This document shows positions 1 through 64,000 of a DNA stretch of 64,000 nt, piece by piece; positions within the stretch are counted from its first letter, which is position 1, and each line of letters begins with the position of its first letter. The notes under the pieces are model-generated. The model did not search any database. It was given only the letters and a program-made list of their open reading frames with translations, and was not told where the DNA came from. The translations under genes and the position numbers were made by a program. Origin of the DNA: a virus; IMG/VR virus record IMGVR_UViG_3300010938_000950, positions 124,001 to 188,000 of that record. One strand, written 5' to 3'.

Positions 1-111
1 TCCACTTAAGGTACAGAGAACAGTGTAGTTATCACTTACCTGAACTTTAAACTGTCCCTTGTTAGCATCGATAACTTCGCCTTCAAACTCTAATCTATCA
101 CGATCACTCAA
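1..111 (-). CDS. infA: Translation initiation factor IF-1, first 37 residues (cut by window edge)
   Basis: The visible 37 residues read leftwards from a TTG start and match the opening strands of the IF-1 OB fold: LEFEGEVIDANKGQFKVQV and then YTVLCTLSG, which aligns with the AHISGK segment of bacterial IF-1. IF-1 sits in the ribosomal A site during initiation. An AAGGG lies about 8 bases upstream of the TTG; an ATT one base upstream is an alternative start. It is the last visible gene of a minus-strand operon. IF-1 is unusual on mobile elements but has been reported in huge phages. The rest of the gene is outside the window. Confidence 0.8.
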   Translation of the reverse strand, partial: MSDRDRLEFEGEVIDANKGQFKVQVSDNYTVLCTLSG

Positions 112-123
112 TGTAGTATCCCT

Positions 124-774
124 TTATTGTTTTAGTATTGTTGATATCATTTCGGATTGTTTGTAAATATCCGAAATGAATGCGTTACTCGCCGGCAAAT
201 AAGATAGCCATGCCGAGCCCGAAATGCAAGGAATAGCCAAATTTTCTTTCTTTCCTAATTGCTGATAATATTTAACGTCTAAATGATTAGCTATGGTTTT
301 CAAACTAGTCAAACCAATAATCAGTGGCGAAACCTGTTGCCACTCGTCATGCCAATACAAATATGAACGCAGATGTTCATCGATACCTAGAAAATTAATA
401 AGACAACAATCCTGATAGATATCTTCATCCTTGCCGTGGACCAAGTGCACCAACTTACTCATCTTCACGATTTTGTCAATACCAAGTCCGTAATATAAAT
501 CGGTACTAACAATTCTTTTTTTATCAAGGCGCAGGTCATTCAGTACTATTTCGAGGCGCTTGTACTTGTTTACCACTAGCGAATTTCCAAACTCGTCAAA
601 CCACCATTTGTATAGAACTACTTTTTCAGTTCTTTCTTGGAAAATGTAATCGTATGGTTTAAGACGGCATGCTTTAATGATAAATTCTAGCTCTGGAATT
701 TCTGTAAATCCAGTGACTAGTTTAATATGTTTATCTAATTTGGCGTGGAGCCATTCAATACTTGGGCTTCTCAT
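124..774 (-). CDS. Hypothetical protein, 216 aa
   Basis: I do not recognise this protein. It is soluble-looking, rich in aromatic and charged residues, with no signal peptide, membrane segment or cysteine cluster. Its start overlaps the stop of the exonuclease gene upstream by 4 bases, so the two are probably translationally coupled. It ends 12 bases before the IF-1 start. Confidence 0.75.
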   Translation of the reverse strand: MRSPSIEWLHAKLDKHIKLVTGFTEIPELEFIIKACRLKPYDYIFQERTEKVVLYKWWFDEFGNSLVVNKYKRLEIVLNDLRLDKKRIVSTDLYYGLGIDKIVKMSKLVHLVHGKDEDIYQDCCLINFLGIDEHLRSYLYWHDEWQQVSPLIIGLTSLKTIANHLDVKYYQQLGKKENLAIPCISGSAWLSYLPASNAFISDIYKQSEMISTILKQ

Positions 775-1442
775 TCTTGATCTAGTAATAGAGTTGGATC
801 AAGCCCTTCATCTGCATCTGGTGTCACAACAGTGTGTACGTGAGTTTTAATAAACGGTAGGTAGTCTATTTTTCTTTCATCCACCAAATTGCGATAAAGC
901 AAATAAGTATTTCTGCTATCTACTTTAGCATTGTGAGCTTCTGAAATTTTCTTAATGCCCACCATATCACAGCAAGCATGCAATTGTGTGCTCACTCGCC
1001 CGGTTGCCGTTTTAACAATGTTAAGTTGGGACGTATCATTTTCGTCTATAAATTTCTTAGTAAGTGAAATGGTGTCTAACCACAAATGTGCAGGAAATTC
1101 TTTACCGGAAGCCTCCCACATGGCATGTAAAAATTTTCTATCAAATGGAGCATTATGAGCAATGATACAGCGGTGTGCTGGTGTTAGACCATCTTCCGCA
1201 AAGAATTTTTCGCATTCAGCAATTACTGCGTCACGATCATAGCCTCGCTCTAGATCAGCCATTGTTTTCTTTGTAATAGCTAAGGCATCAAAATTTGCAC
1301 GTTCAGGATAAACACATTTAATTTGGCGCCAGAGTTGTACTCGGTCAGTAACTCGTATAATACCAATTTCAGTTATCTCGTGGTAACCGCTTTTTAAACC
1401 AGTTGTTTCAGTGTCAATTACGTAATATTGTAGTCCAGACAT
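771..1442 (-). CDS. DEDDh-family 3'-5' exonuclease (DnaQ/RNase T-like)
   Basis: All exonuclease motifs are visible: ExoI DTETTGL at residues 10-16 (catalytic D and E), ExoII HNAPFDRKF near residue 97 (third acidic residue), and ExoIII EAHNAKVDSRNTYLL near 170, whose H and D identify the DEDDh class. The family includes the DNA polymerase III epsilon proofreading subunit and RNase T; a free-standing 223-residue copy in a phage would act on DNA or RNA 3' ends. It lies between two unknown genes in the minus-strand operon with nucleotide-metabolism genes upstream. The substrate cannot be told from sequence. Confidence 0.9.
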   Translation of the reverse strand: MSGLQYYVIDTETTGLKSGYHEITEIGIIRVTDRVQLWRQIKCVYPERANFDALAITKKTMADLERGYDRDAVIAECEKFFAEDGLTPAHRCIIAHNAPFDRKFLHAMWEASGKEFPAHLWLDTISLTKKFIDENDTSQLNIVKTATGRVSTQLHACCDMVGIKKISEAHNAKVDSRNTYLLYRNLVDERKIDYLPFIKTHVHTVVTPDADEGLDPTLLLDQE

Positions 1443-1452
1443 TCTTCCTCAC

Positions 1453-1755
1453 TTACCAAAATGCTTTGTTTCTCATGTAACATTCAAATTCTTGTTGAGT
1501 CGTTACGAATAATTTTTTACCATCCAACCACCACTCCATCGTTCCATCTCTTTTAATGGCGGCAGGCCCATCTTCATTATGAATTTTGTGTCTGCTGAAG
1601 AAAATACCAGTTGGCCGCTCATAATCTTTAACATAGATAGTGACATAATCTTCCCAATTGTGAGGGAACAGCAAATTCTCCACAAGAGCCCTAAATATAC
1701 TCCCAGGTCTCATATCTGTACTGTTGTTAAAATCACAAATATCAATACGTTTCAT
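1453..1755 (-). CDS. Small YwqK/MORN-like repeat protein, 100 aa
   Basis: The segment HNEDGPAAIKRDGTMEWWLDGKK (positions 57-79, split here as HNEDGPAAIKRDG and MEWWLDGKK) matches the repeat seen in YwqK-type antitoxin and MORN-like proteins, in which an N-E/R-D-G-P-A turn is followed by a W-x-x-x-G-K hairpin. Only one repeat is present. The start overlaps the SET-domain gene by 4 bases. The function is unknown; similar short proteins are common in large phages. Confidence 0.7.
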   Translation of the reverse strand: MKRIDICDFNNSTDMRPGSIFRALVENLLFPHNWEDYVTIYVKDYERPTGIFFSRHKIHNEDGPAAIKRDGTMEWWLDGKKLFVTTQQEFECYMRNKAFW

Positions 1756-2246
1756 CTCTTATGAATTAAAGTTGGGTGTGAAATATAAAGTGGTATTATA
1801 TTTTTCTTCTTATATGATTCTTGTAACTCGGGACTTAAATATTGAAAACCGCTAATTATTTTACGACATTTGAACGAGCCACACTTACATTCCATCTTCC
1901 AGGTTTCGTGCGTGTCAGTGGATGTAGTTGAATAATCAAAAGTTAGTTCGGCCCCAGCAGGAATTACATATAAGGAATATAGAATGGCTCTATTGCCTAC
2001 CACGTGCACGTAGCAGTTAGGATCACAACTGTGATTGAAAAAATCATCTACATCGCCTGACATACCTATGTAGGTGTTAGGGCCTACTTGAAGATACATA
2101 GAATAATCATCTAAAACAATTTCTCTATCTAATAAAATAGGACCATGTATTTCCATAATTGGTTGTTTTGCTGGTATTTCAACTGTGGTAAATGTGCCTT
2201 TGCCACCACTTTTTGCGGGCTGGACTTTTAAAAATTGTTTATACAT
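1752..2246 (-). CDS. SET-domain protein (putative protein-lysine methyltransferase), 164 aa
   Basis: The SET signature is clear. DDFFNHSCDPNC at about residues 67-78 is the NHS-CxPN S-adenosylmethionine/pseudoknot motif, GAELTFDYSTT at about 99-109 is the E-x-x-x-DY motif, and CKCGSFKCRK supplies the post-SET cysteines (CxCG...C) that bind zinc with the C of NHSC. SET enzymes transfer methyl groups from SAM to lysines. Free-standing SET proteins of this size occur in bacteria and viruses. The target here, host or phage protein, is unknown. The gene abuts the next by one base. Confidence 0.88.
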   Translation of the reverse strand: MYKQFLKVQPAKSGGKGTFTTVEIPAKQPIMEIHGPILLDREIVLDDYSMYLQVGPNTYIGMSGDVDDFFNHSCDPNCYVHVVGNRAILYSLYVIPAGAELTFDYSTTSTDTHETWKMECKCGSFKCRKIISGFQYLSPELQESYKKKNIIPLYISHPTLIHKR

Positions 2247-2627
2247 TTAGTGACCCAATAAGTGTTTCATCCATTTTAACATAGTAGTGCCAGCCTCGTA
2301 CACGCTTAGTTTCAAATCTTTTCTACCAACTAATCTATGCTGAACAGACCTGGGAGAAGCGCCTTTAATTAATTCAGCAGCTTGTTGAGGATCTTCGGCC
2401 AATACACGAAATGTCAGAGTTGCTGGGATCATACATTCCACCTTAACATCATAATAATGTTTTTCTTTTATAGGCGGACTTTTAGTATGAGCTAGCGGAA
2501 CCTTAGCCTGTTTAACGACAACTCTTGGTTGTTCTTTCGGTGGTATAATTTCATTCATAATTTGATCCACTAGTTGTGGATCCTTTTTATTGTTATCTGT
2601 CATACTGGTATCTATATCAGAGTACAT
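2247..2627 (-). CDS. Conserved phage-type hypothetical protein, 126 aa
   Basis: The N-terminal 55 residues are polar and probably disordered. The rest contains a pattern I recall from many phage hypothetical proteins: a beta-rich VECMIPATLTFRVLAEDPQQAAE segment followed by a C-terminal LSVYEAGTTMLKWMK stretch. No function is known. The start overlaps the H-D phosphohydrolase gene by 11 bases. Confidence 0.75.
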   Translation of the reverse strand: MYSDIDTSMTDNNKKDPQLVDQIMNEIIPPKEQPRVVVKQAKVPLAHTKSPPIKEKHYYDVKVECMIPATLTFRVLAEDPQQAAELIKGASPRSVQHRLVGRKDLKLSVYEAGTTMLKWMKHLLGH

Positions 2628-3489
2628 CCCTATACTTCAGATAATGTTCATAATTAGAGCGGTCAGCACCAATTAACTCAAAGAAGCGTTCCATAAACAT
2701 ATCTTTAGCTTTTTGTTGGCTCCACGGTTCGATGGTGAAGGGTAGAGGTGCAACTTTTTGAACCCAATCGCTGTGTAGCGGGCCCATTAAATCCCTGGCC
2801 TCTGTTGCTAATAATTTAGTGTCGGCTTTCTTAACCGAGGCTGGTTCCTGATAAGGTAAACCAAATCTCTTACAGATAGCTTCCTGCATCCTAGCTTCAA
2901 ATTCCAAATAAGCTTGAAAATGACCAGAGCGCTTTAGAGGTCGTGGCACATCTACTAAATATGCCTCAGATGCGTCATGTAATAGTCCCCACAGGGCATC
3001 TTCTTCGTTACAGATATGGCTAACAAGTACGCTGTGTTGTGCTACTGAATAGAATTTTTTGGTGTGGCCAGTAAATCTACACTGCATAGATAATGCATGT
3101 GCTATGTCTTGTATGACGATAGCATCCGGATTTGGGTTGGTTGGACAGAAGCGTCTTCCCGAGTATGTCTGAATCCAGGCAGCTTCTGGGTCGTAGCCTC
3201 CCGCAATTCCAGTTCCATTATGGAATATATTTACTCCATGTGCAGAGGCCGTAATTTCATCATGTAATTTGTTGGCTGCCGCAAGCACTTCTAGAGTATC
3301 TGGACTATCCAGAGGCGGGAATTTAGCATTTTCCAGGGAGGACGGATCAATCACATAGTTAGGAATTCCATTACCTAACAGAGTGGTATCAAATGGATCT
3401 ATCTGCGGCCTGTCACTTGCTGGTGGAACCGAAACCACCGGCACCGCGGCTGGTGTTTCTTTCCTGACAGAGCTTTTCGTATTCTTCAT
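2617..3489 (-). CDS. HD-domain phosphohydrolase (YfbR-like, phage type)
   Basis: The HD signature is present: AQHSVLVS (first His), LLHDASEAYLVDVPRPLK (the HD dyad followed by the E-A-Y-L segment typical of phage and YfbR-like enzymes), and a later acidic residue in ADTKLLATEARDL. Such proteins are metal-dependent 5'-nucleotidases or phosphohydrolases of the nucleotide pool. With dUTPase directly upstream, a role in nucleotide sanitation is likely. The first 25 residues overlap the C-terminal coding region of dUTPase by 77 bases in another frame, so the true start may lie further in. Confidence 0.82.
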   Translation of the reverse strand: MKNTKSSVRKETPAAVPVVSVPPASDRPQIDPFDTTLLGNGIPNYVIDPSSLENAKFPPLDSPDTLEVLAAANKLHDEITASAHGVNIFHNGTGIAGGYDPEAAWIQTYSGRRFCPTNPNPDAIVIQDIAHALSMQCRFTGHTKKFYSVAQHSVLVSHICNEEDALWGLLHDASEAYLVDVPRPLKRSGHFQAYLEFEARMQEAICKRFGLPYQEPASVKKADTKLLATEARDLMGPLHSDWVQKVAPLPFTIEPWSQQKAKDMFMERFFELIGADRSNYEHYLKYRDVL

Positions 3490-3904
3490 TGCTAATCCTC
3501 TCTACAATCATTTCTTCTCTTCGAACTGGTATGATTTGACCAATTGCTTCACCTTCACTAATATATAGCTCTTCCAGAGGATAATTCCAGCCTCTTTCAG
3601 GCAAATATTGACAGGCGAATATAAGTTGACCTTCATAATCTTCGTCTATAACCCCGTACAGTGCATGTAGATTCTTTTTGGCGAAAGAAGAAGAACGGGG
3701 ACGTAGCTCCATCCACCAACCTGGAGGACAGAATAATCTGAACCCTAACGGTATCTTGGCGTATTCACCTGCTCTGATAATTAGTCTATCCGTGGATCTA
3801 ACATCCCACCCAGTAGCCCTTTCAGATCCTCTAGTTGGCAAATATATATCTGAAAGCCCTTCTTTTAGCGCGAATTTGAATTTTGGAAGATTGTTTTCGT
3901 CCAT
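3413..3904 (-). CDS. dut: dUTP diphosphatase (trimeric dUTPase)
   Basis: All five dUTPase motifs are present in order: ATGWDVRS (motif 1), LRPRSSSFAKK (2), GVIDEDYEGQL (3, with the uracil-discriminating hairpin and catalytic D), AIGQIIPV (4) and the flexible tail RGAGGFGSTSK (5), which closes on the triphosphate. The enzyme hydrolyses dUTP to dUMP, keeping uracil out of phage DNA and feeding dTMP synthesis. At 163 residues it has the usual trimeric-family length. It is the first gene of the leftward operon and faces a divergent gene at 3979. Confidence 0.95.
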   Translation of the reverse strand: MDENNLPKFKFALKEGLSDIYLPTRGSERATGWDVRSTDRLIIRAGEYAKIPLGFRLFCPPGWWMELRPRSSSFAKKNLHALYGVIDEDYEGQLIFACQYLPERGWNYPLEELYISEGEAIGQIIPVRREEMIVERISNEEYEKLCQERNTSRGAGGFGSTSK

Positions 3905-3978
3905 TATATCCTCACATATTTTTACCCTAATCTAAGGGTCGTTCAATTTTCGTCAAGTGAATAAAATATCATATAATT
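3905..3978. promoter_or_regulatory. Divergent intergenic region, probable promoters for both directions
   Basis: This 74-base AT-rich gap separates dut (leftward) from the gene at 3979 (rightward). It includes TATAAT at 3972-3977, only two bases before the rightward ATG, so if it is a -10 box the transcript would be effectively leaderless. No strong Shine-Dalgarno sequence precedes either start. No promoter is proven. Confidence 0.45.
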
Positions 3979-4632
3979 ATGTCGGCACTACCTCCAGCAA
4001 TCTTTTTTATTAATGGCGATATCAACTACCCGCCAACACCTCCATATTTTCCTGGGACAGATCCAAACGCCCCGACTAATACCTATACTATTCTTAAGAA
4101 TCAGTTATTCATCAATGACACGATGACAAAAGAAGAATTTGATGCTAGAGTTGAAGCCGATCCTAATTATCCTACTATTGTACATTTACAAGGTCTAAGA
4201 ATACTAGTCATTGTACCAAAATATAATGATGGCTATAATTATATGGCTGTACCTAATATTGAGCATGCTGATGTAGTTATGTTTCTACATCAAGGACTAG
4301 CAGATATCGAAAAGAACAATTTTGGGCCACCATTCCAAGATTTTGAAATTCAAAGAATTAATATGTATCAGCTATTGAGGGCGGTTAATTCCCCTAATGT
4401 TGTCATTCTTCCATTTTATACTATGCCTCGATGTGATACCTGTAGATATCCTTTCTTCTGTGATCAGTGTCATACTTTTTCTGGGATTAGAACCTGTGGA
4501 GGATGTGGCTGTAGCTGTCAATGTGGCTGTACTTGCGGTTTAATTGATAACCAAGGTATTAAAAAAGGAATTATCAACGCCCCAAATTGTGATAACGAAT
4601 ATTATAATGTAGATTTTATCAATAGAAAGTGA
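3979..4632 (+). CDS. Hypothetical protein with cysteine-rich C-terminus, 217 aa
   Basis: I do not recognise the N-terminal 140 residues, which start with a proline-rich PPTPPYFPGTD stretch. Residues about 150-190 contain 12 cysteines in CxxC and CGCxC patterns (CDTCRYPFFCDQC, CGGCGCSCQCGCTCG), suggesting two zinc sites or a metal cluster. The gene has its own upstream region and is followed by a 56-base gap before the next gene. Confidence 0.7.
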   Translation: MSALPPAIFFINGDINYPPTPPYFPGTDPNAPTNTYTILKNQLFINDTMTKEEFDARVEADPNYPTIVHLQGLRILVIVPKYNDGYNYMAVPNIEHADVVMFLHQGLADIEKNNFGPPFQDFEIQRINMYQLLRAVNSPNVVILPFYTMPRCDTCRYPFFCDQCHTFSGIRTCGGCGCSCQCGCTCGLIDNQGIKKGIINAPNCDNEYYNVDFINRK

Positions 4633-4688
4633 TTTTGACGGGGCATAATGGTGTATAATCAGTAGTATTTGCGGAAAAGGAACCCAGA

Positions 4689-5570
4689 ATGTCTAAAGCT
4701 GATAAATTACTAAAAAGAGTCGAATTTTACGAGAAGATGGCATCATCTCAGAAGCCTGAGACCGTTGATTTGCTCAATAAAGCATCTCTTTTTGAAAGAC
4801 TAGCATTATATTCTGATCGTAAATCTTTCCTATCCGCTATTGCGCAGGGATTGCCTAGAGATATTCAGCAGACTGAAACTCATATTCGTAATGCAGTTAG
4901 TGCACTAACTAATGCTATTGAAAATTGGATTGCTACTAAGTCTGAAAGACAGGGTTATTTGAACAATTTACCTGGTGTACCACAGGCTATGAGCGCAGCA
5001 GCTCAGGCTGTTAAGAGAGCAAACTCTCTCGGCGCAAAATTTGATGTTGAAACTTTACCTGGATTATTACAGGCCGTTAGAAGTCTTGCATTTGTTGGAA
5101 ATTTGGGTGAAATGGGTGACGATGCTAAAAGAGCATGGATGTCTGACGTATTTCCAAAAGCTTCACAATTAATTGGTTTATTAGATAAACAGATGAAAGA
5201 TTTAGCTCAGTTCAAAGATGAATTTGGGCCACCTTCAACTCCAAGGGAAATGCAAAGCTTTGAGAGACACAATGTACCATCAGATACTGCTGGTGAAACA
5301 ATTGAACTAGATCAAAGTGCCACTCCAAAAACACAACCAAGAGGATATCCTTCAATTAATAGAGCAGACCAGCAGGCCGTGCTTAGATTCGTAACAGAAG
5401 AAGGATTGGGTTTCGTAGATCCGGCTAAAATGAACGATGGGGTACTAGGACCAGAAACTAGAAAAGCGCTTGAACTTGTCAAGGATTATTTCCAAAAAAC
5501 ATACCCACGAAATCCTCGTATGACTGATCAACAAGCTATTACCGCAGCAAAAACCCCAGCTAGAACTTAA
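4689..5570 (+). CDS. Helical protein with peptidoglycan-binding-like C-terminus, 293 aa
   Basis: The first 190 residues are helical and charged, with short coiled-coil-like stretches. The C-terminal part, about 225-270, reads AVLRFVTEEGLGFVD...DGVLGPETRKALELVKDYF, resembling a PG_binding_1 repeat (D-G-x-x-G-x-x-T-x-x-A-L). It might be a virion or lysis-related protein, but that is inference. A TATAAT at 4654-4659 lies 30 bases before the start, with AAAAGG as a weak ribosome-binding site. Confidence 0.7.
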   Translation: MSKADKLLKRVEFYEKMASSQKPETVDLLNKASLFERLALYSDRKSFLSAIAQGLPRDIQQTETHIRNAVSALTNAIENWIATKSERQGYLNNLPGVPQAMSAAAQAVKRANSLGAKFDVETLPGLLQAVRSLAFVGNLGEMGDDAKRAWMSDVFPKASQLIGLLDKQMKDLAQFKDEFGPPSTPREMQSFERHNVPSDTAGETIELDQSATPKTQPRGYPSINRADQQAVLRFVTEEGLGFVDPAKMNDGVLGPETRKALELVKDYFQKTYPRNPRMTDQQAITAAKTPART

Positions 5571-5644
5571 TATATAGTATTGGGCAGTTAGGCAAGCGCT
5601 CCTGCCAGGTCAGTACCAGTTCGGCAGATATACACCTTAGACTT

Positions 5645-5680
5645 AATGGCGATGAATAAAATCATCGCCATTTTTATTTT
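5645..5680 (+). terminator. Rho-independent terminator
   Basis: An 11-bp perfect stem AATGGCGATGA/TCATCGCCATT closes a 6-base loop and is followed by TTTATTTT. It ends the 3979-5570 transcription unit and insulates the zinc-ribbon array. Confidence 0.85.
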
Positions 5681-5772
5681 GATCAAAACCAAAGTTGATC
5701 TCGACAATTTTAAGGGGGATCTATAGGGGGATCAGGATCTTTTAGATCAAGATCGCCATCCAAAAATTGATC
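5681..5772. repeat. GATC-rich cluster with AGGGGGATCTATAGGGGG element
   Basis: Eight GATC tetramers begin at 5681, 5697, 5718, 5730, 5736, 5745, 5751 and 5769; about 0.4 would be expected by chance. Inside is GATCTCGACAA-N5-AGGGGGATCTATAGGGGG (5697-5730), which recurs at 28282. The cluster lies between a terminator and the first gene of the large operon. GATC density suggests a Dam-methylation-sensitive control region, a replication origin or a protein-binding array; none is proven. Confidence 0.6.
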
Positions 5773-5809
5773 AATTAGTTGTTGCGGCCTTTCATTACGG
5801 TGGTTACGC

Positions 5810-5819
5810 TATATTACAC
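5810..5819 (+). promoter_or_regulatory. Possible phage promoter TATATTACAC
   Basis: The string TATATTACAC lies 19 bases upstream of the first zinc-ribbon gene. It matches the TATATTAC consensus described for early promoters of phiKZ-like jumbo phages. A single match in AT-rich DNA is weak evidence. Confidence 0.3.
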
Positions 5820-5837
5820 GTAGAACATGGAGATCGC

Positions 5838-6509
5838 ATGAATTTACAAGAATTCATAGAACAACGCACGCACTGCCCAATTTGTAACACGGCATTGATT
5901 ACTCAATTTTTATCTAATCGCAAACAAAAAATTAAGATAGAGAATGATAGGTTAGTTGTTATTTTTGTAATGAAGGCTCTCCGAACAAATCAACAAGACT
6001 ATGAAGTTGGTTATGCTTTTAACCCACTTAACAATACATTTTGCGTAGAGTTTTATTCTGAATGGGATCATAATGGTCACGTCCCTATGCACATGATTGA
6101 GAAGTTCAACGATTTTCATACAAATTTGCAAACATCAGCTTCTGGAGTCTGTAAGTTTTACAGGAAGTGTACTTTTTGTAATAGGTATTCGAGAGCCAGC
6201 ACACCATTTAAATTAGATTTGAAGAATGGAAAATTAGACACTGGTTTATTTGATGGATTACAAATAGCTTACGAATCATTTGGATTAACATTACCAGTTG
6301 ATGATGGATTCAAAGTTATGTTTCTGAGTAATTTTTATGCACCAGTTGAGCAATCAGAACTTATGTGGTTCCGCGCTCCGGATGAATCTTCTGCAAGAGT
6401 AGATTATATGATACCCGCAAAACATTCAAAAGTAATAGTACCCCTAATTCCATTTATATCAAAGGAAGATACTACAAAAAGAGTTAATAATCTACTGACG
6501 TTTGCTTAA
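5838..6509 (+). CDS. Zinc-ribbon array protein, large type (first member), 223 aa
   Basis: This is the first member of a family that fills 5838-18303. Family members carry an N-terminal CxxC (here CPIC at 13-16), usually a second Cys pair (here CTFC near 117), a beta-rich middle, a V-x-P-L/LP motif and an amphipathic C-terminal helix ending in a K-x-x-L-L-x-F-S-like tail (here NNLLTFA). The large type has about 190-225 residues, the small about 105-135. The N-terminus MNLQEFIEQRTHC resembles that of the gene at 10628. The function is unknown; zinc binding is inferred. It ends convergently with the gene at 6506. Confidence 0.8.
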   Translation: MNLQEFIEQRTHCPICNTALITQFLSNRKQKIKIENDRLVVIFVMKALRTNQQDYEVGYAFNPLNNTFCVEFYSEWDHNGHVPMHMIEKFNDFHTNLQTSASGVCKFYRKCTFCNRYSRASTPFKLDLKNGKLDTGLFDGLQIAYESFGLTLPVDDGFKVMFLSNFYAPVEQSELMWFRAPDESSARVDYMIPAKHSKVIVPLIPFISKEDTTKRVNNLLTFA

Positions 6510-7027
6510 AGAAATGCTGATAGTTTTTTAACAGCTTGCATCCATCTAACTATTTCTACAACTGTGTCAATTGGAATATTACTGCCGCAGCTTCCATTAG
6601 AAAAGTATTTAAGCCAGGGACGGCCTTTGAATCTAGAATCTTTTAGAAGATCGGCTCGGTAATCTACACGACATTCCTGACCACTAGGTGTTTTTGTCTT
6701 TTCTTCTCTTACTTCTAAATCCACGCAGAGTTGAGCCCCACTTTGGCTGGGAACACCATGATAATGAGTTAGTACAACTTTAAAACTACCCACCCTAAGA
6801 TTACCACATTTGAGAATTTCTTCTTTTAGTTTAGACGATTTAACATGGGTTAAATCTATCATGCCTCGGTTGTTTAGTTTGGGAATTTTAGCTTTAATCT
6901 CCGCTTCAGCAGGGATCCATTCCATTTTATCAATATCATAATCGTCTATAGCATCATCATATTGATGATCTACTAACTTTTGAATTAAATCAAGATATTC
7001 TTGATCTGTAAGTGATTTGAAAGCCAT
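6506..7027 (-). CDS. Hypothetical protein, paralogue of the 11240-11659 gene, 173 aa
   Basis: It is encoded against the direction of the array. Its C-terminal half, with DSRFKGRPWLKYFSNGS, a V-E-I-V-R-W helix and a terminal LSAFL, aligns with the C-terminus of the other inserted minus-strand gene (DSRFKFQDWVQYNSFG...LKAFL). The final L-x-A-F-L recalls the L-L-F-S tail of the zinc-ribbon proteins, so both families may share a C-terminal helix. No known domain is recognised. Confidence 0.75.
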   Translation of the reverse strand: MAFKSLTDQEYLDLIQKLVDHQYDDAIDDYDIDKMEWIPAEAEIKAKIPKLNNRGMIDLTHVKSSKLKEEILKCGNLRVGSFKVVLTHYHGVPSQSGAQLCVDLEVREEKTKTPSGQECRVDYRADLLKDSRFKGRPWLKYFSNGSCGSNIPIDTVVEIVRWMQAVKKLSAFL

Positions 7028-7070
7028 ATTCTTTAATATATCCCGATATTAATATTATTGTATTTATCGC

Positions 7071-7727
7071 ATGAACCCCAATAAACTATTAAGGTTTGCA
7101 AATATGTTCTATTCTGTTGCAGCGGGAGAGGAACTGCCGTCGGATTCAGATGATTTAAAAACGGTGTTAGCCAACCTAGAGAAATTAGAAACCTATAATG
7201 CTCGCAAAAAATATGCGGAGCGCAATCTAAAACATTTATCTTCGGGTTCATCGCGCATCGTCTACTTGACGCCGCAAAAAACAATCATTAAACTAGCTAA
7301 GAATGATAAGGGAATTGCTCAGAACAAAGCGGAAGCAAACCCTAACATGAGGTCAAAATACCTTAATCAAATTATTAGTTGTGCCAAAAATTTTGCTTGG
7401 TGTGAAACTCATTATTTGGAAAAAATTGCCGAGAAAGATTTTGAACAGATGACCGGACTCAAATTTAGTGAGTTTGGAGATTCTTTGAGATTTGGTTTAA
7501 AAGAGGTTTCTGGAAATAAAGATATGGAGAAACCAGAAAATTTTGATAAAGTATCCGAATCTGACATATACAAAGAGTTGAAAGATATTGGTGAAAGATT
7601 CAAGCTCTTACCAGGTGATTTGGCAAGGATTTCTTCCTGGGGAACCAAGGATGGCCATCCAGTCCTGATTGACGCCGGACTAACACGAGATATCTTCGAT
7701 GAATACTACGAAGACTCCTCATCATGA
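7071..7727 (+). CDS. Phage protein-kinase-like protein, 218 aa
   Basis: Residues about 60-85 read GSSRIVYLTPQKTIIKLAKNDKGIAQNKAEAN, split here around a putative lysine in the IIKLAKN segment; the C-terminus has HPVLIDAGLT. This G-S-S-R-x-V-Y / K-L-A-x-N-x-K-G-x-A-Q-N / D-x-G-L pattern is one I recall from phage proteins with a kinase-like fold. The usual HRD catalytic loop is not evident, so activity is doubtful. It overlaps the next gene by 4 bases (ATGA). Confidence 0.7.
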   Translation: MNPNKLLRFANMFYSVAAGEELPSDSDDLKTVLANLEKLETYNARKKYAERNLKHLSSGSSRIVYLTPQKTIIKLAKNDKGIAQNKAEANPNMRSKYLNQIISCAKNFAWCETHYLEKIAEKDFEQMTGLKFSEFGDSLRFGLKEVSGNKDMEKPENFDKVSESDIYKELKDIGERFKLLPGDLARISSWGTKDGHPVLIDAGLTRDIFDEYYEDSSS

Positions 7728-8323
7728 AACAATTTCAAACTTTAGACGAAGCTTTTCATCATCAATCAAACTGCCCCTTTTGCCACAAAGTAATTACCAA
7801 GGGCTGGGCTCAAATGACTTTCGATGGTGGTGAAACGTTGGTGGAATTTGATCTGGGAAAAACCAGCGTGACTCTTGACTATAAAACTGGCGATCTTAGA
7901 GAATATAAAACATCTTCGCCATTTGAAGAAATAGCCACTCGTAGCTATCCAGTATATGCTTCGAATGGTTCAGCACACTCGGCCCAAAGAAATGGTAAAG
8001 AGTTGTTTAGAGTCATTTGTGCATGCACTGAATGCTCTCAATATACTTATGTACTACAAATCCATTTAGATATGGATAAGAGGCGGGTGGTTGGAATATT
8101 TCTAAATTCAGAAACCCTATCTATTGAAAAGGGAACTGATCTACATGAAATTAAAAACGTCTATGCCACCAATAAAACTGAGTATAGCACGTTTACCAAT
8201 TATGAATCTGATGATATTAAAACAAATGATAGAAAATCGATTGTTCTACCACTAATTCCTATGGATCTTAGTAATCCCACTAAAACATTGGACCGTATCA
8301 AAACATTAGTTCTATTTTCATAG
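7724..8323 (+). CDS. Zinc-ribbon array protein, large type, 199 aa
   Basis: Cysteine pairs are CPFC (18-21) and CACTEC (about 99-104). The C-terminal section IVLPLIPMDLSN...DRIKTLVLFS matches the shared tail. It is joined to the kinase-like gene by an ATGA overlap and is followed 12 bases later by the next family member. Confidence 0.8.
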   Translation: MKQFQTLDEAFHHQSNCPFCHKVITKGWAQMTFDGGETLVEFDLGKTSVTLDYKTGDLREYKTSSPFEEIATRSYPVYASNGSAHSAQRNGKELFRVICACTECSQYTYVLQIHLDMDKRRVVGIFLNSETLSIEKGTDLHEIKNVYATNKTEYSTFTNYESDDIKTNDRKSIVLPLIPMDLSNPTKTLDRIKTLVLFS

Positions 8324-8335
8324 AAAGAATATACA

Positions 8336-8953
8336 GTGGATAAGTTTGAAACCATTGCTGACTTTGTGAAATGCAAAGAAACCTGCGTATTCTGTAAAAC
8401 ACCTCTTCGCACCACAATAACTAACTATGTTGGCGTCAGTGGTCAGGGTATACCTATTATAAATGCTCCTTTAAAAAATGATAGGTTCGAATTCAAAATA
8501 AAACACACAACTCCAGATTTTGAGGCAAAAGCTGATGTATTCATACTTATTGGTCAGAATGCTCTATTTTTTGATAACTTTACTAATGGTGAGTTCCCTT
8601 CAATTGATGAGCATTTAATTAAAAGAGTATTTGAAGACTATGGCCCTCATTTTGAATTGTATTGCCCGAGTAAACAATGTGGACTAGGTTATTTTATTGC
8701 AACTTGGCCAATCAAATTAAAAAAGACTCACCCAGTTGCAGGCATGTGGTATATCGAGCCATTTGGTATGTTTACTGAAAATGTTAAGATAGGTAATTAT
8801 GTAGTAGCTAATAACTGGGACACTAAACAAAGCTGTATCTATTCTAGAAAGAATATTGATGCAAACCCCATTAAGGTACCGATGGTAGATTTCTCTGCCA
8901 CAACTAAGGAAAAACTGATAACCAGAATAAAAACTTTGGTGACATTCTCATGA
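8336..8953 (+). CDS. Zinc-ribbon array protein, large type, GTG start, 205 aa
   Basis: The start is GTG, supported by AAAGAA 8 bases upstream and by the M-x-x-F-E/Q-T alignment with neighbours. The cysteine pairs are CVFC (17-20) and CPSKQC (about 113-118). The C-terminus [11 protein letters not shown] overlaps the release factor gene in a TCATGA junction. Confidence 0.8.
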
Positions 8954-10044
8954 ATACCATACATATACAAACTTTACAATCTTGTCAAGAAAATCTAAGA
9001 GCTTTAGAAAAGATGACGTCACTAACTCAAATGCGTCATCGCATTGATGAGATAGATGAAAAATCAAACAATCCGAATTTTTGGAATAGCCCCAAGGATG
9101 CTGCTCTTTTAATGAAAGAGCGTAAGAAATTAGATGATTTCATTGTATTTTTTACTCAAGCAAAAGATGACCTAGAGTTATATACTGAGTTCGTTCAGAT
9201 TGGAGAGCTGTCTGATAAAGATTTTGCCCAGCTTTTTAATCTTAATGCGAAGCTTCAGTCTGAGGTGTTTCGCAATATGATGAAAGATCCTGTTGATGAT
9301 ACTCCAGCTATTATTGCCATTAATGCTGGTGCTGGAGGTCTAGAAGCAGCCAATTGGGTTACCATGCTTTTGCGTATGTATACTCGTTATGCTGACAGCC
9401 AAGGGTTTAAAGTCGAATTGTTAGATGAGAAACCATCAGAAGAGCATAGTGCTATTTGTACAGACTCCGTCTCCATCAGGGTCGATGGTCCATATGCTTT
9501 TGGTTTCTTTAAATCAGAATCTGGAGTTCATCGCCTGATTCGTAACTCGCCATTTAATGCTGGTGATGCTCGCCAGACTTCGTTTGCGGGAGTCCAAGTT
9601 ACTCCAGATATTGAAGATACAATTGATATCAAAATAGAAGAAAAAGATATTGAGATTACCACCATGCGCAACTCTGGACCTGGCGGCCAAAATGTTAACA
9701 AGGTAGAATCTGCAGTTCGCTTAAAGCATCTTCCGACCGGTATCGTCATTAATTCACGCTCTGAACGTAGTCAGTTGGACAATCGTAGGTTTGCCATGAA
9801 GATGTTGAAGGCAAAACTATATGAGTTAGAGATGCAAAAGAAAAGGGCTGAGCAAGATAAGCGAGTAGAGGCTACTTCCGATGTGTCTTTTGGTAATCAG
9901 ATTAGGACTTACACTTTGATGCCATACCAATTGGTTAAAGACGAACGTACTGGTTATCAGATTAGGGATGCTGACGCCGTATTGGATGGTGATATTCAGG
10001 GATTTATGATTGCCTATTTACAGGAATACGATAAAATCGCATAA
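8950..10044 (+). CDS. prfB: Peptide chain release factor 2
   Basis: At 364 residues this is a full-length class-1 release factor. The codon-recognition loop carries SPF in [15 protein letters not shown], the RF2 signature that reads UGA and UAA, and the catalytic GGQ lies in [10 protein letters not shown]. There is no CTTTGA programmed frameshift near the start, which bacterial prfB usually has, so the phage copy is free of RF2 autoregulation. It starts within a TCATGA overlap with the preceding zinc-ribbon gene, as array members do, and most array genes stop at TGA. A role in boosting UGA termination or reinitiation at those junctions is inferred. Confidence 0.95.
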
Positions 10045-10049
10045 GATGT

Positions 10050-10631
10050 ATGAAGAGGTTTACTGTTAAGGATTTTATAGCGTACAACAATCCATGTTTT
10101 AGTTGCGGTAGCCCAATCAATTTTCGCATCGGTTATGTCCCTGTTGGATCGGGTGAATCCGGCCATTTACGTCCAGTGATAATGCCTAACCATACTGAAA
10201 TTGATTTGATTATTAAGTATTCAGATATGGAAGCGCTTAGATTATGTATCGATCACAAAACAAATAAAATACTAGCTAACAGTATCCATGGCTTGACAAA
10301 TTACTTAAGCGGTCGTAAGTTGTTTTTAACGTCTACCTGTGATAAGTGCTACACAAAAATAGAAAGCCAATTCCTGGAATTTAATCTGGATAAAAGATAC
10401 ATTGCTCCGGTGGGAATTAGTACAGAAAGACTAATGGTTCGCGATAGCGATAACTTGTACCAGATTACTTCATCGTTTATAGATGAATGCTCTCTGCTTA
10501 CTGTAGATAAAATAGATAAAGCTAAACCTCTATCACCTTTCCAATTAAAATTGCCACTGCTACCAAAGTATAAACTTAGAGATAAGGAAAATTTTATCCG
10601 CAAGATTAAGACGTACATAACATTCTCATGA
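10050..10631 (+). CDS. Zinc-ribbon array protein, large type, 193 aa
   Basis: Cysteine pairs are CFSC (15-18) and CDKC (about 93-96). The tail reads KLPLLPKYKLRDKENFIRKIKTYITFS, in which LPLLP and the K-I-K-T-Y helix are family hallmarks. It starts 5 bases after prfB and ends in a TTCTCATGA junction. Confidence 0.8.
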   Translation: MKRFTVKDFIAYNNPCFSCGSPINFRIGYVPVGSGESGHLRPVIMPNHTEIDLIIKYSDMEALRLCIDHKTNKILANSIHGLTNYLSGRKLFLTSTCDKCYTKIESQFLEFNLDKRYIAPVGISTERLMVRDSDNLYQITSSFIDECSLLTVDKIDKAKPLSPFQLKLPLLPKYKLRDKENFIRKIKTYITFS

Positions 10632-11245
10632 ATTTACAAGAAATTATTAACTATAGGGATGTTTGTATTCACTGTGGGCGCCCCTTGGTGATGCGTATCG
10701 AGAACTATCCAAAATTAACTATAAGTGTTACAGATGCTGGTTTAAAGATTAAATCACGACATCAGAATGGTGTTTACTTACATTTTGGATTTGATGGTAA
10801 GTATACTCGAAATAAGAGAGAATATAAAATTTACCAACAGCCAGTTATCATACATAAAAGATGTAATTTTCATCCACTGAAAGGAATGGGCGACTATCCT
10901 CTTCCAGTTATCACAATGGCTGCTAATAGTCCTATTTTAGCAAATCAAGGGACAACACTAAACACTGTTAAAGATATTACTTGCCAATACGAATTTTCAT
11001 TGTTCGGACATGGAGATATTTATGCCGCGGGTTTAACCGCAGAGTTTATCTATTGGCATGATGAAATAGAATTTTGGCATACCGATACTTATTTTGGGGC
11101 TAATAAAACACACATCTACCACGCTGCATTTGAACAGAAATTAAACGATCTAATGCATCTAAAGCTCCCCGCTATGAACTTAAAGAATATAAAGGATAAA
11201 GATCAGTTTGTTAACAAGCTAAAACTGTATACTTTGTTCTCATAA
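10628..11245 (+). CDS. Zinc-ribbon array protein, large type, 205 aa
   Basis: The N-terminus MNLQEIINYRDVCIHC is close to that of the first array member (5838). CIHC is at 13-16; the second site is degenerate, with single cysteines near 79 and 120, so zinc binding may be partial. The C-terminus is VNKLKLYTLFS. It ends convergently with the minus-strand gene at 11240. Confidence 0.78.
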   Translation: MNLQEIINYRDVCIHCGRPLVMRIENYPKLTISVTDAGLKIKSRHQNGVYLHFGFDGKYTRNKREYKIYQQPVIIHKRCNFHPLKGMGDYPLPVITMAANSPILANQGTTLNTVKDITCQYEFSLFGHGDIYAAGLTAEFIYWHDEIEFWHTDTYFGANKTHIYHAAFEQKLNDLMHLKLPAMNLKNIKDKDQFVNKLKLYTLFS

Positions 11246-11659
11246 AAAGGCTTTTAATCTATCCAGCCTTTTACAATGATTGATAGCCTCAACCATATGC
11301 CTGATCTTAAAATTGCCGAATGAATTATACTGTACCCAGTCTTGGAATTTAAATCTGGAATCTCTTCTGAGATCAATGCTTTTAGATTTACTGTCGATTC
11401 CATCGTAAATTGAAATCTCAAAGTCTTTGAATTCTTTTAGCCTACGCGGCCCTTCAAGATCATAGGGTAACTTAATTTCAATAGTATACATACCCACTTT
11501 AATGGAGTTTAAGTATAGAGTAACTTCGTTATCTTCGGTTTCCTCTAGGCTAGTTAAATAGCAATTATCCAATGCTTTCTTGATTTTGTTTTTAGAACTC
11601 TTACCGTGGCTAAAATCGAGTACGGTGCGACGTTCTTCTTGTGATCGAATGGCTGTCAT
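11240..11659 (-). CDS. Hypothetical protein, paralogue of the 6506-7027 gene, 139 aa
   Basis: This is shorter than its paralogue. It keeps the C-terminal block DLRRDSRFKFQDWVQYNSFG and a final LDRLKAFL. No known domain. Both paralogues sit antisense between array members, which suggests they moved or duplicated together with the array. Confidence 0.72.
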   Translation of the reverse strand: MTAIRSQEERRTVLDFSHGKSSKNKIKKALDNCYLTSLEETEDNEVTLYLNSIKVGMYTIEIKLPYDLEGPRRLKEFKDFEISIYDGIDSKSKSIDLRRDSRFKFQDWVQYNSFGNFKIRHMVEAINHCKRLDRLKAFL

Positions 11660-11707
11660 ATCTTCCTAGTAGTATGCCACATAACTACCATATTTATTAG
11701 AGTCAAC

Positions 11708-12031
11708 ATGCAAAAATATAACTGTCTAGTCTGTAACAAAGAGATGGAAATGTATCACAGGATTGCTTTTATAGATTACTCTTGTAGTCATCATGATGAT
11801 CACCATTTTTCGTGGCGCATTAAAGATAATACATTGGCTAAATTGCGCATTCGTTTTGGACAGGGGCGGGAACAGTTATGTCTTAAGGTTCATTATGATG
11901 AAGGATACTCAGAAGTTTGGTCCAAGACCAAACCCAATAATAGAATACGTATTAACCAAATAATCGTACCTAATTTCGAAGAAGTTGATAAGCTTAAAAA
12001 CAAAATTAGAACTCTATTGGTGTTTGGATGA
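11708..12031 (+). CDS. Zinc-ribbon array protein, small type, 107 aa
   Basis: This is the first of 18 small-type members. CLVC is at 6-9; the second site is replaced by a histidine-rich CSHHDDHH segment (26-33) that could complete a Cys/His zinc site. The tail is KNKIRTLLVFG. No Shine-Dalgarno sequence is evident before the ATG. Confidence 0.75.
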   Translation: MQKYNCLVCNKEMEMYHRIAFIDYSCSHHDDHHFSWRIKDNTLAKLRIRFGQGREQLCLKVHYDEGYSEVWSKTKPNNRIRINQIIVPNFEEVDKLKNKIRTLLVFG

Positions 12032-12366
12032 AAGCCCCTATCAGGTGCCCAGTATGTGGCGATCCCATGCTCAATAGTTTTCCTCCGGCCGAAGACCTTA
12101 GTAACAAAGTAACTAAGTCCTGCACTTTGAGGCTTAATCACAAAATTACTCTTATCGCAGATGGTGATGAAGTCTCTCAATTAAGTATTGATCTTGGTAA
12201 TGGCCTAGAAGCTATCTTTCTATTTCTATTAAATAAAATTTGGGTTCAGCCAACCAGAAGTAATTCGGCAAATATCGACTACACCATTTTACCATTTTTT
12301 GAGCCAGACTTATCTAACTATAAAAAACTAGTTGAGAAAGTGAAAACGTATCTGATATTCTCATGA
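12028..12366 (+). CDS. Zinc-ribbon array protein, small type, 112 aa
   Basis: The first pair is CPVC (7-10) and only one further cysteine (32) is near, so the ribbon is incomplete. The tail VEKVKTYLIFS is intact. Both ends overlap neighbours by ATGA. Confidence 0.75.
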   Translation: MKAPIRCPVCGDPMLNSFPPAEDLSNKVTKSCTLRLNHKITLIADGDEVSQLSIDLGNGLEAIFLFLLNKIWVQPTRSNSANIDYTILPFFEPDLSNYKKLVEKVKTYLIFS

Positions 12367-12713
12367 CTCATCGGTGTGGCTTTTGTCATAAACTAATGGA
12401 TGTTGTCAGTCACACAAATAGTGAGCTGTTTGATGTATATCTATGTGAAAAATGTACTAATTCAGGGCTGTACACTCGGTATAGGCACGTTTGCTATAAA
12501 GGAAGTAATGAAGTATTAGCTACGACTATTAAAATTGATGAATATTATGTGGTTCTTAATCACTGTTTTCATTTATCGTCTCAGAGAGATAACTATACTC
12601 AAATTCATATAGGTATAACTCTAATATTTGATCTCGATTTTATTCTGCGGTTACCTCTGCACGATCCGTTGCTAGCGAAACGAAAGTTGCAGATTTACAC
12701 GACTTTCTCGTGA
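12363..12713 (+). CDS. Zinc-ribbon array protein, small type, 116 aa
   Basis: The pairs CGFC (5-8) and CEKC (28-31) give a complete four-cysteine ribbon with a 19-residue spacer. The tail is RKLQIYTTFS. The gene stops with TGA and, unusually for the array, leaves a 9-base gap before the next start. Confidence 0.78.
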   Translation: MTHRCGFCHKLMDVVSHTNSELFDVYLCEKCTNSGLYTRYRHVCYKGSNEVLATTIKIDEYYVVLNHCFHLSSQRDNYTQIHIGITLIFDLDFILRLPLHDPLLAKRKLQIYTTFS

Positions 12714-12722
12714 AGGAGTGGT

Positions 12723-13109
12723 ATGAGTATAGTTATATACTTTGATATGGATGACGTCCTAAACTGCCCTATTTGTGGCACTCGCATGCGTACAAATCAT
12801 CATAAAAACAAACTGCTCCACCCTATCAACCAGACTGCAGATTATGCGGAGCGTATATGTTCCGGGCATAATCATGTGATTGCCATCTGGACCAATAAAG
12901 CTACAAAACGGGTAGATTTTATGAAACTATCTTTGAATCCTAAGTATTCTAGATTTTTAGAGATAGATTGGGTAAATCAAAAATGTAAAATTACCTGTGC
13001 TAGTGGTGGTGAATATGAGCACATTGACATCCCTAAGATGATTGAACCTGATTTTCCGGACCTAGTAAAACTTAAAGAAAAAGTAAATCTATACGTTGTA
13101 TTCTCATGA
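12723..13109 (+). CDS. Zinc-ribbon array protein, small type, 128 aa
   Basis: CPIC is at 15-18; a CSGH motif follows at about 47. The gene has a clear Shine-Dalgarno sequence (GAAGGAG, 6 bases before ATG), unlike overlapped members, which supports this start over the ATG at codon 10. The tail is KEKVNLYVVFS. Confidence 0.75.
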   Translation: MSIVIYFDMDDVLNCPICGTRMRTNHHKNKLLHPINQTADYAERICSGHNHVIAIWTNKATKRVDFMKLSLNPKYSRFLEIDWVNQKCKITCASGGEYEHIDIPKMIEPDFPDLVKLKEKVNLYVVFS

Positions 13110-13450
13110 AATGTTTATTCTGTAACCAAAAGATGTGGCAAGAAGAAGACGGCCCCGACAGTTTATTTTTTGAATACAAATGCTTTTCTATTAAGTGTAT
13201 GGTTAATAACGACTTTCCAAGATACATCTGTGGTACAGATAAGACAGGCGAAGGTTTCTGCTGGCAGGAATATGCTACAGAAGGATTCTACGTTAAAGTC
13301 TCCAGCGAGGGCTCTACTATCTATCGGCTTATTTCCTGTATGCTAAATCAAGGCGTAAAAGTTCCTGAATCGCTATGGATTGACCAGACGAATTTGTCGG
13401 AAACTCTTGACAAAGTGCGGGGCCTGCATTATATTTTATGGAATGGGTGA
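13106..13450 (+). CDS. Zinc-ribbon array protein, divergent small type, 114 aa
   Basis: The first pair is CLFC (3-6) and the second CFSIKC (26-31). The C-terminus is divergent, ending DKVRGLHYILWNG rather than with F-S, and the gene does not overlap the next one. The loss of the tail together with the loss of the overlap supports a link between the two. Confidence 0.72.
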   Translation: MKCLFCNQKMWQEEDGPDSLFFEYKCFSIKCMVNNDFPRYICGTDKTGEGFCWQEYATEGFYVKVSSEGSTIYRLISCMLNQGVKVPESLWIDQTNLSETLDKVRGLHYILWNG

Positions 13451-13456
13451 CGAATC

Positions 13457-13858
13457 ATGGTGCGAGAACCACCAATTTGTCCTGTTTGTGGATTACCACT
13501 AAGAGCTACTGGTGTTAATCCGGACATGTATTACTGCATGAAAAGAAAGGTTTGGGAGCCCGATCTTGGTATCTATCTTGACATAGTAGACTCAACTGTC
13601 TATTTAGATCCAGAGGGCAAACAAACACTGCGAGTTATTGAAGTACCGCCCTTTAGTTTTACCATTACAGATGATGATCAAAAACAAGAGACTGTTATCC
13701 GTAAAATAATAGCCCCCGAGCGTTCTCCAAAAGACAGAAATAAAGCTCGCATTTTAGAAAGAAAAATATTACTAACAATCCCTGCTGTAGTTTCCATGCC
13801 TTGGAAAGATAAAAAGGCCGTGGCAGAGAGGGTGAAACTATATTTATTGTTTTCGTGA
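13457..13858 (+). CDS. Zinc-ribbon array protein, small type, 133 aa
   Basis: CPVC is at 8-11 and a lone cysteine at about 27. A charged insert (residues 75-105) makes it longer than its neighbours. The tail is AERVKLYLLFS. A 16-base gap precedes the next gene. Confidence 0.72.
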   Translation: MVREPPICPVCGLPLRATGVNPDMYYCMKRKVWEPDLGIYLDIVDSTVYLDPEGKQTLRVIEVPPFSFTITDDDQKQETVIRKIIAPERSPKDRNKARILERKILLTIPAVVSMPWKDKKAVAERVKLYLLFS

Positions 13859-13874
13859 GGCAAATAGAATTATA

Positions 13875-14234
13875 ATGACTCTTTCCTGTAGATTCTGCAA
13901 TAAAGACACCGTTTATGTGCCATTAAAGGTAGCTCAGAGACGCACATTTGAAGTACATTATTGTTATGACTGTCAAGCAGAATATGTAGAATATGGTAAA
14001 ACAGAAGGAACGGCAATTCATCTGTATACAACCATCAATGATAAAATGTATAGATGGTCAACCATAGAATCGGAAAATGGAACATCTGGCTATATTTGGT
14101 ATATTGGGGAGCCGGGAGAACCAGGCATCAAACCCAATAGAAAATTAAAGTTATTGAAACATTTTGAAATACCGCCCACTATAGTTCCTTCCAATGTGGA
14201 ACGGAAGCTTAGATTTATGTTATTATTCTTATGA
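13875..14234 (+). CDS. Zinc-ribbon array protein, small type, 119 aa
   Basis: CRFC (5-8) and CYDC (30-33) form a complete ribbon. The middle YTTINDKMYRW and the IVPSNVERKL segment are nearly repeated in the next gene, marking a recent duplication. The tail ends MLLFL. Confidence 0.78.
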   Translation: MTLSCRFCNKDTVYVPLKVAQRRTFEVHYCYDCQAEYVEYGKTEGTAIHLYTTINDKMYRWSTIESENGTSGYIWYIGEPGEPGIKPNRKLKLLKHFEIPPTIVPSNVERKLRFMLLFL

Positions 14235-14755
14235 GACAAATCAACTTTTTAGAATATGGGTGCCCATACTGCAATGCCGACCTAGTTGTTCATGGGGTTG
14301 ATTTCTCATATGAATCAGTAAATGGGGAGTCCACTAAAACTACTTTTCAATGCGTTGGTTGTAAAGAATTTTTCTATACAATAGAAGATGCTCATGTATC
14401 TTCTCCAGATAGAACTCCAGAATACAAATGTCCATATTGCTTACAACAGTGCACCTATCTTTCTCTTAAAGATGATTGGACCGACTACTGGAAGTGTAAT
14501 CCCTGCAAAACCTCATTTTCGCAATCTTATAGTCCAGATTATAAAGGAATAGATATTGTTAATATGTACGCAACCATTAATGATAAGTTGTACGTACTAA
14601 GACAGTTTACTCGATCTGGTACATCACGTATAGATTTGCTCCCCCAGAATGAAGATGATACAATAATGATCGTGAAAGAATTTAATTTTCTATTTCCTAA
14701 TGTATTGCCATCTAATATTCAAACTAAATTGCTGACCTATATAGTGTTTTCATGA
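14231..14755 (+). CDS. Double zinc-ribbon array protein, 174 aa
   Basis: Two ribbons lie in one chain: CPYC/CVGC (11-14, 41-44) and CPYC/CNPC (68-71, 91-94). Residues after 110 (YATINDKLYVL, VLPSNIQTKL) match the preceding gene. The simplest explanation is fusion of two tandem copies with loss of the internal tail and stop. The C-terminus is LLTYIVFS. Confidence 0.78.
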   Translation: MRQINFLEYGCPYCNADLVVHGVDFSYESVNGESTKTTFQCVGCKEFFYTIEDAHVSSPDRTPEYKCPYCLQQCTYLSLKDDWTDYWKCNPCKTSFSQSYSPDYKGIDIVNMYATINDKLYVLRQFTRSGTSRIDLLPQNEDDTIMIVKEFNFLFPNVLPSNIQTKLLTYIVFS

Positions 14756-15087
14756 AATGTCAATTTTGTCATTATCCTTTGAAATTTTCTCATACCGAAA
14801 ACAATAAGGAAGTAGAAGTATATGATTGTTTGAATTGTCCAATGCTTATCTTTTATTCCTTTCGAAATAAAAGTACCGAACCATTCAAAATTACTTTTAT
14901 GCTTAACCGCAATGGAAAAACTTATCTGTGGACCAATGACAAAACTAAAGGCTACTCTTATGTTACTGATGTTGCAGTAAGGACTTCACCCACTGATAAT
15001 CCTCTGGTTCTCAAACTACCAAAAATAGTAGAAGTAACACCAGAAACTGTTTACCAAAAATTATCGTTTTACATGGTTTTCATATGA
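14752..15087 (+). CDS. Zinc-ribbon array protein, small type, 111 aa
   Basis: CQFC (3-6) and CLNC (26-29) give a complete ribbon. The LKLPK motif precedes the C-terminal helix YQKLSFYMVFI. ATGA overlaps at both ends. Confidence 0.78.
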   Translation: MKCQFCHYPLKFSHTENNKEVEVYDCLNCPMLIFYSFRNKSTEPFKITFMLNRNGKTYLWTNDKTKGYSYVTDVAVRTSPTDNPLVLKLPKIVEVTPETVYQKLSFYMVFI

Positions 15088-15491
15088 GGCCATTATACAA
15101 CTGTCCATACTGTGGTTGCCGCCTTAAAGAAGTTAGCCACAATTTTGCCTGGTTTCAAAAGGTGTGTCCAGACCGGTGCTGTATACAATACAGCCAGTTT
15201 TATATAGACTCTTTTGAAAGTGAATTACAGTACATTACCTTTAGCACTTCAGATTTTAATTTATATGTATATTTTGAAAGGGGCCATTATTCTAATATGT
15301 CCCTGGTTTATTCTAGAAAAGAATTGAATGCCAATGGTAAAGCTGGCCCATGTCTTAAAATACCATCCAATAAAATTGATACCACATTCCTAGAACAAAT
15401 AGAAAGTAACGGCCGATATTGCAATGTTGGAATAAGAGAATGGATGGCTAGGCTAAATGATAAATTAAAAATGTATGTATTGTTTTCATGA
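15084..15491 (+). CDS. Zinc-ribbon array protein, small type, 135 aa
   Basis: CPYC (7-10) and CPDRC (28-32, followed by a further C) form the ribbon. The C-terminal half is longer than usual. The tail is NDKLKMYVLFS. Confidence 0.76.
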   Translation: MRPLYNCPYCGCRLKEVSHNFAWFQKVCPDRCCIQYSQFYIDSFESELQYITFSTSDFNLYVYFERGHYSNMSLVYSRKELNANGKAGPCLKIPSNKIDTTFLEQIESNGRYCNVGIREWMARLNDKLKMYVLFS

Positions 15492-15820
15492 TTTGTCCTC
15501 ATTGTAATAGAGAAATCTTATTGGCAAAGGAGCCAGATACTACTTATGCTTCGGTCTATTACTGCCAAAATTGTAGGATGGAACATATTGTAGTTGATGA
15601 GATTGAACCCGGTGATTACGTAATAGAGCATAAAGAGTGTCGTTTTTATATCGATAATAAAAATAACCGCGCCAGAATTGAACAACGGTATATGTATGTG
15701 GAAAGTGATACCAGTATTACTTTCCGATGGTATACTGTTCTGGAACTTCCATCCATTCCACAAAATCTCAATAAAGACACCGTGGAAGAAAAACTCAAAC
15801 TATACTTATTATTCTCATGA
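15488..15820 (+). CDS. Zinc-ribbon array protein, small type, 110 aa
   Basis: CPHC (3-6) and CQNC (26-29) are in the standard positions and ELPSIP precedes the tail EEKLKLYLLFS. This is one of the most typical members. Confidence 0.78.
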   Translation: MICPHCNREILLAKEPDTTYASVYYCQNCRMEHIVVDEIEPGDYVIEHKECRFYIDNKNNRARIEQRYMYVESDTSITFRWYTVLELPSIPQNLNKDTVEEKLKLYLLFS

Positions 15821-16158
15821 AATGCCCAATTTGCCAAGAACATGAACTCGTTACCCAATCTTTAGAAGATTGTTTTGGTCGGAAGCCAGATATTTTTTGT
15901 CCTAAAGTAGTAAGATTGCCCGATGGTAAGCTCGTTAATCATTACCGAGAATATCCTGTAGTGGGTGATAAAGTAAGAATCTTCGTTTGGCCCTACAGAA
16001 TTATTACCTGGAAAGGTGAGTCGCAAGTGTCAGTCGATACTAAACGACAAAAAAGCAACAAACATTACTTCAAAACTCTTATGAAAGTTCCAGCTCTTCA
16101 TGTCGATACAGAAGATAAATTAAGGAACAGAATTAAACTACTATTACTGCTGTCATGA
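15817..16158 (+). CDS. Zinc-ribbon array protein, small type, 113 aa
   Basis: CPIC is at 3-6. The second pair is reduced to single cysteines at 19 and 28, so a full ribbon is doubtful. The tail is RNRIKLLLLLS. Confidence 0.74.
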   Translation: MKCPICQEHELVTQSLEDCFGRKPDIFCPKVVRLPDGKLVNHYREYPVVGDKVRIFVWPYRIITWKGESQVSVDTKRQKSNKHYFKTLMKVPALHVDTEDKLRNRIKLLLLLS

Positions 16159-16529
16159 ATTGTAGATTTTGCCAAGTTCCGATGCTGCCCATTCAGGATA
16201 TTCCGCCTGACAGCGATGCCAGAGTTGATTATGGTGTCCTCTGGGAATGTCATAATTGTCCAGCTACAGTCAAACAATATGATAGAGATGAAGATTGGTT
16301 TTCTATCACGGCATTCCACAATGGCCATTGGTATGAAGTTATGCAGATGTACACTTCACCAGAATCTAATGACCCGCCCCTTCTATCAATCTATAAGATT
16401 ACTCTTTATCAAGATGAGTACGAACAACCAAATATTAAATCTGTGTTGGCCCTGGAATTAAATATTGACGGACAAATAACTCCACAAAATATTAATTCGA
16501 AACTGGCTACCATATTAACTTTCTCATGA
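16155..16529 (+). CDS. Zinc-ribbon array protein, small type, 124 aa
   Basis: CRFC (3-6) and CHNC (32-35) are present with an acidic 25-residue spacer. The tail is NSKLATILTFS. Confidence 0.77.
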   Translation: MNCRFCQVPMLPIQDIPPDSDARVDYGVLWECHNCPATVKQYDRDEDWFSITAFHNGHWYEVMQMYTSPESNDPPLLSIYKITLYQDEYEQPNIKSVLALELNIDGQITPQNINSKLATILTFS

Positions 16530-16843
16530 ATTGTGAATACTGCAATAATCCTTGTAAATCAGATGATAAGTGGTGGGAATGTCATCACTGCGGAGTCTCC
16601 TATGAAAATAGTGAACTATATGGCCATCATATTAAGTTTGAACGCCATACAGAAGATTGGGCCTATGCCCTTAATCTTTACCCACAATCTCAATTAACTG
16701 TGCTAACAGGTTTCCACCGAGATTTCGGAACCACCAAACCATGGGACCGTTGCCACCTGGAAATGAAAATTCCATATCTGCTGCAAAATGTTAATCAACA
16801 TAACGTAATGGACAAAATCAAATTCTTACTGTTATTCCAATGA
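16526..16843 (+). CDS. Zinc-ribbon array protein, small type, 105 aa
   Basis: This is the shortest member. The ribbon is compact: CEYC (3-6) and CHHC (19-22) only 12 residues apart. The tail is MDKIKFLLLFQ and the overlap is ATGATGA, giving the next gene a choice of start. Confidence 0.76.
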   Translation: MNCEYCNNPCKSDDKWWECHHCGVSYENSELYGHHIKFERHTEDWAYALNLYPQSQLTVLTGFHRDFGTTKPWDRCHLEMKIPYLLQNVNQHNVMDKIKFLLLFQ

Positions 16844-17238
16844 TGAATTCTCATAATAAATATATTTGTGATTTTTGTAAAACAGCTTGCGTCATTCGTC
16901 ATGAGAGCAATTGGATAGATAAAAATACAAAATGGCACGTCTGCCCAAGTTGTTCCGTTGTAAAAGGAATGCAAGTGTTATACGCAGTTAAACCTAATGG
17001 CAAAGCCAGCGCCCTAATGTTCACCATTCCCCACAAAGAAAATTATTATCAAGTAACTATCCATTTTAAAAACAGAACAACCGAAATAAATTATCTCCAT
17101 AATTATTACTTTATGAAAGGTAGTAAAAAACAAACTGCTTATGAAGTAGAGAAATTATTGTCATTTCCTTTTTGTATGAATACTTTTACACCAATTAATG
17201 TAAAAGATAAAATCAAATTGCTATTATTGATGTCGTAA
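16840..17238 (+). CDS. Zinc-ribbon array protein, small type, 132 aa
   Basis: CDFC (10-13) and CPSC (36-39) make a complete ribbon. The start could be either ATG of ATGATG. The tail is KDKIKLLLLMS, ending in TAA rather than TGA. It is the last AT-rich member before a 65-base gap. Confidence 0.76.
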   Translation: MMNSHNKYICDFCKTACVIRHESNWIDKNTKWHVCPSCSVVKGMQVLYAVKPNGKASALMFTIPHKENYYQVTIHFKNRTTEINYLHNYYFMKGSKKQTAYEVEKLLSFPFCMNTFTPINVKDKIKLLLLMS

Positions 17239-17240
17239 AA

Positions 17241-17270
17241 GCGGAAGACACTCTGTTCCGATCTTCCCGC
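17241..17270. other. Hairpin resembling a deleted Illumina adapter, at a codon-usage shift
   Basis: GCGGAAGA and TCTTCC(C)GC pair around a 13-base loop. The strand reads ACACTCT-G-TTCCGATCT, matching both ends of the Illumina adapter ACACTCT...TTCCGATCT with its middle missing. Downstream array members use many more C-ending codons than those upstream. It may be a natural hairpin or a library or assembly artefact. Confidence 0.4.
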
Positions 17271-17303
17271 CTCCGCTCGCGCATAAAACCATGAACTAAA
17301 ACC

Positions 17304-17645
17304 ATGAACTGTAAATTCTGCAACCAACTCTGCCACAAAACTGGCGCAAAATCTCCATATTATCTCTGTGAACCTTGCAAGGTTTTCTTCCACGAATCTA
17401 AACAGGAAACTATCTTCCGCCCCAATACAGACACCTACTGGTATTGGCTACGGGTTGACTTAGATGAAAACAGAACAACAGTGGAGTTTGAGCGTAACCC
17501 TAAATCCATGTCTCAAGAAGAACGAATGGACCTAGATCCAGCTTCATTCATGCCTAAAAAGATTGTTGACATCCAACCAGCCATGCAGGGAGTTACTCCC
17601 CAAAACATGCATGATAAACTGAAAACCTTGCTAGTATTCTCATGA
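17304..17645 (+). CDS. Zinc-ribbon array protein, small type, GC-shifted, 113 aa
   Basis: CKFC (3-6) and CEPC (23-26) are present. The tail is HDKLKTLLVFS with a TTCTCATGA junction. Codon choice favours C-ending codons, unlike members upstream of 17238, which suggests a different history for the last three genes. Confidence 0.77.
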   Translation: MNCKFCNQLCHKTGAKSPYYLCEPCKVFFHESKQETIFRPNTDTYWYWLRVDLDENRTTVEFERNPKSMSQEERMDLDPASFMPKKIVDIQPAMQGVTPQNMHDKLKTLLVFS

Positions 17646-17974
17646 ATAAAGAATATGACTGCCTCTACTGCAAACGTAAGTTAACCGATATCCGCCAAAA
17701 TAGACGATTCAATATCTACCTCGCCAACTGTAACCATTGCGATGCTGAATTCTCCTTCTATGAAAATAATGACCTCCGAGAATGGTCCTTCATGGTCGGT
17801 AAATCTTACTGCGTCCACTATTGGCCAGAATCTAAAAATCTCAAAATCGTCCTCTACAACGCCCACGGCCGCCCACAAAAATACGTCCTAGAAGTAACCC
17901 TGGATAAAGACCCAGACTATACCCCTACCTCCATGACCGAGGAACGTATCAAAACTCTCCTACTATTCTCATGA
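17642..17974 (+). CDS. Zinc-ribbon array protein, small type, GC-shifted, 110 aa
   Basis: CLYC (7-10) and CNHC (30-33) flank a basic spacer. The tail is EERIKTLLLFS. ATGA overlaps at both ends. Confidence 0.78.
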   Translation: MNKEYDCLYCKRKLTDIRQNRRFNIYLANCNHCDAEFSFYENNDLREWSFMVGKSYCVHYWPESKNLKIVLYNAHGRPQKYVLEVTLDKDPDYTPTSMTEERIKTLLLFS

Positions 17975-18303
17975 TCGAAACAACCTGTATATTCTGCAAA
18001 CATAAACTGGTCGAAATGGGTAGCCCGCTGTTCGATAAAACTACCTTCGAAATGGTCTCCATCTCCAAACTATGCCGGCGCTGCCATGTCAACCAAACAT
18101 TCTCTCCAGAAGGTAAACCCCTCCGCTATTCCTTCGAAATACTTCCCTACCTGCTATGCTTCGACTTGGAACACAATCAGTTCACCATAAGAGAAAGAGC
18201 AGAATACGATAATATCCTGCTCTCCTGCAACTATATTCCAAAGAAATTAACGCCCTTTAATACCACCGCCGAAAAGATTAAAACCTTAATTCTTTTCTCC
18301 TAG
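17971..18303 (+). CDS. Zinc-ribbon array protein, last member, 110 aa
   Basis: CIFC (6-9) and CRRC (35-38) give the ribbon. The tail is AEKIKTLILFS and the stop is TAG. It converges with, and overlaps by 18 bases, the metzincin gene on the other strand. Confidence 0.77.
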   Translation: MIETTCIFCKHKLVEMGSPLFDKTTFEMVSISKLCRRCHVNQTFSPEGKPLRYSFEILPYLLCFDLEHNQFTIRERAEYDNILLSCNYIPKKLTPFNTTAEKIKTLILFS

Positions 18304-18999
18304 TAAGACTGGACAGTCTGTCACCACTGGACCGCTCTCCGGCTTCTTAATCTCCTCAGGCTGATCGTCCGTGCAATAATTCAAACCACCCAGCGGAACC
18401 TCAAAATGAGCTGCTACCTTAACCTGCGTAGCATAATCGATGCACTGAAATCTGGCTCTCGAATAATGCGGATACATCAACCTCCGCCCTACGTGCGGAG
18501 AGCCCATCAAATGACCAATCTCATGCAAAGTAACCCCAAAGACATCGTCGTTCCCTAATCGGTCCCTGACTAAATACATGTGGCTACCACCTACCCGCTC
18601 CACAAAGCCAATGGTCCAATACCCCTTCTCCTTCCGATCCGGTATCATCTTGTTGGTGCTGTCTATCTTCATAAACAACCACCCGCCCCTATTTACCTGA
18701 TCTACTATCTTGGGTACTTCCATATCAAAATTAGTATCAACTACCTTCAATACCACATAACCATTCATGGCAAAATTCCAAGCGTCAACCGCTTTGTCAA
18801 TCTCTACCTTGTCGGCCTCTCCAAAGTGCTTGTCAATCCAAATCGGTATCTCCCTTACTGGAGGTCCCGTGTATCTCTCTTTGTGAGTGTAAGTGTAAAC
18901 CCCAAGCTTGGGTGGCGCATCAATCTTTAAACCCGAGATGCAACCGGCTAGGAAGATAGCCACGATGGCCATCAGCAATATCACTATTAAAGTTTTCAT
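18286..18999 (-). CDS. Lipoprotein metzincin-type zinc metalloprotease, 237 aa
   Basis: The N-terminus MKTLIVILLMAIVAIFLAGC is a lipoprotein signal with a lipobox LAGC. At about residues 162-172, HEIGHLMGSPH is the HExxHxxGxxH zinc site of metzincins (matrixin or archaemetzincin type), and LMYP 6 residues later supplies the Met-turn. A surface-anchored protease is expected. It is the last of three consecutive leftward protease genes. Substrate unknown; it could aid host surface modification or virion processing. Confidence 0.85.
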   Translation of the reverse strand: MKTLIVILLMAIVAIFLAGCISGLKIDAPPKLGVYTYTHKERYTGPPVREIPIWIDKHFGEADKVEIDKAVDAWNFAMNGYVVLKVVDTNFDMEVPKIVDQVNRGGWLFMKIDSTNKMIPDRKEKGYWTIGFVERVGGSHMYLVRDRLGNDDVFGVTLHEIGHLMGSPHVGRRLMYPHYSRARFQCIDYATQVKVAAHFEVPLGGLNYCTDDQPEEIKKPESGPVVTDCPVLLGEKN

Positions 19000-19025
19000 G
19001 AACCACCCCGCTGGTAAGTATTCGC

Positions 19026-19949
19026 TTACTTCGAATGCTCTTCCGAGTTGTGCTTGTCCAAAAAACTTCTAATCGTATTCAAATGAACATGAATGCCAAC
19101 TTCCGGTGCCCTAGCAAGTCGAATCGTAATTCCCACTAGCTCGCCATAATCATTAAAACATCCACCGCCAGAATTGCCATAGAAAATTGGCATCTGTACC
19201 TGCATGTATGGTCCCTTAGCATCATCACGACCAGCGCTTAAACGCTTGTAATGATCCTCATCTCGATAAGCTGCTACTTGTCCAGACATATAAGTCCAGT
19301 ACAACCCAGTCTGGTGCCCAACAACATTTACATGCTCCCCAAGTTCAGGAGTCTCTTTTGCTAGTCTAGCAATCTTATGAGGTGGCTGTAACTGTCCCTG
19401 TACTTCAAGCAATGCTAAATCATGAGGTTCATCCCATGCTACCACCTTGCTTAAATGCCATCCACTTGGCTCCGCAGCTACACCCATTACTTCTTTCTCA
19501 ACAATGTAATGAATCTTCAATCCCTTTTTCTCTACTCGGTCGGCCTCTTGCAATCCCCCGCCCCCAAATAATCTCTGTAACAATTCTTGTAGCGTCTTAG
19601 GCTCTTCTTTCTCGCCTTCCTTGCGCTTGTCAAGTCTCTCTTGTTGCCATTCTAATTCGCCATCTACACAGTGATTAGCTGTTAGAATGTGCTTGTCGTC
19701 AACCCATACGCCAGTGCAGTATGGTCGATATCCAGTGGTAACAGTAGTCTCCTTGTCATCGCGATATCCCATCAGCGCTACCGTTGAACCCCCTTCCATC
19801 GCTATTAACTCCGAATTACTTAGCTTGATTCGTAGTTCTTGTTTGACTACCGGCGGTATCCCCATGCTCTTCGATGCACATCCAGCACATCCCGCCCCTA
19901 ATAATGTTCCCAAAACAACCAATAGAAGAAGATTCAAATATCTTTTCAT
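19026..19949 (-). CDS. Lipoprotein trypsin-like serine protease, about 307 aa
   Basis: The catalytic triad is visible: TANHCVDG (His), DEPHDLALLEV (Asp) and GNSGGGCFND (Ser). I chose the Met that opens MKRYLNLLLLVVLGTLLGAGC, a lipoprotein signal with lipobox GAGC; an in-frame Met 10 codons earlier would spoil the signal. The fold is that of S1 peptidases of the DegP/HtrA or V8 kind, without a recognisable PDZ domain. It lies between two other protease genes. Confidence 0.85.
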   Translation of the reverse strand: MKRYLNLLLLVVLGTLLGAGCAGCASKSMGIPPVVKQELRIKLSNSELIAMEGGSTVALMGYRDDKETTVTTGYRPYCTGVWVDDKHILTANHCVDGELEWQQERLDKRKEGEKEEPKTLQELLQRLFGGGGLQEADRVEKKGLKIHYIVEKEVMGVAAEPSGWHLSKVVAWDEPHDLALLEVQGQLQPPHKIARLAKETPELGEHVNVVGHQTGLYWTYMSGQVAAYRDEDHYKRLSAGRDDAKGPYMQVQMPIFYGNSGGGCFNDYGELVGITIRLARAPEVGIHVHLNTIRSFLDKHNSEEHSK

Positions 19950-20055
19950 GCAGAAACCCCGCAAATCCAGCTTGCCCACTTACACCCAAGTGAAACCAAG
20001 ATTTAAAGATGCGATAATATACACCAAATTCTCCACAGGCCCCGCATTATTATCA

Positions 20056-20619
20056 TTAACAAACTGCGTCAATATCAAATAACCCATTCACATCTATTGC
20101 CTTCTCTCCCCTCAGTAATATTGCTGTATGATACTCCCTAGTCAATCCATCATCCGACCAGTCATGCCAGCGTGCCTCTAAGTTGCTCCTAGAGAGACGT
20201 CCGTACCGCCCCGCTATGCTGGGGTCCATCAGTATAACATCGTCATTTATAAGATTAACCAGCACTACGTAATGGCCATCTTCCCAGACCTCCTCAAAGT
20301 CTACCCCCGGCCCATAATCTCCCCAAGCTTGTATATTTAAAATAGCCGTGTATCCTTCAGCCAAATACTTATTAAGATCATTTAGAGTTAGGTTGTTTTT
20401 ATATATGGCTTGTAATCCAAAAGAAATAGCACCCGAAATAATACCATACCCAGGAGTGCCATCAGTGGTCGTTCCAATAAGAGGGTATAACTCTGGCTCA
20501 CGTCCTCCCCATACTCCCCAATAGTATAAACAACTAGCCAATGCCGCCGCCCCACAACTGTAATCATAAGCTTGCCTAACTAACGGTACAAGAGTTCCAC
20601 CATCGTGCGTCATGGCCAA
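20056..20619 (-). CDS. C39-like cysteine peptidase, 187 aa
   Basis: The pattern matches papain-fold C39-like peptidases: YDYSCGAAALASCLYYWG (catalytic Cys), EDGHYVVLVNLINDDVILMDPS (catalytic His and Asp). Members are bacteriocin-leader peptidases or stand-alone C39-like proteins. No ATP transporter is fused or adjacent. No signal peptide is seen at the annotated start. It is the upstream gene of the three-protease cluster and faces the composition boundary. Confidence 0.8.
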   Translation of the reverse strand: MAMTHDGGTLVPLVRQAYDYSCGAAALASCLYYWGVWGGREPELYPLIGTTTDGTPGYGIISGAISFGLQAIYKNNLTLNDLNKYLAEGYTAILNIQAWGDYGPGVDFEEVWEDGHYVVLVNLINDDVILMDPSIAGRYGRLSRSNLEARWHDWSDDGLTREYHTAILLRGEKAIDVNGLFDIDAVC

Positions 20620-21109
20620 ATGCTAGATTACAACCAAGAACTATTAGTAGAGTTAAATTATATATTTTATAATGCGATAAGATGCTTTATAAAGTAGGTA
20701 ATTTATATTAGTTAGATTTTGGTGTTCCTATATCCTGTATTAGGGCTAATAGGACGGTAAAGGTTATTCGTATTATATGTGTCCATTAAAAATACCCTCA
20801 GTGAATACGTTTGAATATGTTTGAGTGGCTATTGAGTGCTCCCGACTAGCCATTGAGTGTCTCTAACTAGCTGCTAGACCCCCTTTTGGGAGGCGACCTG
20901 CCACCGCGCACGACCTCCACCCACACTTTTTCAGCGCCACTGAAATGGCCCTTTTGGCATGCCAATTGCAACTCCACTTTGGCATTCTATTTGCTTTTTG
21001 CAATAGCTATACCAATATTGTGTAGTATTATTGAATACATAGCACACATGGCATATGTTTTGCAAAAAGCAATCAATGTACCAGGGGCGCAGCGCACTTA
21101 CCCTGTCGG
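20620..21109. other. Gene-free boundary between AT-rich and GC-rich halves
   Basis: No convincing gene is seen in this stretch. The left 250 bases are AT-rich and the right part is mixed. It contains the tandem 21-base repeats annotated separately, a CCCCCTTTTGGGAGG hairpin near 20879, and leads into the first copy of the CTCCCATTCAC motif at 21110. It could hold divergent promoters or a recombination junction. Confidence 0.5.
20831..20872 (+). repeat. Two tandem imperfect 21-base repeats
   Basis: ATTGAGTGCTCCCGACTAGCC (20831-20851, shown less its last base as ATTGAGTGCTCCCGACTAGC) is followed directly by a copy agreeing at 15 of 21 positions. A third partial copy, TTGAGTGGCT, lies just upstream. 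Possible operator or recombination site. Confidence 0.55.
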
Positions 21110-21153
21110 CTCCCATTCACGGGCTGCACTTACCCAGAATTGGAGGTGCTGAG

Positions 21154-21612
21154 ATGAATAAGAGCCAGGTTTCCGCCGTCCTTGCCCGTGATCCGCTCGC
21201 CGTGACCAAGGCGATCGTGCTTCTCTTCTCCTACCAGACCGCAGAGGAGAGGGGATCCTCCTCCACGGTCGAGCTGAACGGTCGGGGGTTCAGCGCTGCC
21301 CACGCCAAAGATGCGAGCTACTGGGCGAGGTGGGTGCGAGGTCCGACCCCGAGCACCCCGTCCCACATCGTGGCCGAGAAGGTCAGGCACTACCTGACCG
21401 GCGACAACTGCCGCCGGTATCGCACACTGTCGGGTCGGTTCCTCGATCGTGCGAGGGAGGTGGCCGCCGTCTACTGGCGCCAGCTCGCCGAGGCCAGCAA
21501 GGAGCGTGCCAAGCTCAAGCCCGACGTCACCATCAAGGGGGACGACATGTCCCACATGCTCCGACAGTTCGACCGCTTCCAGGTCTACCCCGGCCTGACG
21601 CAGCACGCCTGA
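21154..21612 (+). CDS. Hypothetical protein, 152 aa
   Basis: This is the first gene of the GC-rich half. The start is the ATG preceded by TTGGAGGTGCTGAG (GGAGG 9 bases upstream), 44 bases after a motif copy. The protein is helical and basic in its second half. No domain recognised. A strong terminator follows within 7 bases. Confidence 0.75.
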   Translation: MNKSQVSAVLARDPLAVTKAIVLLFSYQTAEERGSSSTVELNGRGFSAAHAKDASYWARWVRGPTPSTPSHIVAEKVRHYLTGDNCRRYRTLSGRFLDRAREVAAVYWRQLAEASKERAKLKPDVTIKGDDMSHMLRQFDRFQVYPGLTQHA

Positions 21613-21618
21613 CATGTG

Positions 21619-21650
21619 GGGGAGGTGGCGACAGCCACCTCCCCTTTCTG
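21619..21650 (+). terminator. Rho-independent terminator
   Basis: An 11-bp perfect stem GGGGAGGTGGC/GCCACCTCCCC with a GACA loop is followed by TTTCTGTT. It ends the 21154-21612 unit. Confidence 0.88.
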
Positions 21651-21671
21651 TTGGTGTAGGTGGCATGGCTG

Positions 21672-21684
21672 TTGCAGGGTGCAA
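21672..21684. promoter_or_regulatory. Operator-like inverted repeat TTGCAGGGTGCAA
   Basis: TTGCA-GGG-TGCAA is an inverted repeat found seven times in the GC-rich half, each time upstream of a motif-headed gene. The paired arms suggest a dimeric DNA-binding protein. Confidence 0.5.
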
Positions 21685-21741
21685 AGCAAGTGCCATCAAA
21701 GTTTACGTTGGCCGCACCTACCCCGACCGTCTGGCATGGCC

Positions 21742-21757
21742 GTTGCACCCCTGCAAC
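21742..21757. promoter_or_regulatory. Operator-like inverted repeat, opposite-strand form
   Basis: GTTGCACCCCTGCAAC has 6-base arms and a 4-base spacer and lies 58 bases after the copy at 21672, about 125 bases before the start codon at 21869. Confidence 0.5.
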
Positions 21758-21868
21758 GTATGGGCCGCGCCACTACGTACACGAGAGAGGAGCGCCCGCT
21801 CCCATTCACGGCCAGCCCAGGGCCAGAGTCGTCCCCACCGCATCCACCCCAACGCAGGAGCCACCGCC

Positions 21869-22510
21869 ATGGATCTCGCCAACATCATCGCGCTCGTCTC
21901 GTCCGCTCACGTCGATCCCACCACCGCGCCCGAAGTGAACGTGGACCCCGAGGTGACCGAGACGGTCATCGGCCGCAATCTCCCCAAGCCGGAGCGCGGC
22001 AGCAAGAAGCAGGCCAGCAACCAGGCCGCTCCCATTCACAGCAAGGCCAGTGCGCCGGGTGTGGCACTCAACACCGGCGACAAGCTCGACGCCAAGTCCT
22101 TCATCCTCGCCATGCGCAACGCTGGCAAGCGGTGGGTCGAGGGCAAGGGCCAGGTCTTCGACAAGAACCACGAGCGCAACGACCAGATCCAGGCCATCGC
22201 CTCGTACACCGGGTACGACAATGCCCGAGACTTCGGCAGCCAGCAGCAGGCGGCCATGGCCCAGGCGCAGCGCGAGCTGCGAGGCGGTGTCACCCCTGGT
22301 CCGACCAGGGAGGAGAAGCGGGCTGCCGAGCGCAGCATGTCGGGCTACGTGGCAGGCATGCCGCTCCCGGCTCAGAAGCTCCTCGCCAATCTCAGGGCCA
22401 GGGAGCAAGCGGCGGCCGAGGCGATGATCGACGCCAAGACCCCGGAGGAGAAGGCTGCGCACAAGCAGCTCCTCGACACCATCCGTAAGGCCATCGACGA
22501 GCTGGTCTGA
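21869..22510 (+). CDS. Hypothetical protein, possible two-module fusion, 213 aa
   Basis: Start chosen at the ATG with GCAGGAG 9 bases upstream. Residues 1-50 are acidic; a copy of the 11-base motif then lies inside the gene (22029), read as A-A-P-I-H-S, and a different, alanine- and glutamine-rich helical module follows. The position suggests the protein was made by joining two reading frames at the motif. Function unknown. Confidence 0.7.
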   Translation: MDLANIIALVSSAHVDPTTAPEVNVDPEVTETVIGRNLPKPERGSKKQASNQAAPIHSKASAPGVALNTGDKLDAKSFILAMRNAGKRWVEGKGQVFDKNHERNDQIQAIASYTGYDNARDFGSQQQAAMAQAQRELRGGVTPGPTREEKRAAERSMSGYVAGMPLPAQKLLANLRAREQAAAEAMIDAKTPEEKAAHKQLLDTIRKAIDELV

Positions 22511-22554
22511 CGGACACGCCCGCAAGGGTAACTACATAGGCTCACATCCCGAAG

Positions 22555-22597
22555 GGCTCACACCTGGCGGGGTGTGGGCCTTTCGCTTTTTCTTTTT
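22555..22597 (+). terminator. Rho-independent terminator
   Basis: The stem GGCTCACACC/GGTGTGGGCC (10 bp with one T-G pair) is followed by TTTCGCTTTTTCTTTTT. It closes the 21869-22510 unit. Confidence 0.88.
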
Positions 22598-22662
22598 CGC
22601 GATGTACATCCCTAAAGGGATACCCACGTTGTGGGTGTAGGGAAAAGTGGTTGGCCCGCCCT

Positions 22663-22675
22663 TTGCAGGGTGCAA
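22663..22675. promoter_or_regulatory. Operator-like inverted repeat TTGCAGGGTGCAA
   Basis: The copy sits 44 bases before a motif copy at 22719. The flank GTTGGC-CG upstream is shared with the copy at 27550. Confidence 0.5.
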
Positions 22676-22914
22676 TGCATGTGCCACGGCCACGCGCCCA
22701 TATGCGAGAGAAGGCCGCCTCCCATTCACTGCCAGTCGAGTCCGAAAGGCGCAGCAACGGACGAACGGCAGCAAGGCACACAAGCCAGCGCGTAAGGCGC
22801 AAGTCGCTGTCCGATGCTGGGCGCCCAATCACGGCAGCAAGGCTATATGCTAGGGCTTACAGCCCACGTCGTGAATCGGCGCCTCCCATTCACTGCCTAC
22901 CCACGAGGTTGAGC

Positions 22915-23085
22915 ATGACGGCGAACGAAGCGTACGAACGCGGCAAGGCGGACGCAAGGCGCGACAAGGCGCCCATCTTCCGCTCGACCAGGCACGGAAT
23001 CGTCCCCACGGTGGACGATGACATGTCGGACAACTGGTCCCAAGAGGATCGGTTCCACTACCTGCAAGGGTACGACGAGGGCTGA
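22915..23085 (+). CDS. Small hypothetical protein, 56 aa
   Basis: Its start lies exactly 32 bases after the beginning of a motif copy, with GAGG upstream. The C-terminus DNWSQEDRFHYLQGYDEG resembles short phage proteins ending in a D/N-x-x-x-Y-x-x-G-Y-x-x-G motif (RlmN-unrelated, function unknown). Confidence 0.7.
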   Translation: MTANEAYERGKADARRDKAPIFRSTRHGIVPTVDDDMSDNWSQEDRFHYLQGYDEG

Positions 23086-23120
23086 GCCCTCCCATTCACG
23101 ACTCACCGGCCACGAAGTCT

Positions 23121-23185
23121 GCGGCACCCCAACGGCAGCATGTGCATAGCACGGGGCCAACGAGCCCAAGTCGCTGGGGTGCCGC
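23121..23185 (+). ncRNA. Structured element: 10-bp closed multi-hairpin RNA candidate
   Basis: GCGGCACCCC and GGGGTGCCGC pair perfectly and enclose GTGC-ATA-GCAC and GGGC-CAACGA-GCCC hairpins, giving a three-way junction of 65 bases. It ends one base before a motif copy (23187). No known RNA family is recognised. Confidence 0.55.
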
Positions 23186-23218
23186 TCTCCCATTCACCAC
23201 CTGCCGAAGAGGGTAGGC

Positions 23219-23479
23219 ATGAAGCCAGTCGATACCAACAAGCTGCCCGACCTGATGCCGCGAGTAGCGCGCATCCTGAGTGTCCAGGGCACCACCATCC
23301 AGGATGTGGTGGATGAGCTGCGCAACACCGACTTGTCGGAGGCCAGCATCTACTACACCATCAAGGGCGCGGCCATGTGCTACCCGCACGTCAAGGCTGC
23401 GCTGGAAGAGGCGAGCATCCAAGCGGCCCTGGGCACGTCCCTGCCCGACACGGAACGCGAGCCTCCCATTCACGACTAG
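23219..23479 (+). CDS. Hypothetical protein, 86 aa, HTH-like middle
   Basis: The start is 32 bases from a motif copy with GAGGGTAGGC upstream. The segment TTIQDVVDELRNTDLSEASIYYTIK could form a helix-turn-helix. The last residues E-P-P-I-H-D are encoded by another motif copy, so the gene ends in the motif that heads the next one. Confidence 0.72.
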   Translation: MKPVDTNKLPDLMPRVARILSVQGTTIQDVVDELRNTDLSEASIYYTIKGAAMCYPHVKAALEEASIQAALGTSLPDTEREPPIHD

Positions 23480-23525
23480 CCGACCGCAACGAACGTCACC
23501 GCAACGCAAACGAAGGAGCATCATC

Positions 23526-23711
23526 ATGAAGAACGTCGATTTCTCGGTCTCGGGCGACACCCTCGTCATCAAGGTCAACCTCAAGGCGCCGACCACCACG
23601 TCCGCCTCGGGCAAGTCGGAGGTCATCGCCTCCACGGAGGGGAACGTCAGCATCCCCGGTCACCCCGAGATCAAGCTCGGGCTCAACTGCTACACGGCCA
23701 AGAAGAAGTAA
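23526..23711 (+). CDS. Small conserved phage protein, 61 aa (paralogue of 34019)
   Basis: The C-terminal half IASTEGNVSIPG...IKLGLNCY is nearly repeated in the gene at 34019 and recalls a short protein widespread in phages and plasmids (GK-x-x-x-I-A-S-T-x-G-N-V-x-I-P-G, G-L-N-V-Y). Function unknown. Shine-Dalgarno GAAGGAG lies 9 bases upstream. Confidence 0.8.
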   Translation: MKNVDFSVSGDTLVIKVNLKAPTTTSASGKSEVIASTEGNVSIPGHPEIKLGLNCYTAKKK

Positions 23712-23731
23712 CTCTCTTCTTGCCACGGCGT

Positions 23732-23796
23732 GAGTGCTCCGCCCCGTGCGATCCCGAGGCCAGTGGGTCTCAAAAGGGACACGGGGCAGAGCGCTC
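23732..23796 (+). ncRNA. Structured element with long interrupted helix
   Basis: GAGTGCTC/GAGCGCTC and GCCCCGTG/CACGGGGC stack with one mismatch into a 17-bp helix enclosing a 31-base apical part. It begins 20 bases after a stop codon and has no T-run, so it is not a typical terminator. Confidence 0.5.
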
Positions 23797-23914
23797 GATT
23801 CTCTTAGCCCTGCGCATGGGCTAAGCCTTTGCACGAAGTGCTGCGGCACCCGCAAGGGGTGCAGCCTTGTGAGGGCGGGGAGACATGACTCTCCCTAATA
23901 GTGCGCAGTGTTCT

Positions 23915-23996
23915 CGCCAGTGTCACTGAAAAGCGTGCGGGGCTGCGCACGGCCTTCCAAGGTTGTGACACAAGGGTTCGACTCCCTGACTGGCGA
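23915..23996 (+). ncRNA. tRNA-like element 1
   Basis: CGCCAGT pairs with ACTGGCG (7 bp, acceptor-like) and is preceded on the 3' side by AAGGG-TTCGACT-CCCTG, a T-arm with a perfect T-loop. Instead of D and anticodon arms there is a GTGTCAC/GTGACAC helix carrying CGTGCG/CGCACG and CCTT/AAGG hairpins. The plan resembles the tRNA-like domain of tmRNA more than a cloverleaf. No CCA is encoded. Confidence 0.45.
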
Positions 23997-24036
23997 CTAA
24001 GCTTCTCCCATTCATAACCATCGCAGGGAGAATATC

Positions 24037-24213
24037 ATGCGCTCCATCATCGAAGTGCGCTCATGTAGCAAGCGCTCGTACGCAAACGAGAATGCGGCTC
24101 GCATGGCGCTCATGGAGTGTCGTTCTCGGGGGCGGTGTGAGAACCGCTACTACCAGTGTGCCCACTGCGGTACCTGGCATCTGACCAGTCAGCCCTTCCG
24201 CAAGGTTGCCTGA
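24037..24213 (+). CDS. Small CxxC protein, 58 aa
   Basis: The start is 32 bases from a motif copy with CAGGGAG upstream. The protein is basic and ends with YYQCAHCGTWHLT, a CxxC-x3-H site of the kind found in short phage zinc proteins. A second possible zinc side uses C29 and C35. Confidence 0.75.
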   Translation: MRSIIEVRSCSKRSYANENAARMALMECRSRGRCENRYYQCAHCGTWHLTSQPFRKVA

Positions 24214-24245
24214 CTCCCATTCACCACCAACCCAAGGAGCAAGTC

Positions 24246-24503
24246 ATGCGCAAGCCTCTCGATCTCGCCGATACGTACGCACCCCTCTCGTACGAGGATG
24301 ACGAGCCCACCATCAAGACGCACGTGCCCGACTTCTTCCCCAAGGTCATCGTGGACGAAGATGCGTCGGATGACGAGCCCACGCTGCCCAGCATGCGCAA
24401 TCCTCTCTACGAGGAGAAGCGCTATCCCGGTGTGGGCCTGGCGCTCGTCCTGGTCACCGGCGCTCTCTTCTGGGGAGCGGTCGCATGGCTCGTCTTTCGC
24501 TGA
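24246..24503 (+). CDS. Single-pass membrane protein, 85 aa
   Basis: Start 32 bases from a motif copy, AAGGAG upstream. The first 60 residues are acidic; the end, GVGLALVLVTGALFWGAVAWLVF, is a transmembrane helix. It overlaps the next lipoprotein gene by 19 bases. Confidence 0.75.
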   Translation: MRKPLDLADTYAPLSYEDDEPTIKTHVPDFFPKVIVDEDASDDEPTLPSMRNPLYEEKRYPGVGLALVLVTGALFWGAVAWLVFR

Positions 24504-24661
24504 TTGTCCTCCTGGTGGGCGGTTGTGCGAGGAGCCTACCGCCCGAGGACTACAGCATCACCATCACGTCCCACGTGTGCTCCGATGCAGGGGTCTGTGG
24601 GACAGTCACCGAAACGCTTCCTCCCATTCACGGCCAACCATCGACGAAAGGTGCGAGGTGA
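24485..24661 (+). CDS. Small lipoprotein, 58 aa
   Basis: MARLSLIVLLVGGC is a short lipoprotein signal with lipobox VGGC. The body has two more cysteines. A motif copy (24621) lies inside, read as L-P-P-I-H-G. The arrangement, a membrane protein gene overlapped by a small lipoprotein gene, is that of Rz/Rz1 spanins, but no further evidence supports that role. Confidence 0.6.
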   Translation: MARLSLIVLLVGGCARSLPPEDYSITITSHVCSDAGVCGTVTETLPPIHGQPSTKGAR

Positions 24662-24665
24662 TGAC

Positions 24666-24914
24666 ATGAACATGATCGACCTGATCGACCACATGACCGG
24701 CCCGATGGAAGTGCAGTTCACGGAAGCGCCCTTCTCGGACGGCATGGTGGATCCGTTCGCTCCCTGCGAGGACTCCCCCGAACGCACGGCGGCTCTCCTC
24801 CGCATGTGCCCCAACGAGACGGATCGTGAGGAGCCGTCTCCCCTCAACTTCGGCCAGGACGGTGGACGCTACATGTCCAGCGTCTTCGAGGAGATGCTCA
24901 AGCGGGGCTGGTAA
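24666..24914 (+). CDS. Hypothetical acidic protein, 82 aa
   Basis: GTGCGAGGTG precedes the ATG. No domain is recognised; the protein is acidic and proline-containing. It starts 5 bases after the lipoprotein stop. Confidence 0.68.
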   Translation: MNMIDLIDHMTGPMEVQFTEAPFSDGMVDPFAPCEDSPERTAALLRMCPNETDREEPSPLNFGQDGGRYMSSVFEEMLKRGW

Positions 24915-24934
24915 GCCCTGCAAAGGAAGGTGAC

Positions 24935-25093
24935 ATGGGTGTAGGCAAGAAGGCCACGGGTCAACAGCCCTGGTCCAAGTGGTGTGTGGAGCGTCATCAA
25001 AAGACGTGCAAGCGCACCTTGAACGCCATGGAGAAGCGCTACGAAACTCGCGTTCGCCGTCAAGGCAAGCGTGAGTGTCAAGAGCGCGACTGA
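24935..25093 (+). CDS. Small basic protein, 52 aa
   Basis: AAAGGAAGG lies upstream of the ATG. The product is strongly basic, with three cysteines and R/K runs, so nucleic acid binding is possible. It ends just before the terminator at 25103. Confidence 0.65.
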   Translation: MGVGKKATGQQPWSKWCVERHQKTCKRTLNAMEKRYETRVRRQGKRECQERD

Positions 25094-25102
25094 CTCACCT
25101 AG

Positions 25103-25132
25103 GCTCGCCTCCTTCGGGATGGCGGGCTTTAG
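25103..25132 (+). terminator. Rho-independent terminator (form without the motif)
   Basis: GCTCGCC-TCC-TTCG-GGA-T-GGCGGGC followed by TTTAGG. The same scaffold recurs at 25680, where the TTCG loop is replaced by motif sequence. Confidence 0.75.
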
Positions 25133-25155
25133 GCGTTGCAAGCATGGCCCATCTG

Positions 25156-25168
25156 TTGCAGGGTGCAA
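25156..25168. promoter_or_regulatory. Operator-like inverted repeat TTGCAGGGTGCAA
   Basis: It lies 69 bases upstream of a motif copy, directly after a terminator, at the head of the 25284-25672 unit. Confidence 0.5.
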
Positions 25169-25283
25169 TGGCAATGCCATTGCCCAGCCCTATGGGCGCA
25201 AGGATGCAAACGGTGGGCCAGCGCGAAAACGAACGGCTCCCATTCACCGCTCGTCGAGAGCGAAAGGCACAACGGAGGCGAAC

Positions 25284-25541
25284 ATGGCATACGGACTGTG
25301 GGACGTTTCGGGGAAGGTGATCATTCCGGGCACTCGTAAGAGCGCCAGCTTCGGTCCCGTTCGCATCGGCGACAGGGATCGCCAGACCGCCAGCAAGCAT
25401 CTGGCGAAGCTCCTGAACGAGAAGTTCCGGCGGGACTTGAAGGGCGACCATCGGTTCTCCGATCACTTCGCCCTGATGAACCTGAAGTGGGATGATGTGG
25501 TCAAGAAGACCACGCCCGCTTCCGAGCAGGCGGCCGAATGA
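25284..25541 (+). CDS. Hypothetical protein, 85 aa
   Basis: GGAGGCGAAC upstream of the ATG. The middle has a helix of the form R-Q-T-A-S-K-H-L-A-K-L-L-N-E-K-F. Not recognised. It overlaps the next gene by 4 bases (ATGA). Confidence 0.7.
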   Translation: MAYGLWDVSGKVIIPGTRKSASFGPVRIGDRDRQTASKHLAKLLNEKFRRDLKGDHRFSDHFALMNLKWDDVVKKTTPASEQAAE

Positions 25542-25672
25542 AACTTCTCAGGGGGAATGTCATCACTCTTGATGACATCTACCGTCTCACTACCACCAAG
25601 CCCCTGATGGCTCTCCTCTGGTTGAGTCTCGGGGCACTGGTAGGAATCATCCTACACGGCTGCATCGGCTGA
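25538..25672 (+). CDS. Small membrane protein, 44 aa
   Basis: The C-terminal half PLMALLWLSLGALVGIILHG is a single transmembrane helix. Its start is coupled to the upstream stop by ATGA. Too small for family assignment. Confidence 0.62.
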   Translation: MKLLRGNVITLDDIYRLTTTKPLMALLWLSLGALVGIILHGCIG

Positions 25673-25679
25673 TACCAAG

Positions 25680-25715
25680 GCTCGCCCTCCCATTCACGGG
25701 ACGGCGGGCTTTAGG
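25680..25715 (+). terminator. Rho-independent terminator with the 11-base motif in its loop
   Basis: GCTCGCC/GGCGGGC (7 bp, one T-G) and TCCC/GGGA stems present ATTCAC in the loop and are followed by TTTAGG. The motif copy at 25687 is therefore the apical part of the hairpin. Confidence 0.65.
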
Positions 25716-25730
25716 TGTCAGGAGGCCACG

Positions 25731-25958
25731 ATGAGCAACACACCGACGGCAGAGCAAGTAACCGCTGGCATTCGTATGGCAGCGGCCGTGGCGGAAGCCA
25801 TCCGTGACTTGGGCAGCGTGCCCAGCGGCCATCTGTACGCTCGACTCATGGAATACATGAGTCTGGAGACGTACAACAAGATCATCACCGTTCTCAAGAA
25901 TGCCAATCTGGTGGAGGAGAGTAACCATCTCCTCACCTGGGTCGGCCCCAAGGAGTGA
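25731..25958 (+). CDS. Hypothetical helical protein, 75 aa
   Basis: A perfect AGGAGG lies 7 bases before the ATG. The protein has an alanine-rich helix then PSGHLYARLMEYMSLETYNKIITVLKNANLVEE, a winged-helix-like layout I recall from phage proteins of unknown role. Not assigned. Confidence 0.75.
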   Translation: MSNTPTAEQVTAGIRMAAAVAEAIRDLGSVPSGHLYARLMEYMSLETYNKIITVLKNANLVEESNHLLTWVGPKE

Positions 25959-26005
25959 CCGGCTCCCATTCATCGCAGACCACCAACGAAGGTAGGAGGT
26001 ACGTG

Positions 26006-26164
26006 ATGTTCCGCACATACGACGACTGGAAGCTCGACACTCCTCCCGAGTACAACGAGCTTCCGTACGGAGAACCACCACATGACGAAGAACAAGCTCC
26101 GGCTACTCTTCGTGTGCCTTACAGCCAGCCTGGCATGGGCATGCGAGACAAGCGCTCCGAGTGA
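26006..26164 (+). CDS. Small acidic protein, 52 aa
   Basis: GGTAGGAGG precedes the ATG; an in-frame GTG lies one codon earlier. The second half overlaps the cysteine-rich gene at 26082 in another frame, so one of the two could be shorter than given. Confidence 0.55.
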   Translation: MFRTYDDWKLDTPPEYNELPYGEPPHDEEQAPATLRVPYSQPGMGMRDKRSE

Positions 26165-26318
26165 CTGCGCAGGCAATCACTGTACCTGGATCATCGCAGG
26201 TAGGGAAGCAGGTATCTGTTGCCCTACCTCTGCTCCAGTCTGCGGCACCGCATCCACATGTGGTGAAGGCCACTGTTGCCCGCTGCAAGTCAGCGAGGAG
26301 CTGAGGCCGCTCGACTGA
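26082..26318 (+). CDS. Secreted cysteine-rich protein, 78 aa
   Basis: MTKNKLRLLFVCLTASLAWACE is a signal peptide, possibly a lipobox (AWAC). The mature part has 9 further cysteines (DCAGNHC, ICCPTSAPVC, CGEGHCCP), suggesting a disulfide-knotted exported protein. It overlaps the preceding gene by 83 bases. Confidence 0.62.
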   Translation: MTKNKLRLLFVCLTASLAWACETSAPSDCAGNHCTWIIAGREAGICCPTSAPVCGTASTCGEGHCCPLQVSEELRPLD

Positions 26319-26374
26319 GAGGAATGGGCGACTCTTCGGGGTCGCCCCTTCCGTTCCAAGCTGAGGCACGCCGT

Positions 26375-26387
26375 TTGCAGGGTGCAT
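26375..26387. promoter_or_regulatory. Operator-like inverted repeat TTGCAGGGTGCAT
   Basis: The last base departs from the perfect repeat. It lies 30 bases upstream of the motif copy at 26417. Confidence 0.45.
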
Positions 26388-26461
26388 GGAACGTGCCGCG
26401 CCCAACGAACGAACCGCTCCCATTCACGGCGCATCGGCGCCAAAACCCGAGGCATCCACAC

Positions 26462-26623
26462 ATGAGCAAGCGAGTCACCATTCACGTGCCCAAGTCCGAG
26501 CCTCGCAACCACGTTGCCCGCGAGATGATTCTCAACGGCACTGGCAAGAGCCAGATCATGCGTGACCGGCGCAATCGGCGTCCCAAGGATGCCCGGCGCC
26601 AGCGCGAGCACTTCGACTACTGA
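26462..26623 (+). CDS. Small basic protein, 53 aa
   Basis: The product is arginine-rich, with a short helix I-M-R-D-R-R-N-R-R-P. The start follows a motif copy by 45 bases with no strong Shine-Dalgarno sequence. Unrecognised. Confidence 0.62.
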   Translation: MSKRVTIHVPKSEPRNHVAREMILNGTGKSQIMRDRRNRRPKDARRQREHFDY

Positions 26624-26659
26624 GTCGCTCCCATTCACCGCCAATCGAGGAGAGAAGCC

Positions 26660-26869
26660 ATGAGCAAGCAGATGTTCCGGGTGGTTCGTGTCACGGTCAA
26701 GACGGGCTGCGATCTGGCTCGTGAGGTCATCAAGGCCAATCTGCCCAAGGGCAAGGCCAACGAGATCCGCTTCTCCCTGGAGAGCAAGAACGGGGCCGAG
26801 GAGTTCAACCCCGATCTGATGGTCTCCTATCTGGTGGAGCCCATGAATCCGACTCAGGTGAGCGCCTGA
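26660..26869 (+). CDS. Hypothetical protein, 69 aa
   Basis: Start 32 bases from a motif copy, GAGGAGAG upstream. Mixed alpha/beta composition; no domain recognised. A long gene-free stretch follows. Confidence 0.7.
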   Translation: MSKQMFRVVRVTVKTGCDLAREVIKANLPKGKANEIRFSLESKNGAEEFNPDLMVSYLVEPMNPTQVSA

Positions 26870-27240
26870 TAGCTGCTCCCTGGGTGCGACAAGTCAGCAG
26901 AGCTGGGGAGGGTGTCATGTAAAGTCGCGCGGTTGGTGACCGCTGCACTCAAGCCGACAACCCGAAAACCCTAAAGATAGCCAAGCCCAGAAACCGTGGG
27001 AGATGAGCGCGATGCTAAGCTCCCATTCATCGTCATCCCAAAGCGGAGAACGAGCCATGCGCAAGGGTGATACCGAGCGGGAGTGAGTCCCGCCCACCTA
27101 CAGGTACAGTGGCTGCCTTCCACTTCAATTCAAGGAAGGCTCTACCTGCAAGGACAATACCAATAGGTGTGTAACGCTGCGTCCCATTCATTGGCATAGC
27201 CAAAAGGTGAGGCAGGAGAAGCTACCCACATACTAGCGAA
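26870..27240 (+). other. Gene-poor stretch with 9-codon ORF and hairpins
   Basis: A motif copy (27020) leads by 37 bases into a 9-codon ORF at 27057-27086 whose 3' end lies in the hairpin GCGGGA/TCCCGC (27077-27093). The helix pair CAGGTA/TACCTG plus GCCTTCC/GGAAGGC (27101-27148) follows. No longer gene is supported. Confidence 0.5.
27101..27148 (+). ncRNA. Structured hairpin element
   Basis: CAGGTA/TACCTG (6 bp) and GCCTTCC/GGAAGGC (7 bp) stack around an asymmetric loop, with a 12-base apical loop. There is no T-run. Confidence 0.45.
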
Positions 27241-27333
27241 GTGAAAAACCTTCCTAACGATATGTGGCCGCTGACACTGATAACCACACAACCCCACATA
27301 AGGGACCGAGCGTCAGGTTACATGCCAGTAAGA

Positions 27334-27370
27334 TTGAAGGGTCAATCGCAAGATTGGCCCCTCAATTTTT
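27334..27370 (+). terminator. Rho-independent terminator
   Basis: TTGAAGGGTCAATC/GATTGGCCCCTCAA forms a 14-position stem with one mismatch around a GCAA loop, followed by TTTTT. Confidence 0.8.
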
Positions 27371-27456
27371 ACCCCGACCGCACTTACCCCGTTATACCGC
27401 AGCATACATTGTGCCCATATAGGCACGTATTGGAGGTACAGGCGCAGGCATATTGA

Positions 27457-27469
27457 TTGCAGGGTGCAA
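27457..27469. promoter_or_regulatory. Operator-like inverted repeat TTGCAGGGTGCAA
   Basis: This is a perfect copy, followed by an AT-rich TTTATTTTGATG that could contain a promoter. Confidence 0.5.
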
Positions 27470-27549
27470 ACAGCGAGCCAATTTATTTTGATGTGGGATA
27501 GGCACGCACACTGTAATGTAGATGTAGGGAAAGGTAGTTGGCACGGTAA

Positions 27550-27562
27550 TCGCAGGGTGCAA
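27550..27562. promoter_or_regulatory. Operator-like inverted repeat TCGCAGGGTGCAA
   Basis: One arm differs by a base. Its upstream flank resembles that of the 22663 copy over about 30 bases. A motif copy follows at 27593. Confidence 0.45.
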
Positions 27563-27764
27563 ACGATGGGCCAACCACTGCGGCCTGGCGGCCTCCCATT
27601 CACGGCAAGCCGGCGGCCGAGGTCGCCGCACCGCAACGCAGACAACGCAAGGTGCATACGAACGGATAGCATGTGAGTGGATATGAGCACGGAGGACGGG
27701 CTCCCATTCACGGCACGCCAAGCGCCGAAAGCGCAGCGGCTCTCTCAGAAAAGGAAAGACGAAC

Positions 27765-27947
27765 ATGGGCAAGATCATCGTGGTTCTTCTGGCAACCCTG
27801 GCGGCACTCTCGCTTCTGGCCGTCTTCTTCGGTGTGCCCCGACTCTCATCCACGGCCTTCAACGTGGGCACGTTCAACGTGTCCTGGTGGCTGGTGTGCG
27901 GTGGTGTGCTCGGGTACGGCATCTACCGCATCGTCAAGGGGAAGTGA
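27765..27947 (+). CDS. Two-helix membrane protein, 60 aa
   Basis: Two hydrophobic segments (IIVVLLATLAALSLLAVFFG and VSWWLVCGGVLGYGIYRIV) are separated by a short loop. AAAGGAAAG lies upstream. Size and topology would suit a holin, but that is speculation. Confidence 0.72.
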   Translation: MGKIIVVLLATLAALSLLAVFFGVPRLSSTAFNVGTFNVSWWLVCGGVLGYGIYRIVKGK

Positions 27948-28560
27948 CCAGGGCTCCCATTCATCGCAATAACTTCCCGAGGTGGGGCGGTTGAGGGATA
28001 CTGACTCCCGCCCCATAACAATCCTATAACTTGACCTGGGAAGTTCTCGTCAGCATACCTGTCAAAAGCTGAAGGTGTACTGCCAGCCGGGTGACATGAC
28101 TCACTCGCGGTAATTGCGACCAAAGACTAGGAACAATACAGGCTGGGTAGCAGCTTCGGTTGTCCAACTGTATGGTCTAAGGTATAGGCTGATCTCCACC
28201 GATTGGGCGGGGTAGGAGACAGGGCTGGTATGCTGACGAGAGCCTCCCATTCACGGCGCAAAGATTCGGAATTGCGAACCGGATCTCGACAAAGCGTAGG
28301 GGGATCTATAGGGGGTATAGCAGATTCTTATCTGACAGGAGCCTACGGGTCAACGAGCCCCGTGCCAAGAAAACGAACACATACGCTGCCCACGTATAGG
28401 GGCTAATCCCGAAGTAACGTAATAGTAGGGAGTCTCAGTGTATGTAAGCAACCGTAAGGTTCGGTAGGAGTACTTGGTCAATCCCGTGGGTTCCTGCCAG
28501 GAAAGAATCGCTCCCATTCATGGGAAGCTGAGCGCAATTGACGAGCCGGAGGTCAAGGTT
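27948..28560 (+). other. Gene-free 600-base stretch with hairpins and shared element
   Basis: It has motif copies at 27954, 28244 and 28511, the hairpin GGGGCGG/CCGCCCC (27984-28014), ATACAG/CTGTAT and GCTG/CAGC pairings near 28130-28180, ACGGG/CCCGT near 28346, and at 28282 the element also found at 5697. No gene is supported before 28561. Confidence 0.5.
28282..28315 (+). repeat. Second copy of the GATCTCGACAA / AGGGGGATCTATAGGGGG element
   Basis: GATCTCGACAA, five variable bases, then AGGGGGATCTATAGGGGG: 29 of 34 bases agree with 5697-5730 in the AT-rich half. It shows that both halves share regulatory DNA. Confidence 0.75.
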
Positions 28561-28725
28561 ATGGACGAGTTGCCGGAGACCAAACCCGAGAGCATGAGCC
28601 AGGACGAGTGGAATGTTGTTGTGGCCGTGCGTCACACCCGGCATGACAACAGACTCGGTGTTCCCAGGAATTGGAAAGAGTATTGCAGGAAACTGGAATA
28701 CTGTCTCTTCCTAGCGGACGTGTGA
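28561..28725 (+). CDS. Small hypothetical protein, 54 aa
   Basis: CCGGAGGTC lies upstream of the ATG. The product is acidic at the N-terminus and has three cysteines or aromatic-rich KEYCRKLEYCLF at the end. Unrecognised. Confidence 0.62.
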   Translation: MDELPETKPESMSQDEWNVVVAVRHTRHDNRLGVPRNWKEYCRKLEYCLFLADV

Positions 28726-28759
28726 AACTCCCATTCACGACCAAGCGGAGGGCAAGGTC

Positions 28760-29020
28760 ATGGCGAACAAGAACAAGATCGAATTGGGTGACGTGGTGAG
28801 CCTGGGCTGGGATGACGGCTATCACACGGCCACGGTCTCTCAGGTTCACAAGGACGGGACGGTGGATCTCTTCCGTCCCTACACGGCCACGGCTGACTTC
28901 TCATGTGCAGGGCGAGAGGAGGGATCTTCCTCGGTCATCTGCTACGTGGGAATCGAAGAAGTCAGGGGAGTCAATCCCGACAGGCTCAAGCTCTTGCGCA
29001 AAGGTAAAGAGCTGAGGTAA
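28760..29020 (+). CDS. Hypothetical protein, SH3-like beta barrel possible, 86 aa
   Basis: Start 32 bases from a motif copy, GGAGGGCAAGG upstream. The segment GDVVSLGWDDGYHTATVSQVH followed by GTVDLFRPY is the pattern of small SH3/Tudor-like barrels. Function unknown. Confidence 0.72.
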   Translation: MANKNKIELGDVVSLGWDDGYHTATVSQVHKDGTVDLFRPYTATADFSCAGREEGSSSVICYVGIEEVRGVNPDRLKLLRKGKELR

Positions 29021-29117
29021 GCAGAGGTTCCCATTCATGGGATGGTGTGTGGGGTGGATGTTAGAAAGGGCGGATGGCCCAAGTCTATCCCCACACAAGC
29101 ACGCTGAGCTAGTGCTG

Positions 29118-29181
29118 GACATGTATTGGCCGCCAAGGTACAGTGGTATCTTGGATATAGGGTTCGACTCCCTATCGTGTC
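29118..29181 (+). ncRNA. tRNA-like element 2
   Basis: GACATG/CGTGTC (6 bp) closes directly onto ATAGGG-TTCGACT-CCCTAT, a T-arm with 6 paired bases. The rest is a TTGG-CCG-CCAA mini arm overlapping the 9-bp hairpin CCAAGGTAC-AGTG-GTATCTTGG. At 64 bases it is too short for a normal tRNA. A GTGTGGGG/CCCCACAC hairpin lies upstream (from 29047). Confidence 0.45.
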
Positions 29182-29227
29182 TCCGGGAGGTTCGCCTCCC
29201 ATTCACAACCGACAAGGAGCGAATGAC

Positions 29228-29488
29228 ATGGACATCTTCGAGATTCTCTCCAAGGACGAACGTGTCATTGTCTACTCCTCCCAAGAGGAACGGACACTCA
29301 TCACCTGGAATCAATCCCTCACACTCCAATACTGGCGCCCTGTTGTCAGGAGGTTTGAGAGTGATTATCCCAAGGGACACTTCGATCCCAACGACTGGGA
29401 AGAGGTGAATGTGCGCACACTCTCGAATGAGCCCAAGGACTACAAGGCTGCACGAGAAGCAGCCATCAGGTGGTACACCGGGTCCTAG
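29228..29488 (+). CDS. Hypothetical protein, 86 aa
   Basis: Start 32 bases from a motif copy; AAGGAG precedes an ATG at 29223 (out of frame) and this one. The protein is rich in W, Y and charged residues. Unrecognised. Confidence 0.7.
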   Translation: MDIFEILSKDERVIVYSSQEERTLITWNQSLTLQYWRPVVRRFESDYPKGHFDPNDWEEVNVRTLSNEPKDYKAAREAAIRWYTGS

Positions 29489-29523
29489 CTCCCATTCACG
29501 GTCAATCGAAAGCGGAGGATGCG

Positions 29524-29757
29524 ATGGGCTATCTGAACGAGAACGGGCTGGTCAACGGCAACATTCCAGCAGGCAAGCCTTGTCCCTGGTGGGGCGGATG
29601 TAGCATGAAGGTGGAGCGCTGTCCATCGGAGAAGAATCCCAAGCCAGTGGACTACAGTTGTGCCCTGGCTCGACTCAACAGCACCATCGACTCCAGCAAG
29701 AAAGAGGGCAAGCGGTTGCCTTTGCTGGAGAAGGTCCGGGACAACCTGGGAAAGTAA
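29524..29757 (+). CDS. Cysteine-containing phage protein, 77 aa (paralogue of 46303)
   Basis: The segment NGLVNGNIPAGKPCPWWGGC and a later C-P...Y-S-C-A-L-A-R align with the gene at 46303 (NGLVGGLIPANQPCPFLNRC...FSCPAAK). Four conserved cysteines suggest a zinc site. CGGAGGATGCG upstream gives a good ribosome-binding site. Confidence 0.75.
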   Translation: MGYLNENGLVNGNIPAGKPCPWWGGCSMKVERCPSEKNPKPVDYSCALARLNSTIDSSKKEGKRLPLLEKVRDNLGK

Positions 29758-29760
29758 TCC

Positions 29761-29910
29761 TTGGGAGCAACTTCTAAGAGCAAGCGAGAGCGTTGGAACG
29801 AGGTGGTCAAGGAGACGGGCAAGTGTCCCTTCTGTCCACCTCACAACGGAGAGAACGCAAAGAAGCGTCCTCGGTCTGACAAGTACAAGAGCAAGCGCAA
29901 GGGGCGATAG
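29761..29910 (+). CDS. Small basic CxxC protein with TTG start, 49 aa
   Basis: The frame starts at a TTG 3 bases after the previous stop with GGGAAAG upstream. The product is basic, with CPFCPPH in the middle and a K/R-rich end, fitting a short nucleic-acid-associated zinc knuckle. The start codon is uncertain. Confidence 0.55.
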   Translation: MGATSKSKRERWNEVVKETGKCPFCPPHNGENAKKRPRSDKYKSKRKGR

Positions 29911-29954
29911 GGCGCGAGGCTCCCATTCACGGCGAGCCGGCAGCGGAGGGCGAC

Positions 29955-30167
29955 ATGGCGAACGTACAAGTGACGCTGACTCAGAAAGAGCTGGAGGAGA
30001 TTGTCTGCCAGCATCGGATTCCCCTCTGGCTGGAGCATCGGTATCTCTGCCATCCCGAGCGAGAGTGTGAGGATGGGTGTCAGGTTCACGCTGACCTGAA
30101 CCGACTCCACAAGTACCAAGATGGTCAAGGGTGTGACCCGGCCTATGGTGGTGAAAGGACCAAGTGA
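29955..30167 (+). CDS. Hypothetical protein with Cys/His residues, 70 aa
   Basis: GGAGGGCGAC upstream of ATG. Residues C18, H44-like CHPERECEDGC and a late C could bind metal. Unrecognised. Its stop overlaps the next gene. Confidence 0.68.
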   Translation: MANVQVTLTQKELEEIVCQHRIPLWLEHRYLCHPERECEDGCQVHADLNRLHKYQDGQGCDPAYGGERTK

Positions 30168-30169
30168 AG

Positions 30170-30322
30170 ATGCGTGCATGCACACACAAGAGGCGAGAGC
30201 TTTGCACCGAAGCTGATGGGTGCTACTGGCTTCGGTGTTTGCATTGCAAGGCTCGCGGTCCCAAGAAGCATAGCGCCACGCTGGCAATCAAGGCCGCCAA
30301 GAACAACATGCGAGAGCGCTGA
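30170..30322 (+). CDS. Small zinc-finger-like protein, 50 aa
   Basis: CTHKRRELC...GCYWLRCLHCKARGP has the cysteine spacing of short phage restriction-alleviation (Lar-like) proteins, which is suggestive only. A GTG at 30164 overlapping the preceding TGA is an alternative start. It overlaps the next gene by one base. Confidence 0.6.
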   Translation: MRACTHKRRELCTEADGCYWLRCLHCKARGPKKHSATLAIKAAKNNMRER

Positions 30323-30648
30323 TGGCAAGCTGGCAACTGGAAAAAGATCCTGTCAGGTTGTGGAACCTGTTGGCGACATGTCTCTCCTACGGCCACACCA
30401 TTCCCTACTACTACAGGGATAAGCCGCAAACCTCCTTCCCTCTCAACAATCACGAGCACAACTATTCCGATAGTTCTTGTGCTCCGTATCTGCTGGAGGA
30501 TATCCAGCATGCTCTCTTCGATGAGGGGATGCCGGAGGTGAGGCTGGTCTTGTGGGGACGGTCTCATGGTCCCATCACAGACACCGTGACCTTCACCTTC
30601 AACAAGCAAGGTTTGGTCCAAGCCCTGATCTACTACAACGACGACTAA
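30322..30648 (+). CDS. Hypothetical protein, 108 aa
   Basis: TGATG overlap with the upstream gene. The product has an even mix of alpha and beta propensity and a C-terminal TVTFTFNKQGLVQALIYYNDD. Unrecognised. Confidence 0.7.
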   Translation: MASWQLEKDPVRLWNLLATCLSYGHTIPYYYRDKPQTSFPLNNHEHNYSDSSCAPYLLEDIQHALFDEGMPEVRLVLWGRSHGPITDTVTFTFNKQGLVQALIYYNDD

Positions 30649-30706
30649 AAGTCGGCGGCTCCCATTCACCGCAACCAAGCATCGAAGCCCAACGGAGGAA
30701 CGAATC

Positions 30707-31360
30707 ATGAGCGAGCAAAAGAATCAGGCGAGCAAGTCGCCTGCAAAAGAGCGCAAGATGACTCCCAAGGGATTCCTTGCCAAGACTCAGACCAAGGCCG
30801 CCAACTCGGCCCTTGCCTTCATCACCCAGTACCGTGAGTATCTGACCACGGGAGAGGTGGCAGACAGGACCAGTCCCATCATCGCCAAGCTGGATGCTGG
30901 CGAGCTTCTGCCGACTCCTGCTCTCCGGGAGATTCAGAATGCCGTGATGACTCACATCATCAAGGCAGACGAGAAGAAGCTGGAAGAGAGCCTGACGGCT
31001 CCTGCCAATGGTGGAGGGACTCGCAAGAACTGGCGAGCCACCATCTACGATGCGGCTGGCAACGTCATGACTCGGACCAAGGAAAGCGGGGAAGTGGAGG
31101 ATCTCATCAAGGGGTTCGATCTCTCCTCGGATGCCGACCGCTGGTGTGACCGGCGACTCTTCGAGGGGACGCATGGTTGGTATGCCATCGTGGAGCATAC
31201 CAGCATGAAGGTCTCCACCCGAATCGAGCGAGGGGATGCCATCGCCCGGATTCTCAAGAAGCCCAAGGGGCCGACGGTCCAGGTCAAGGGCAAGAGCACC
31301 AAGACCCTGGGCTTCGGAGTCAAGGCCAAGCAAACCCGAGTCACCTTCTCGGGAAGCTGA
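30707..31360 (+). CDS. Hypothetical protein, 217 aa
   Basis: CGGAGGAACG upstream of ATG, 48 bases from the motif start. It has a lysine-rich N-terminus, a helical middle (EIQNAVMTHIIKADEKKLEE), a region RKNWRATIYDAAGNVMTRTK with DRRLFEG and a basic C-terminus. I cannot place it; DNA or RNA binding is possible from charge. Confidence 0.72.
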   Translation: MSEQKNQASKSPAKERKMTPKGFLAKTQTKAANSALAFITQYREYLTTGEVADRTSPIIAKLDAGELLPTPALREIQNAVMTHIIKADEKKLEESLTAPANGGGTRKNWRATIYDAAGNVMTRTKESGEVEDLIKGFDLSSDADRWCDRRLFEGTHGWYAIVEHTSMKVSTRIERGDAIARILKKPKGPTVQVKGKSTKTLGFGVKAKQTRVTFSGS

Positions 31361-31423
31361 GAGCCAATGGGGAGCGGGGCCAAACACTCCGCTCCCATTC
31401 ACAACCAATCGAGGACGATGAGC

Positions 31424-31717
31424 ATGACACCGTTCGAGCAAGCGGTTGCCTCCCTGGGCGACACACCCGAGTCAGTCACGGAAGCACTCAGGGCCAAGGG
31501 CATCAAGGGCTATCGGCGCCTGGCCTCTTCATGCCCGATTGCCAAGTACCTGAATGCATGTGGGTTCAAGATCGTCACGGTCGCTACCCACGCTCACAAT
31601 TACCGCCATCCTATGGATGAGTATGCGGAGCAGGCAATCTCTCTGAATAAGGGAGTTAGGGAGTGGATCATCGGATTCGATGATGGCAAGTACCCGGAGT
31701 TTTACCAGGACGCATGA
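31424..31717 (+). CDS. Hypothetical protein, 97 aa
   Basis: Start taken at the ATG lying exactly 32 bases after the motif; an in-frame ATG two codons earlier is possible. Contains SLGDTPESVTEALRAKGIKG and CPIAKYL, a pattern I recall from short actinobacterial and phage proteins of unknown function (A-x-L-x-x-x-G-x-x-G-x-x-x-x-x-x-x-C-P-I-A-x-Y-L). Confidence 0.72.
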   Translation: MTPFEQAVASLGDTPESVTEALRAKGIKGYRRLASSCPIAKYLNACGFKIVTVATHAHNYRHPMDEYAEQAISLNKGVREWIIGFDDGKYPEFYQDA

Positions 31718-32064
31718 CCATCTCAGCCGAGGATGAGTTTCTGATTCAGGCCACTGGTCCAGGAAAGGAAGATCGTTCCTGGTCCCGGAGCACCCTGGCA
31801 GTAGCTCAACACATCGCAGACCAGGCCATCACCAAACTTGGGTATGCGTATGCAGAAGTGCGCAACCAGTTTGGTGGGCATCTGAGTGACCCTCTCTACA
31901 AGGTGGAGAAGATTGCTCGGCCTCCGGGAGAACCAACCAACGAGATGCGGCTCTCCATGAAGAGAGCTGGCATTGACCCGGACGAGTGGCTACAGAAAGC
32001 ACGAGCCCCTCAATCACACGCTGCCACTCAGCAATTGATTGCTTTGTTGGCAAAGAGGCGATAA
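31714..32064 (+). CDS. Hypothetical protein, 116 aa
   Basis: ATGA overlap with the upstream gene. Helical, with basic and alanine-rich C-terminus. No domain recognised. Confidence 0.7.
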   Translation: MTISAEDEFLIQATGPGKEDRSWSRSTLAVAQHIADQAITKLGYAYAEVRNQFGGHLSDPLYKVEKIARPPGEPTNEMRLSMKRAGIDPDEWLQKARAPQSHAATQQLIALLAKRR

Positions 32065-32066
32065 GC

Positions 32067-32098
32067 CTCCCATTCACAGAATGCCCATTGCAGGGCAT
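32067..32098 (+). promoter_or_regulatory. Motif leader with inserted hairpin ATGCCC/GGGCAT
   Basis: The motif is followed by AGA and a hairpin ATGCCC-ATTGCA-GGGCAT. The same layout occurs at 41255 and, with compensating base changes, at 63340. Confidence 0.6.
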
Positions 32099-32132
32099 GC
32101 GGCAAGCAACGAACGAAAGCGAGACAACGAAC

Positions 32133-32306
32133 ATGAACGAGCAGCAGACCTTCCAGAGCCCGACCCGCCTCTTCCTCCTCCGATGCCATGCGGCCTGGGA
32201 GAAGTTCGAGAACGTGGTTCTCTTCCCCTTCCGCTGGCTGAGCGCCCGCTTCGGACAGACCCACGTGTTCGAGGAGCGAGCGGTCCAGCTCCGACTCGTC
32301 AAGTAA
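32133..32306 (+). CDS. Small protein, 57 aa, amphipathic helix
   Basis: The N-terminal half LFLLRCHAAWEKFENVVLFPFRWLSARF could be a membrane-associated helix. No strong ribosome-binding site. Unrecognised. Confidence 0.6.
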   Translation: MNEQQTFQSPTRLFLLRCHAAWEKFENVVLFPFRWLSARFGQTHVFEERAVQLRLVK

Positions 32307-32349
32307 GCAAGCCGAGCGGCTCCCATTCACCGCTCACCGCAAGCGGCAA

Positions 32350-32441
32350 GCGACAGCACAATCGAGCATCGGGCCTTCCCCGGCCCATGAGCTAACAAGC
32401 AATAAGGTACACACGAACGCTCTGCTCACTCGTGCTGTCGC
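32350..32441 (+). ncRNA. Structured element closed by a 10-bp helix
   Basis: GCGACAGCAC and GTGCTGTCGC pair perfectly over 92 bases and enclose a GGGCC-TTCC(CC)-GGCCC hairpin. It lies between a motif copy and the gene at 32469. RNA candidate of unknown type. Confidence 0.55.
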
Positions 32442-32468
32442 AACCCGCACCTAAGACAAGGAAGAGTC

Positions 32469-32846
32469 ATGGCCAAGTGTTCACGCTGTCAGGGTGAAGG
32501 CGAGGAGTTTACCGAAGAAGAGGGCCACCCACGAGGTGGAGTCTACGAGACCTGCTACCACTGTGGTGGTTCTGGTGAAGTGGACGAAGAGACCGACTTC
32601 CACGACCGACTCCATGCGGTTGCTTCCGCTCTGGCTTACCAGAAGGAAAGCGAGTATCGCAAGGCATGTGACTCTGACCCGGATGGGGATGGGTACGACT
32701 TGTGTGCAGCGGAGAATGGCTACCGTACTTACGACTACTTCCGAGTCCGTGTTTGGGAACGCACGGCGGACATTGCCCAAGAGCTGGCCGAAAGGCCGAG
32801 GGCAGACCAAGAGCTACTGGTGGCCTGGAACGAATACCAGGGCTGA
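32469..32846 (+). CDS. DnaJ-type zinc-finger protein, 125 aa
   Basis: CSRCQGEGEE at 4-13 and CYHCGGSGEV at 30-39 are two CxxCxGxG repeats, the signature of the DnaJ cysteine-rich domain. The rest is acidic. Such free-standing proteins are common in phages. It starts 38 bases after the structured element; AAGGAAGAG precedes the ATG. Confidence 0.8.
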   Translation: MAKCSRCQGEGEEFTEEEGHPRGGVYETCYHCGGSGEVDEETDFHDRLHAVASALAYQKESEYRKACDSDPDGDGYDLCAAENGYRTYDYFRVRVWERTADIAQELAERPRADQELLVAWNEYQG

Positions 32847-32881
32847 CGGCTCCCATTCACTGCAAACCGAAAGGCAAGGCC

Positions 32882-33091
32882 ATGCTGATTCGCATGTCGT
32901 CCATGTTGACGGGCAAGATTCACGAACGAGAGATTGATGTCACTCCTGAGCAACTCCAGAAGTGGCATGATGGCATGCTGATTCAGGATGCCATGCCTCA
33001 TCTGTCGGATGATGACAGAGAGTACCTGATCAGTGGGGCCACTCCCGAAGAGTGGGATCAGTTCTTCGGGCCTCCCAAGAAAAAGAAGTAA
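32882..33091 (+). CDS. Conserved short phage protein, 69 aa
   Basis: Start 32 bases from a motif copy. LTGKIHEREIDVTPEQLQKWHDG, then IQDAMPHLSDDDREYLISGATPEEWD, is a pattern found in many phages (T-x-E-Q-L-x-x-W-x-x-G-x-x-I-Q-D-A-x-P-x-L, R-E-Y-L-I-S-G). No role is known. Confidence 0.82.
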   Translation: MLIRMSSMLTGKIHEREIDVTPEQLQKWHDGMLIQDAMPHLSDDDREYLISGATPEEWDQFFGPPKKKK

Positions 33092-33096
33092 ACGAA

Positions 33097-33165
33097 GTCC
33101 TTCCATGCCCGTATCCAATTCCCTTACAGGAATTGGGGCGGGCATAAGGTGTCGAAAGGAAGGAC
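33097..33165 (+). promoter_or_regulatory. Leader RNA that buries the Shine-Dalgarno of the next gene
   Basis: Nested perfect stems GTCCTTCC/GGAAGGAC, ATGCCCG/CGGGCAT and CCAATTCC/GGAATTGG fold the leader. The 3' strand of the outer stem is the ribosome-binding site (GGAAGGA) of the gene at 33167, so the closed form should block translation. This gene lacks the 11-base motif. A riboswitch, thermosensor or protein-bound leader is possible. Confidence 0.65.
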
Positions 33166-33166
33166 A

Positions 33167-33508
33167 ATGTTTCGAGAACAGACAACGTATCCGCTTCACG
33201 ACACATCACTCTCACCCGATGCGGAGAAGGGGCAGATTGCGCTTCTCCACAACATCGAGAAGCGGTGTCAGGCCATCGTCACCAAGCTTCCCAAGTGGGG
33301 CGGAGGTGTTCAGGTCAAGGTGCTGAAGGAGTACCTCAACAAGCTCCTCAAGGTCAACTTCAACGACAACCACATTCGGTATGCACTGGAGTGGCTGGTC
33401 AACAACGACTGCATCGGCAAGAGGGGAAAGGGTGACACCGCTCTCTACTACGCCTATGCCACCACCCCGGCTCGCTGGTCCAAGGCACGCAAGGCTCATC
33501 GCCGATGA
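33167..33508 (+). CDS. Winged-helix-like protein, 113 aa
   Basis: Start chosen at the ATG after GGAAGGACA; a GTG six codons upstream is possible. LKEYLNKLLKVNFNDNHIRYALEWLVNNDCIGKRGKGDTALYYAY looks like a winged helix with a beta wing. DNA binding is inferred. It overlaps the next gene by 4 bases. Confidence 0.7.
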   Translation: MFREQTTYPLHDTSLSPDAEKGQIALLHNIEKRCQAIVTKLPKWGGGVQVKVLKEYLNKLLKVNFNDNHIRYALEWLVNNDCIGKRGKGDTALYYAYATTPARWSKARKAHRR

Positions 33509-33900
33509 TGACCGAGACTCAGATCGCCTTGGAAGTGGGTCTGATGGGCAGGAGCCGAGCGGTCAGCTTTCTCCAGTCTCTTCTCTCTCGGTTCCAAGGG
33601 AACGTCACTCAGGCCGCGCCCGAGGCTCCCATTCACGGCATGTCGGCCGCCGAGGATGCGGCAACCGACGAGCAAGCGGTCAAGGACTGGAACAAGCCCG
33701 AGCCCAAGACCAGCTTCGACCATGCGGTCAACTTCATCTTCGCTCACCCCGGCTGTCGTAGTGGGGATGTGAAGCGTCACGTCAAGGAAGTGGCAGGCAT
33801 CACGGACAACCAGTGGGCCAACATTCTTGTCAAGCTGGGCAATGACCGGCGCTTCCGCAAGGAAGGCGAGAAGATCAACATGAAGTGGCACACGGTCTAG
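33505..33900 (+). CDS. Two-module protein with winged-helix-like C-terminus, 131 aa
   Basis: A motif copy at 33626 lies in the middle, read E-A-P-I-H-G, and splits a helical N-terminal module from a C-terminal VNFIFAHPGCRSGDVKRHVKEV...KLGNDRRFRKEGEKINMKW winged-helix-like module. Only four bases overlap the previous gene. The layout suggests fusion at the motif. An internal ATG right after the motif lacks a ribosome-binding site. Confidence 0.68.
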   Translation: MMTETQIALEVGLMGRSRAVSFLQSLLSRFQGNVTQAAPEAPIHGMSAAEDAATDEQAVKDWNKPEPKTSFDHAVNFIFAHPGCRSGDVKRHVKEVAGITDNQWANILVKLGNDRRFRKEGEKINMKWHTV

Positions 33901-33928
33901 CAGACCTCCCATTCACAAATCATCGCAA

Positions 33929-34013
33929 CCTCAGCCCGTACCTGGCGAAAGCTGGGACGGGCTTGAGGCATTGAAAGGACGGGAGCTATTGCTCCCCATA
34001 ACAACAGGAGCAA
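33929..34013 (+). promoter_or_regulatory. Attenuator-like leader with competing hairpins
   Basis: First comes a stem-loop CCTCA+GCCCGT/ACGGGC+TGAGG with a C-GAAA-G tetraloop (33929-33968). Then GGGAGC (33981) can pair with GCTCCC (33991), while TTGCTCC (33989) can instead pair with GGAGCAA (34007), which contains the Shine-Dalgarno of the gene at 34019. The two pairings exclude each other, the arrangement of a translational switch. Confidence 0.6.
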
Positions 34014-34018
34014 TCAAA

Positions 34019-34201
34019 ATGGAAAACGTCAAGATGTCGGTCAACGGAACGAAGCTCACCATCGAGGTGGATCTGGCGCATCGGGGTGGCAAGTCCCCCT
34101 CTGGCAAGACGATCCGAGTCGCCTCCACGGAGGGCAACGTCTCGATTCCGGGGTACGAGAACGCCGAGGTCAAGGTCGGTCTCAACGTCTTCACCAAGTG
34201 A
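34019..34201 (+). CDS. Small conserved phage protein, 60 aa (paralogue of 23526)
   Basis: SGKTIRVASTEGNVSIPGYE and KVGLNVF match the paralogue and a short family widespread in phages. Unlike the paralogue, its leader can fold over the ribosome-binding site. A GCCTACCT/AGGTAGGC hairpin follows at 34210. Confidence 0.8.
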   Translation: MENVKMSVNGTKLTIEVDLAHRGGKSPSGKTIRVASTEGNVSIPGYENAEVKVGLNVFTK

Positions 34202-34209
34202 GTGACGTT

Positions 34210-34236
34210 GCCTACCTTGAAAACAACTAGGTAGGC
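34210..34236 (+). other. Stem-loop after 34019-34201, possible transcript end
   Basis: GCCTACCT/AGGTAGGC is an 8-bp perfect stem with an 11-base loop but no following T-run. Confidence 0.4.
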
Positions 34237-34346
34237 AGGCATAAGCTGATTCGCTACCTGGCATATGCAGGTCGAAAGGCGGACAGCCTGGCTAGTCGTG
34301 AAAGCCGGACTCCCATTCACCAGCCACCAGCCAGGAACGAAAGAAC

Positions 34347-34538
34347 ATGAACAAGCGAGCCATCGAAGGTGTCAAGTCCAATCTCCGCTACATCGAGGAG
34401 GACGTGGACAGCGCTCTCTCTCACGCCAAGGAGATCAAGGATCCCGAGCTGACCAAGAAGCTGACGGAGATCAAGGCGAAGACGCAGGGAGCCAAGGAGT
34501 ACATCGTCAGCCGTACGGACGCCAAGACCACTGGCTGA
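34347..34538 (+). CDS. Small helical protein, 63 aa
   Basis: The product is almost entirely amphipathic helix (VKSNLRYIEEDVDSALSHAKEI). CCAGGAACG upstream. Unrecognised. Confidence 0.68.
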   Translation: MNKRAIEGVKSNLRYIEEDVDSALSHAKEIKDPELTKKLTEIKAKTQGAKEYIVSRTDAKTTG

Positions 34539-35225
34539 CCATAGGGGCTGACCGAAGACGAAGGGGTGGATGAGCAACCCTCCCGGAATGGCGATAATTG
34601 GGTAACGTACTCAAGTAAGCAAAGTTGGTGGCTCCAATCTTCGCATCGGCATAAGCCGACTGCAACCATCGGGCAAGGCCGATAGGATCTAACCATTCCT
34701 CCCTCTGGTAGATTCTGTCCGAGGCCGAAACAAGCATACGACACTATATGGGTTTAGCGGTGAGCCCTGTAGCTAGTATGCTTGTCTAACAGTGAGGCTG
34801 TTACTGACGAGCCCAAGTACCTACACGGGTAGCAGACGAAACCATCTGGCTGGTAACCGGGTGGCTGATAGTAGGGATACACCAAACGAGATGTAAGTTT
34901 GGTCCCTTCTGGTCTATAACAATACCTCACCAGAGAGCGGCTGTTGTCCTACAGGATTGCCAAACTCTGCTTTGTAATCATAATGCCGGGGTCGCTCCCT
35001 GAATTGTCTGTAGGTGGCATATCCCAAACTGGATGACCAAGCGACTAGCTATCGCAAGGTGTGGGTTCGATTCCCACGATATGTACTGAGTTACTTGGCG
35101 TGAGTCACTGTGAGTCACAACGCATGTCGGGGTCTCGAATCCTTATGCACCGTGATAGCAGGTTCGACCCATGGGAATAACGGCCGGGTAGCTCTCAAGC
35201 TCCCATTCATCGCAAGAAGGAAACG
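34539..35225 (+). other. Gene-free 690-base region rich in hairpins
   Basis: No gene is supported. Visible pairings include AACAG/CTGTT near 34788, ACCAAAC/GTTTGGT (34881-34903), CTGGT/ACCAG near 34909, the tRNA-like element at 35017 and an imperfect inverted repeat GGGTCTCGAATCC / GGTTCGACCC (35131-35170). A motif copy (35200) precedes the next gene. The whole region may produce non-coding RNA. Confidence 0.55.
35017..35085 (+). ncRNA. tRNA-like element 3 (closest to a cloverleaf)
   Basis: GCATATC/GATATGT (7 bp) is the acceptor and GTGGG-TTCGATT-CCCAC a perfect T-arm. GCGA-CTAGCTA-TCGC has a 7-base loop like an anticodon arm (central AGC), and TGG-ATGA-CCA is a very short D-arm substitute. 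69 bases, no encoded CCA. It could be a tRNA lacking a normal D-arm or a mimic. Confidence 0.5.
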
Positions 35226-35480
35226 ATGTTCGACTGCAACACTCAGGGAACGTTGACTGTCCAAGGAATCCCTTGGGCCTACTTGAAGCACAACGGCAAG
35301 TTGGCTTTTGGGTTTGGCCGTCATGCCATTCACTTCGTTCCTCAGACCGGCTTCTATCATATCAAGGAAGCTGGTGAAACTGTCTTCGCTGCATCCACCG
35401 TGGCAGAGTGTCTGGACAACGCTACTCCGTTCGTCCTGGACTACTATGCCGACCGCATCAAACCGTCCTGGGAGAACTGA
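35226..35480 (+). CDS. Hypothetical protein, 84 aa
   Basis: AGAAGGAAACG upstream, only 15 bases after a motif copy. Beta-rich with TVQGIPWAYLKHNGKLAFGFGRHAIHFV. Unrecognised. Confidence 0.7.
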   Translation: MFDCNTQGTLTVQGIPWAYLKHNGKLAFGFGRHAIHFVPQTGFYHIKEAGETVFAASTVAECLDNATPFVLDYYADRIKPSWEN

Positions 35481-35486
35481 AGGAAC

Positions 35487-35846
35487 ATGCAAACGACCAT
35501 CGACACCGCCGATGCCAAGAAGAAGCTCTACAGCACCAACCTCGGAGAGTACCACATCAACGAGTTTTGTCGAGTGCTGTCCATCCGGCTTCCCGAGCAG
35601 ATCACTCCGCTCGGCTTTCTGATGGCCTTCGAGCTTCTCATCTCCGACATGGAGAAGGGTGACGGGCTCTACATCAAGGGCATCGGGGAGCCCATTCGCT
35701 CCCGATTGTCCAGCATGCCGCTGGGCTTTCTGATGAGGCTTCACATCGACAAGATCATCGACCAAGCATTCCCTGCGGAGTTTGGTGCCGAGATCAAGGC
35801 CGAACGTCAGGCCGTACTGAACGACATGAAGGCGTCCGGTTTCTGA
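35487..35846 (+). CDS. Hypothetical protein, 119 aa
   Basis: GAAGGAAC upstream. Helical, with two G-F-L-M motifs (PLGFLMAFE and PLGFLMRLH) that may be an internal repeat. Unrecognised. Confidence 0.7.
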   Translation: MQTTIDTADAKKKLYSTNLGEYHINEFCRVLSIRLPEQITPLGFLMAFELLISDMEKGDGLYIKGIGEPIRSRLSSMPLGFLMRLHIDKIIDQAFPAEFGAEIKAERQAVLNDMKASGF

Positions 35847-35883
35847 ACCGGCTCCCATTCACTGCAACGAACGAGGAACGAAC

Positions 35884-36093
35884 ATGGCAACCGTCAACCG
35901 CACACCGAGCAGCAAGCCCCGTCAGCCCAGTGTCAGGGAGCTGACCAAGATCAACCGCAAGCTCAAGCGCCAGGTTCAGAAGGAGAACAAGCGCAACGAG
36001 GAGATCAACCGTCTCCGCAAGGAGAACGAGGAGCTGAGCCTCCGTCTCTACTCACTCCGCAACGAGCGCAACAACACCGGGGAGTGCTGCTGA
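35884..36093 (+). CDS. Coiled-coil protein, 69 aa
   Basis: Start 32 bases from a motif copy. Residues 20-60 form a charged coiled coil (IN-RKLKRQVQKENKRNEEINR and RKENEELSLRLYSL). It ends in GECC. Possibly a scaffold or small regulator; unknown. Confidence 0.72.
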   Translation: MATVNRTPSSKPRQPSVRELTKINRKLKRQVQKENKRNEEINRLRKENEELSLRLYSLRNERNNTGECC

Positions 36094-36094
36094 G

Positions 36095-36274
36095 ATGAGC
36101 ACTCCGAAGACCAAGCGAGTCAATGCTCGCAAGTTCCCCGGCATCGCTGGTGCCCGGCCCGACAAGGCGGCTTGGCGCAAGGAAGCTGCTCTCAAGCGGC
36201 AAGCGGCCTACGCTGCTCTTCCCGAGGAAGAGAAGAAGCGCCGCAATCCCAAGAAGTTCGAGAAGGCGGCATGA
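36095..36274 (+). CDS. Small basic helical protein, 59 aa
   Basis: Starts one base after the preceding TGA. Lysine- and alanine-rich with a long helix (WRKEAALKRQAAYAALPEEEKKRR). Its stop overlaps the next start (ATGA). Confidence 0.66.
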   Translation: MSTPKTKRVNARKFPGIAGARPDKAAWRKEAALKRQAAYAALPEEEKKRRNPKKFEKAA

Positions 36275-36396
36275 AGCTCTCACTTCGGAAGCAGAGGGGA
36301 TTCACCCTGACCGAGCTTCTGGTCGGCCTCTTCTGGCTCCTCTTCTGGGGCACTCTCATCGTGGTGGCCGTTCACTTCATCGCCAAGTTCTGGTGA
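36271..36396 (+). CDS. Mini membrane protein with prepilin-like N-terminus, 41 aa
   Basis: RKQRGFTLTELLVGLFWLLFW carries a type IV prepilin cleavage motif (G before F-T-L-T-E). The end LIVVAVHFIAKFW matches the C-terminus of the membrane protein at 46649. No pilin body is present, so a pilus-mimicking or membrane-inserting peptide is possible. Confidence 0.62.
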   Translation: MKLSLRKQRGFTLTELLVGLFWLLFWGTLIVVAVHFIAKFW

Positions 36397-36400
36397 TAGA

Positions 36401-36931
36401 ATGAGCTGCGATAACTGCAACTGTCTGGACTGTACCAGGCAGCGAGGCATCGACCGAGCCATGAATCGGTCCAACGACATGGACGATGCTCCCATTCACG
36501 GCCTGCGGTGGCAGGATGCCGAGCCGGCCAACGAAGTGCAGGCCAAGGCATGGGGAACCATCGCTGATCACTTCATCGACCACATCGTCTCCATGCCGCT
36601 GTCACGACTGGTGGAAGCGGTCTGCAATTCCATCAGGGGACTCAAGCCTGAGAACTACAATCGGGTGGCAGCTCAGGTGGAGAGATTCATCAGGGAGAGC
36701 CCCAAGTACGAGCTTCGTAAGGGTATGGCTGGTGGAGTCTTCAAGCGCAAACCAGCGGGCGGGTCGGATCTGAGTTTCGTCCAGCCCGTCTACATGGAGC
36801 TGAAGCCGGCTACCAACGTACCGGACATGATCACTGGGAAACTTCCCGACGACCACACGTGTCCTGCATGTGGCAACACCAAGCTGAACAAGGCAGAGAA
36901 GTCTTGTTGGAAGTGTGGAGGTGCGCTGTGA
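36401..36931 (+). CDS. Fused protein with C-terminal zinc ribbon, 176 aa
   Basis: A short cysteine-rich head (MSCDNCNCLDCTRQRG) is joined through a motif copy (36489, read D-A-P-I-H-G) to a helical body and a C-terminal ribbon CPACGNTKLNKAEKSCWKCG. The head and body look like separate modules. It overlaps the next gene by 4 bases (GTGA). Confidence 0.7.
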   Translation: MSCDNCNCLDCTRQRGIDRAMNRSNDMDDAPIHGLRWQDAEPANEVQAKAWGTIADHFIDHIVSMPLSRLVEAVCNSIRGLKPENYNRVAAQVERFIRESPKYELRKGMAGGVFKRKPAGGSDLSFVQPVYMELKPATNVPDMITGKLPDDHTCPACGNTKLNKAEKSCWKCGGAL

Positions 36932-37107
36932 GCTTCAAGGACAGAGACGAGACTCCCGAGGAAAAGAAGAAGCGGGAGTTTAGCGAGAATCCCAAGAACT
37001 TCCCTGCCATCACGGTGAGATACTGCCATCAGTGCGGGTGTCACTATACTGGTGGGTGCAAGGAGCATGCTTCTGCACTTCAATCTGACTTGAAGTTGAA
37101 GCAGTAA
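36928..37107 (+). CDS. Small CxxC protein with GTG start, 59 aa
   Basis: GTGA overlap with the upstream stop. Acidic-basic helix then YCHQCGCHYTGGCKEH, a possible zinc site. Unrecognised. Confidence 0.62.
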   Translation: MSFKDRDETPEEKKKREFSENPKNFPAITVRYCHQCGCHYTGGCKEHASALQSDLKLKQ

Positions 37108-37197
37108 CCAAGGACGAACGGCGCTCCCATTCACGGGGCGGCGGTGACGAAAACCGGGCAATCGCCCCAAACAAGAAAGAAACAGGAGAATCGAATC

Positions 37198-37650
37198 ATG
37201 GCATGGGACAACACGCCCGCTCAGAAGGAAGCGGTCAAGGCGTTTCTGGTTCAGACGGATGGCAAGTACGACCTGGAGGCCAGCGTGGAGAAGTTCACGG
37301 CGGTCGCCAAGTTGCACATCGCCAAGCAGACGGCAGAGCAGGATCTGATCGCTCTCTGCATGGCCGAGGTCTTCGATGCCCGTCCGGGTGTCACCCTCAA
37401 CATCGACTACATCAAGAGCCAGACGGTGGCTCGGATGTCGAAGCGTCACCCGGAGTTGGGTGAGCCGACCCTCTTCTCCATGCTGAGTGGTCGAGTGGAG
37501 GACTACCTCCACGAGAACTGCGACCAGCCGGCGGTGGAGGCCAAGGGTGACAAGCCCGCTCGTGAGGCCATCACGGATCGCACCTACGCCAAGAAGATGG
37601 GCAAGGGTGGCGGGTTCTACCGCAAGTCGGACCAGACCCCGAGCAAGTGA
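37198..37650 (+). CDS. Phage protein, 150 aa (paralogue of 54994)
   Basis: The N-terminal half (LVQTDGKYDLEASVEKFTAVAK) and the C-terminal glycine-rich GKGGGFYRK align with the gene at 54994 (LVQVDGKIDLDQSAAAFRTAA...GKGGGCGRR). A helical domain with a basic glycine tail suggests nucleic acid binding, but no family is recognised. Confidence 0.72.
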   Translation: MAWDNTPAQKEAVKAFLVQTDGKYDLEASVEKFTAVAKLHIAKQTAEQDLIALCMAEVFDARPGVTLNIDYIKSQTVARMSKRHPELGEPTLFSMLSGRVEDYLHENCDQPAVEAKGDKPAREAITDRTYAKKMGKGGGFYRKSDQTPSK

Positions 37651-37652
37651 TC

Positions 37653-37844
37653 ATGGCAGAGCAGCCGGTCGATCTGAGCCCCTTCCTCAAGAGGGGGCTC
37701 CACTACCGGGTGGCGGACTTTCTGTACCGCCATCTCTTCCAGCATGTGGACAACTTGCTGGAGCGTCTCAGTGCATGGTCCACTCGCAAGTGGTGCGAGG
37801 ACAACAGCCAAGCGCTGCGCGACCTGAATCGAAAGGGTCGCTGA
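37653..37844 (+). CDS. Small basic protein, 63 aa
   Basis: Start at the first ATG after the previous stop; a GTG overlapping that stop (37647) is an alternative. Aromatic- and arginine-rich. Unrecognised. The following 115 bases contain CCCTTGG-CATCGGA-CCAAGGG. Confidence 0.62.
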   Translation: MAEQPVDLSPFLKRGLHYRVADFLYRHLFQHVDNLLERLSAWSTRKWCEDNSQALRDLNRKGR

Positions 37845-37995
37845 CAAGGAATCGGGTTTGGTGTAAGAGTCTAGCCCTTGGCATCGGACCAAGGGAGGAC
37901 GAACCCAAGAGCACACAAAACACCTATGCTGCCAGGGCGATAGCGATTCAAACTGGTAGCTCCCATTCACCGCAACCGCAACCCGAGGAACAACG

Positions 37996-40086
37996 ATGAG
38001 CAACCGCGCTACCAACATCCTGCTTCGCCACAACTTCATCCACATCCCTGCTCCGAGCAGCGATACGGTGGTGGGTGCCAAGGAAGCTCTTGCCACCATC
38101 CTGATGAACCTGACCTACTACGGGAAGGCTCTCAGCCAGGAGGCATATGCCAAGCTCCTTCACCTGACGGGTGATGACTTGGTGTCCTGGTGGCAGGTTG
38201 TCGAGGCTGAGCTGAAGGACATCACGGGAGCCTCTCGCAAGATTGGCGATTTCGTGGTCTACAAAAACTTCCCCAAGGAGGTTCTGGACAAGAGCGCGGC
38301 CGAATACTGGCTCCCGCAGATCCTCATGTACTGGGGATTCCCGAAGGAGCTGTTCACCGAAGAGGTGGTGCCCCGTCCGAAGATGGACGAGCAGCCCAAG
38401 TGTACGGTGCTTCATCTCGCCAAGGATGGTCAGCTCCAAAACATCTTCACGTCCTACCTCAAGTCCCCGGCTCGCTGGAAGGACCATGAGCTGGCTGACG
38501 TTCTCTTCCTGGTGGATTGGTTTGCCGTCGATCTCGGCAAGCTGGCCTTCAAGGAGAACATGGTTCTCCTGGCTTCGGCTCTCATCAGCCGTGGCAAGGA
38601 CATCAAGGTCAACACGGCCACCGACGTTCTCCGTCTGGCTGTTGGTCTCAGCAACGGTGATGTCTCTCTCCGTGAGAAGAGCAAGCTCCGTTCCTTCAAG
38701 AAGAAGGAACGTCGATTCCTGCTCAACATGCTGGAGAGCTGCACCAATCTGACGGAGGACGTGGCTCGTAGGCCCGAGCTGTTCAAGCGTCTTCTCCACT
38801 CTCTTCACCCCGGCGACTACAAGCGGTCCTATCCGCAAGTCCTCAAGGTGATGAACAGTCTCTATCATGACGAGTTGGAGACTTTCAACTCTCAGGTGGA
38901 GGGCCTTCTGCTCGACAAGGACGAGCGAGTGCTGAAGCTTCTGGCTGGTCGCCCTGGCGACTTCCGAAGGCGCCTGGTCCACACGGTCAATCTCTTCGGT
39001 AAGAAGGCGGCTTCTGCCTTCACTTCTCAGGAAGTGCTGAGCAAGCTGACGGTCGGGCAGATCGTGGCTACTCGTTCCTTCCTGAACACGGTCAACGAGC
39101 GTACGGCTCGCATCTTCCCGCCCAAGGGGAACTGGAGTCGTGCTCAGTTGGCAGAGCCCCGCACGGTTGCCAAGACTCATCTCAAGGCCATCGACAAGGC
39201 GCTCGGTGCTGCGCTGGCTGCACGTGTTCCGGCAGTTGGTGTGCTCGATCCTGCCACCAGCAAGATCAAGCTGCCCAACAACGGAGAGGAAGGTCCCTAC
39301 ACTCGTGGAACGGTCTTCCCGATTCCCGAGGGAACGGACTTCATCCGCACGGCATCCTATTGGGATGTCAGCCAGTCTCGCTACACCTGGTTCGACAATG
39401 GTTGGAACTTCTTCGACCAGAACTGGAACCCGGTTGGTGCTTGCTGTTGGAACCAGCCCTTCTTCCCCAGCCGAGGGTACAGCTACTACAGCCGAGATCA
39501 GAAGCCTGCCAAGGATACTGGAGCGGTCTTCTCTGGAGACCCGACCATTGCCACTGGTAAGGCTGCCCAGATGATCGACCTGTATCCCGAGAAGCTTCGT
39601 GCTCAGGGAGTCAGGTATGCCGTGTGGAGCGTTCTCTGCTTCTCTCGGTTGACGTTCAACCAGGCGAACGATGTCTTCGCTGCCTTCCAGTGGGGCAAGG
39701 ATGCCAACAAGGGCAAGCTTTTCGAGCCGGCCCGTTGTCAGCTTGCCATCCCGCTCAAGGGTGACCAGCTCACCAAGTACGTCGTTCTCATCGACCTCGA
39801 TAAGAACGAGATGATCTACTTGGATGCTGGCCTCAAGAGCAGCACCAGCAGCGCAGCCATGAACGGCCCTCTTCTCCAGAAGACGATGCCGGCGTTCTTG
39901 GAGTACATCAACTCCCTCCCCTCCGTTCACGACTTGTTCCGTGAATCGGTGGACGCATCCAGCAAGACCAAGATTCTCTACTCCGACAAGGATGCAGAGT
40001 TGAAGGGTGAGCCGGCCTATGTTTTCCGCCCGGAGAACAAGGAGAACAAGTTCAAGCCGGTGGACCTGAACGGTCTTCTCGGATGA
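37996..40086 (+). CDS. Large protein resembling the MXAN_6230/SCO0854 family, TerD-like C-terminus, 696 aa
   Basis: This is the longest gene of the window. Residues about 205-245 (NTATDVLRLAVGLSNGDVSL, then RSFKKKERRFLLNML) and LFKRLLHSLHPGDYKRSYP match the core I recall for the bacterial MXAN_6230/SCO0854 family; RIFPPKGN and the C-terminal third (SYWDVS..., FFDQNWNPVG, GVRYAVWSVLCFSRLTFNQANDVFAAFQ, quoted in parts) match its TerD-like beta sandwich. The usual N-terminal RING part is absent. TerD-type proteins belong to calcium-binding stress and phage-defence systems. The role in a phage is unknown, perhaps subversion of such a system. GAGGAACG precedes the start. Confidence 0.72.
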   Translation: MSNRATNILLRHNFIHIPAPSSDTVVGAKEALATILMNLTYYGKALSQEAYAKLLHLTGDDLVSWWQVVEAELKDITGASRKIGDFVVYKNFPKEVLDKSAAEYWLPQILMYWGFPKELFTEEVVPRPKMDEQPKCTVLHLAKDGQLQNIFTSYLKSPARWKDHELADVLFLVDWFAVDLGKLAFKENMVLLASALISRGKDIKVNTATDVLRLAVGLSNGDVSLREKSKLRSFKKKERRFLLNMLESCTNLTEDVARRPELFKRLLHSLHPGDYKRSYPQVLKVMNSLYHDELETFNSQVEGLLLDKDERVLKLLAGRPGDFRRRLVHTVNLFGKKAASAFTSQEVLSKLTVGQIVATRSFLNTVNERTARIFPPKGNWSRAQLAEPRTVAKTHLKAIDKALGAALAARVPAVGVLDPATSKIKLPNNGEEGPYTRGTVFPIPEGTDFIRTASYWDVSQSRYTWFDNGWNFFDQNWNPVGACCWNQPFFPSRGYSYYSRDQKPAKDTGAVFSGDPTIATGKAAQMIDLYPEKLRAQGVRYAVWSVLCFSRLTFNQANDVFAAFQWGKDANKGKLFEPARCQLAIPLKGDQLTKYVVLIDLDKNEMIYLDAGLKSSTSSAAMNGPLLQKTMPAFLEYINSLPSVHDLFRESVDASSKTKILYSDKDAELKGEPAYVFRPENKENKFKPVDLNGLLG

Positions 40087-40225
40087 CGGACCAGCAATAT
40101 CGGGCGGCCAGATTATATCTGGCCCTCCGATACCTGGTGGTTGATTCAAGTCAGCCACCAAGTTTAGGAGAGTGTCTCCTATACGAGATGTGCTTTGCAT
40201 ACAAGCAAAAGCACGAGTGAGTTTC

Positions 40226-40287
40226 GGTAGGCCATGATGGTTCTTCCTTCTAAATCAATGGGAAAACAGAGCCATCGCTTTCCTACC
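40226..40287 (+). ncRNA. Tandem structured RNA motif, copy 1
   Basis: Outer stem GGTAGG/CCTACC, CCAT on the 5' side, inner stem GATGGTTC/GAGCCATC, then conserved TTCCTTCTA and AAAACA in the terminal loop, and GCTTT before the outer 3' strand. The unpaired parts are conserved in four copies while both stems vary with compensation. I do not recognise a known riboswitch or ribozyme. Confidence 0.7.
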
Positions 40288-40289
40288 AA

Positions 40290-40371
40290 TGTGGGCCATA
40301 GAGGGTCTTCCTTCTAATTCAAGGCATCAGCCCAAAAGGCTGATAAAAAACAGACCCTCTGCTTTCCCACA
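40290..40371 (+). ncRNA. Tandem structured RNA motif, copy 2
   Basis: Outer stem TGTGGG/CCCACA, inner stem AGAGGGTC/GACCCTCT, the same CCAT, TTCCTTCTA, AAAACA and GCTTT, plus an extra hairpin ATCAGCC/GGCTGAT in the terminal loop. It follows copy 1 by 2 bases and ends 19 bases before the gene at 40391. Confidence 0.7.
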
Positions 40372-40390
40372 CTAATTCTCAAAGCGTCCA

Positions 40391-40747
40391 ATGTGCATCC
40401 AAGACAAAGAACCACGAGAAGAATTGAAGCGACTGCCAGAGATGCTCAAGGAGCACGGCTGGTCGGCATCTCCCATTCACTGCAACTACTCGGCAACAAG
40501 CCCCGGTGATTGGTTGCAAGGTTCTTCGGGGCCAACCGAAACTCATCAAGGCATCACCCTTTTCACTGGTACAGCCTTTCAGGTTATCGCCAGAGAAGAA
40601 GACCTGAAAGTCAGGGTGGGGTGGCCCGGACAGATGACAACAACCTATACCTGTTTCACCGCAGAACAGGTAGTCTGGTGGCTCAGTAAGCTGCTGCCAC
40701 TGGCTGACAAAGAAATTGCGGAACGGAGGAAGAGCAATGACTTCTGA
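40391..40747 (+). CDS. Hypothetical protein, 118 aa
   Basis: A motif copy (40470) lies inside, read S-A-S-P-I-H-C, after a 26-residue head, again hinting at module joining. It lies directly downstream of the tandem RNA, which could control it. It overlaps the next gene by 11 bases. Confidence 0.68.
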   Translation: MCIQDKEPREELKRLPEMLKEHGWSASPIHCNYSATSPGDWLQGSSGPTETHQGITLFTGTAFQVIAREEDLKVRVGWPGQMTTTYTCFTAEQVVWWLSKLLPLADKEIAERRKSNDF

Positions 40748-40997
40748 TGAGAAGGAGCTGGCAATTCAGACCATCATTGGATTCATCCTGGATCCAATGC
40801 AAAAGGACAGAGTGCCCGTTTCCGACAGGCAGAAAGCCAATCTGCAAGACAGCATCAGTCGGGACCTGGACATCAACGGCTGGACTTTGCAGCAATGCAA
40901 AGATTCCGAAACCATGCCGGCTGGTGAGTTGATTCTCAACTTCCCCGAGACAACTCATACGATGTTCAGCATCTACCGCGCTTCCAAGATGTCGTGA
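40737..40997 (+). CDS. Hypothetical protein, 86 aa
   Basis: CGGAGGAAGAG upstream of ATG. Mostly helical. Unrecognised. Confidence 0.7.
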   Translation: MTSDEKELAIQTIIGFILDPMQKDRVPVSDRQKANLQDSISRDLDINGWTLQQCKDSETMPAGELILNFPETTHTMFSIYRASKMS

Positions 40998-41297
40998 AGA
41001 CTTACCTATCATCCTCATTGGTCGATCGGTTCCAGGTGGAACCTCCGGGTAGTTGAGGGATGGGCTAGGCAGGCGGCCACGGCCTAGAGGCAAGTGATCA
41101 TAGCCTAACGAATGAGGGTGTCAAGGAGTGAGATAACGTCAATCTCCAGTGCTCAGTGGCGAGACGCACCCGCCGATTTACGGGAACCTAGAGTCGTGGG
41201 ACGTATGGGCAATAGCCCGGAGGTTGGCCACCCGTGGTTCGAGTCCACAAGGTTCTCCCATTCACAGGATGCCCATTGCAGGGCATGCGGAACGCCG
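40998..41297 (+). other. Gene-free stretch with long-range pairing and tRNA-like element
   Basis: CCTCATT (about 41016) can pair with AATGAGG (about 41111) around a GGTTCCA/TGGAACC hairpin. The tRNA-like element at 41183 runs into the motif copy at 41255, and an ATGCCC/GGGCAT hairpin follows. Confidence 0.5.
41183..41257 (+). ncRNA. tRNA-like element 4, abutting a motif copy
   Basis: GGAACCT/AGGTTCT (7 bp) and GTGG-TTCGAGT-CCAC give acceptor and T-arm; length 75 is that of a tRNA and the next bases are CCA. But the D-arm is reduced to GTC-GTGG-GAC and the anticodon region folds as GGGC-AATA-GCCC. The 3' end overlaps the 11-base motif, whose CTCCCA supplies the terminal C-CCA. Confidence 0.45.
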
Positions 41298-41483
41298 ATG
41301 CGAAAACTCGCAGTCATCGCCCCAAGGTATCCAACACTACTAGAAAGAATTCTGATGGGGATCACCTGCATCGGATTCTGTCAAGGCAACACGCCCGAGA
41401 ACGTTCATAACTGTCATAGGTTTTGTATCGCTAACAAGCAATCATTACCTAGCAGAGATGAAACCAAGCAACTCGCTCCTTGA
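41298..41483 (+). CDS. Small hypothetical protein, 61 aa
   Basis: The ATG lies 12 bases after a motif-linked hairpin, the same spacing as for the gene at 63381, which supports this start. Contains several cysteines and a hydrophobic ILMGITCIGFC stretch. It overlaps the next gene by 26 bases. Confidence 0.52.
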   Translation: MRKLAVIAPRYPTLLERILMGITCIGFCQGNTPENVHNCHRFCIANKQSLPSRDETKQLAP

Positions 41484-41610
41484 ATTGGAAGCGTTGGCTC
41501 TCAAACTTTACATCGAAGCAGCGGCTGACAATGATTGGTTTTCAATGCTCATCTGTTGGGCCGTTGTCCTGCGATTGGAAAAACATGCCGGAACAGAAGT
41601 TGACGGCTGA
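41458..41610 (+). CDS. Small helical protein, 50 aa
   Basis: AGCAGAG precedes the ATG. LLELEALALKLYIEAAADNDWFSMLICWAVVLRLEK is a plausible helical protein. It overlaps both neighbours in other frames. Confidence 0.58.
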   Translation: MKPSNSLLELEALALKLYIEAAADNDWFSMLICWAVVLRLEKHAGTEVDG

Positions 41611-41788
41611 GGAAGCCATCACCTATTACTTCATCAAGGCTTGGATTGCTTGGGACGAAGCGTTCGACATCCAAGAGTGGATGGAACAGGGATTCAAGTT
41701 CAACGAAGCAGACACCAATCTGTATCAAGCGGTTGGGTTGGCTGGGCAGAGATGGCCCTGGGGCTACAAGCTGCCGAGGAAACGATGA
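41585..41788 (+). CDS. Hypothetical protein, 67 aa
   Basis: Aromatic-rich (AITYYFIKAWIAWDEAFDIQEWMEQG). The start is the first ATG in frame; overlaps the preceding gene by 26 bases and the next by 4. Confidence 0.64.
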   Translation: MPEQKLTAEEAITYYFIKAWIAWDEAFDIQEWMEQGFKFNEADTNLYQAVGLAGQRWPWGYKLPRKR

Positions 41789-41973
41789 GAGCCAAGAACG
41801 TTTCGGTTTCATTCTACCAGCAAGGCGGAGAGCTTCGTCTCTGGGGAGTGAGTTTCACCCTGAAAGGATCCTTGCCGACCAAAGACGGCAAGATGGATTC
41901 AGCGGCCTACAACAAGAAGTGTCGCGAGATCGAGAAGCTCATTGCTTCCATCGAATTCCCTGACTCGGAGTAA
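41785..41973 (+). CDS. Hypothetical protein, 62 aa
   Basis: ATGA overlap with the upstream gene; GAGGAAACG upstream. Predicted beta hairpins then a C-terminal helix. Unrecognised. Confidence 0.66.
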   Translation: MRAKNVSVSFYQQGGELRLWGVSFTLKGSLPTKDGKMDSAAYNKKCREIEKLIASIEFPDSE

Positions 41974-41976
41974 GTC

Positions 41977-42339
41977 ATGAAGCTCATTCTCAATGCCGCT
42001 CAGTGCCGTTCGTGTGAGACAATCATCGTCTCCACTCACCGCCATGACTTCCGCACGTGCAAGTGTGGGAAAGTTAGTGTGGATGGTGGCTTGGAGTACA
42101 CCAGACGAGTTGGGCAGCTCGACTTGATTGTGGAGCGTTGTGCCTATGTCTGGGATAGGTATTCCCAGCCCACCGATGCCGCCGGCAAATTCATTGTTTG
42201 GAGTCCTGGCGGCAAAACCAATCCCGGAGTCGTCTTTGATTGCAAGGATGATGCCGAGCAGTCAGCCAAGGAATTGGCTGTCAAGGTTCCGGTCAGTGAT
42301 TGGTACGTGGCTCAGCTCTCCCACGTCTCGACCCAATGA
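41977..42339 (+). CDS. Phage protein with CxxC and CKCG motifs, 120 aa
   Basis: CRSCETIIVSTHRHDFRTCKCGKVSVDGG matches a phage family I recall (C-x-x-C...H-R-H-D-F...C-x-C-G-x-x-x-V-D-G-G), probably zinc-bound; quoted in parts CRSC, HRHDF, CKCGKVSVDGG. Role unknown. The C-terminal half is unique. Overlaps the next gene by 4 bases. Confidence 0.75.
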   Translation: MKLILNAAQCRSCETIIVSTHRHDFRTCKCGKVSVDGGLEYTRRVGQLDLIVERCAYVWDRYSQPTDAAGKFIVWSPGGKTNPGVVFDCKDDAEQSAKELAVKVPVSDWYVAQLSHVSTQ

Positions 42340-42518
42340 GCTACGTCAGACAGTGCCAGCGACATACCGAGCATGATGATGATTGCTTTGCTTGTCGCAG
42401 CTTCGACCAAGCTATCAAGCAAAGTCTCGTCAACTACACCATTCCTCCACAACAACATCTATCGGTAATCGCTCCGAAGATTCGTGAATGGATGCGAACG
42501 GTGTTCACGGGACGCTAA
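42336..42518 (+). CDS. Small hypothetical protein, 60 aa
   Basis: Begins with a Cys/His-rich CQRHTEHDDDCFACRS that could bind zinc, followed by a helical C-terminus. ATGA overlap upstream, TAATG downstream. Confidence 0.64.
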   Translation: MSYVRQCQRHTEHDDDCFACRSFDQAIKQSLVNYTIPPQQHLSVIAPKIREWMRTVFTGR

Positions 42519-42613
42519 TGGACCCGTATCGTCAACCGAGTCCTCCACTAGTAAAACTACCACGACCACCCATCCCTCCACCTGACCCCACACCAATTCC
42601 TGAGGTATCATGA
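42518..42613 (+). CDS. Proline-rich micro-protein, 31 aa
   Basis: Twelve of 31 residues are proline (PPLVKLPRPPIPPPDPTPIP). It is linked by TAATG to the gene before and by ATGA to the gene after, so it may act mainly as a coupling leader. Confidence 0.5.
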   Translation: MDPYRQPSPPLVKLPRPPIPPPDPTPIPEVS

Positions 42614-43308
42614 TTCGTTGGATTCTGAGGGAAGTTTGGGAGAAGGTCAACGTCGTTGCCACCTGGCGACACATCAAAGAGCTTGGTAAGAAGTACGGCA
42701 AGCGTTTCTTCTGGGCTGCGCTCATCTGGGAGATCATCGAAGATGTGGTCTTCCCATTCATCTCATGGAAGATGGGTGTACCGGAACTGATTCCGGTTTT
42801 TCTGGTGCTACATTTCGAGCCCATTGTCTATCCCGCTTTCTTCTGGGGGTTCAAAACATGGGATCGCATCCAAGGCAAGGAACCTTGGGAGCCCAATCGA
42901 AGCGCTCACTCATCACACTGGCGCTCTGTCCTAAAGGGGCTGACGCTACACCTGTCCGTTTCTGGTTGGTTGGCGCAAGTTATTCCTTGGAAGCCGCTGG
43001 TTGTGCTCATGGTCCTAATGAGTTTCTTTGGATTCATTCATGAGCGCATATGGCATGATACCAACTACGGTATCGCTGGATGCGATCAAGTGGAATTCAA
43101 ACGGGTTCTTGCAAAGACTGGAACCTATATTCTCATCTCCACCATGACACTATATCCCCTTCTGAAAGTTGCCGGCTCTGCTACTCTTTGGCAGTCGCTC
43201 TTGGTAGCTCAGGGGATTACAGGAACGCTGTATCTCATCCTCGAAAGTGTGTGGGCCAAGTCCAAGTGGGGCGTTCGGTCCTCCCATTCACAACTCGAAC
43301 CGCAATGA
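42610..43308 (+). CDS. Polytopic membrane protein, 232 aa
   Basis: At least four hydrophobic segments are visible (for example FFWAALIWEIIEDVVFPF, LIPVFLVLHFEPIVYPAFF, PLVVLMVLMSFFGFI, TYILISTMTLYPLL). No family is recognised. The last codons contain a motif copy in another reading frame (S-S-H-S). Confidence 0.78.
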   Translation: MIRWILREVWEKVNVVATWRHIKELGKKYGKRFFWAALIWEIIEDVVFPFISWKMGVPELIPVFLVLHFEPIVYPAFFWGFKTWDRIQGKEPWEPNRSAHSSHWRSVLKGLTLHLSVSGWLAQVIPWKPLVVLMVLMSFFGFIHERIWHDTNYGIAGCDQVEFKRVLAKTGTYILISTMTLYPLLKVAGSATLWQSLLVAQGITGTLYLILESVWAKSKWGVRSSHSQLEPQ

Positions 43309-43523
43309 ACGTCAGCATCAAAACCAAGACATCCAAAGGTACAGTTCAAACCCGATGGTCAAACGACCAATTCAACGGAGTTGGTTGGGAAACTGTTTGG
43401 ACGGTGCCTGATCCCTACCTTCCTATCGAAAAGATTGAGAAGGTTATGAAGGGCGCAATGTCTTGGGAAGAGGCCGGACGTAATCACCTGGCCATGTGTC
43501 AGAACATCAAGGTCAAAACATGA
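43305..43523 (+). CDS. Hypothetical protein, 72 aa
   Basis: Starts 24 bases after the start of a motif copy and overlaps the membrane protein gene by 4 bases. No good ribosome-binding site. Unrecognised. Confidence 0.66.
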   Translation: MNVSIKTKTSKGTVQTRWSNDQFNGVGWETVWTVPDPYLPIEKIEKVMKGAMSWEEAGRNHLAMCQNIKVKT

Positions 43524-43684
43524 GCGGCTCAAGCAACAAGCGCTGCAAAGCAATCTCGCACCCCAATATCCAGCCTGGTTGGGGTTGCTGCCACTGTCGT
43601 ACATACAATGGTGAGCAGCGTGATGAGTGCAAGAATTGCAAGCACAAGCGTTGCGACAAAGAACCTGCCAACCAAGTGAGCTAA
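43520..43684 (+). CDS. Small cysteine-rich protein, 54 aa
   Basis: CCHCRTYNGEQRDECKNCKHKRC is a likely zinc knuckle (CxxC ... CxxC); it resembles RanBP2-like ribbons, which bind RNA or ubiquitin. ATGA overlap upstream. Confidence 0.68.
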   Translation: MSGSSNKRCKAISHPNIQPGWGCCHCRTYNGEQRDECKNCKHKRCDKEPANQVS

Positions 43685-43688
43685 GACC

Positions 43689-43904
43689 ATGAGTGCTGGA
43701 GGCGTCAAGTCCAAGGTTCGTCATAACGATCGAACCATGGCAAACACTCTGCCTTCCACGGAAAGTGAAAGGCATTGGGATAATTGCCGAGGCATTCATG
43801 GTGCCGCTCGTAGAAGGGCTGGCATCAAACACGGAACTGTCTGCGCCAGAAGGCGTCATGACAAAGAAGTGATTCAACAAGAACTGGAAGAAAGCTCCAA
43901 GTAA
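43689..43904 (+). CDS. Small basic protein, 71 aa
   Basis: Rich in R, H and K, no domain recognised. Ends in TAATG overlap with the next gene. Confidence 0.62.
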   Translation: MSAGGVKSKVRHNDRTMANTLPSTESERHWDNCRGIHGAARRRAGIKHGTVCARRRHDKEVIQQELEESSK

Positions 43905-44113
43905 TGGGGCCGTATCGCATTCCTGGGCATTCGGATCGTAGGTATCGCCGACTGTTCAGACGACAAGAACGAATCAACAAGCGAATCCTTGCTAGGGCCG
44001 AGGCCCGTTTCGAGAGGGAAAACTTGTTGAGAAACATCACGATGGGTGCAGCATATTGTATGCTGTTCTACATCAGCATCCTTTGGGCCATCATGTTCGT
44101 CCGAATGATGTAA
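43904..44113 (+). CDS. Single-pass membrane protein with basic N-terminus, 69 aa
   Basis: Residues 1-42 are strongly basic; MGAAYCMLFYISILWAIMFV near the C-terminus is a membrane helix. Unrecognised. Confidence 0.68.
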   Translation: MGPYRIPGHSDRRYRRLFRRQERINKRILARAEARFERENLLRNITMGAAYCMLFYISILWAIMFVRMM

Positions 44114-44119
44114 AGGAAT

Positions 44120-44172
44120 GCCCTTCTTTATTCAAGAGGACCCGCTCACTGACGTGTCTGAATAGGAAGGGC
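44120..44172 (+). other. Two-part stem-loop between genes
   Basis: GCCCTTC/GAAGGGC (7 bp) and TATTCA/TGAATA (6 bp) stack around a 24-base loop, 32 bases before the prim-pol-like gene. Could be a terminator without T-run or a control element. Confidence 0.45.
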
Positions 44173-44203
44173 CTGTGTCTCTCGCCAATGAGGGAGGAAT
44201 ACA

Positions 44204-44767
44204 ATGGCGAATTACACGGGGCAACAGAAGTTCCTTCTCCGTGATGCCGAAAGATACAGCGAGCTTGGTTATCGAGTTGGCTTAGCCAAAGGCAAAACGC
44301 TCATTCGTGAGTATGTGCCTGAGGACTTTTCTCCTTGGGGAGACCAAGTTTTCTTTGACTTCGATGGAGTGTCACTGATTCCAGATGGAATTGTCTGTGT
44401 AGACATCGACATTCCAGACTTTGGAGTTGTCTATGAGGAACTCCCTCCCACGTTCAAAGAGCGCACTCCAAGAGGGTGGCATCTTTGGTATCTTCTACCA
44501 AAGTCAATTCACGTTGACAATTCCATTCTCTTTCCAATCTGGAATCCTCAGATCAAATGGCGTCCACATGTGGACCTGTTGACCAAGGGTATTCCTAAAA
44601 AGGTCAAGTCACGATACAAGAGCACGACTGGTGGTCCTGACCATTGGGGCGAGCATGTATTGTGTAGTGGAACAACGGGCTATAAAAGAATCTGGCCCGA
44701 TGAAACACCACATCGAGACAAGCTAACCCTTGCGCCGCAATGGCTGCAAGATGCCCTGCAAAAGTGA
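44204..44767 (+). CDS. Prim-pol (AEP)-like domain protein, 187 aa
   Basis: CVDIDIPD (about 68-75) provides the D-x-D pair, RTPRGWHLWYLLP (about 91-103) corresponds to the T-x-x-G-x-H-x-x-Y motif, and VDLLTKG with SGTTGYKRIWPD follow as in N-terminal primase-polymerase domains. AEP enzymes make primers or copy DNA. Only the catalytic-type domain is present, with no helicase. GAGGGAGGAATAC gives a strong ribosome-binding site. Confidence 0.78.
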   Translation: MANYTGQQKFLLRDAERYSELGYRVGLAKGKTLIREYVPEDFSPWGDQVFFDFDGVSLIPDGIVCVDIDIPDFGVVYEELPPTFKERTPRGWHLWYLLPKSIHVDNSILFPIWNPQIKWRPHVDLLTKGIPKKVKSRYKSTTGGPDHWGEHVLCSGTTGYKRIWPDETPHRDKLTLAPQWLQDALQK

Positions 44768-44774
44768 AGGCGTC

Positions 44775-45068
44775 ATGAAAGAGTTGTTCTACTTGTCTCT
44801 CGGTCTTTGGTTGCTGGTGGCTGGTTGTCTCAAGCCTTTGCCACCAGAATCAATCCCGGTGACAGTGATCGAGATCAAACCTCCTTCTCCCAATCTCATC
44901 AGAGAACAAGCAGTGGAAGATGAGGACGCTTCTCCTCCACTCAAAACTTGGTTGTCCAAGGAAGAGGTTGATGCTCGGCGTCTTCAAGAGGCAATCGAAA
45001 AGGCAGCTTCGGAAGATCCGTGCCAGAAAGGCGACCCTCTCTGTGAGCACATCCAACCCTCTCCCTAA
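44775..45068 (+). CDS. Small proline-containing lipoprotein, 97 aa
   Basis: MKELFYLSLGLWLLVAGC is a lipoprotein signal (lipobox VAGC). The mature part begins with a proline-rich stretch (KPLPPESIP, KPPSPN) and ends helical. An outer-membrane spanin-like or inert surface protein is possible; no proof. Confidence 0.7.
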   Translation: MKELFYLSLGLWLLVAGCLKPLPPESIPVTVIEIKPPSPNLIREQAVEDEDASPPLKTWLSKEEVDARRLQEAIEKAASEDPCQKGDPLCEHIQPSP

Positions 45069-45366
45069 GCTAACTCATGTAGCTATCAGGCAGGGTGGAG
45101 TTGTATACTCCTTGCCTGCGCCACACCGACATCACCACATTCTCTGGATTCTTTCCAAGAGAAGGGGGAATGAAGGAGCGCCGGAAGTCAAAGACGAGCA
45201 TCTGCTTGTCGAGACTCCGAATGCCGGCATGGATAGTCAAGGGTTCTTGGATGCTGACGGTCACTACCTGACTCGTCCCGAAGCCCTAATCAGGGCGCAA
45301 GCCACCAAACAGATCAAGAACGGCAAGATCATTGGTGGCACCCTAACATCCGAAGACCTCTGGTAA
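45043..45366 (+). CDS. Conserved phage protein with RHHH motif, 107 aa
   Basis: The frame is open from a GTG at 45043 that overlaps the lipoprotein gene. RQGGVVYSLPAPHRHHHIL near the start and SQGFLDADGHYLTRPEAL...SEDLW at the end are a familiar phage pattern (G-F-x-x-x-x-G-x-x-x-x-R-x-E-A, S-E-D-L-W). Function unknown. The exact start is uncertain. Confidence 0.72.
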   Translation: MSTSNPLPKLTHVAIRQGGVVYSLPAPHRHHHILWILSKRRGNEGAPEVKDEHLLVETPNAGMDSQGFLDADGHYLTRPEALIRAQATKQIKNGKIIGGTLTSEDLW

Positions 45367-45371
45367 GTATC

Positions 45372-45551
45372 ATGTGTAGCGCTCATACCTGCAATGAATG
45401 TGGACAGCCTGCCCAATACTGGGATAAGGGCTGGGACGATGAAGAGTGGGGTATGGGTGATCCTGATACTTATTGGTGTGAGGAACACAAGCACTTCAAA
45501 CCGGGCGCCGAACCGCTCCCATTCACCGCACAACCGGAGCCGAAGCCATGA
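45372..45551 (+). CDS. Small Cys/His protein, 59 aa
   Basis: CSAHTCNECGQPAQYWDKG...YWCEEHKHF fits a zinc-binding module. The tail contains a motif copy read L-P-F-T rather than P-I-H. It overlaps the next gene by 4 bases. Too short for certainty, but the coupling and cysteine spacing support it. Confidence 0.62.
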   Translation: MCSAHTCNECGQPAQYWDKGWDDEEWGMGDPDTYWCEEHKHFKPGAEPLPFTAQPEPKP

Positions 45552-45934
45552 GCGAAACTATCGAATTGACGTACGAGAACGATGAGGGTGATGAGATCAC
45601 TCTGGAGCTTCCATCCAAGATGGAAGTTTGCTATGACTGTGAGGGTCATGGCATGGTTCTCAACGAAGCCATGAGGTATCATGCCTATACCTCAGAGGAC
45701 GAGGAGTTTCACGACCCGGAATTCCGGGAGGAATACTTCAAGCGGGGAGGCATCTACGATGTAGTGTGCCCTACCTGCAAGGGAAAGAACGTTCTTCCCG
45801 TGGTCAACGAAGAAGCTCTCAACGAGAAGCAGAAGGCGGACTACGCACTCTATCAGGAGTGGAAAGAAGATCAGGACCGAGCGGATGCAGAGTACGAATC
45901 TCTGTGCCGCATGGAACGGATGATGGGCTGCTGA
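45548..45934 (+). CDS. DnaJ-type zinc-finger phage protein, 128 aa
   Basis: Start 32 bases from a motif copy. CYDCEGHGMVL at 28-38 and CPTCKGKNVLP at 74-84 are CxxCxGxG-type half-sites. The rest is acidic and helical. Similar small proteins occur in many phages without known function. Confidence 0.78.
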   Translation: MSETIELTYENDEGDEITLELPSKMEVCYDCEGHGMVLNEAMRYHAYTSEDEEFHDPEFREEYFKRGGIYDVVCPTCKGKNVLPVVNEEALNEKQKADYALYQEWKEDQDRADAEYESLCRMERMMGC

Positions 45935-45935
45935 G

Positions 45936-46277
45936 ATGGACAAGAGCGCCATTCTCACGCTAGTCCAGCGTATACCTGGTACTCAAGAGATTGATGTCCA
46001 GGGTTCACTTCACTTGATCGCCAAGGAATTGATTGCAGCCAAAGACGAAGAGCACCGTATTCGTACGAGTAGGCGCTATCGTACTGCCATCAAAGCAATC
46101 CTTCAAGGTGGAGTTTACATGCCTCGTGGTGAGCTGGTAATGGCAGCCATCAAGCGCATGAAAGTGAAGCCACAAGAACGAGACAAGGTCATCGCTGAGC
46201 TTTGGGAGCACATTCAGTACAACCGTAAAAACGGCTATCTGACTTGGCAGTCTAAGCTTGGGGTTGCACTGAAGTAA
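45936..46277 (+). CDS. Hypothetical helical protein, 113 aa
   Basis: Starts one base after the previous TGA. Basic and helical, with MPRGELVMAAIKRMKVKPQERDKVIAELWEHI resembling a winged-helix. Unrecognised. Confidence 0.7.
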   Translation: MDKSAILTLVQRIPGTQEIDVQGSLHLIAKELIAAKDEEHRIRTSRRYRTAIKAILQGGVYMPRGELVMAAIKRMKVKPQERDKVIAELWEHIQYNRKNGYLTWQSKLGVALK

Positions 46278-46302
46278 TAACTTCCATTCACCGCATAGAA
46301 AC

Positions 46303-46515
46303 ATGAACGAGCACCTTCACCAGAACGGCCTGGTGGGCGGGCTGATTCCCGCTAATCAACCGTGCCCCTTCTTGAACCGTTGCAAGTTCAAGGTTCACAC
46401 CTGCCCCGGTGTGGATGGCAAAACCAAGAGCAACAACTTCTCCTGTCCTGCTGCAAAAGTTTTCAACTTGCCTGAGGACAATCTGCTGCGCAAGATTGTT
46501 GAGAAGAAGCTATGA
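46303..46515 (+). CDS. Cysteine-containing phage protein, 70 aa (paralogue of 29524)
   Basis: NGLVGGLIPANQPCPFLNRC and a later NNFSCPAAK align with the paralogue at 29524. A degenerate motif (CTTCCATTCAC at 46281) lies 22 bases before the start. ATGA overlap with the next gene. Confidence 0.75.
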   Translation: MNEHLHQNGLVGGLIPANQPCPFLNRCKFKVHTCPGVDGKTKSNNFSCPAAKVFNLPEDNLLRKIVEKKL

Positions 46516-46652
46516 GAAAACGTCTCCTGAAATGGCTGTTCCCGGATGTCTTCGTTTTCATTCAAGAAATCTACTTGATGCCCAAGGACCCGTCCTACTT
46601 CATCAAGCTTCCGGACATGCCACCACACATCAAGGAACTGTTCGAGCCATGA
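46512..46652 (+). CDS. Small protein, 46 aa
   Basis: Hydrophobic-aromatic (LLKWLFPDVFVFIQEIYLMP) with a C-terminal PPHIKELFEP. Coupled by ATGA at both ends, which supports its reality. Confidence 0.62.
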   Translation: MRKRLLKWLFPDVFVFIQEIYLMPKDPSYFIKLPDMPPHIKELFEP

Positions 46653-46807
46653 AAGACTTCGATTCTCACTTCAACAAGATTCAGAAGCAGAGCGCCACGG
46701 TTTTCCGCGTTGCTTTTGTGGCCTGGATCGTTGGTGCCCTGATCAGTCTCGCCCTTCTCGGTGGTCTGGTATACGTGGCAATTCACTTTCTTGCCAAGGT
46801 TTGGTGA
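46649..46807 (+). CDS. Single-pass membrane protein, 52 aa
   Basis: VAFVAWIVGALISLALLGGL is a membrane helix and the end LVYVAIHFLAKVW matches the end of the prepilin-like mini protein at 36271. The shared tail suggests a small paralogous family. Confidence 0.68.
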   Translation: MKDFDSHFNKIQKQSATVFRVAFVAWIVGALISLALLGGLVYVAIHFLAKVW

Positions 46808-46811
46808 GATA

Positions 46812-47075
46812 ATGGGCCGCCCAGTGGCGGTAATGGGTTTGGATGGAGACAACGATAAGCACATTATGGTTGTTGTCTGTCTGAATCCTCCCGAAGCCTA
46901 CGTCAACAAAGACAACAAACACATCGGCCACATCATAGCGGCTAAGGTGGTTCCAGTCAAAGATGCGGCCATCCTTTCGGAACGAGAGCACACGGCAGTT
47001 ATCAGAGCGCACTTCGCTTTGAAGAATGCCTTGGAGAATGCTCATGCTGACACATCTTCTGATCCATACCGCTAA
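46812..47075 (+). CDS. Hypothetical protein, 87 aa
   Basis: Begins MGRPVAVMGLDGDNDKHIMVVV and looks like a small beta-rich fold. An in-frame second ATG lies 8 codons in. Overlaps the next gene by 38 bases. Confidence 0.64.
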   Translation: MGRPVAVMGLDGDNDKHIMVVVCLNPPEAYVNKDNKHIGHIIAAKVVPVKDAAILSEREHTAVIRAHFALKNALENAHADTSSDPYR

Positions 47076-47271
47076 CTTGATCTACCTCGCATCTTATGCT
47101 GTCAAAAGCATCAAGGTGCTTCGATGGTTGACCATTGTTGGCATCGTGCTTCTTATACCTTACTATCTGTCCTACCAACTTTGGGCAGCGGCCATCTGGA
47201 ATGGCATCTTCTTGGTCATCAACTTATACCGACTCAAGCCCGCCAACAACTCATCACCAAAACCCACGTGA
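47038..47271 (+). CDS. Popeye/YgjV-like membrane protein, 77 aa
   Basis: Three hydrophobic segments: IHTANLIYLASYAVKS, LRWLTIVGIVLLIPYYLSY and AAAIWNGIFLVINLYRL. The N-L-I-Y-L-x-S-Y, L-R-x-L-T and W-N-x-x-F-x-x-I-N-L-Y motifs recall the membrane part of bacterial Popeye-like proteins. An alternative start lies two codons on. Confidence 0.64.
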   Translation: MLMLTHLLIHTANLIYLASYAVKSIKVLRWLTIVGIVLLIPYYLSYQLWAAAIWNGIFLVINLYRLKPANNSSPKPT

Positions 47272-48134
47272 GAAAAGCTGTACCGTTTCTCTTGTTCCTT
47301 CTGTCATGTACACTGAAGGATTCCCCATCAACTTCTCAGGGACCCGAAGTCCCATCTAGTCAGACCGTACGTCTTTCAGTAAAGGACGTACGGTCGGTAG
47401 AAAAACCCTCTGCCTGTCCTGCCGACATGGTAGAGATCGATGGGGATTATTGCCCCAACGAAGAGATTGTCTGTCTCTACAACACAGACAATGATGGCAA
47501 TAGATTGCCAGGTCCCGGCGACATCAATAAAGCATGTGGTGAGTACAAGAATCCCACACGCTGCTTGTCAGAGAAAGTGCATATGCACTTTTGCATCGAC
47601 AGGTACGAATGGCCAAACAAGCCCGGCCAGATTCCCCAAGATTGGATGAGCTTTTTTGACGCAGAAAAGGCAGTCAAAGAGGCAGGCAAACGCATCTGCA
47701 CTCACAAGGAGTGGACATTGGCGGCCGAAGGCCCCAACATGCATCCCTTGCCCTATGGTGATGGATATCATCGGGACAAGACGGCATGTAATTTCGATAA
47801 CAAGAATCCGGGAATCGACGTTTTCAAGTCGAAGCACCCGAATGATGAAGCATCCAAGGCGCTTCGGGCATTGCTGGTCCCCTCTGGGTCGCGACCCAAT
47901 TGCGTGAGTGACTTTGGTGTTCATGACATGAGCGGCAACATTGACGAATGGGTCGTCAATGAGAGTAGCCAAGATATGTGTATCAACAAAACCAGCGGTA
48001 ATTGCCGAACTGGCTTGATGGGTGGACATATCTGGCACGTTCGCAATGCCAGCCGTCCCATGACAACTGCCCATGGTGCAGGTTTTTCATGGTATGAAAC
48101 TGGTGCCCGAGCCTGTAAGGACATTCAACCATGA
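47268..48134 (+). CDS. Lipoprotein with formylglycine-generating-enzyme (SUMF1)-like domain, 288 aa
   Basis: A GTG overlapping the previous TGA opens a lipoprotein signal (FLLFLLSC). The body has the FGE-sulfatase fold markers: FCIDRYEWPN, the DAEKAVKEAGKRICTHKEW helix, CVSDFGVHDMSGNIDEWV and a final SWYETGARAC. In true FGEs two cysteines oxidise sulfatases; in many relatives, including phage receptor-binding proteins, the fold only binds ligands. Surface location suggests a binding role, by inference. Confidence 0.8.
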   Translation: MRKAVPFLLFLLSCTLKDSPSTSQGPEVPSSQTVRLSVKDVRSVEKPSACPADMVEIDGDYCPNEEIVCLYNTDNDGNRLPGPGDINKACGEYKNPTRCLSEKVHMHFCIDRYEWPNKPGQIPQDWMSFFDAEKAVKEAGKRICTHKEWTLAAEGPNMHPLPYGDGYHRDKTACNFDNKNPGIDVFKSKHPNDEASKALRALLVPSGSRPNCVSDFGVHDMSGNIDEWVVNESSQDMCINKTSGNCRTGLMGGHIWHVRNASRPMTTAHGAGFSWYETGARACKDIQP

Positions 48135-48535
48135 AGATCAATCACCTGTTCCCCGCCCTTCTCCTTCTTGCTGGTTGCGCTGGTTGGCAGCGTGACTGCA
48201 ACTCCAGTGTTGCCTCCTCGTTTGGTGGTGACTGGATCGTTCTCCAGTATGGCATGGATGGAACACCCATCAACTGCTGGAAGCTGAAGGATACTGCCAT
48301 CAGTAACGAAGCTCACACCGATGGGATCTTCTGGCAGGATCCTGGTGGACACCTGGTTCACATCTCCGGATGGTACAACCGAGTCCAAGTCAACAACGGG
48401 GACTATGCTGGTGCGGCCAAGTCCATCGGAATCGAGCTGGATCGTTGTGTTGGCGGAAAGTATATGGCTCCGGTCAAGACTGGTTTCTATGACTGGAGAC
48501 TGAATACTACGCCTTGGGCGTACGCTCAAAACTGA
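48131..48535 (+). CDS. Lipoprotein, 134 aa
   Basis: MKINHLFPALLLLAGC is a lipoprotein signal (lipobox LAGC). The mature part, with SSFGGDWIVLQYGMDG and GHLVHISGWYNRV, is beta-rich and resembles lipoproteins I recall from other phages. ATGA overlap with the FGE-like gene suggests shared surface function. Confidence 0.74.
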   Translation: MKINHLFPALLLLAGCAGWQRDCNSSVASSFGGDWIVLQYGMDGTPINCWKLKDTAISNEAHTDGIFWQDPGGHLVHISGWYNRVQVNNGDYAGAAKSIGIELDRCVGGKYMAPVKTGFYDWRLNTTPWAYAQN

Positions 48536-48536
48536 G

Positions 48537-48671
48537 ATGTCCAAGAAGAAACACAAGAAGAAACATAAAAAGCATCGTGAATACATTCTCATTGAGGGAC
48601 ACGTTCTCAATGAGAAGTCTGGAAAGCTAGAACCATACACTAAGAAGGTGTATACCGACAAGCGTTGGTAG
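48537..48671 (+). CDS. Small lysine-rich protein, 44 aa
   Basis: Starts one base after the previous stop. MSKKKHKKKHKKHREYIL is extremely basic. Possibly nucleic acid binding; unrecognised. Confidence 0.62.
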   Translation: MSKKKHKKKHKKHREYILIEGHVLNEKSGKLEPYTKKVYTDKRW

Positions 48672-48707
48672 GCGGCTCCCATTCACGACGCATCGAAAGC
48701 GAAAGCC

Positions 48708-48992
48708 ATGAGCGAACAACGAAAACAACTTCTGCGTCTTCTACGAAAAGAGCGTGAGGAGTTGCAGTCCAGGGTGAGTGAGCTGTCAGAAGAGATTGCT
48801 CAACTGGATCTGGCAGAACGTCGTGAGGAGCATCCCTGTATCTGCGTCAAGCTGAATCAGGACATCGAGATTTACGACATGCAAGAGCAAGAGCGCCGAG
48901 GGCGAGTGCCTCTTAGTGCCGGTGGTTTCGTAGCTCATACGCTGACGGCTCTGAAGAACTGTCCAACGTGCAAGGGAACCGGCAAGCCATGA
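48708..48992 (+). CDS. Coiled-coil protein with C-terminal CxxC, 94 aa
   Basis: Start 32 bases from a motif copy. Residues 3-42 are coiled coil (RLLRKEREELQSRVSELSEE); the C-terminus CPTCKGTGKP is a DnaJ-like half-site that may pair with CIC earlier. Overlaps the next gene by 4 bases. Confidence 0.7.
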   Translation: MSEQRKQLLRLLRKEREELQSRVSELSEEIAQLDLAERREEHPCICVKLNQDIEIYDMQEQERRGRVPLSAGGFVAHTLTALKNCPTCKGTGKP

Positions 48993-49549
48993 ACCTCTGG
49001 TTCATCAGCGATACCCACTTCGGACACGCCAACATCATCAAGTATTCCAACCGCCCTTTCAAGGACGTGGATGAGATGAACGAGATGATGATTCAGGAGT
49101 GGAACAAACTAGTCAAACCAGAGGATGAGGTCTACCATAACGGAGACTTTGCCTTCATGACGTATGACAAGTTTCGTCAGCTTACCTGGAGGCTCAATGG
49201 TCGAATTTATCTGCAACTCGGCAATCACGACAAGACGATCATCCAGCATCGGAATCACCTTCTGAGGCAAGGAAAAATTGTCAGCATCGAGAACTATCGA
49301 GAGTTGAAGGTTGCTGGTCAGATGATCGTTTTGTTCCATTACGGACAGCGTGTGTGGAACAAGTCACATCACGGAAGCATTCACCTCTACGGTCACTCCC
49401 ATGGCTCCTTGCCGCCGCATGGCAAGTCAGTTGACATTGGAGTGGACTGCAAAGAGATCACCCACGAGTACCGACCCATTCACTTGGATGAGGTACTCAC
49501 TTACATGAGCAAGCGAGAGCAAGCCGTGGTGGATCATCACGGCATGTAA
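48989..49549 (+). CDS. Calcineurin-like metallophosphoesterase, 186 aa
   Basis: All metal-site motifs are present: SDTHFGH (8-14), HNGDFAF (about 50), GNHD (about 77), H in LFHYGQ (about 116) and YGHSHG (about 135). These enzymes hydrolyse phosphoesters using two metals. Phage copies of this size are common and of uncertain substrate. ATGA-coupled to the coiled-coil gene. Confidence 0.9.
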   Translation: MNLWFISDTHFGHANIIKYSNRPFKDVDEMNEMMIQEWNKLVKPEDEVYHNGDFAFMTYDKFRQLTWRLNGRIYLQLGNHDKTIIQHRNHLLRQGKIVSIENYRELKVAGQMIVLFHYGQRVWNKSHHGSIHLYGHSHGSLPPHGKSVDIGVDCKEITHEYRPIHLDEVLTYMSKREQAVVDHHGM

Positions 49550-49556
49550 GCGAAAA

Positions 49557-50033
49557 ATGATTCGGGTTCCTCGTCAATTCAATGGTCCTTTCATCACTCG
49601 CCACTTCTTCCCGGAGTATGCCCGCCACAGGAATCTCCAAGGAATCAACCAGGGTCGTTGCTACGATTGGGCATACTTTGCCTATCGTATGTTTCCCAAC
49701 GTGACTCTCTGGACCACAGACTACCATGCCTGGGTCCAGGTCTTCGACCGCAATCTCGGATATCGTTTTTTCGATTCCGAAACTCCCAAGGGAGTGAAGA
49801 GTTTCATGGAGCTGGGTTGCAATCGGCGCCATGCTCCGGTTCCCTGGGATGAGCAGTTCCCGACTCGAATGAATGTCTGCGACTTCAAGAAGTTCTGGGA
49901 CAAGCATGGCGGCGGCTACAAGCGTCATTGGGATTCTCTTCTGGAGAACGATCTCAAGAAGGTGCTTGGCAAGCACTACAAAGAAGAAGGCCCCATCTTC
50001 TTCAAACCTCAACCCGCACTGGTCATCCCATGA
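49557..50033 (+). CDS. Putative papain/transglutaminase-fold protein, 158 aa (paralogue of 63381)
   Basis: NQGRCYDWAYFAYRMF, YHAWVQVFD and YRFFDSE provide a Cys, His, Asp order that is also kept in the paralogue at 63381 (MGECFLWAY, AHAFVRS, KFYDSE). The spacing suits a cysteine-protease or transglutaminase-like fold. Catalysis is inferred only from the conserved triad. Confidence 0.68.
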   Translation: MIRVPRQFNGPFITRHFFPEYARHRNLQGINQGRCYDWAYFAYRMFPNVTLWTTDYHAWVQVFDRNLGYRFFDSETPKGVKSFMELGCNRRHAPVPWDEQFPTRMNVCDFKKFWDKHGGGYKRHWDSLLENDLKKVLGKHYKEEGPIFFKPQPALVIP

Positions 50034-50278
50034 GCAACGTCCTCAAAATCGAAAACCACAAAACCATTCTGAGCGCATCTCGGATCGTTTGGTCCGAAGG
50101 TTGTGCTCCGATGCGTGTGGTCCTCAGAGACAACGGAGGAGAATTCGTTACGCATCTGGAAGTGTTGGATCTGGAAGATGGCGTGTTCAAGCACGGCGAC
50201 TTCCTGCATGGACACTACTTCGGCAAAGATGGTGAGAAAGCCATGGCCGATTACCAGGAGCGCCGAGCGAAACTCTAA
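50030..50278 (+). CDS. Hypothetical phage protein, 82 aa
   Basis: PMRVVLRDNGGEFVTHLEVLD and a C-terminal GHYFGKDGEKAMADYQERR match a pattern I recall from phage proteins (P-M-R-V-V, E-F/Y-V-T-H, G-H-Y-F, A-x-x-D-x-x-x-R). Function unknown. ATGA upstream, TAATG downstream. Confidence 0.72.
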   Translation: MSNVLKIENHKTILSASRIVWSEGCAPMRVVLRDNGGEFVTHLEVLDLEDGVFKHGDFLHGHYFGKDGEKAMADYQERRAKL

Positions 50279-50586
50279 TGTGCGACCTATTGGCACGTTT
50301 CGATGCCTCACGTAATCTGGATGGCACGCCTGGTGGCATTCGTGATTACGGCAATGGTGTCACTGGTAGTGTGTCAATCACTTTCGGGTCTGGGAAACTG
50401 GATCACACTTGGGGAGTCTTCGGTACGCGATATTCGTACCGATATACTGCTAAGTACCAGTGGAAAGACAAGAATGGCATTCTACGGATAGTCAAGCTCT
50501 CTTCTGATTACTATTCAGAAGAGACCGCTTGGAGAGATGTCGATAAGTACGCTAGTCAAAAACAGCTAGAGTTAGCCTTTAGCTAG
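50278..50586 (+). CDS. Hypothetical protein, 102 aa
   Basis: One-base overlap with the previous stop. Beta-rich, with many Y, G and S residues. Unrecognised. Confidence 0.68.
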   Translation: MCDLLARFDASRNLDGTPGGIRDYGNGVTGSVSITFGSGKLDHTWGVFGTRYSYRYTAKYQWKDKNGILRIVKLSSDYYSEETAWRDVDKYASQKQLELAFS

Positions 50587-50620
50587 GGCTCCCATTCACG
50601 GTTTGCGGTTCGAGGGTGGC

Positions 50621-50827
50621 ATGAAAACCGAAGCACAGCTTGCTAGGACAGAGATGGAGTTGAATGCCATCGACAACGCTCGTGAAATGATGAGGTATTT
50701 GGGATTCTCTCCCCATAACGGAGATACCTGGAAACGTCATTGCGAAGAGCTGAACTACAAGCTTGTGGATGAGTTGAAGCGTGGAGAGTTTTGGCTCAAC
50801 AACCCTAACTACAAGATGAGTTTCTAA
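50621..50827 (+). CDS. Hypothetical protein, 68 aa
   Basis: Start taken at the ATG 32 bases from the motif (GAGGGTGG upstream). Helical, ending with an aromatic EFWLNNPNYKMSF. Unrecognised. Confidence 0.7.
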   Translation: MKTEAQLARTEMELNAIDNAREMMRYLGFSPHNGDTWKRHCEELNYKLVDELKRGEFWLNNPNYKMSF

Positions 50828-50830
50828 GTT

Positions 50831-51643
50831 ATGGCCAAGTTTCTCCTGACTGACTGGGAAATCAACGGGTACGATGACTCCGACTTCATGGCATCGTACT
50901 ATGATGACAAGTCCAACACCATCGGATTCACGTGCTATGGTAGCACGCGGTATCCCTCGGCCACTATCATCGGACACAATACCGATGGCTCGACGACTGT
51001 TGTTGTCGATGGTGAGAATCTTCTCATGCCTAACTCTGACGTGGTGGAGAAGGCTCGACTGGTTCTGGAAGAAAACATCTTCCAGCGTCTCACCAAGTCC
51101 GATAAGCGTTTGGTAGATGAGCCGGAAGTGGAGGATCTTTCTAAGGGCCTCCGTGTTCGTCTGCTCACCAGCGCTCGCATGCAGGTCCGCTCCACCGAAC
51201 CTTGCACCAAGTGCAATGGTTCTGGCAAGTGGGTCAATCCTCGTCGGGAAACTGATGTTCGTGATTGCTTTTCTTGTGGTGGCTCTGGTCAACACAAGGG
51301 AGCTAAGGTCAAGAACGAGGAAGGAAAGCAGGTTTACGAAGTGTTGCCTGCCGACCTTGCAGGATCCGTAGTGGATTGGAATAGCTTCGGGCAGTTTTAT
51401 GCCAGCGGCTATAACAAGCCCAATCGCCACAACACTACGGTTCAGTTCCGAACTGACGATAACAAGGTGGTTCGGGCCAGTCTTTCCAAGTTGCGCTTGG
51501 ATCGGGACTACCAGTCACCCGAAGTTCTTCGTAAGAAAGCTAAGGATTTTTCCTTCAGCTATCAGTTCAGCGCTCTGTATCCTCGGTTCGCTTGGGATAC
51601 TCGCAACTATGCGGCGCAAGTCGCCGCTCCCATTCACCGCTAG
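50831..51643 (+). CDS. DnaJ-type zinc-finger protein, 270 aa
   Basis: CTKCNGSGKWVNP (about 125-137) and CFSCGGSGQHKG (about 148-159) are two CxxCxGxG sites. The flanking parts are beta-rich and unrecognised. The last residues A-A-P-I-H-R are a motif copy (51627), so the gene ends within the leader of its neighbour. Confidence 0.76.
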   Translation: MAKFLLTDWEINGYDDSDFMASYYDDKSNTIGFTCYGSTRYPSATIIGHNTDGSTTVVVDGENLLMPNSDVVEKARLVLEENIFQRLTKSDKRLVDEPEVEDLSKGLRVRLLTSARMQVRSTEPCTKCNGSGKWVNPRRETDVRDCFSCGGSGQHKGAKVKNEEGKQVYEVLPADLAGSVVDWNSFGQFYASGYNKPNRHNTTVQFRTDDNKVVRASLSKLRLDRDYQSPEVLRKKAKDFSFSYQFSALYPRFAWDTRNYAAQVAAPIHR

Positions 51644-51658
51644 CCCGGAACGATCGCC

Positions 51659-52384
51659 ATGACGTTCGATGTTTCCAAGGTCACACACGAAAGCCGCATC
51701 CTGGTGGGTGCGGTTCAGGTCAACAAGCCCTTCATCTATCACGATGCCAGCTACGAATGCGCAGCATGGTGGGAAGATCGTGAGGCTCAGACTGGAACGC
51801 ATCCGGTCTATCTTGCTCGCAGCTACCATCATCCGAAGAATCTGACCCTGACGGCTCACATCAAGGCCAAGGTGGTGAATGATTACTTCCCTGGTCTTTG
51901 GGGTGGTGTGGCTATCAGTCGCGAGCCCTACAAGCCCAAGCATATTGGGGAAGAACGTACCATCTATCGTGGCCTGGATATTGTCGAGGCCATCGAATCC
52001 ACCGGAAATTCTCCCGGCTCTGACCTTGACATCTTCATTCACCCTTCTTGGTGGAAGGTGTTCACGGATGAAGCGGAGGCGGAGCTTCGAGAGGATTACC
52101 GGCGCCTTCCTGAGTTTTGGAACGAGTGGAACAATCTCGATCCTCAGACGTTCAGGACCAAGATGGATGGTCGCTGGGAATTCGATGATGAGTTTCGTTC
52201 CCGTTTGGGAATGATTGCTCACTTCGGAAACCTGTTGGAGAAATGGTCTCGTCGAATCGAGAAGATCAACTGGCGATATCAGTACCACAAGGTGGGTGGC
52301 AAGTACGACACGGCCTACCAGCGTGACAACTTCGCCAAGAATACCGAGTGGACCAAGTCCATTCCTATTCAGACTCATACATGA
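51659..52384 (+). CDS. Hypothetical protein, 241 aa
   Basis: Start 32 bases from a motif copy. Rich in W, Y and H; no known domain is seen. It overlaps the next gene by 4 bases. Confidence 0.74.
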   Translation: MTFDVSKVTHESRILVGAVQVNKPFIYHDASYECAAWWEDREAQTGTHPVYLARSYHHPKNLTLTAHIKAKVVNDYFPGLWGGVAISREPYKPKHIGEERTIYRGLDIVEAIESTGNSPGSDLDIFIHPSWWKVFTDEAEAELREDYRRLPEFWNEWNNLDPQTFRTKMDGRWEFDDEFRSRLGMIAHFGNLLEKWSRRIEKINWRYQYHKVGGKYDTAYQRDNFAKNTEWTKSIPIQTHT

Positions 52385-52680
52385 AAGAAATAGAAGTCTG
52401 GCCAGGTAACCACATCGTCCGCACCATTCAAAAAGCGCTCAAAGAAGCGCCCTGCTACTTCATCTTCAACGGTTGCCGAATTGAAGTTGTAGAAAGCATG
52501 ATTGATCATAAAGATGCAGAAGCTCATCTTTATCAGGTCTATCTTGCCTATATGGATAAACGACCGGCACCCGTTTGGAATAGCAAGAGCGCAGAGAAGC
52601 CTTGTAAATCGTGTGGACGAAACAACTTCATCACTGACAAGAAATGTTGGTGGTGTGAAACCGCAAATCCCTGTCTCTGA
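52381..52680 (+). CDS. Zinc-ribbon protein, 99 aa
   Basis: The C-terminus CKSCGRNNFITDKKCWWCETANPC is a CxxC-x11-CxxC ribbon (quoted by its two pairs CKSC and CWWC). The N-terminal 70 residues are unrecognised. Confidence 0.72.
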   Translation: MKEIEVWPGNHIVRTIQKALKEAPCYFIFNGCRIEVVESMIDHKDAEAHLYQVYLAYMDKRPAPVWNSKSAEKPCKSCGRNNFITDKKCWWCETANPCL

Positions 52681-52686
52681 AAGAAC

Positions 52687-52914
52687 ATGAAAGCATACAT
52701 CTTCCTGAAGAATGATTCGGGGGAACCTCAACTTCTCGCAAAGGTGGAGGATCTGGAAGTTGTGCCGCGAGGCATCTATGTGATCGATGGGGTGGAATAC
52801 CAGTATACTGGTCAGCCCACCTTCATCATCGACAAGATGCCTTATCTCTATGGTGGAAAACACCGACTGACTCGGGTGGAATTCCAAGTAGAGAAAAAGA
52901 TTCAAGAAACCTGA
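52687..52914 (+). CDS. Hypothetical protein, 75 aa
   Basis: Predicted beta strands with VEDLEVVPRGIYVIDGVEYQY. AAAGAA upstream. Unrecognised. Confidence 0.7.
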   Translation: MKAYIFLKNDSGEPQLLAKVEDLEVVPRGIYVIDGVEYQYTGQPTFIIDKMPYLYGGKHRLTRVEFQVEKKIQET

Positions 52915-52921
52915 ACATCAA

Positions 52922-53266
52922 ATGTTCGTCCTCTTCAACACACTCTTCCGAAAAAAGGAAGAGAAATGCCAGCCGCAGGGTGGACCGTATCGGATGCCGG
53001 CAGAGATGCCGCCTCCCATTCCCGACCCGCCCAAACCAAAACCCAAACGTCAATTCAAATTCAAAATGCCTGCCGTCAATCCCAGTAAGACTACCAAAGT
53101 CTTCATGTGCATTCTCGCAATTGGTGCCTGCCTGATCGGAATGGGTCTTCTGTACGATGCCCCATTGCTGGGTCTGGGTTTCAAATGGGGTACGGGTGGG
53201 GCACTTGGCGTTCTTGCTGTATTCTTCGCTGTCAAGGTCTTCGTGATCATCGACGACAAAGAGTAA
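52922..53266 (+). CDS. Membrane protein with proline/lysine-rich segment, 114 aa
   Basis: A P/K-rich linker (residues 28-42, PPPIPDPPKPKPK) precedes two membrane helices (VFMCILAIGACLIGMGLLY and GALGVLAVFFAVKVFVII). A near-motif CTCCCATTCCC lies inside the linker codons. Confidence 0.72.
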   Translation: MFVLFNTLFRKKEEKCQPQGGPYRMPAEMPPPIPDPPKPKPKRQFKFKMPAVNPSKTTKVFMCILAIGACLIGMGLLYDAPLLGLGFKWGTGGALGVLAVFFAVKVFVIIDDKE

Positions 53267-53267
53267 C

Positions 53268-53441
53268 ATGCAAAGGTTCTTCATCATAATCACCATATTG
53301 ATTGCCCTATTCACTGGCTGGTGTTTCTACACTAAACAGCCACGTGAAACCAAGGCACTCAATCTGGTAAATACGATGTTGGGCCTGCGACTTATAATTC
53401 TTTACTCGCAGAAAAAGGACAGAAGCAAAAATCATGGGTGA
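53268..53441 (+). CDS. Small membrane protein, 57 aa
   Basis: MQRFFIIITILIALFTGWCFY is an N-terminal membrane anchor; the rest is basic. It starts one base after the previous stop and overlaps the next gene by 8 bases. Confidence 0.62.
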   Translation: MQRFFIIITILIALFTGWCFYTKQPRETKALNLVNTMLGLRLIILYSQKKDRSKNHG

Positions 53442-53625
53442 TAAGGTCAAGCCTTGGCACAATCGTAAGCCGAAGAAGCATGGTGAGCAGCGCGGTAAGC
53501 GTGTGCATCCATTGCGTCCCAGCCAAGACAAGCGTATCGTTCCTCTTCGACCGAATGATCGTTATGGGGACGAGCGTGTTCGAGAGTACAATCTCGACGA
53601 TTACGACGACTACCTGGACCACTAG
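53434..53625 (+). CDS. Small basic protein with acidic tail, 63 aa
   Basis: The basic body (K, R, H-rich) ends in an acidic DDYDDYLDH. Unrecognised; charge pattern suggests nucleic acid association. Confidence 0.64.
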   Translation: MGDKVKPWHNRKPKKHGEQRGKRVHPLRPSQDKRIVPLRPNDRYGDERVREYNLDDYDDYLDH

Positions 53626-53630
53626 AAGTC

Positions 53631-53936
53631 ATGGGCGGTCCCATCAAACCCAAGGATGTGCAATCCAAAAAGGATGCTGCACTTCCCGAAGAAGTCTTCG
53701 AGGTTTTCAACCAGCTCATCGTCGAAAATTGGGATGGTCGTTCGGCTACTGTCAATCAAGATGAGGCTTGCAAACGCATATGCAAGGCTCTAAAGATCAA
53801 GAGTGGCGAAGCTTACGACCGTGGCCTGCTTGATGTAGAGTCTGCGTATCGAAAGGCCGGCTGGAAAGTCGTTTTCGATAAGCCCGGTTTCAACGAAAAC
53901 TACGATGCCTTCTTCGTCTTTTCCAAAAAGAAATAG
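53631..53936 (+). CDS. Conserved phage protein, 101 aa
   Basis: EEVFEVFNQLIVENWDGRSATVNQDE and LLDVESAYRKAGWKVVFDKPGFNE are features I recall in many phage hypothetical proteins (N-W-D-G-x-x-A, V-E-x-x-Y-R-x-x-G-W-x-V-x-x-D-x-P). No known role. Confidence 0.78.
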   Translation: MGGPIKPKDVQSKKDAALPEEVFEVFNQLIVENWDGRSATVNQDEACKRICKALKIKSGEAYDRGLLDVESAYRKAGWKVVFDKPGFNENYDAFFVFSKKK

Positions 53937-53939
53937 CAA

Positions 53940-54185
53940 ATGAAAGACGCTCTCTGGGTTTTCAAATCGTTCGGCTTCAAGGCCGGCGTCCTTTTCGTCT
54001 TGGGCGCCGTTGGTCTCAAGATCCGACGACTCCTGGGCCGCTCGAAAAAGCCCAAGAAATTCGAGGAGTTATCTGACGAAGAAGCTAGGAAGGTAGCTGC
54101 ACAATTCGGCATCTTTCCTGGTCAAAGTCGTCATATGCTCAACTACCAATTCAACGAGCAGAACGAAAACAGGACTCTGCACTGA
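53940..54185 (+). CDS. Single-pass membrane protein, 81 aa
   Basis: FGFKAGVLFVLGAVGLKI is the membrane segment, followed by a basic then acidic helical tail. Unrecognised. Confidence 0.66.
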   Translation: MKDALWVFKSFGFKAGVLFVLGAVGLKIRRLLGRSKKPKKFEELSDEEARKVAAQFGIFPGQSRHMLNYQFNEQNENRTLH

Positions 54186-54186
54186 C

Positions 54187-64000: not shown

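Follow-up and report, generated by a model that had tools for sequence, protein, structure and literature searches.

The window analysed here is a stretch of 64,000 nucleotides, positions 124001-188000 of a 209,766-bp viral record (G000), which is a partial record of an uncultivated huge tailed phage. Near its start lies a + strand gene of 293 aa (4689-5570), here called the class B gene, which has no Pfam or PHROG hit and whose relatives are found just upstream of the corresponding site in G002, G003, G012 and G013/G001; in G007, a more divergent neighbour occupies its place. This gene is followed by an intrinsic-terminator-like hairpin on the + strand (AATGGCGATG...CATCGCCATT and a T-run, 5645-5679), conserved in G002, and then by a cluster of eight GATC sites (5681-5772). 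Within the cluster lies the subject of this analysis, a + strand site (copy 1, class B, 5697-5730) composed of TCTCGACA (5699-5706), a 7-nt linker, GGGGG (5714-5718), ATCTATA and a second GGGGG (5726-5730). Downstream of the site, a + strand block, TTGATCAATTAGTTGTTGCGGCC (5767-5789), is kept between G000 and G002 with one difference, and the next gene on the + strand (5838-6509) encodes 223 aa with a CPxC motif; G002 carries an extra gene between the site and the orthologue of this CPxC gene. The interval from the class B gene to its terminator (5571-5680) is well conserved between G000 and G002 and holds no long ORF, and is possibly a small RNA or a 3' regulatory element.

An earlier note on this DNA had claimed that eight GATC sites in 92 bp are far above chance and that a 34-bp element is shared with positions 28282-28315, and both claims were borne out. 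The GATC sites start at 5681, 5697, 5718, 5730, 5736, 5745, 5751 and 5769, while in 200 sequences simulated with a first-order model of the AT-rich 21 kb no 92-bp stretch held more than 5 of them, and 5681-5772 is the densest GATC cluster in the entire record. Only two of the eight lie wholly inside the shared element, and no additional GATC cluster accompanies the 28-kb copy. The two copies of the element are identical at 29 positions, and the window holds exactly two instances of the pattern GATCTCGACAA-N5-AGGGGGATCTATAGGGGG, both on the + strand (5697-5730 and 28282-28315). Extending the search to the rest of G000, with up to 3 mismatches allowed, left the total at two copies, with 0 expected from shuffled sequences. 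The many random copies that the note had considered were thus not found in the window or the record, nor did the strict pattern of the site family described below, as distinct from its relaxed form, have any match in 84,980 prokaryote species genomes.

Copy 2 (28282-28315, + strand) lies within the GC-rich zone, where the DNA around it is non-coding. Its upstream flank (28259-28281, + strand) resembles the flanks of class A sites, and copy and flank together (28259-28315) showed an 84% match to them. The non-coding, strongly folded stretch around it (27990-28520, + strand; fold z = -4.2) includes a 23-nt inverted repeat (28037-28059/28227-28249) enclosing 167 nt. This stretch contains no Rfam family, and a permissive search of the copy-2 region gave noise-level matches only. 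What the surroundings of copy 2 have in common with other copies is limited to the element and its flank. In G013 and G015, a + strand site of class F lies 50-60 kb beyond the class B site, in a zone of small genes, and copy 2 is possibly the F-type site of the window, with no flanking gene that proves orthology.

Gene by gene, G000 is collinear with a longer record, G002 (480,838 bp), over positions 273-480 kb of the latter, and 154 reciprocal best hits between the two fall mostly on a single diagonal. GC content jumps near 21 kb of the window, and a matching jump is present in G002 near 420 kb, in the same syntenic place; the ends of G003 are also GC-richer. Because the jump recurs in collinear G002, the two compositional halves belong to one genome, which upholds the earlier claim that the site links them. 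On the same grounds, together with the GC-richer ends of G003, a chimera at the jump is unlikely, and mis-assembly as the source of the duplicated element, the artefact considered in the earlier note, was rejected since G000 and G002 are collinear. A large-terminase profile matched in eight related records, with no match in the partial G000; the G002 terminase is less than 30% identical to its matches listed among phage records, and the site pattern was not found in the phage record collection used for that comparison. G000 and G008 are both incomplete. Contig ends near class C sites were considered as physical genome ends, and this reading was dropped because the records start and stop exactly at gene boundaries and because the place in G003 that corresponds to the end of G000 lies about 21 kb before the class C site there.

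A search with the core GGGGGATCTATAGGGGG retrieved huge-phage records in which TCTCGACA stands at a fixed distance before the core, and looser versions of the site were found by comparing the regions upstream of one syntenic gene. With the relaxed scan we obtained 49 stretches, and the family is present in about 30 phage records. Its pattern is TCTCGACA-N7/8-GGGG(G)A-N3..9-TA-GGGG(G), in which N3..9 is mostly A/T, with GAAC usually upstream and GTAG/TATA usually downstream. As a DNA site, the family is bipartite and directional. Its two G-runs are mostly equally long (4/4 or 5/5), and the distance from the box to the second G-run, by inspection of the alignment, varies from 19 to 23 nt. Of 45 copies, 35 have TATA in the 30 nt downstream and 9 have it upstream, while the downstream side is only slightly enriched in A+T (0.74 over its first 10 nt, with a background of about 0.66) and the upstream side is equally AT-rich. 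No dyad symmetry or palindrome was detected in the aligned sites. The copies of one genome are closely alike: linker identity was 0.86 within genomes and 0.41 between genomes, and spacer identity 0.74 and 0.46, respectively, and in G015 (a 433-kb record) an identical 36-mer is present at five sites. Beyond about 12 bases upstream, within-genome similarity drops to the between-genome level. The bare 17-mer gave 21 matches, of which five (L007, L012, L013, L022 and L023) belong to a single repeated context that is unrelated and has no upstream box, and a further one (L019) also lacks the box; these six were set aside. We also tested whether the CTCCCATTCAC motif could be a C-terminal peptide, and mostly rejected this reading. 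The site family is real and specific and apparently undescribed in huge phages; in the part of the literature covered, where such a sequence is poorly searchable as text, nothing was found on this motif.

In near-complete genomes the family has 3-5 copies, which are intergenic, widely separated, and conserved in locus and orientation. G002 and G003 have exactly three copies each, of classes C (- strand), A (+) and B (+), and a relaxed local scan of both yielded further sites only at chance level; the reversed controls gave 0-2 hits. Five copies each (F+, E-, A+, D- and B+) are present in G013 and G015, two genomes of 430-450 kb, where they are spaced by 103/109/98/92/51 kb and 92/85/60/86/110 kb, respectively. 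The chance of spacing this even is about 0.002 per genome for random points on a circle, a value that calls for caution, since G013 and G015 are relatives of each other, circularity of the contigs was assumed and the choice of sites was not blind. In nearly all genomes in which one conserved operon was found, a class A site stands upstream of it at a distance of a few tens of nt. The class A gene was considered as an HU/IHF homologue, which we do not claim, as its Pfam match was sub-threshold, no PDB hit was obtained and the model was weak and all-helical. By gene context, 17 of the 49 distinct copies are divergent, 16 are antisense between co-directional genes, 9 are sense between co-directional genes, 3 are convergent, and 4 have no called gene on one side. 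With a third of the copies antisense between co-directional genes, a plain mRNA promoter is disfavoured, and a DNA site fits better. The class A site of L124 and the class B site of G013 are still in place although the gene downstream is on the - strand, which speaks against both a plain mRNA promoter and a leader RNA.

To our knowledge, the start of DNA copying in 400-500-kb phages is obscure for most uncultivated groups. We tentatively read the sites as shared replication-initiation sites resembling the oriF/oriG-type origins of phage T4, a proposal made by analogy that is the most likely of the readings considered and to which we would give somewhat less than an even chance. In this model, the TCTCGACA box and the G-run would be recognised by a phage factor, the TATA region would be melted by RNA polymerase or an initiator, and the second G-run would be the start of a transcript or primer that invades the downstream DNA and primes the leading strand. 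Several spaced sites would allow a 450-kb genome to be copied from several points. T4 has at least 5 dispersed origins, and its oriF and oriG are phage-regulated promoters in which a regulator box near -30 and a -10 element are followed by an AT-rich downstream unwinding element (PMC3016281). The present sites are similar in that several of them (3-5) are dispersed over each near-complete genome. A box also precedes a TATA here, at a variable spacing and with TATA-containing DNA downstream, and these parts may correspond to the regulator box, the -10 and the unwinding element of T4. The sites differ from the origins of T4, which have no motif in common, by repeating one nearly invariant sequence. 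Linkers and spacers so alike within a genome would be expected if a single trans-acting factor reads all copies.

The earlier note had suggested an origin or a site for a DNA-binding protein. The low-copy, dispersed and intergenic occurrence of the family, with conserved position and orientation, supports that suggestion, but the GC-skew analysis that the note had put forward for detecting an origin does not: neither GC skew nor four-fold-site skew changed sign at the sites of G002 or G003. At least two T4 origins also lack a change in strand skew (PMC3016281). No replication gene was recognised beside a site. Also counting against an origin of this type are the common motif, which T4 origins lack, the varying distance from the box to the second G-run, which would be odd for a rigid promoter, and the slightness of the A+T enrichment downstream.

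Replication initiation would overlap with the function of a special promoter, given that the T4 model origins are themselves phage-regulated promoters. A phage-specific promoter as such, with a T7-like CTATAGGG core or read by the phage's own sigma-like factor and producing a few early transcripts, is conceivable though unlikely. TATA followed by a G-run resembles the starts of T7-family promoters, such as those of T7 and K11, and the CTATAGGG(G)-like core is shared with promoters of the single-subunit RNA polymerases of this family. The position of class A sites just ahead of the conserved operon would also suit a promoter, and a Sigma70_r2 match was obtained in 6 of 7 records searched, weakly in G013. 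Compared to T7-family promoters, however, the upstream box is about 20 bp further out here and the spacer is variable, no such polymerase was found, and many copies are not sense-upstream of a gene. PF00623, an RNA polymerase family, was not detected, and PF00940 had no match in 9 records, the latter a weak absence as the control set was also without a match. A general sigma-dependent class would also be expected to have more than 3-5 copies. At the 16 antisense sites, a promoter would yield antisense or small RNAs, and the 3 convergent copies also argue against this reading.

A chromosome-organising, segregation or packaging anchor, in which a protein binds the dispersed sites and gathers them or marks the DNA, appears rather improbable. 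The roughly even spacing and mixed strand orientation of the sites in G013 and G015 are consistent with it, as is the homogeneity of copies within a genome. The sites also resemble parS/ParB centromere sites in being few, conserved and dispersed, but they have no palindrome, and no ParB scored above the family cut-off in 7 records, with one weak sub-threshold match in G003. Tyrosine and serine recombinase genes, which a site-specific recombination site would call for, were likewise not detected in the records searched, with positive controls. A more specific form, in which identity-matched anchors pair across the 450-kb chromosome, for example via their two G-runs, and set up domains of about 100 kb for copying or packaging, is a long shot; such anchors would be a phage counterpart of directional loop anchors.

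The methylation-sensitive switch proposed in the earlier note has lost ground, and we regard a role of GATC methylation in the function of the site as highly improbable. In its favour, two of the three sites of G002, C and B, are where the two densest GATC clusters of that whole genome lie, the densest cluster of G000 is at copy 1, and GATC crowding occurs at the C site of G008 as well. However, no clusters were found at class A sites or at the sites of G003 or G013, and between G000 and G002 the crowding is conserved while the positions mostly are not. The note had called for a search for a phage Dam methylase; neither MethyltransfD12 (PF02086) nor Dam families were detected in G002 or in the incomplete G000 and G008, where a host enzyme might supply the methylation. 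PF02086 D12-type methylases are present in G003, G013, G015 and G016, and the lineages having MethyltransfD12 are without GATC clusters at their sites. The likeness to GATC-rich origins such as E. coli oriC and P1 oriR consists of a GATC cluster beside the site in one lineage; unlike in those origins, the clusters lie outside the conserved site, no phage Dam was detected and no iterons were seen. GATC crowding is thus a lineage-specific accessory and not part of the site core.

A cis-regulatory RNA or riboswitch in leader transcripts can hardly be credited: copy 2 does lie within a strongly folded region, but the folded surroundings are not common to other copies, zero compensatory pairs were observed over 20 copies, where the only predicted helix has 4 invariant pairs, no Rfam family matched in the window at gathering thresholds, and both gene orientations occur at the sites.

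Being short, specific, low in copy number and fixed in position, the site tells precisely where to look in metagenome read depth that already exists, and further members of this phage group can be recognised by its pattern. Should the sites be origins, these phages would have a multi-origin chromosome with a shared motif, unlike T4.

Several other features of the window and its relatives were observed. An 11-base motif, CTCCCATTCA(C/T), has 53 + strand copies in the GC-rich zone of G000 and one - strand copy elsewhere. In the window it ranges over 21110-63350, on the + strand only, and it extends to 203.6 kb in G000; in G002, 57 copies, all on the + strand, are located at 420-480 kb. In both records there is roughly one copy per gene. 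Its commonest distance is 21 nt before an RBS-bearing start codon (12 cases in G000 and 10 in G002). The motif resembles a promoter or leader element serving individual genes and is absent from G003. At about 8.9-17.7 kb of the window and in L056 (G003, 64.7-65.4 kb), many small, unrelated-looking proteins end alike, in K-x-K-T-x-L-x-F-S or KLKAFL, with a tail that often overlaps the start codon of the next gene, and several of them have an N-terminal CPxC; a shared C-terminal tag or an expanded paralogue family is possible. Outside the window, a 214-aa open frame (G000:76261-76890) with a partial match to Sigma70 region 2 is syntenic in G000 and G002, with matches also in G003, G013, G015 and G016, and is a candidate phage sigma factor. 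Two long frames overlap on opposite strands, one of 750 aa (37948-40200, -) and one of 696 aa (37996-40086, +), the latter matching phrog_33734. Further along the window, 47124-48134 encodes a protein with an FGE-sulfatase-type domain, and 59402-60550 one with SprT-like, DUF2786 and DUF7168 matches.
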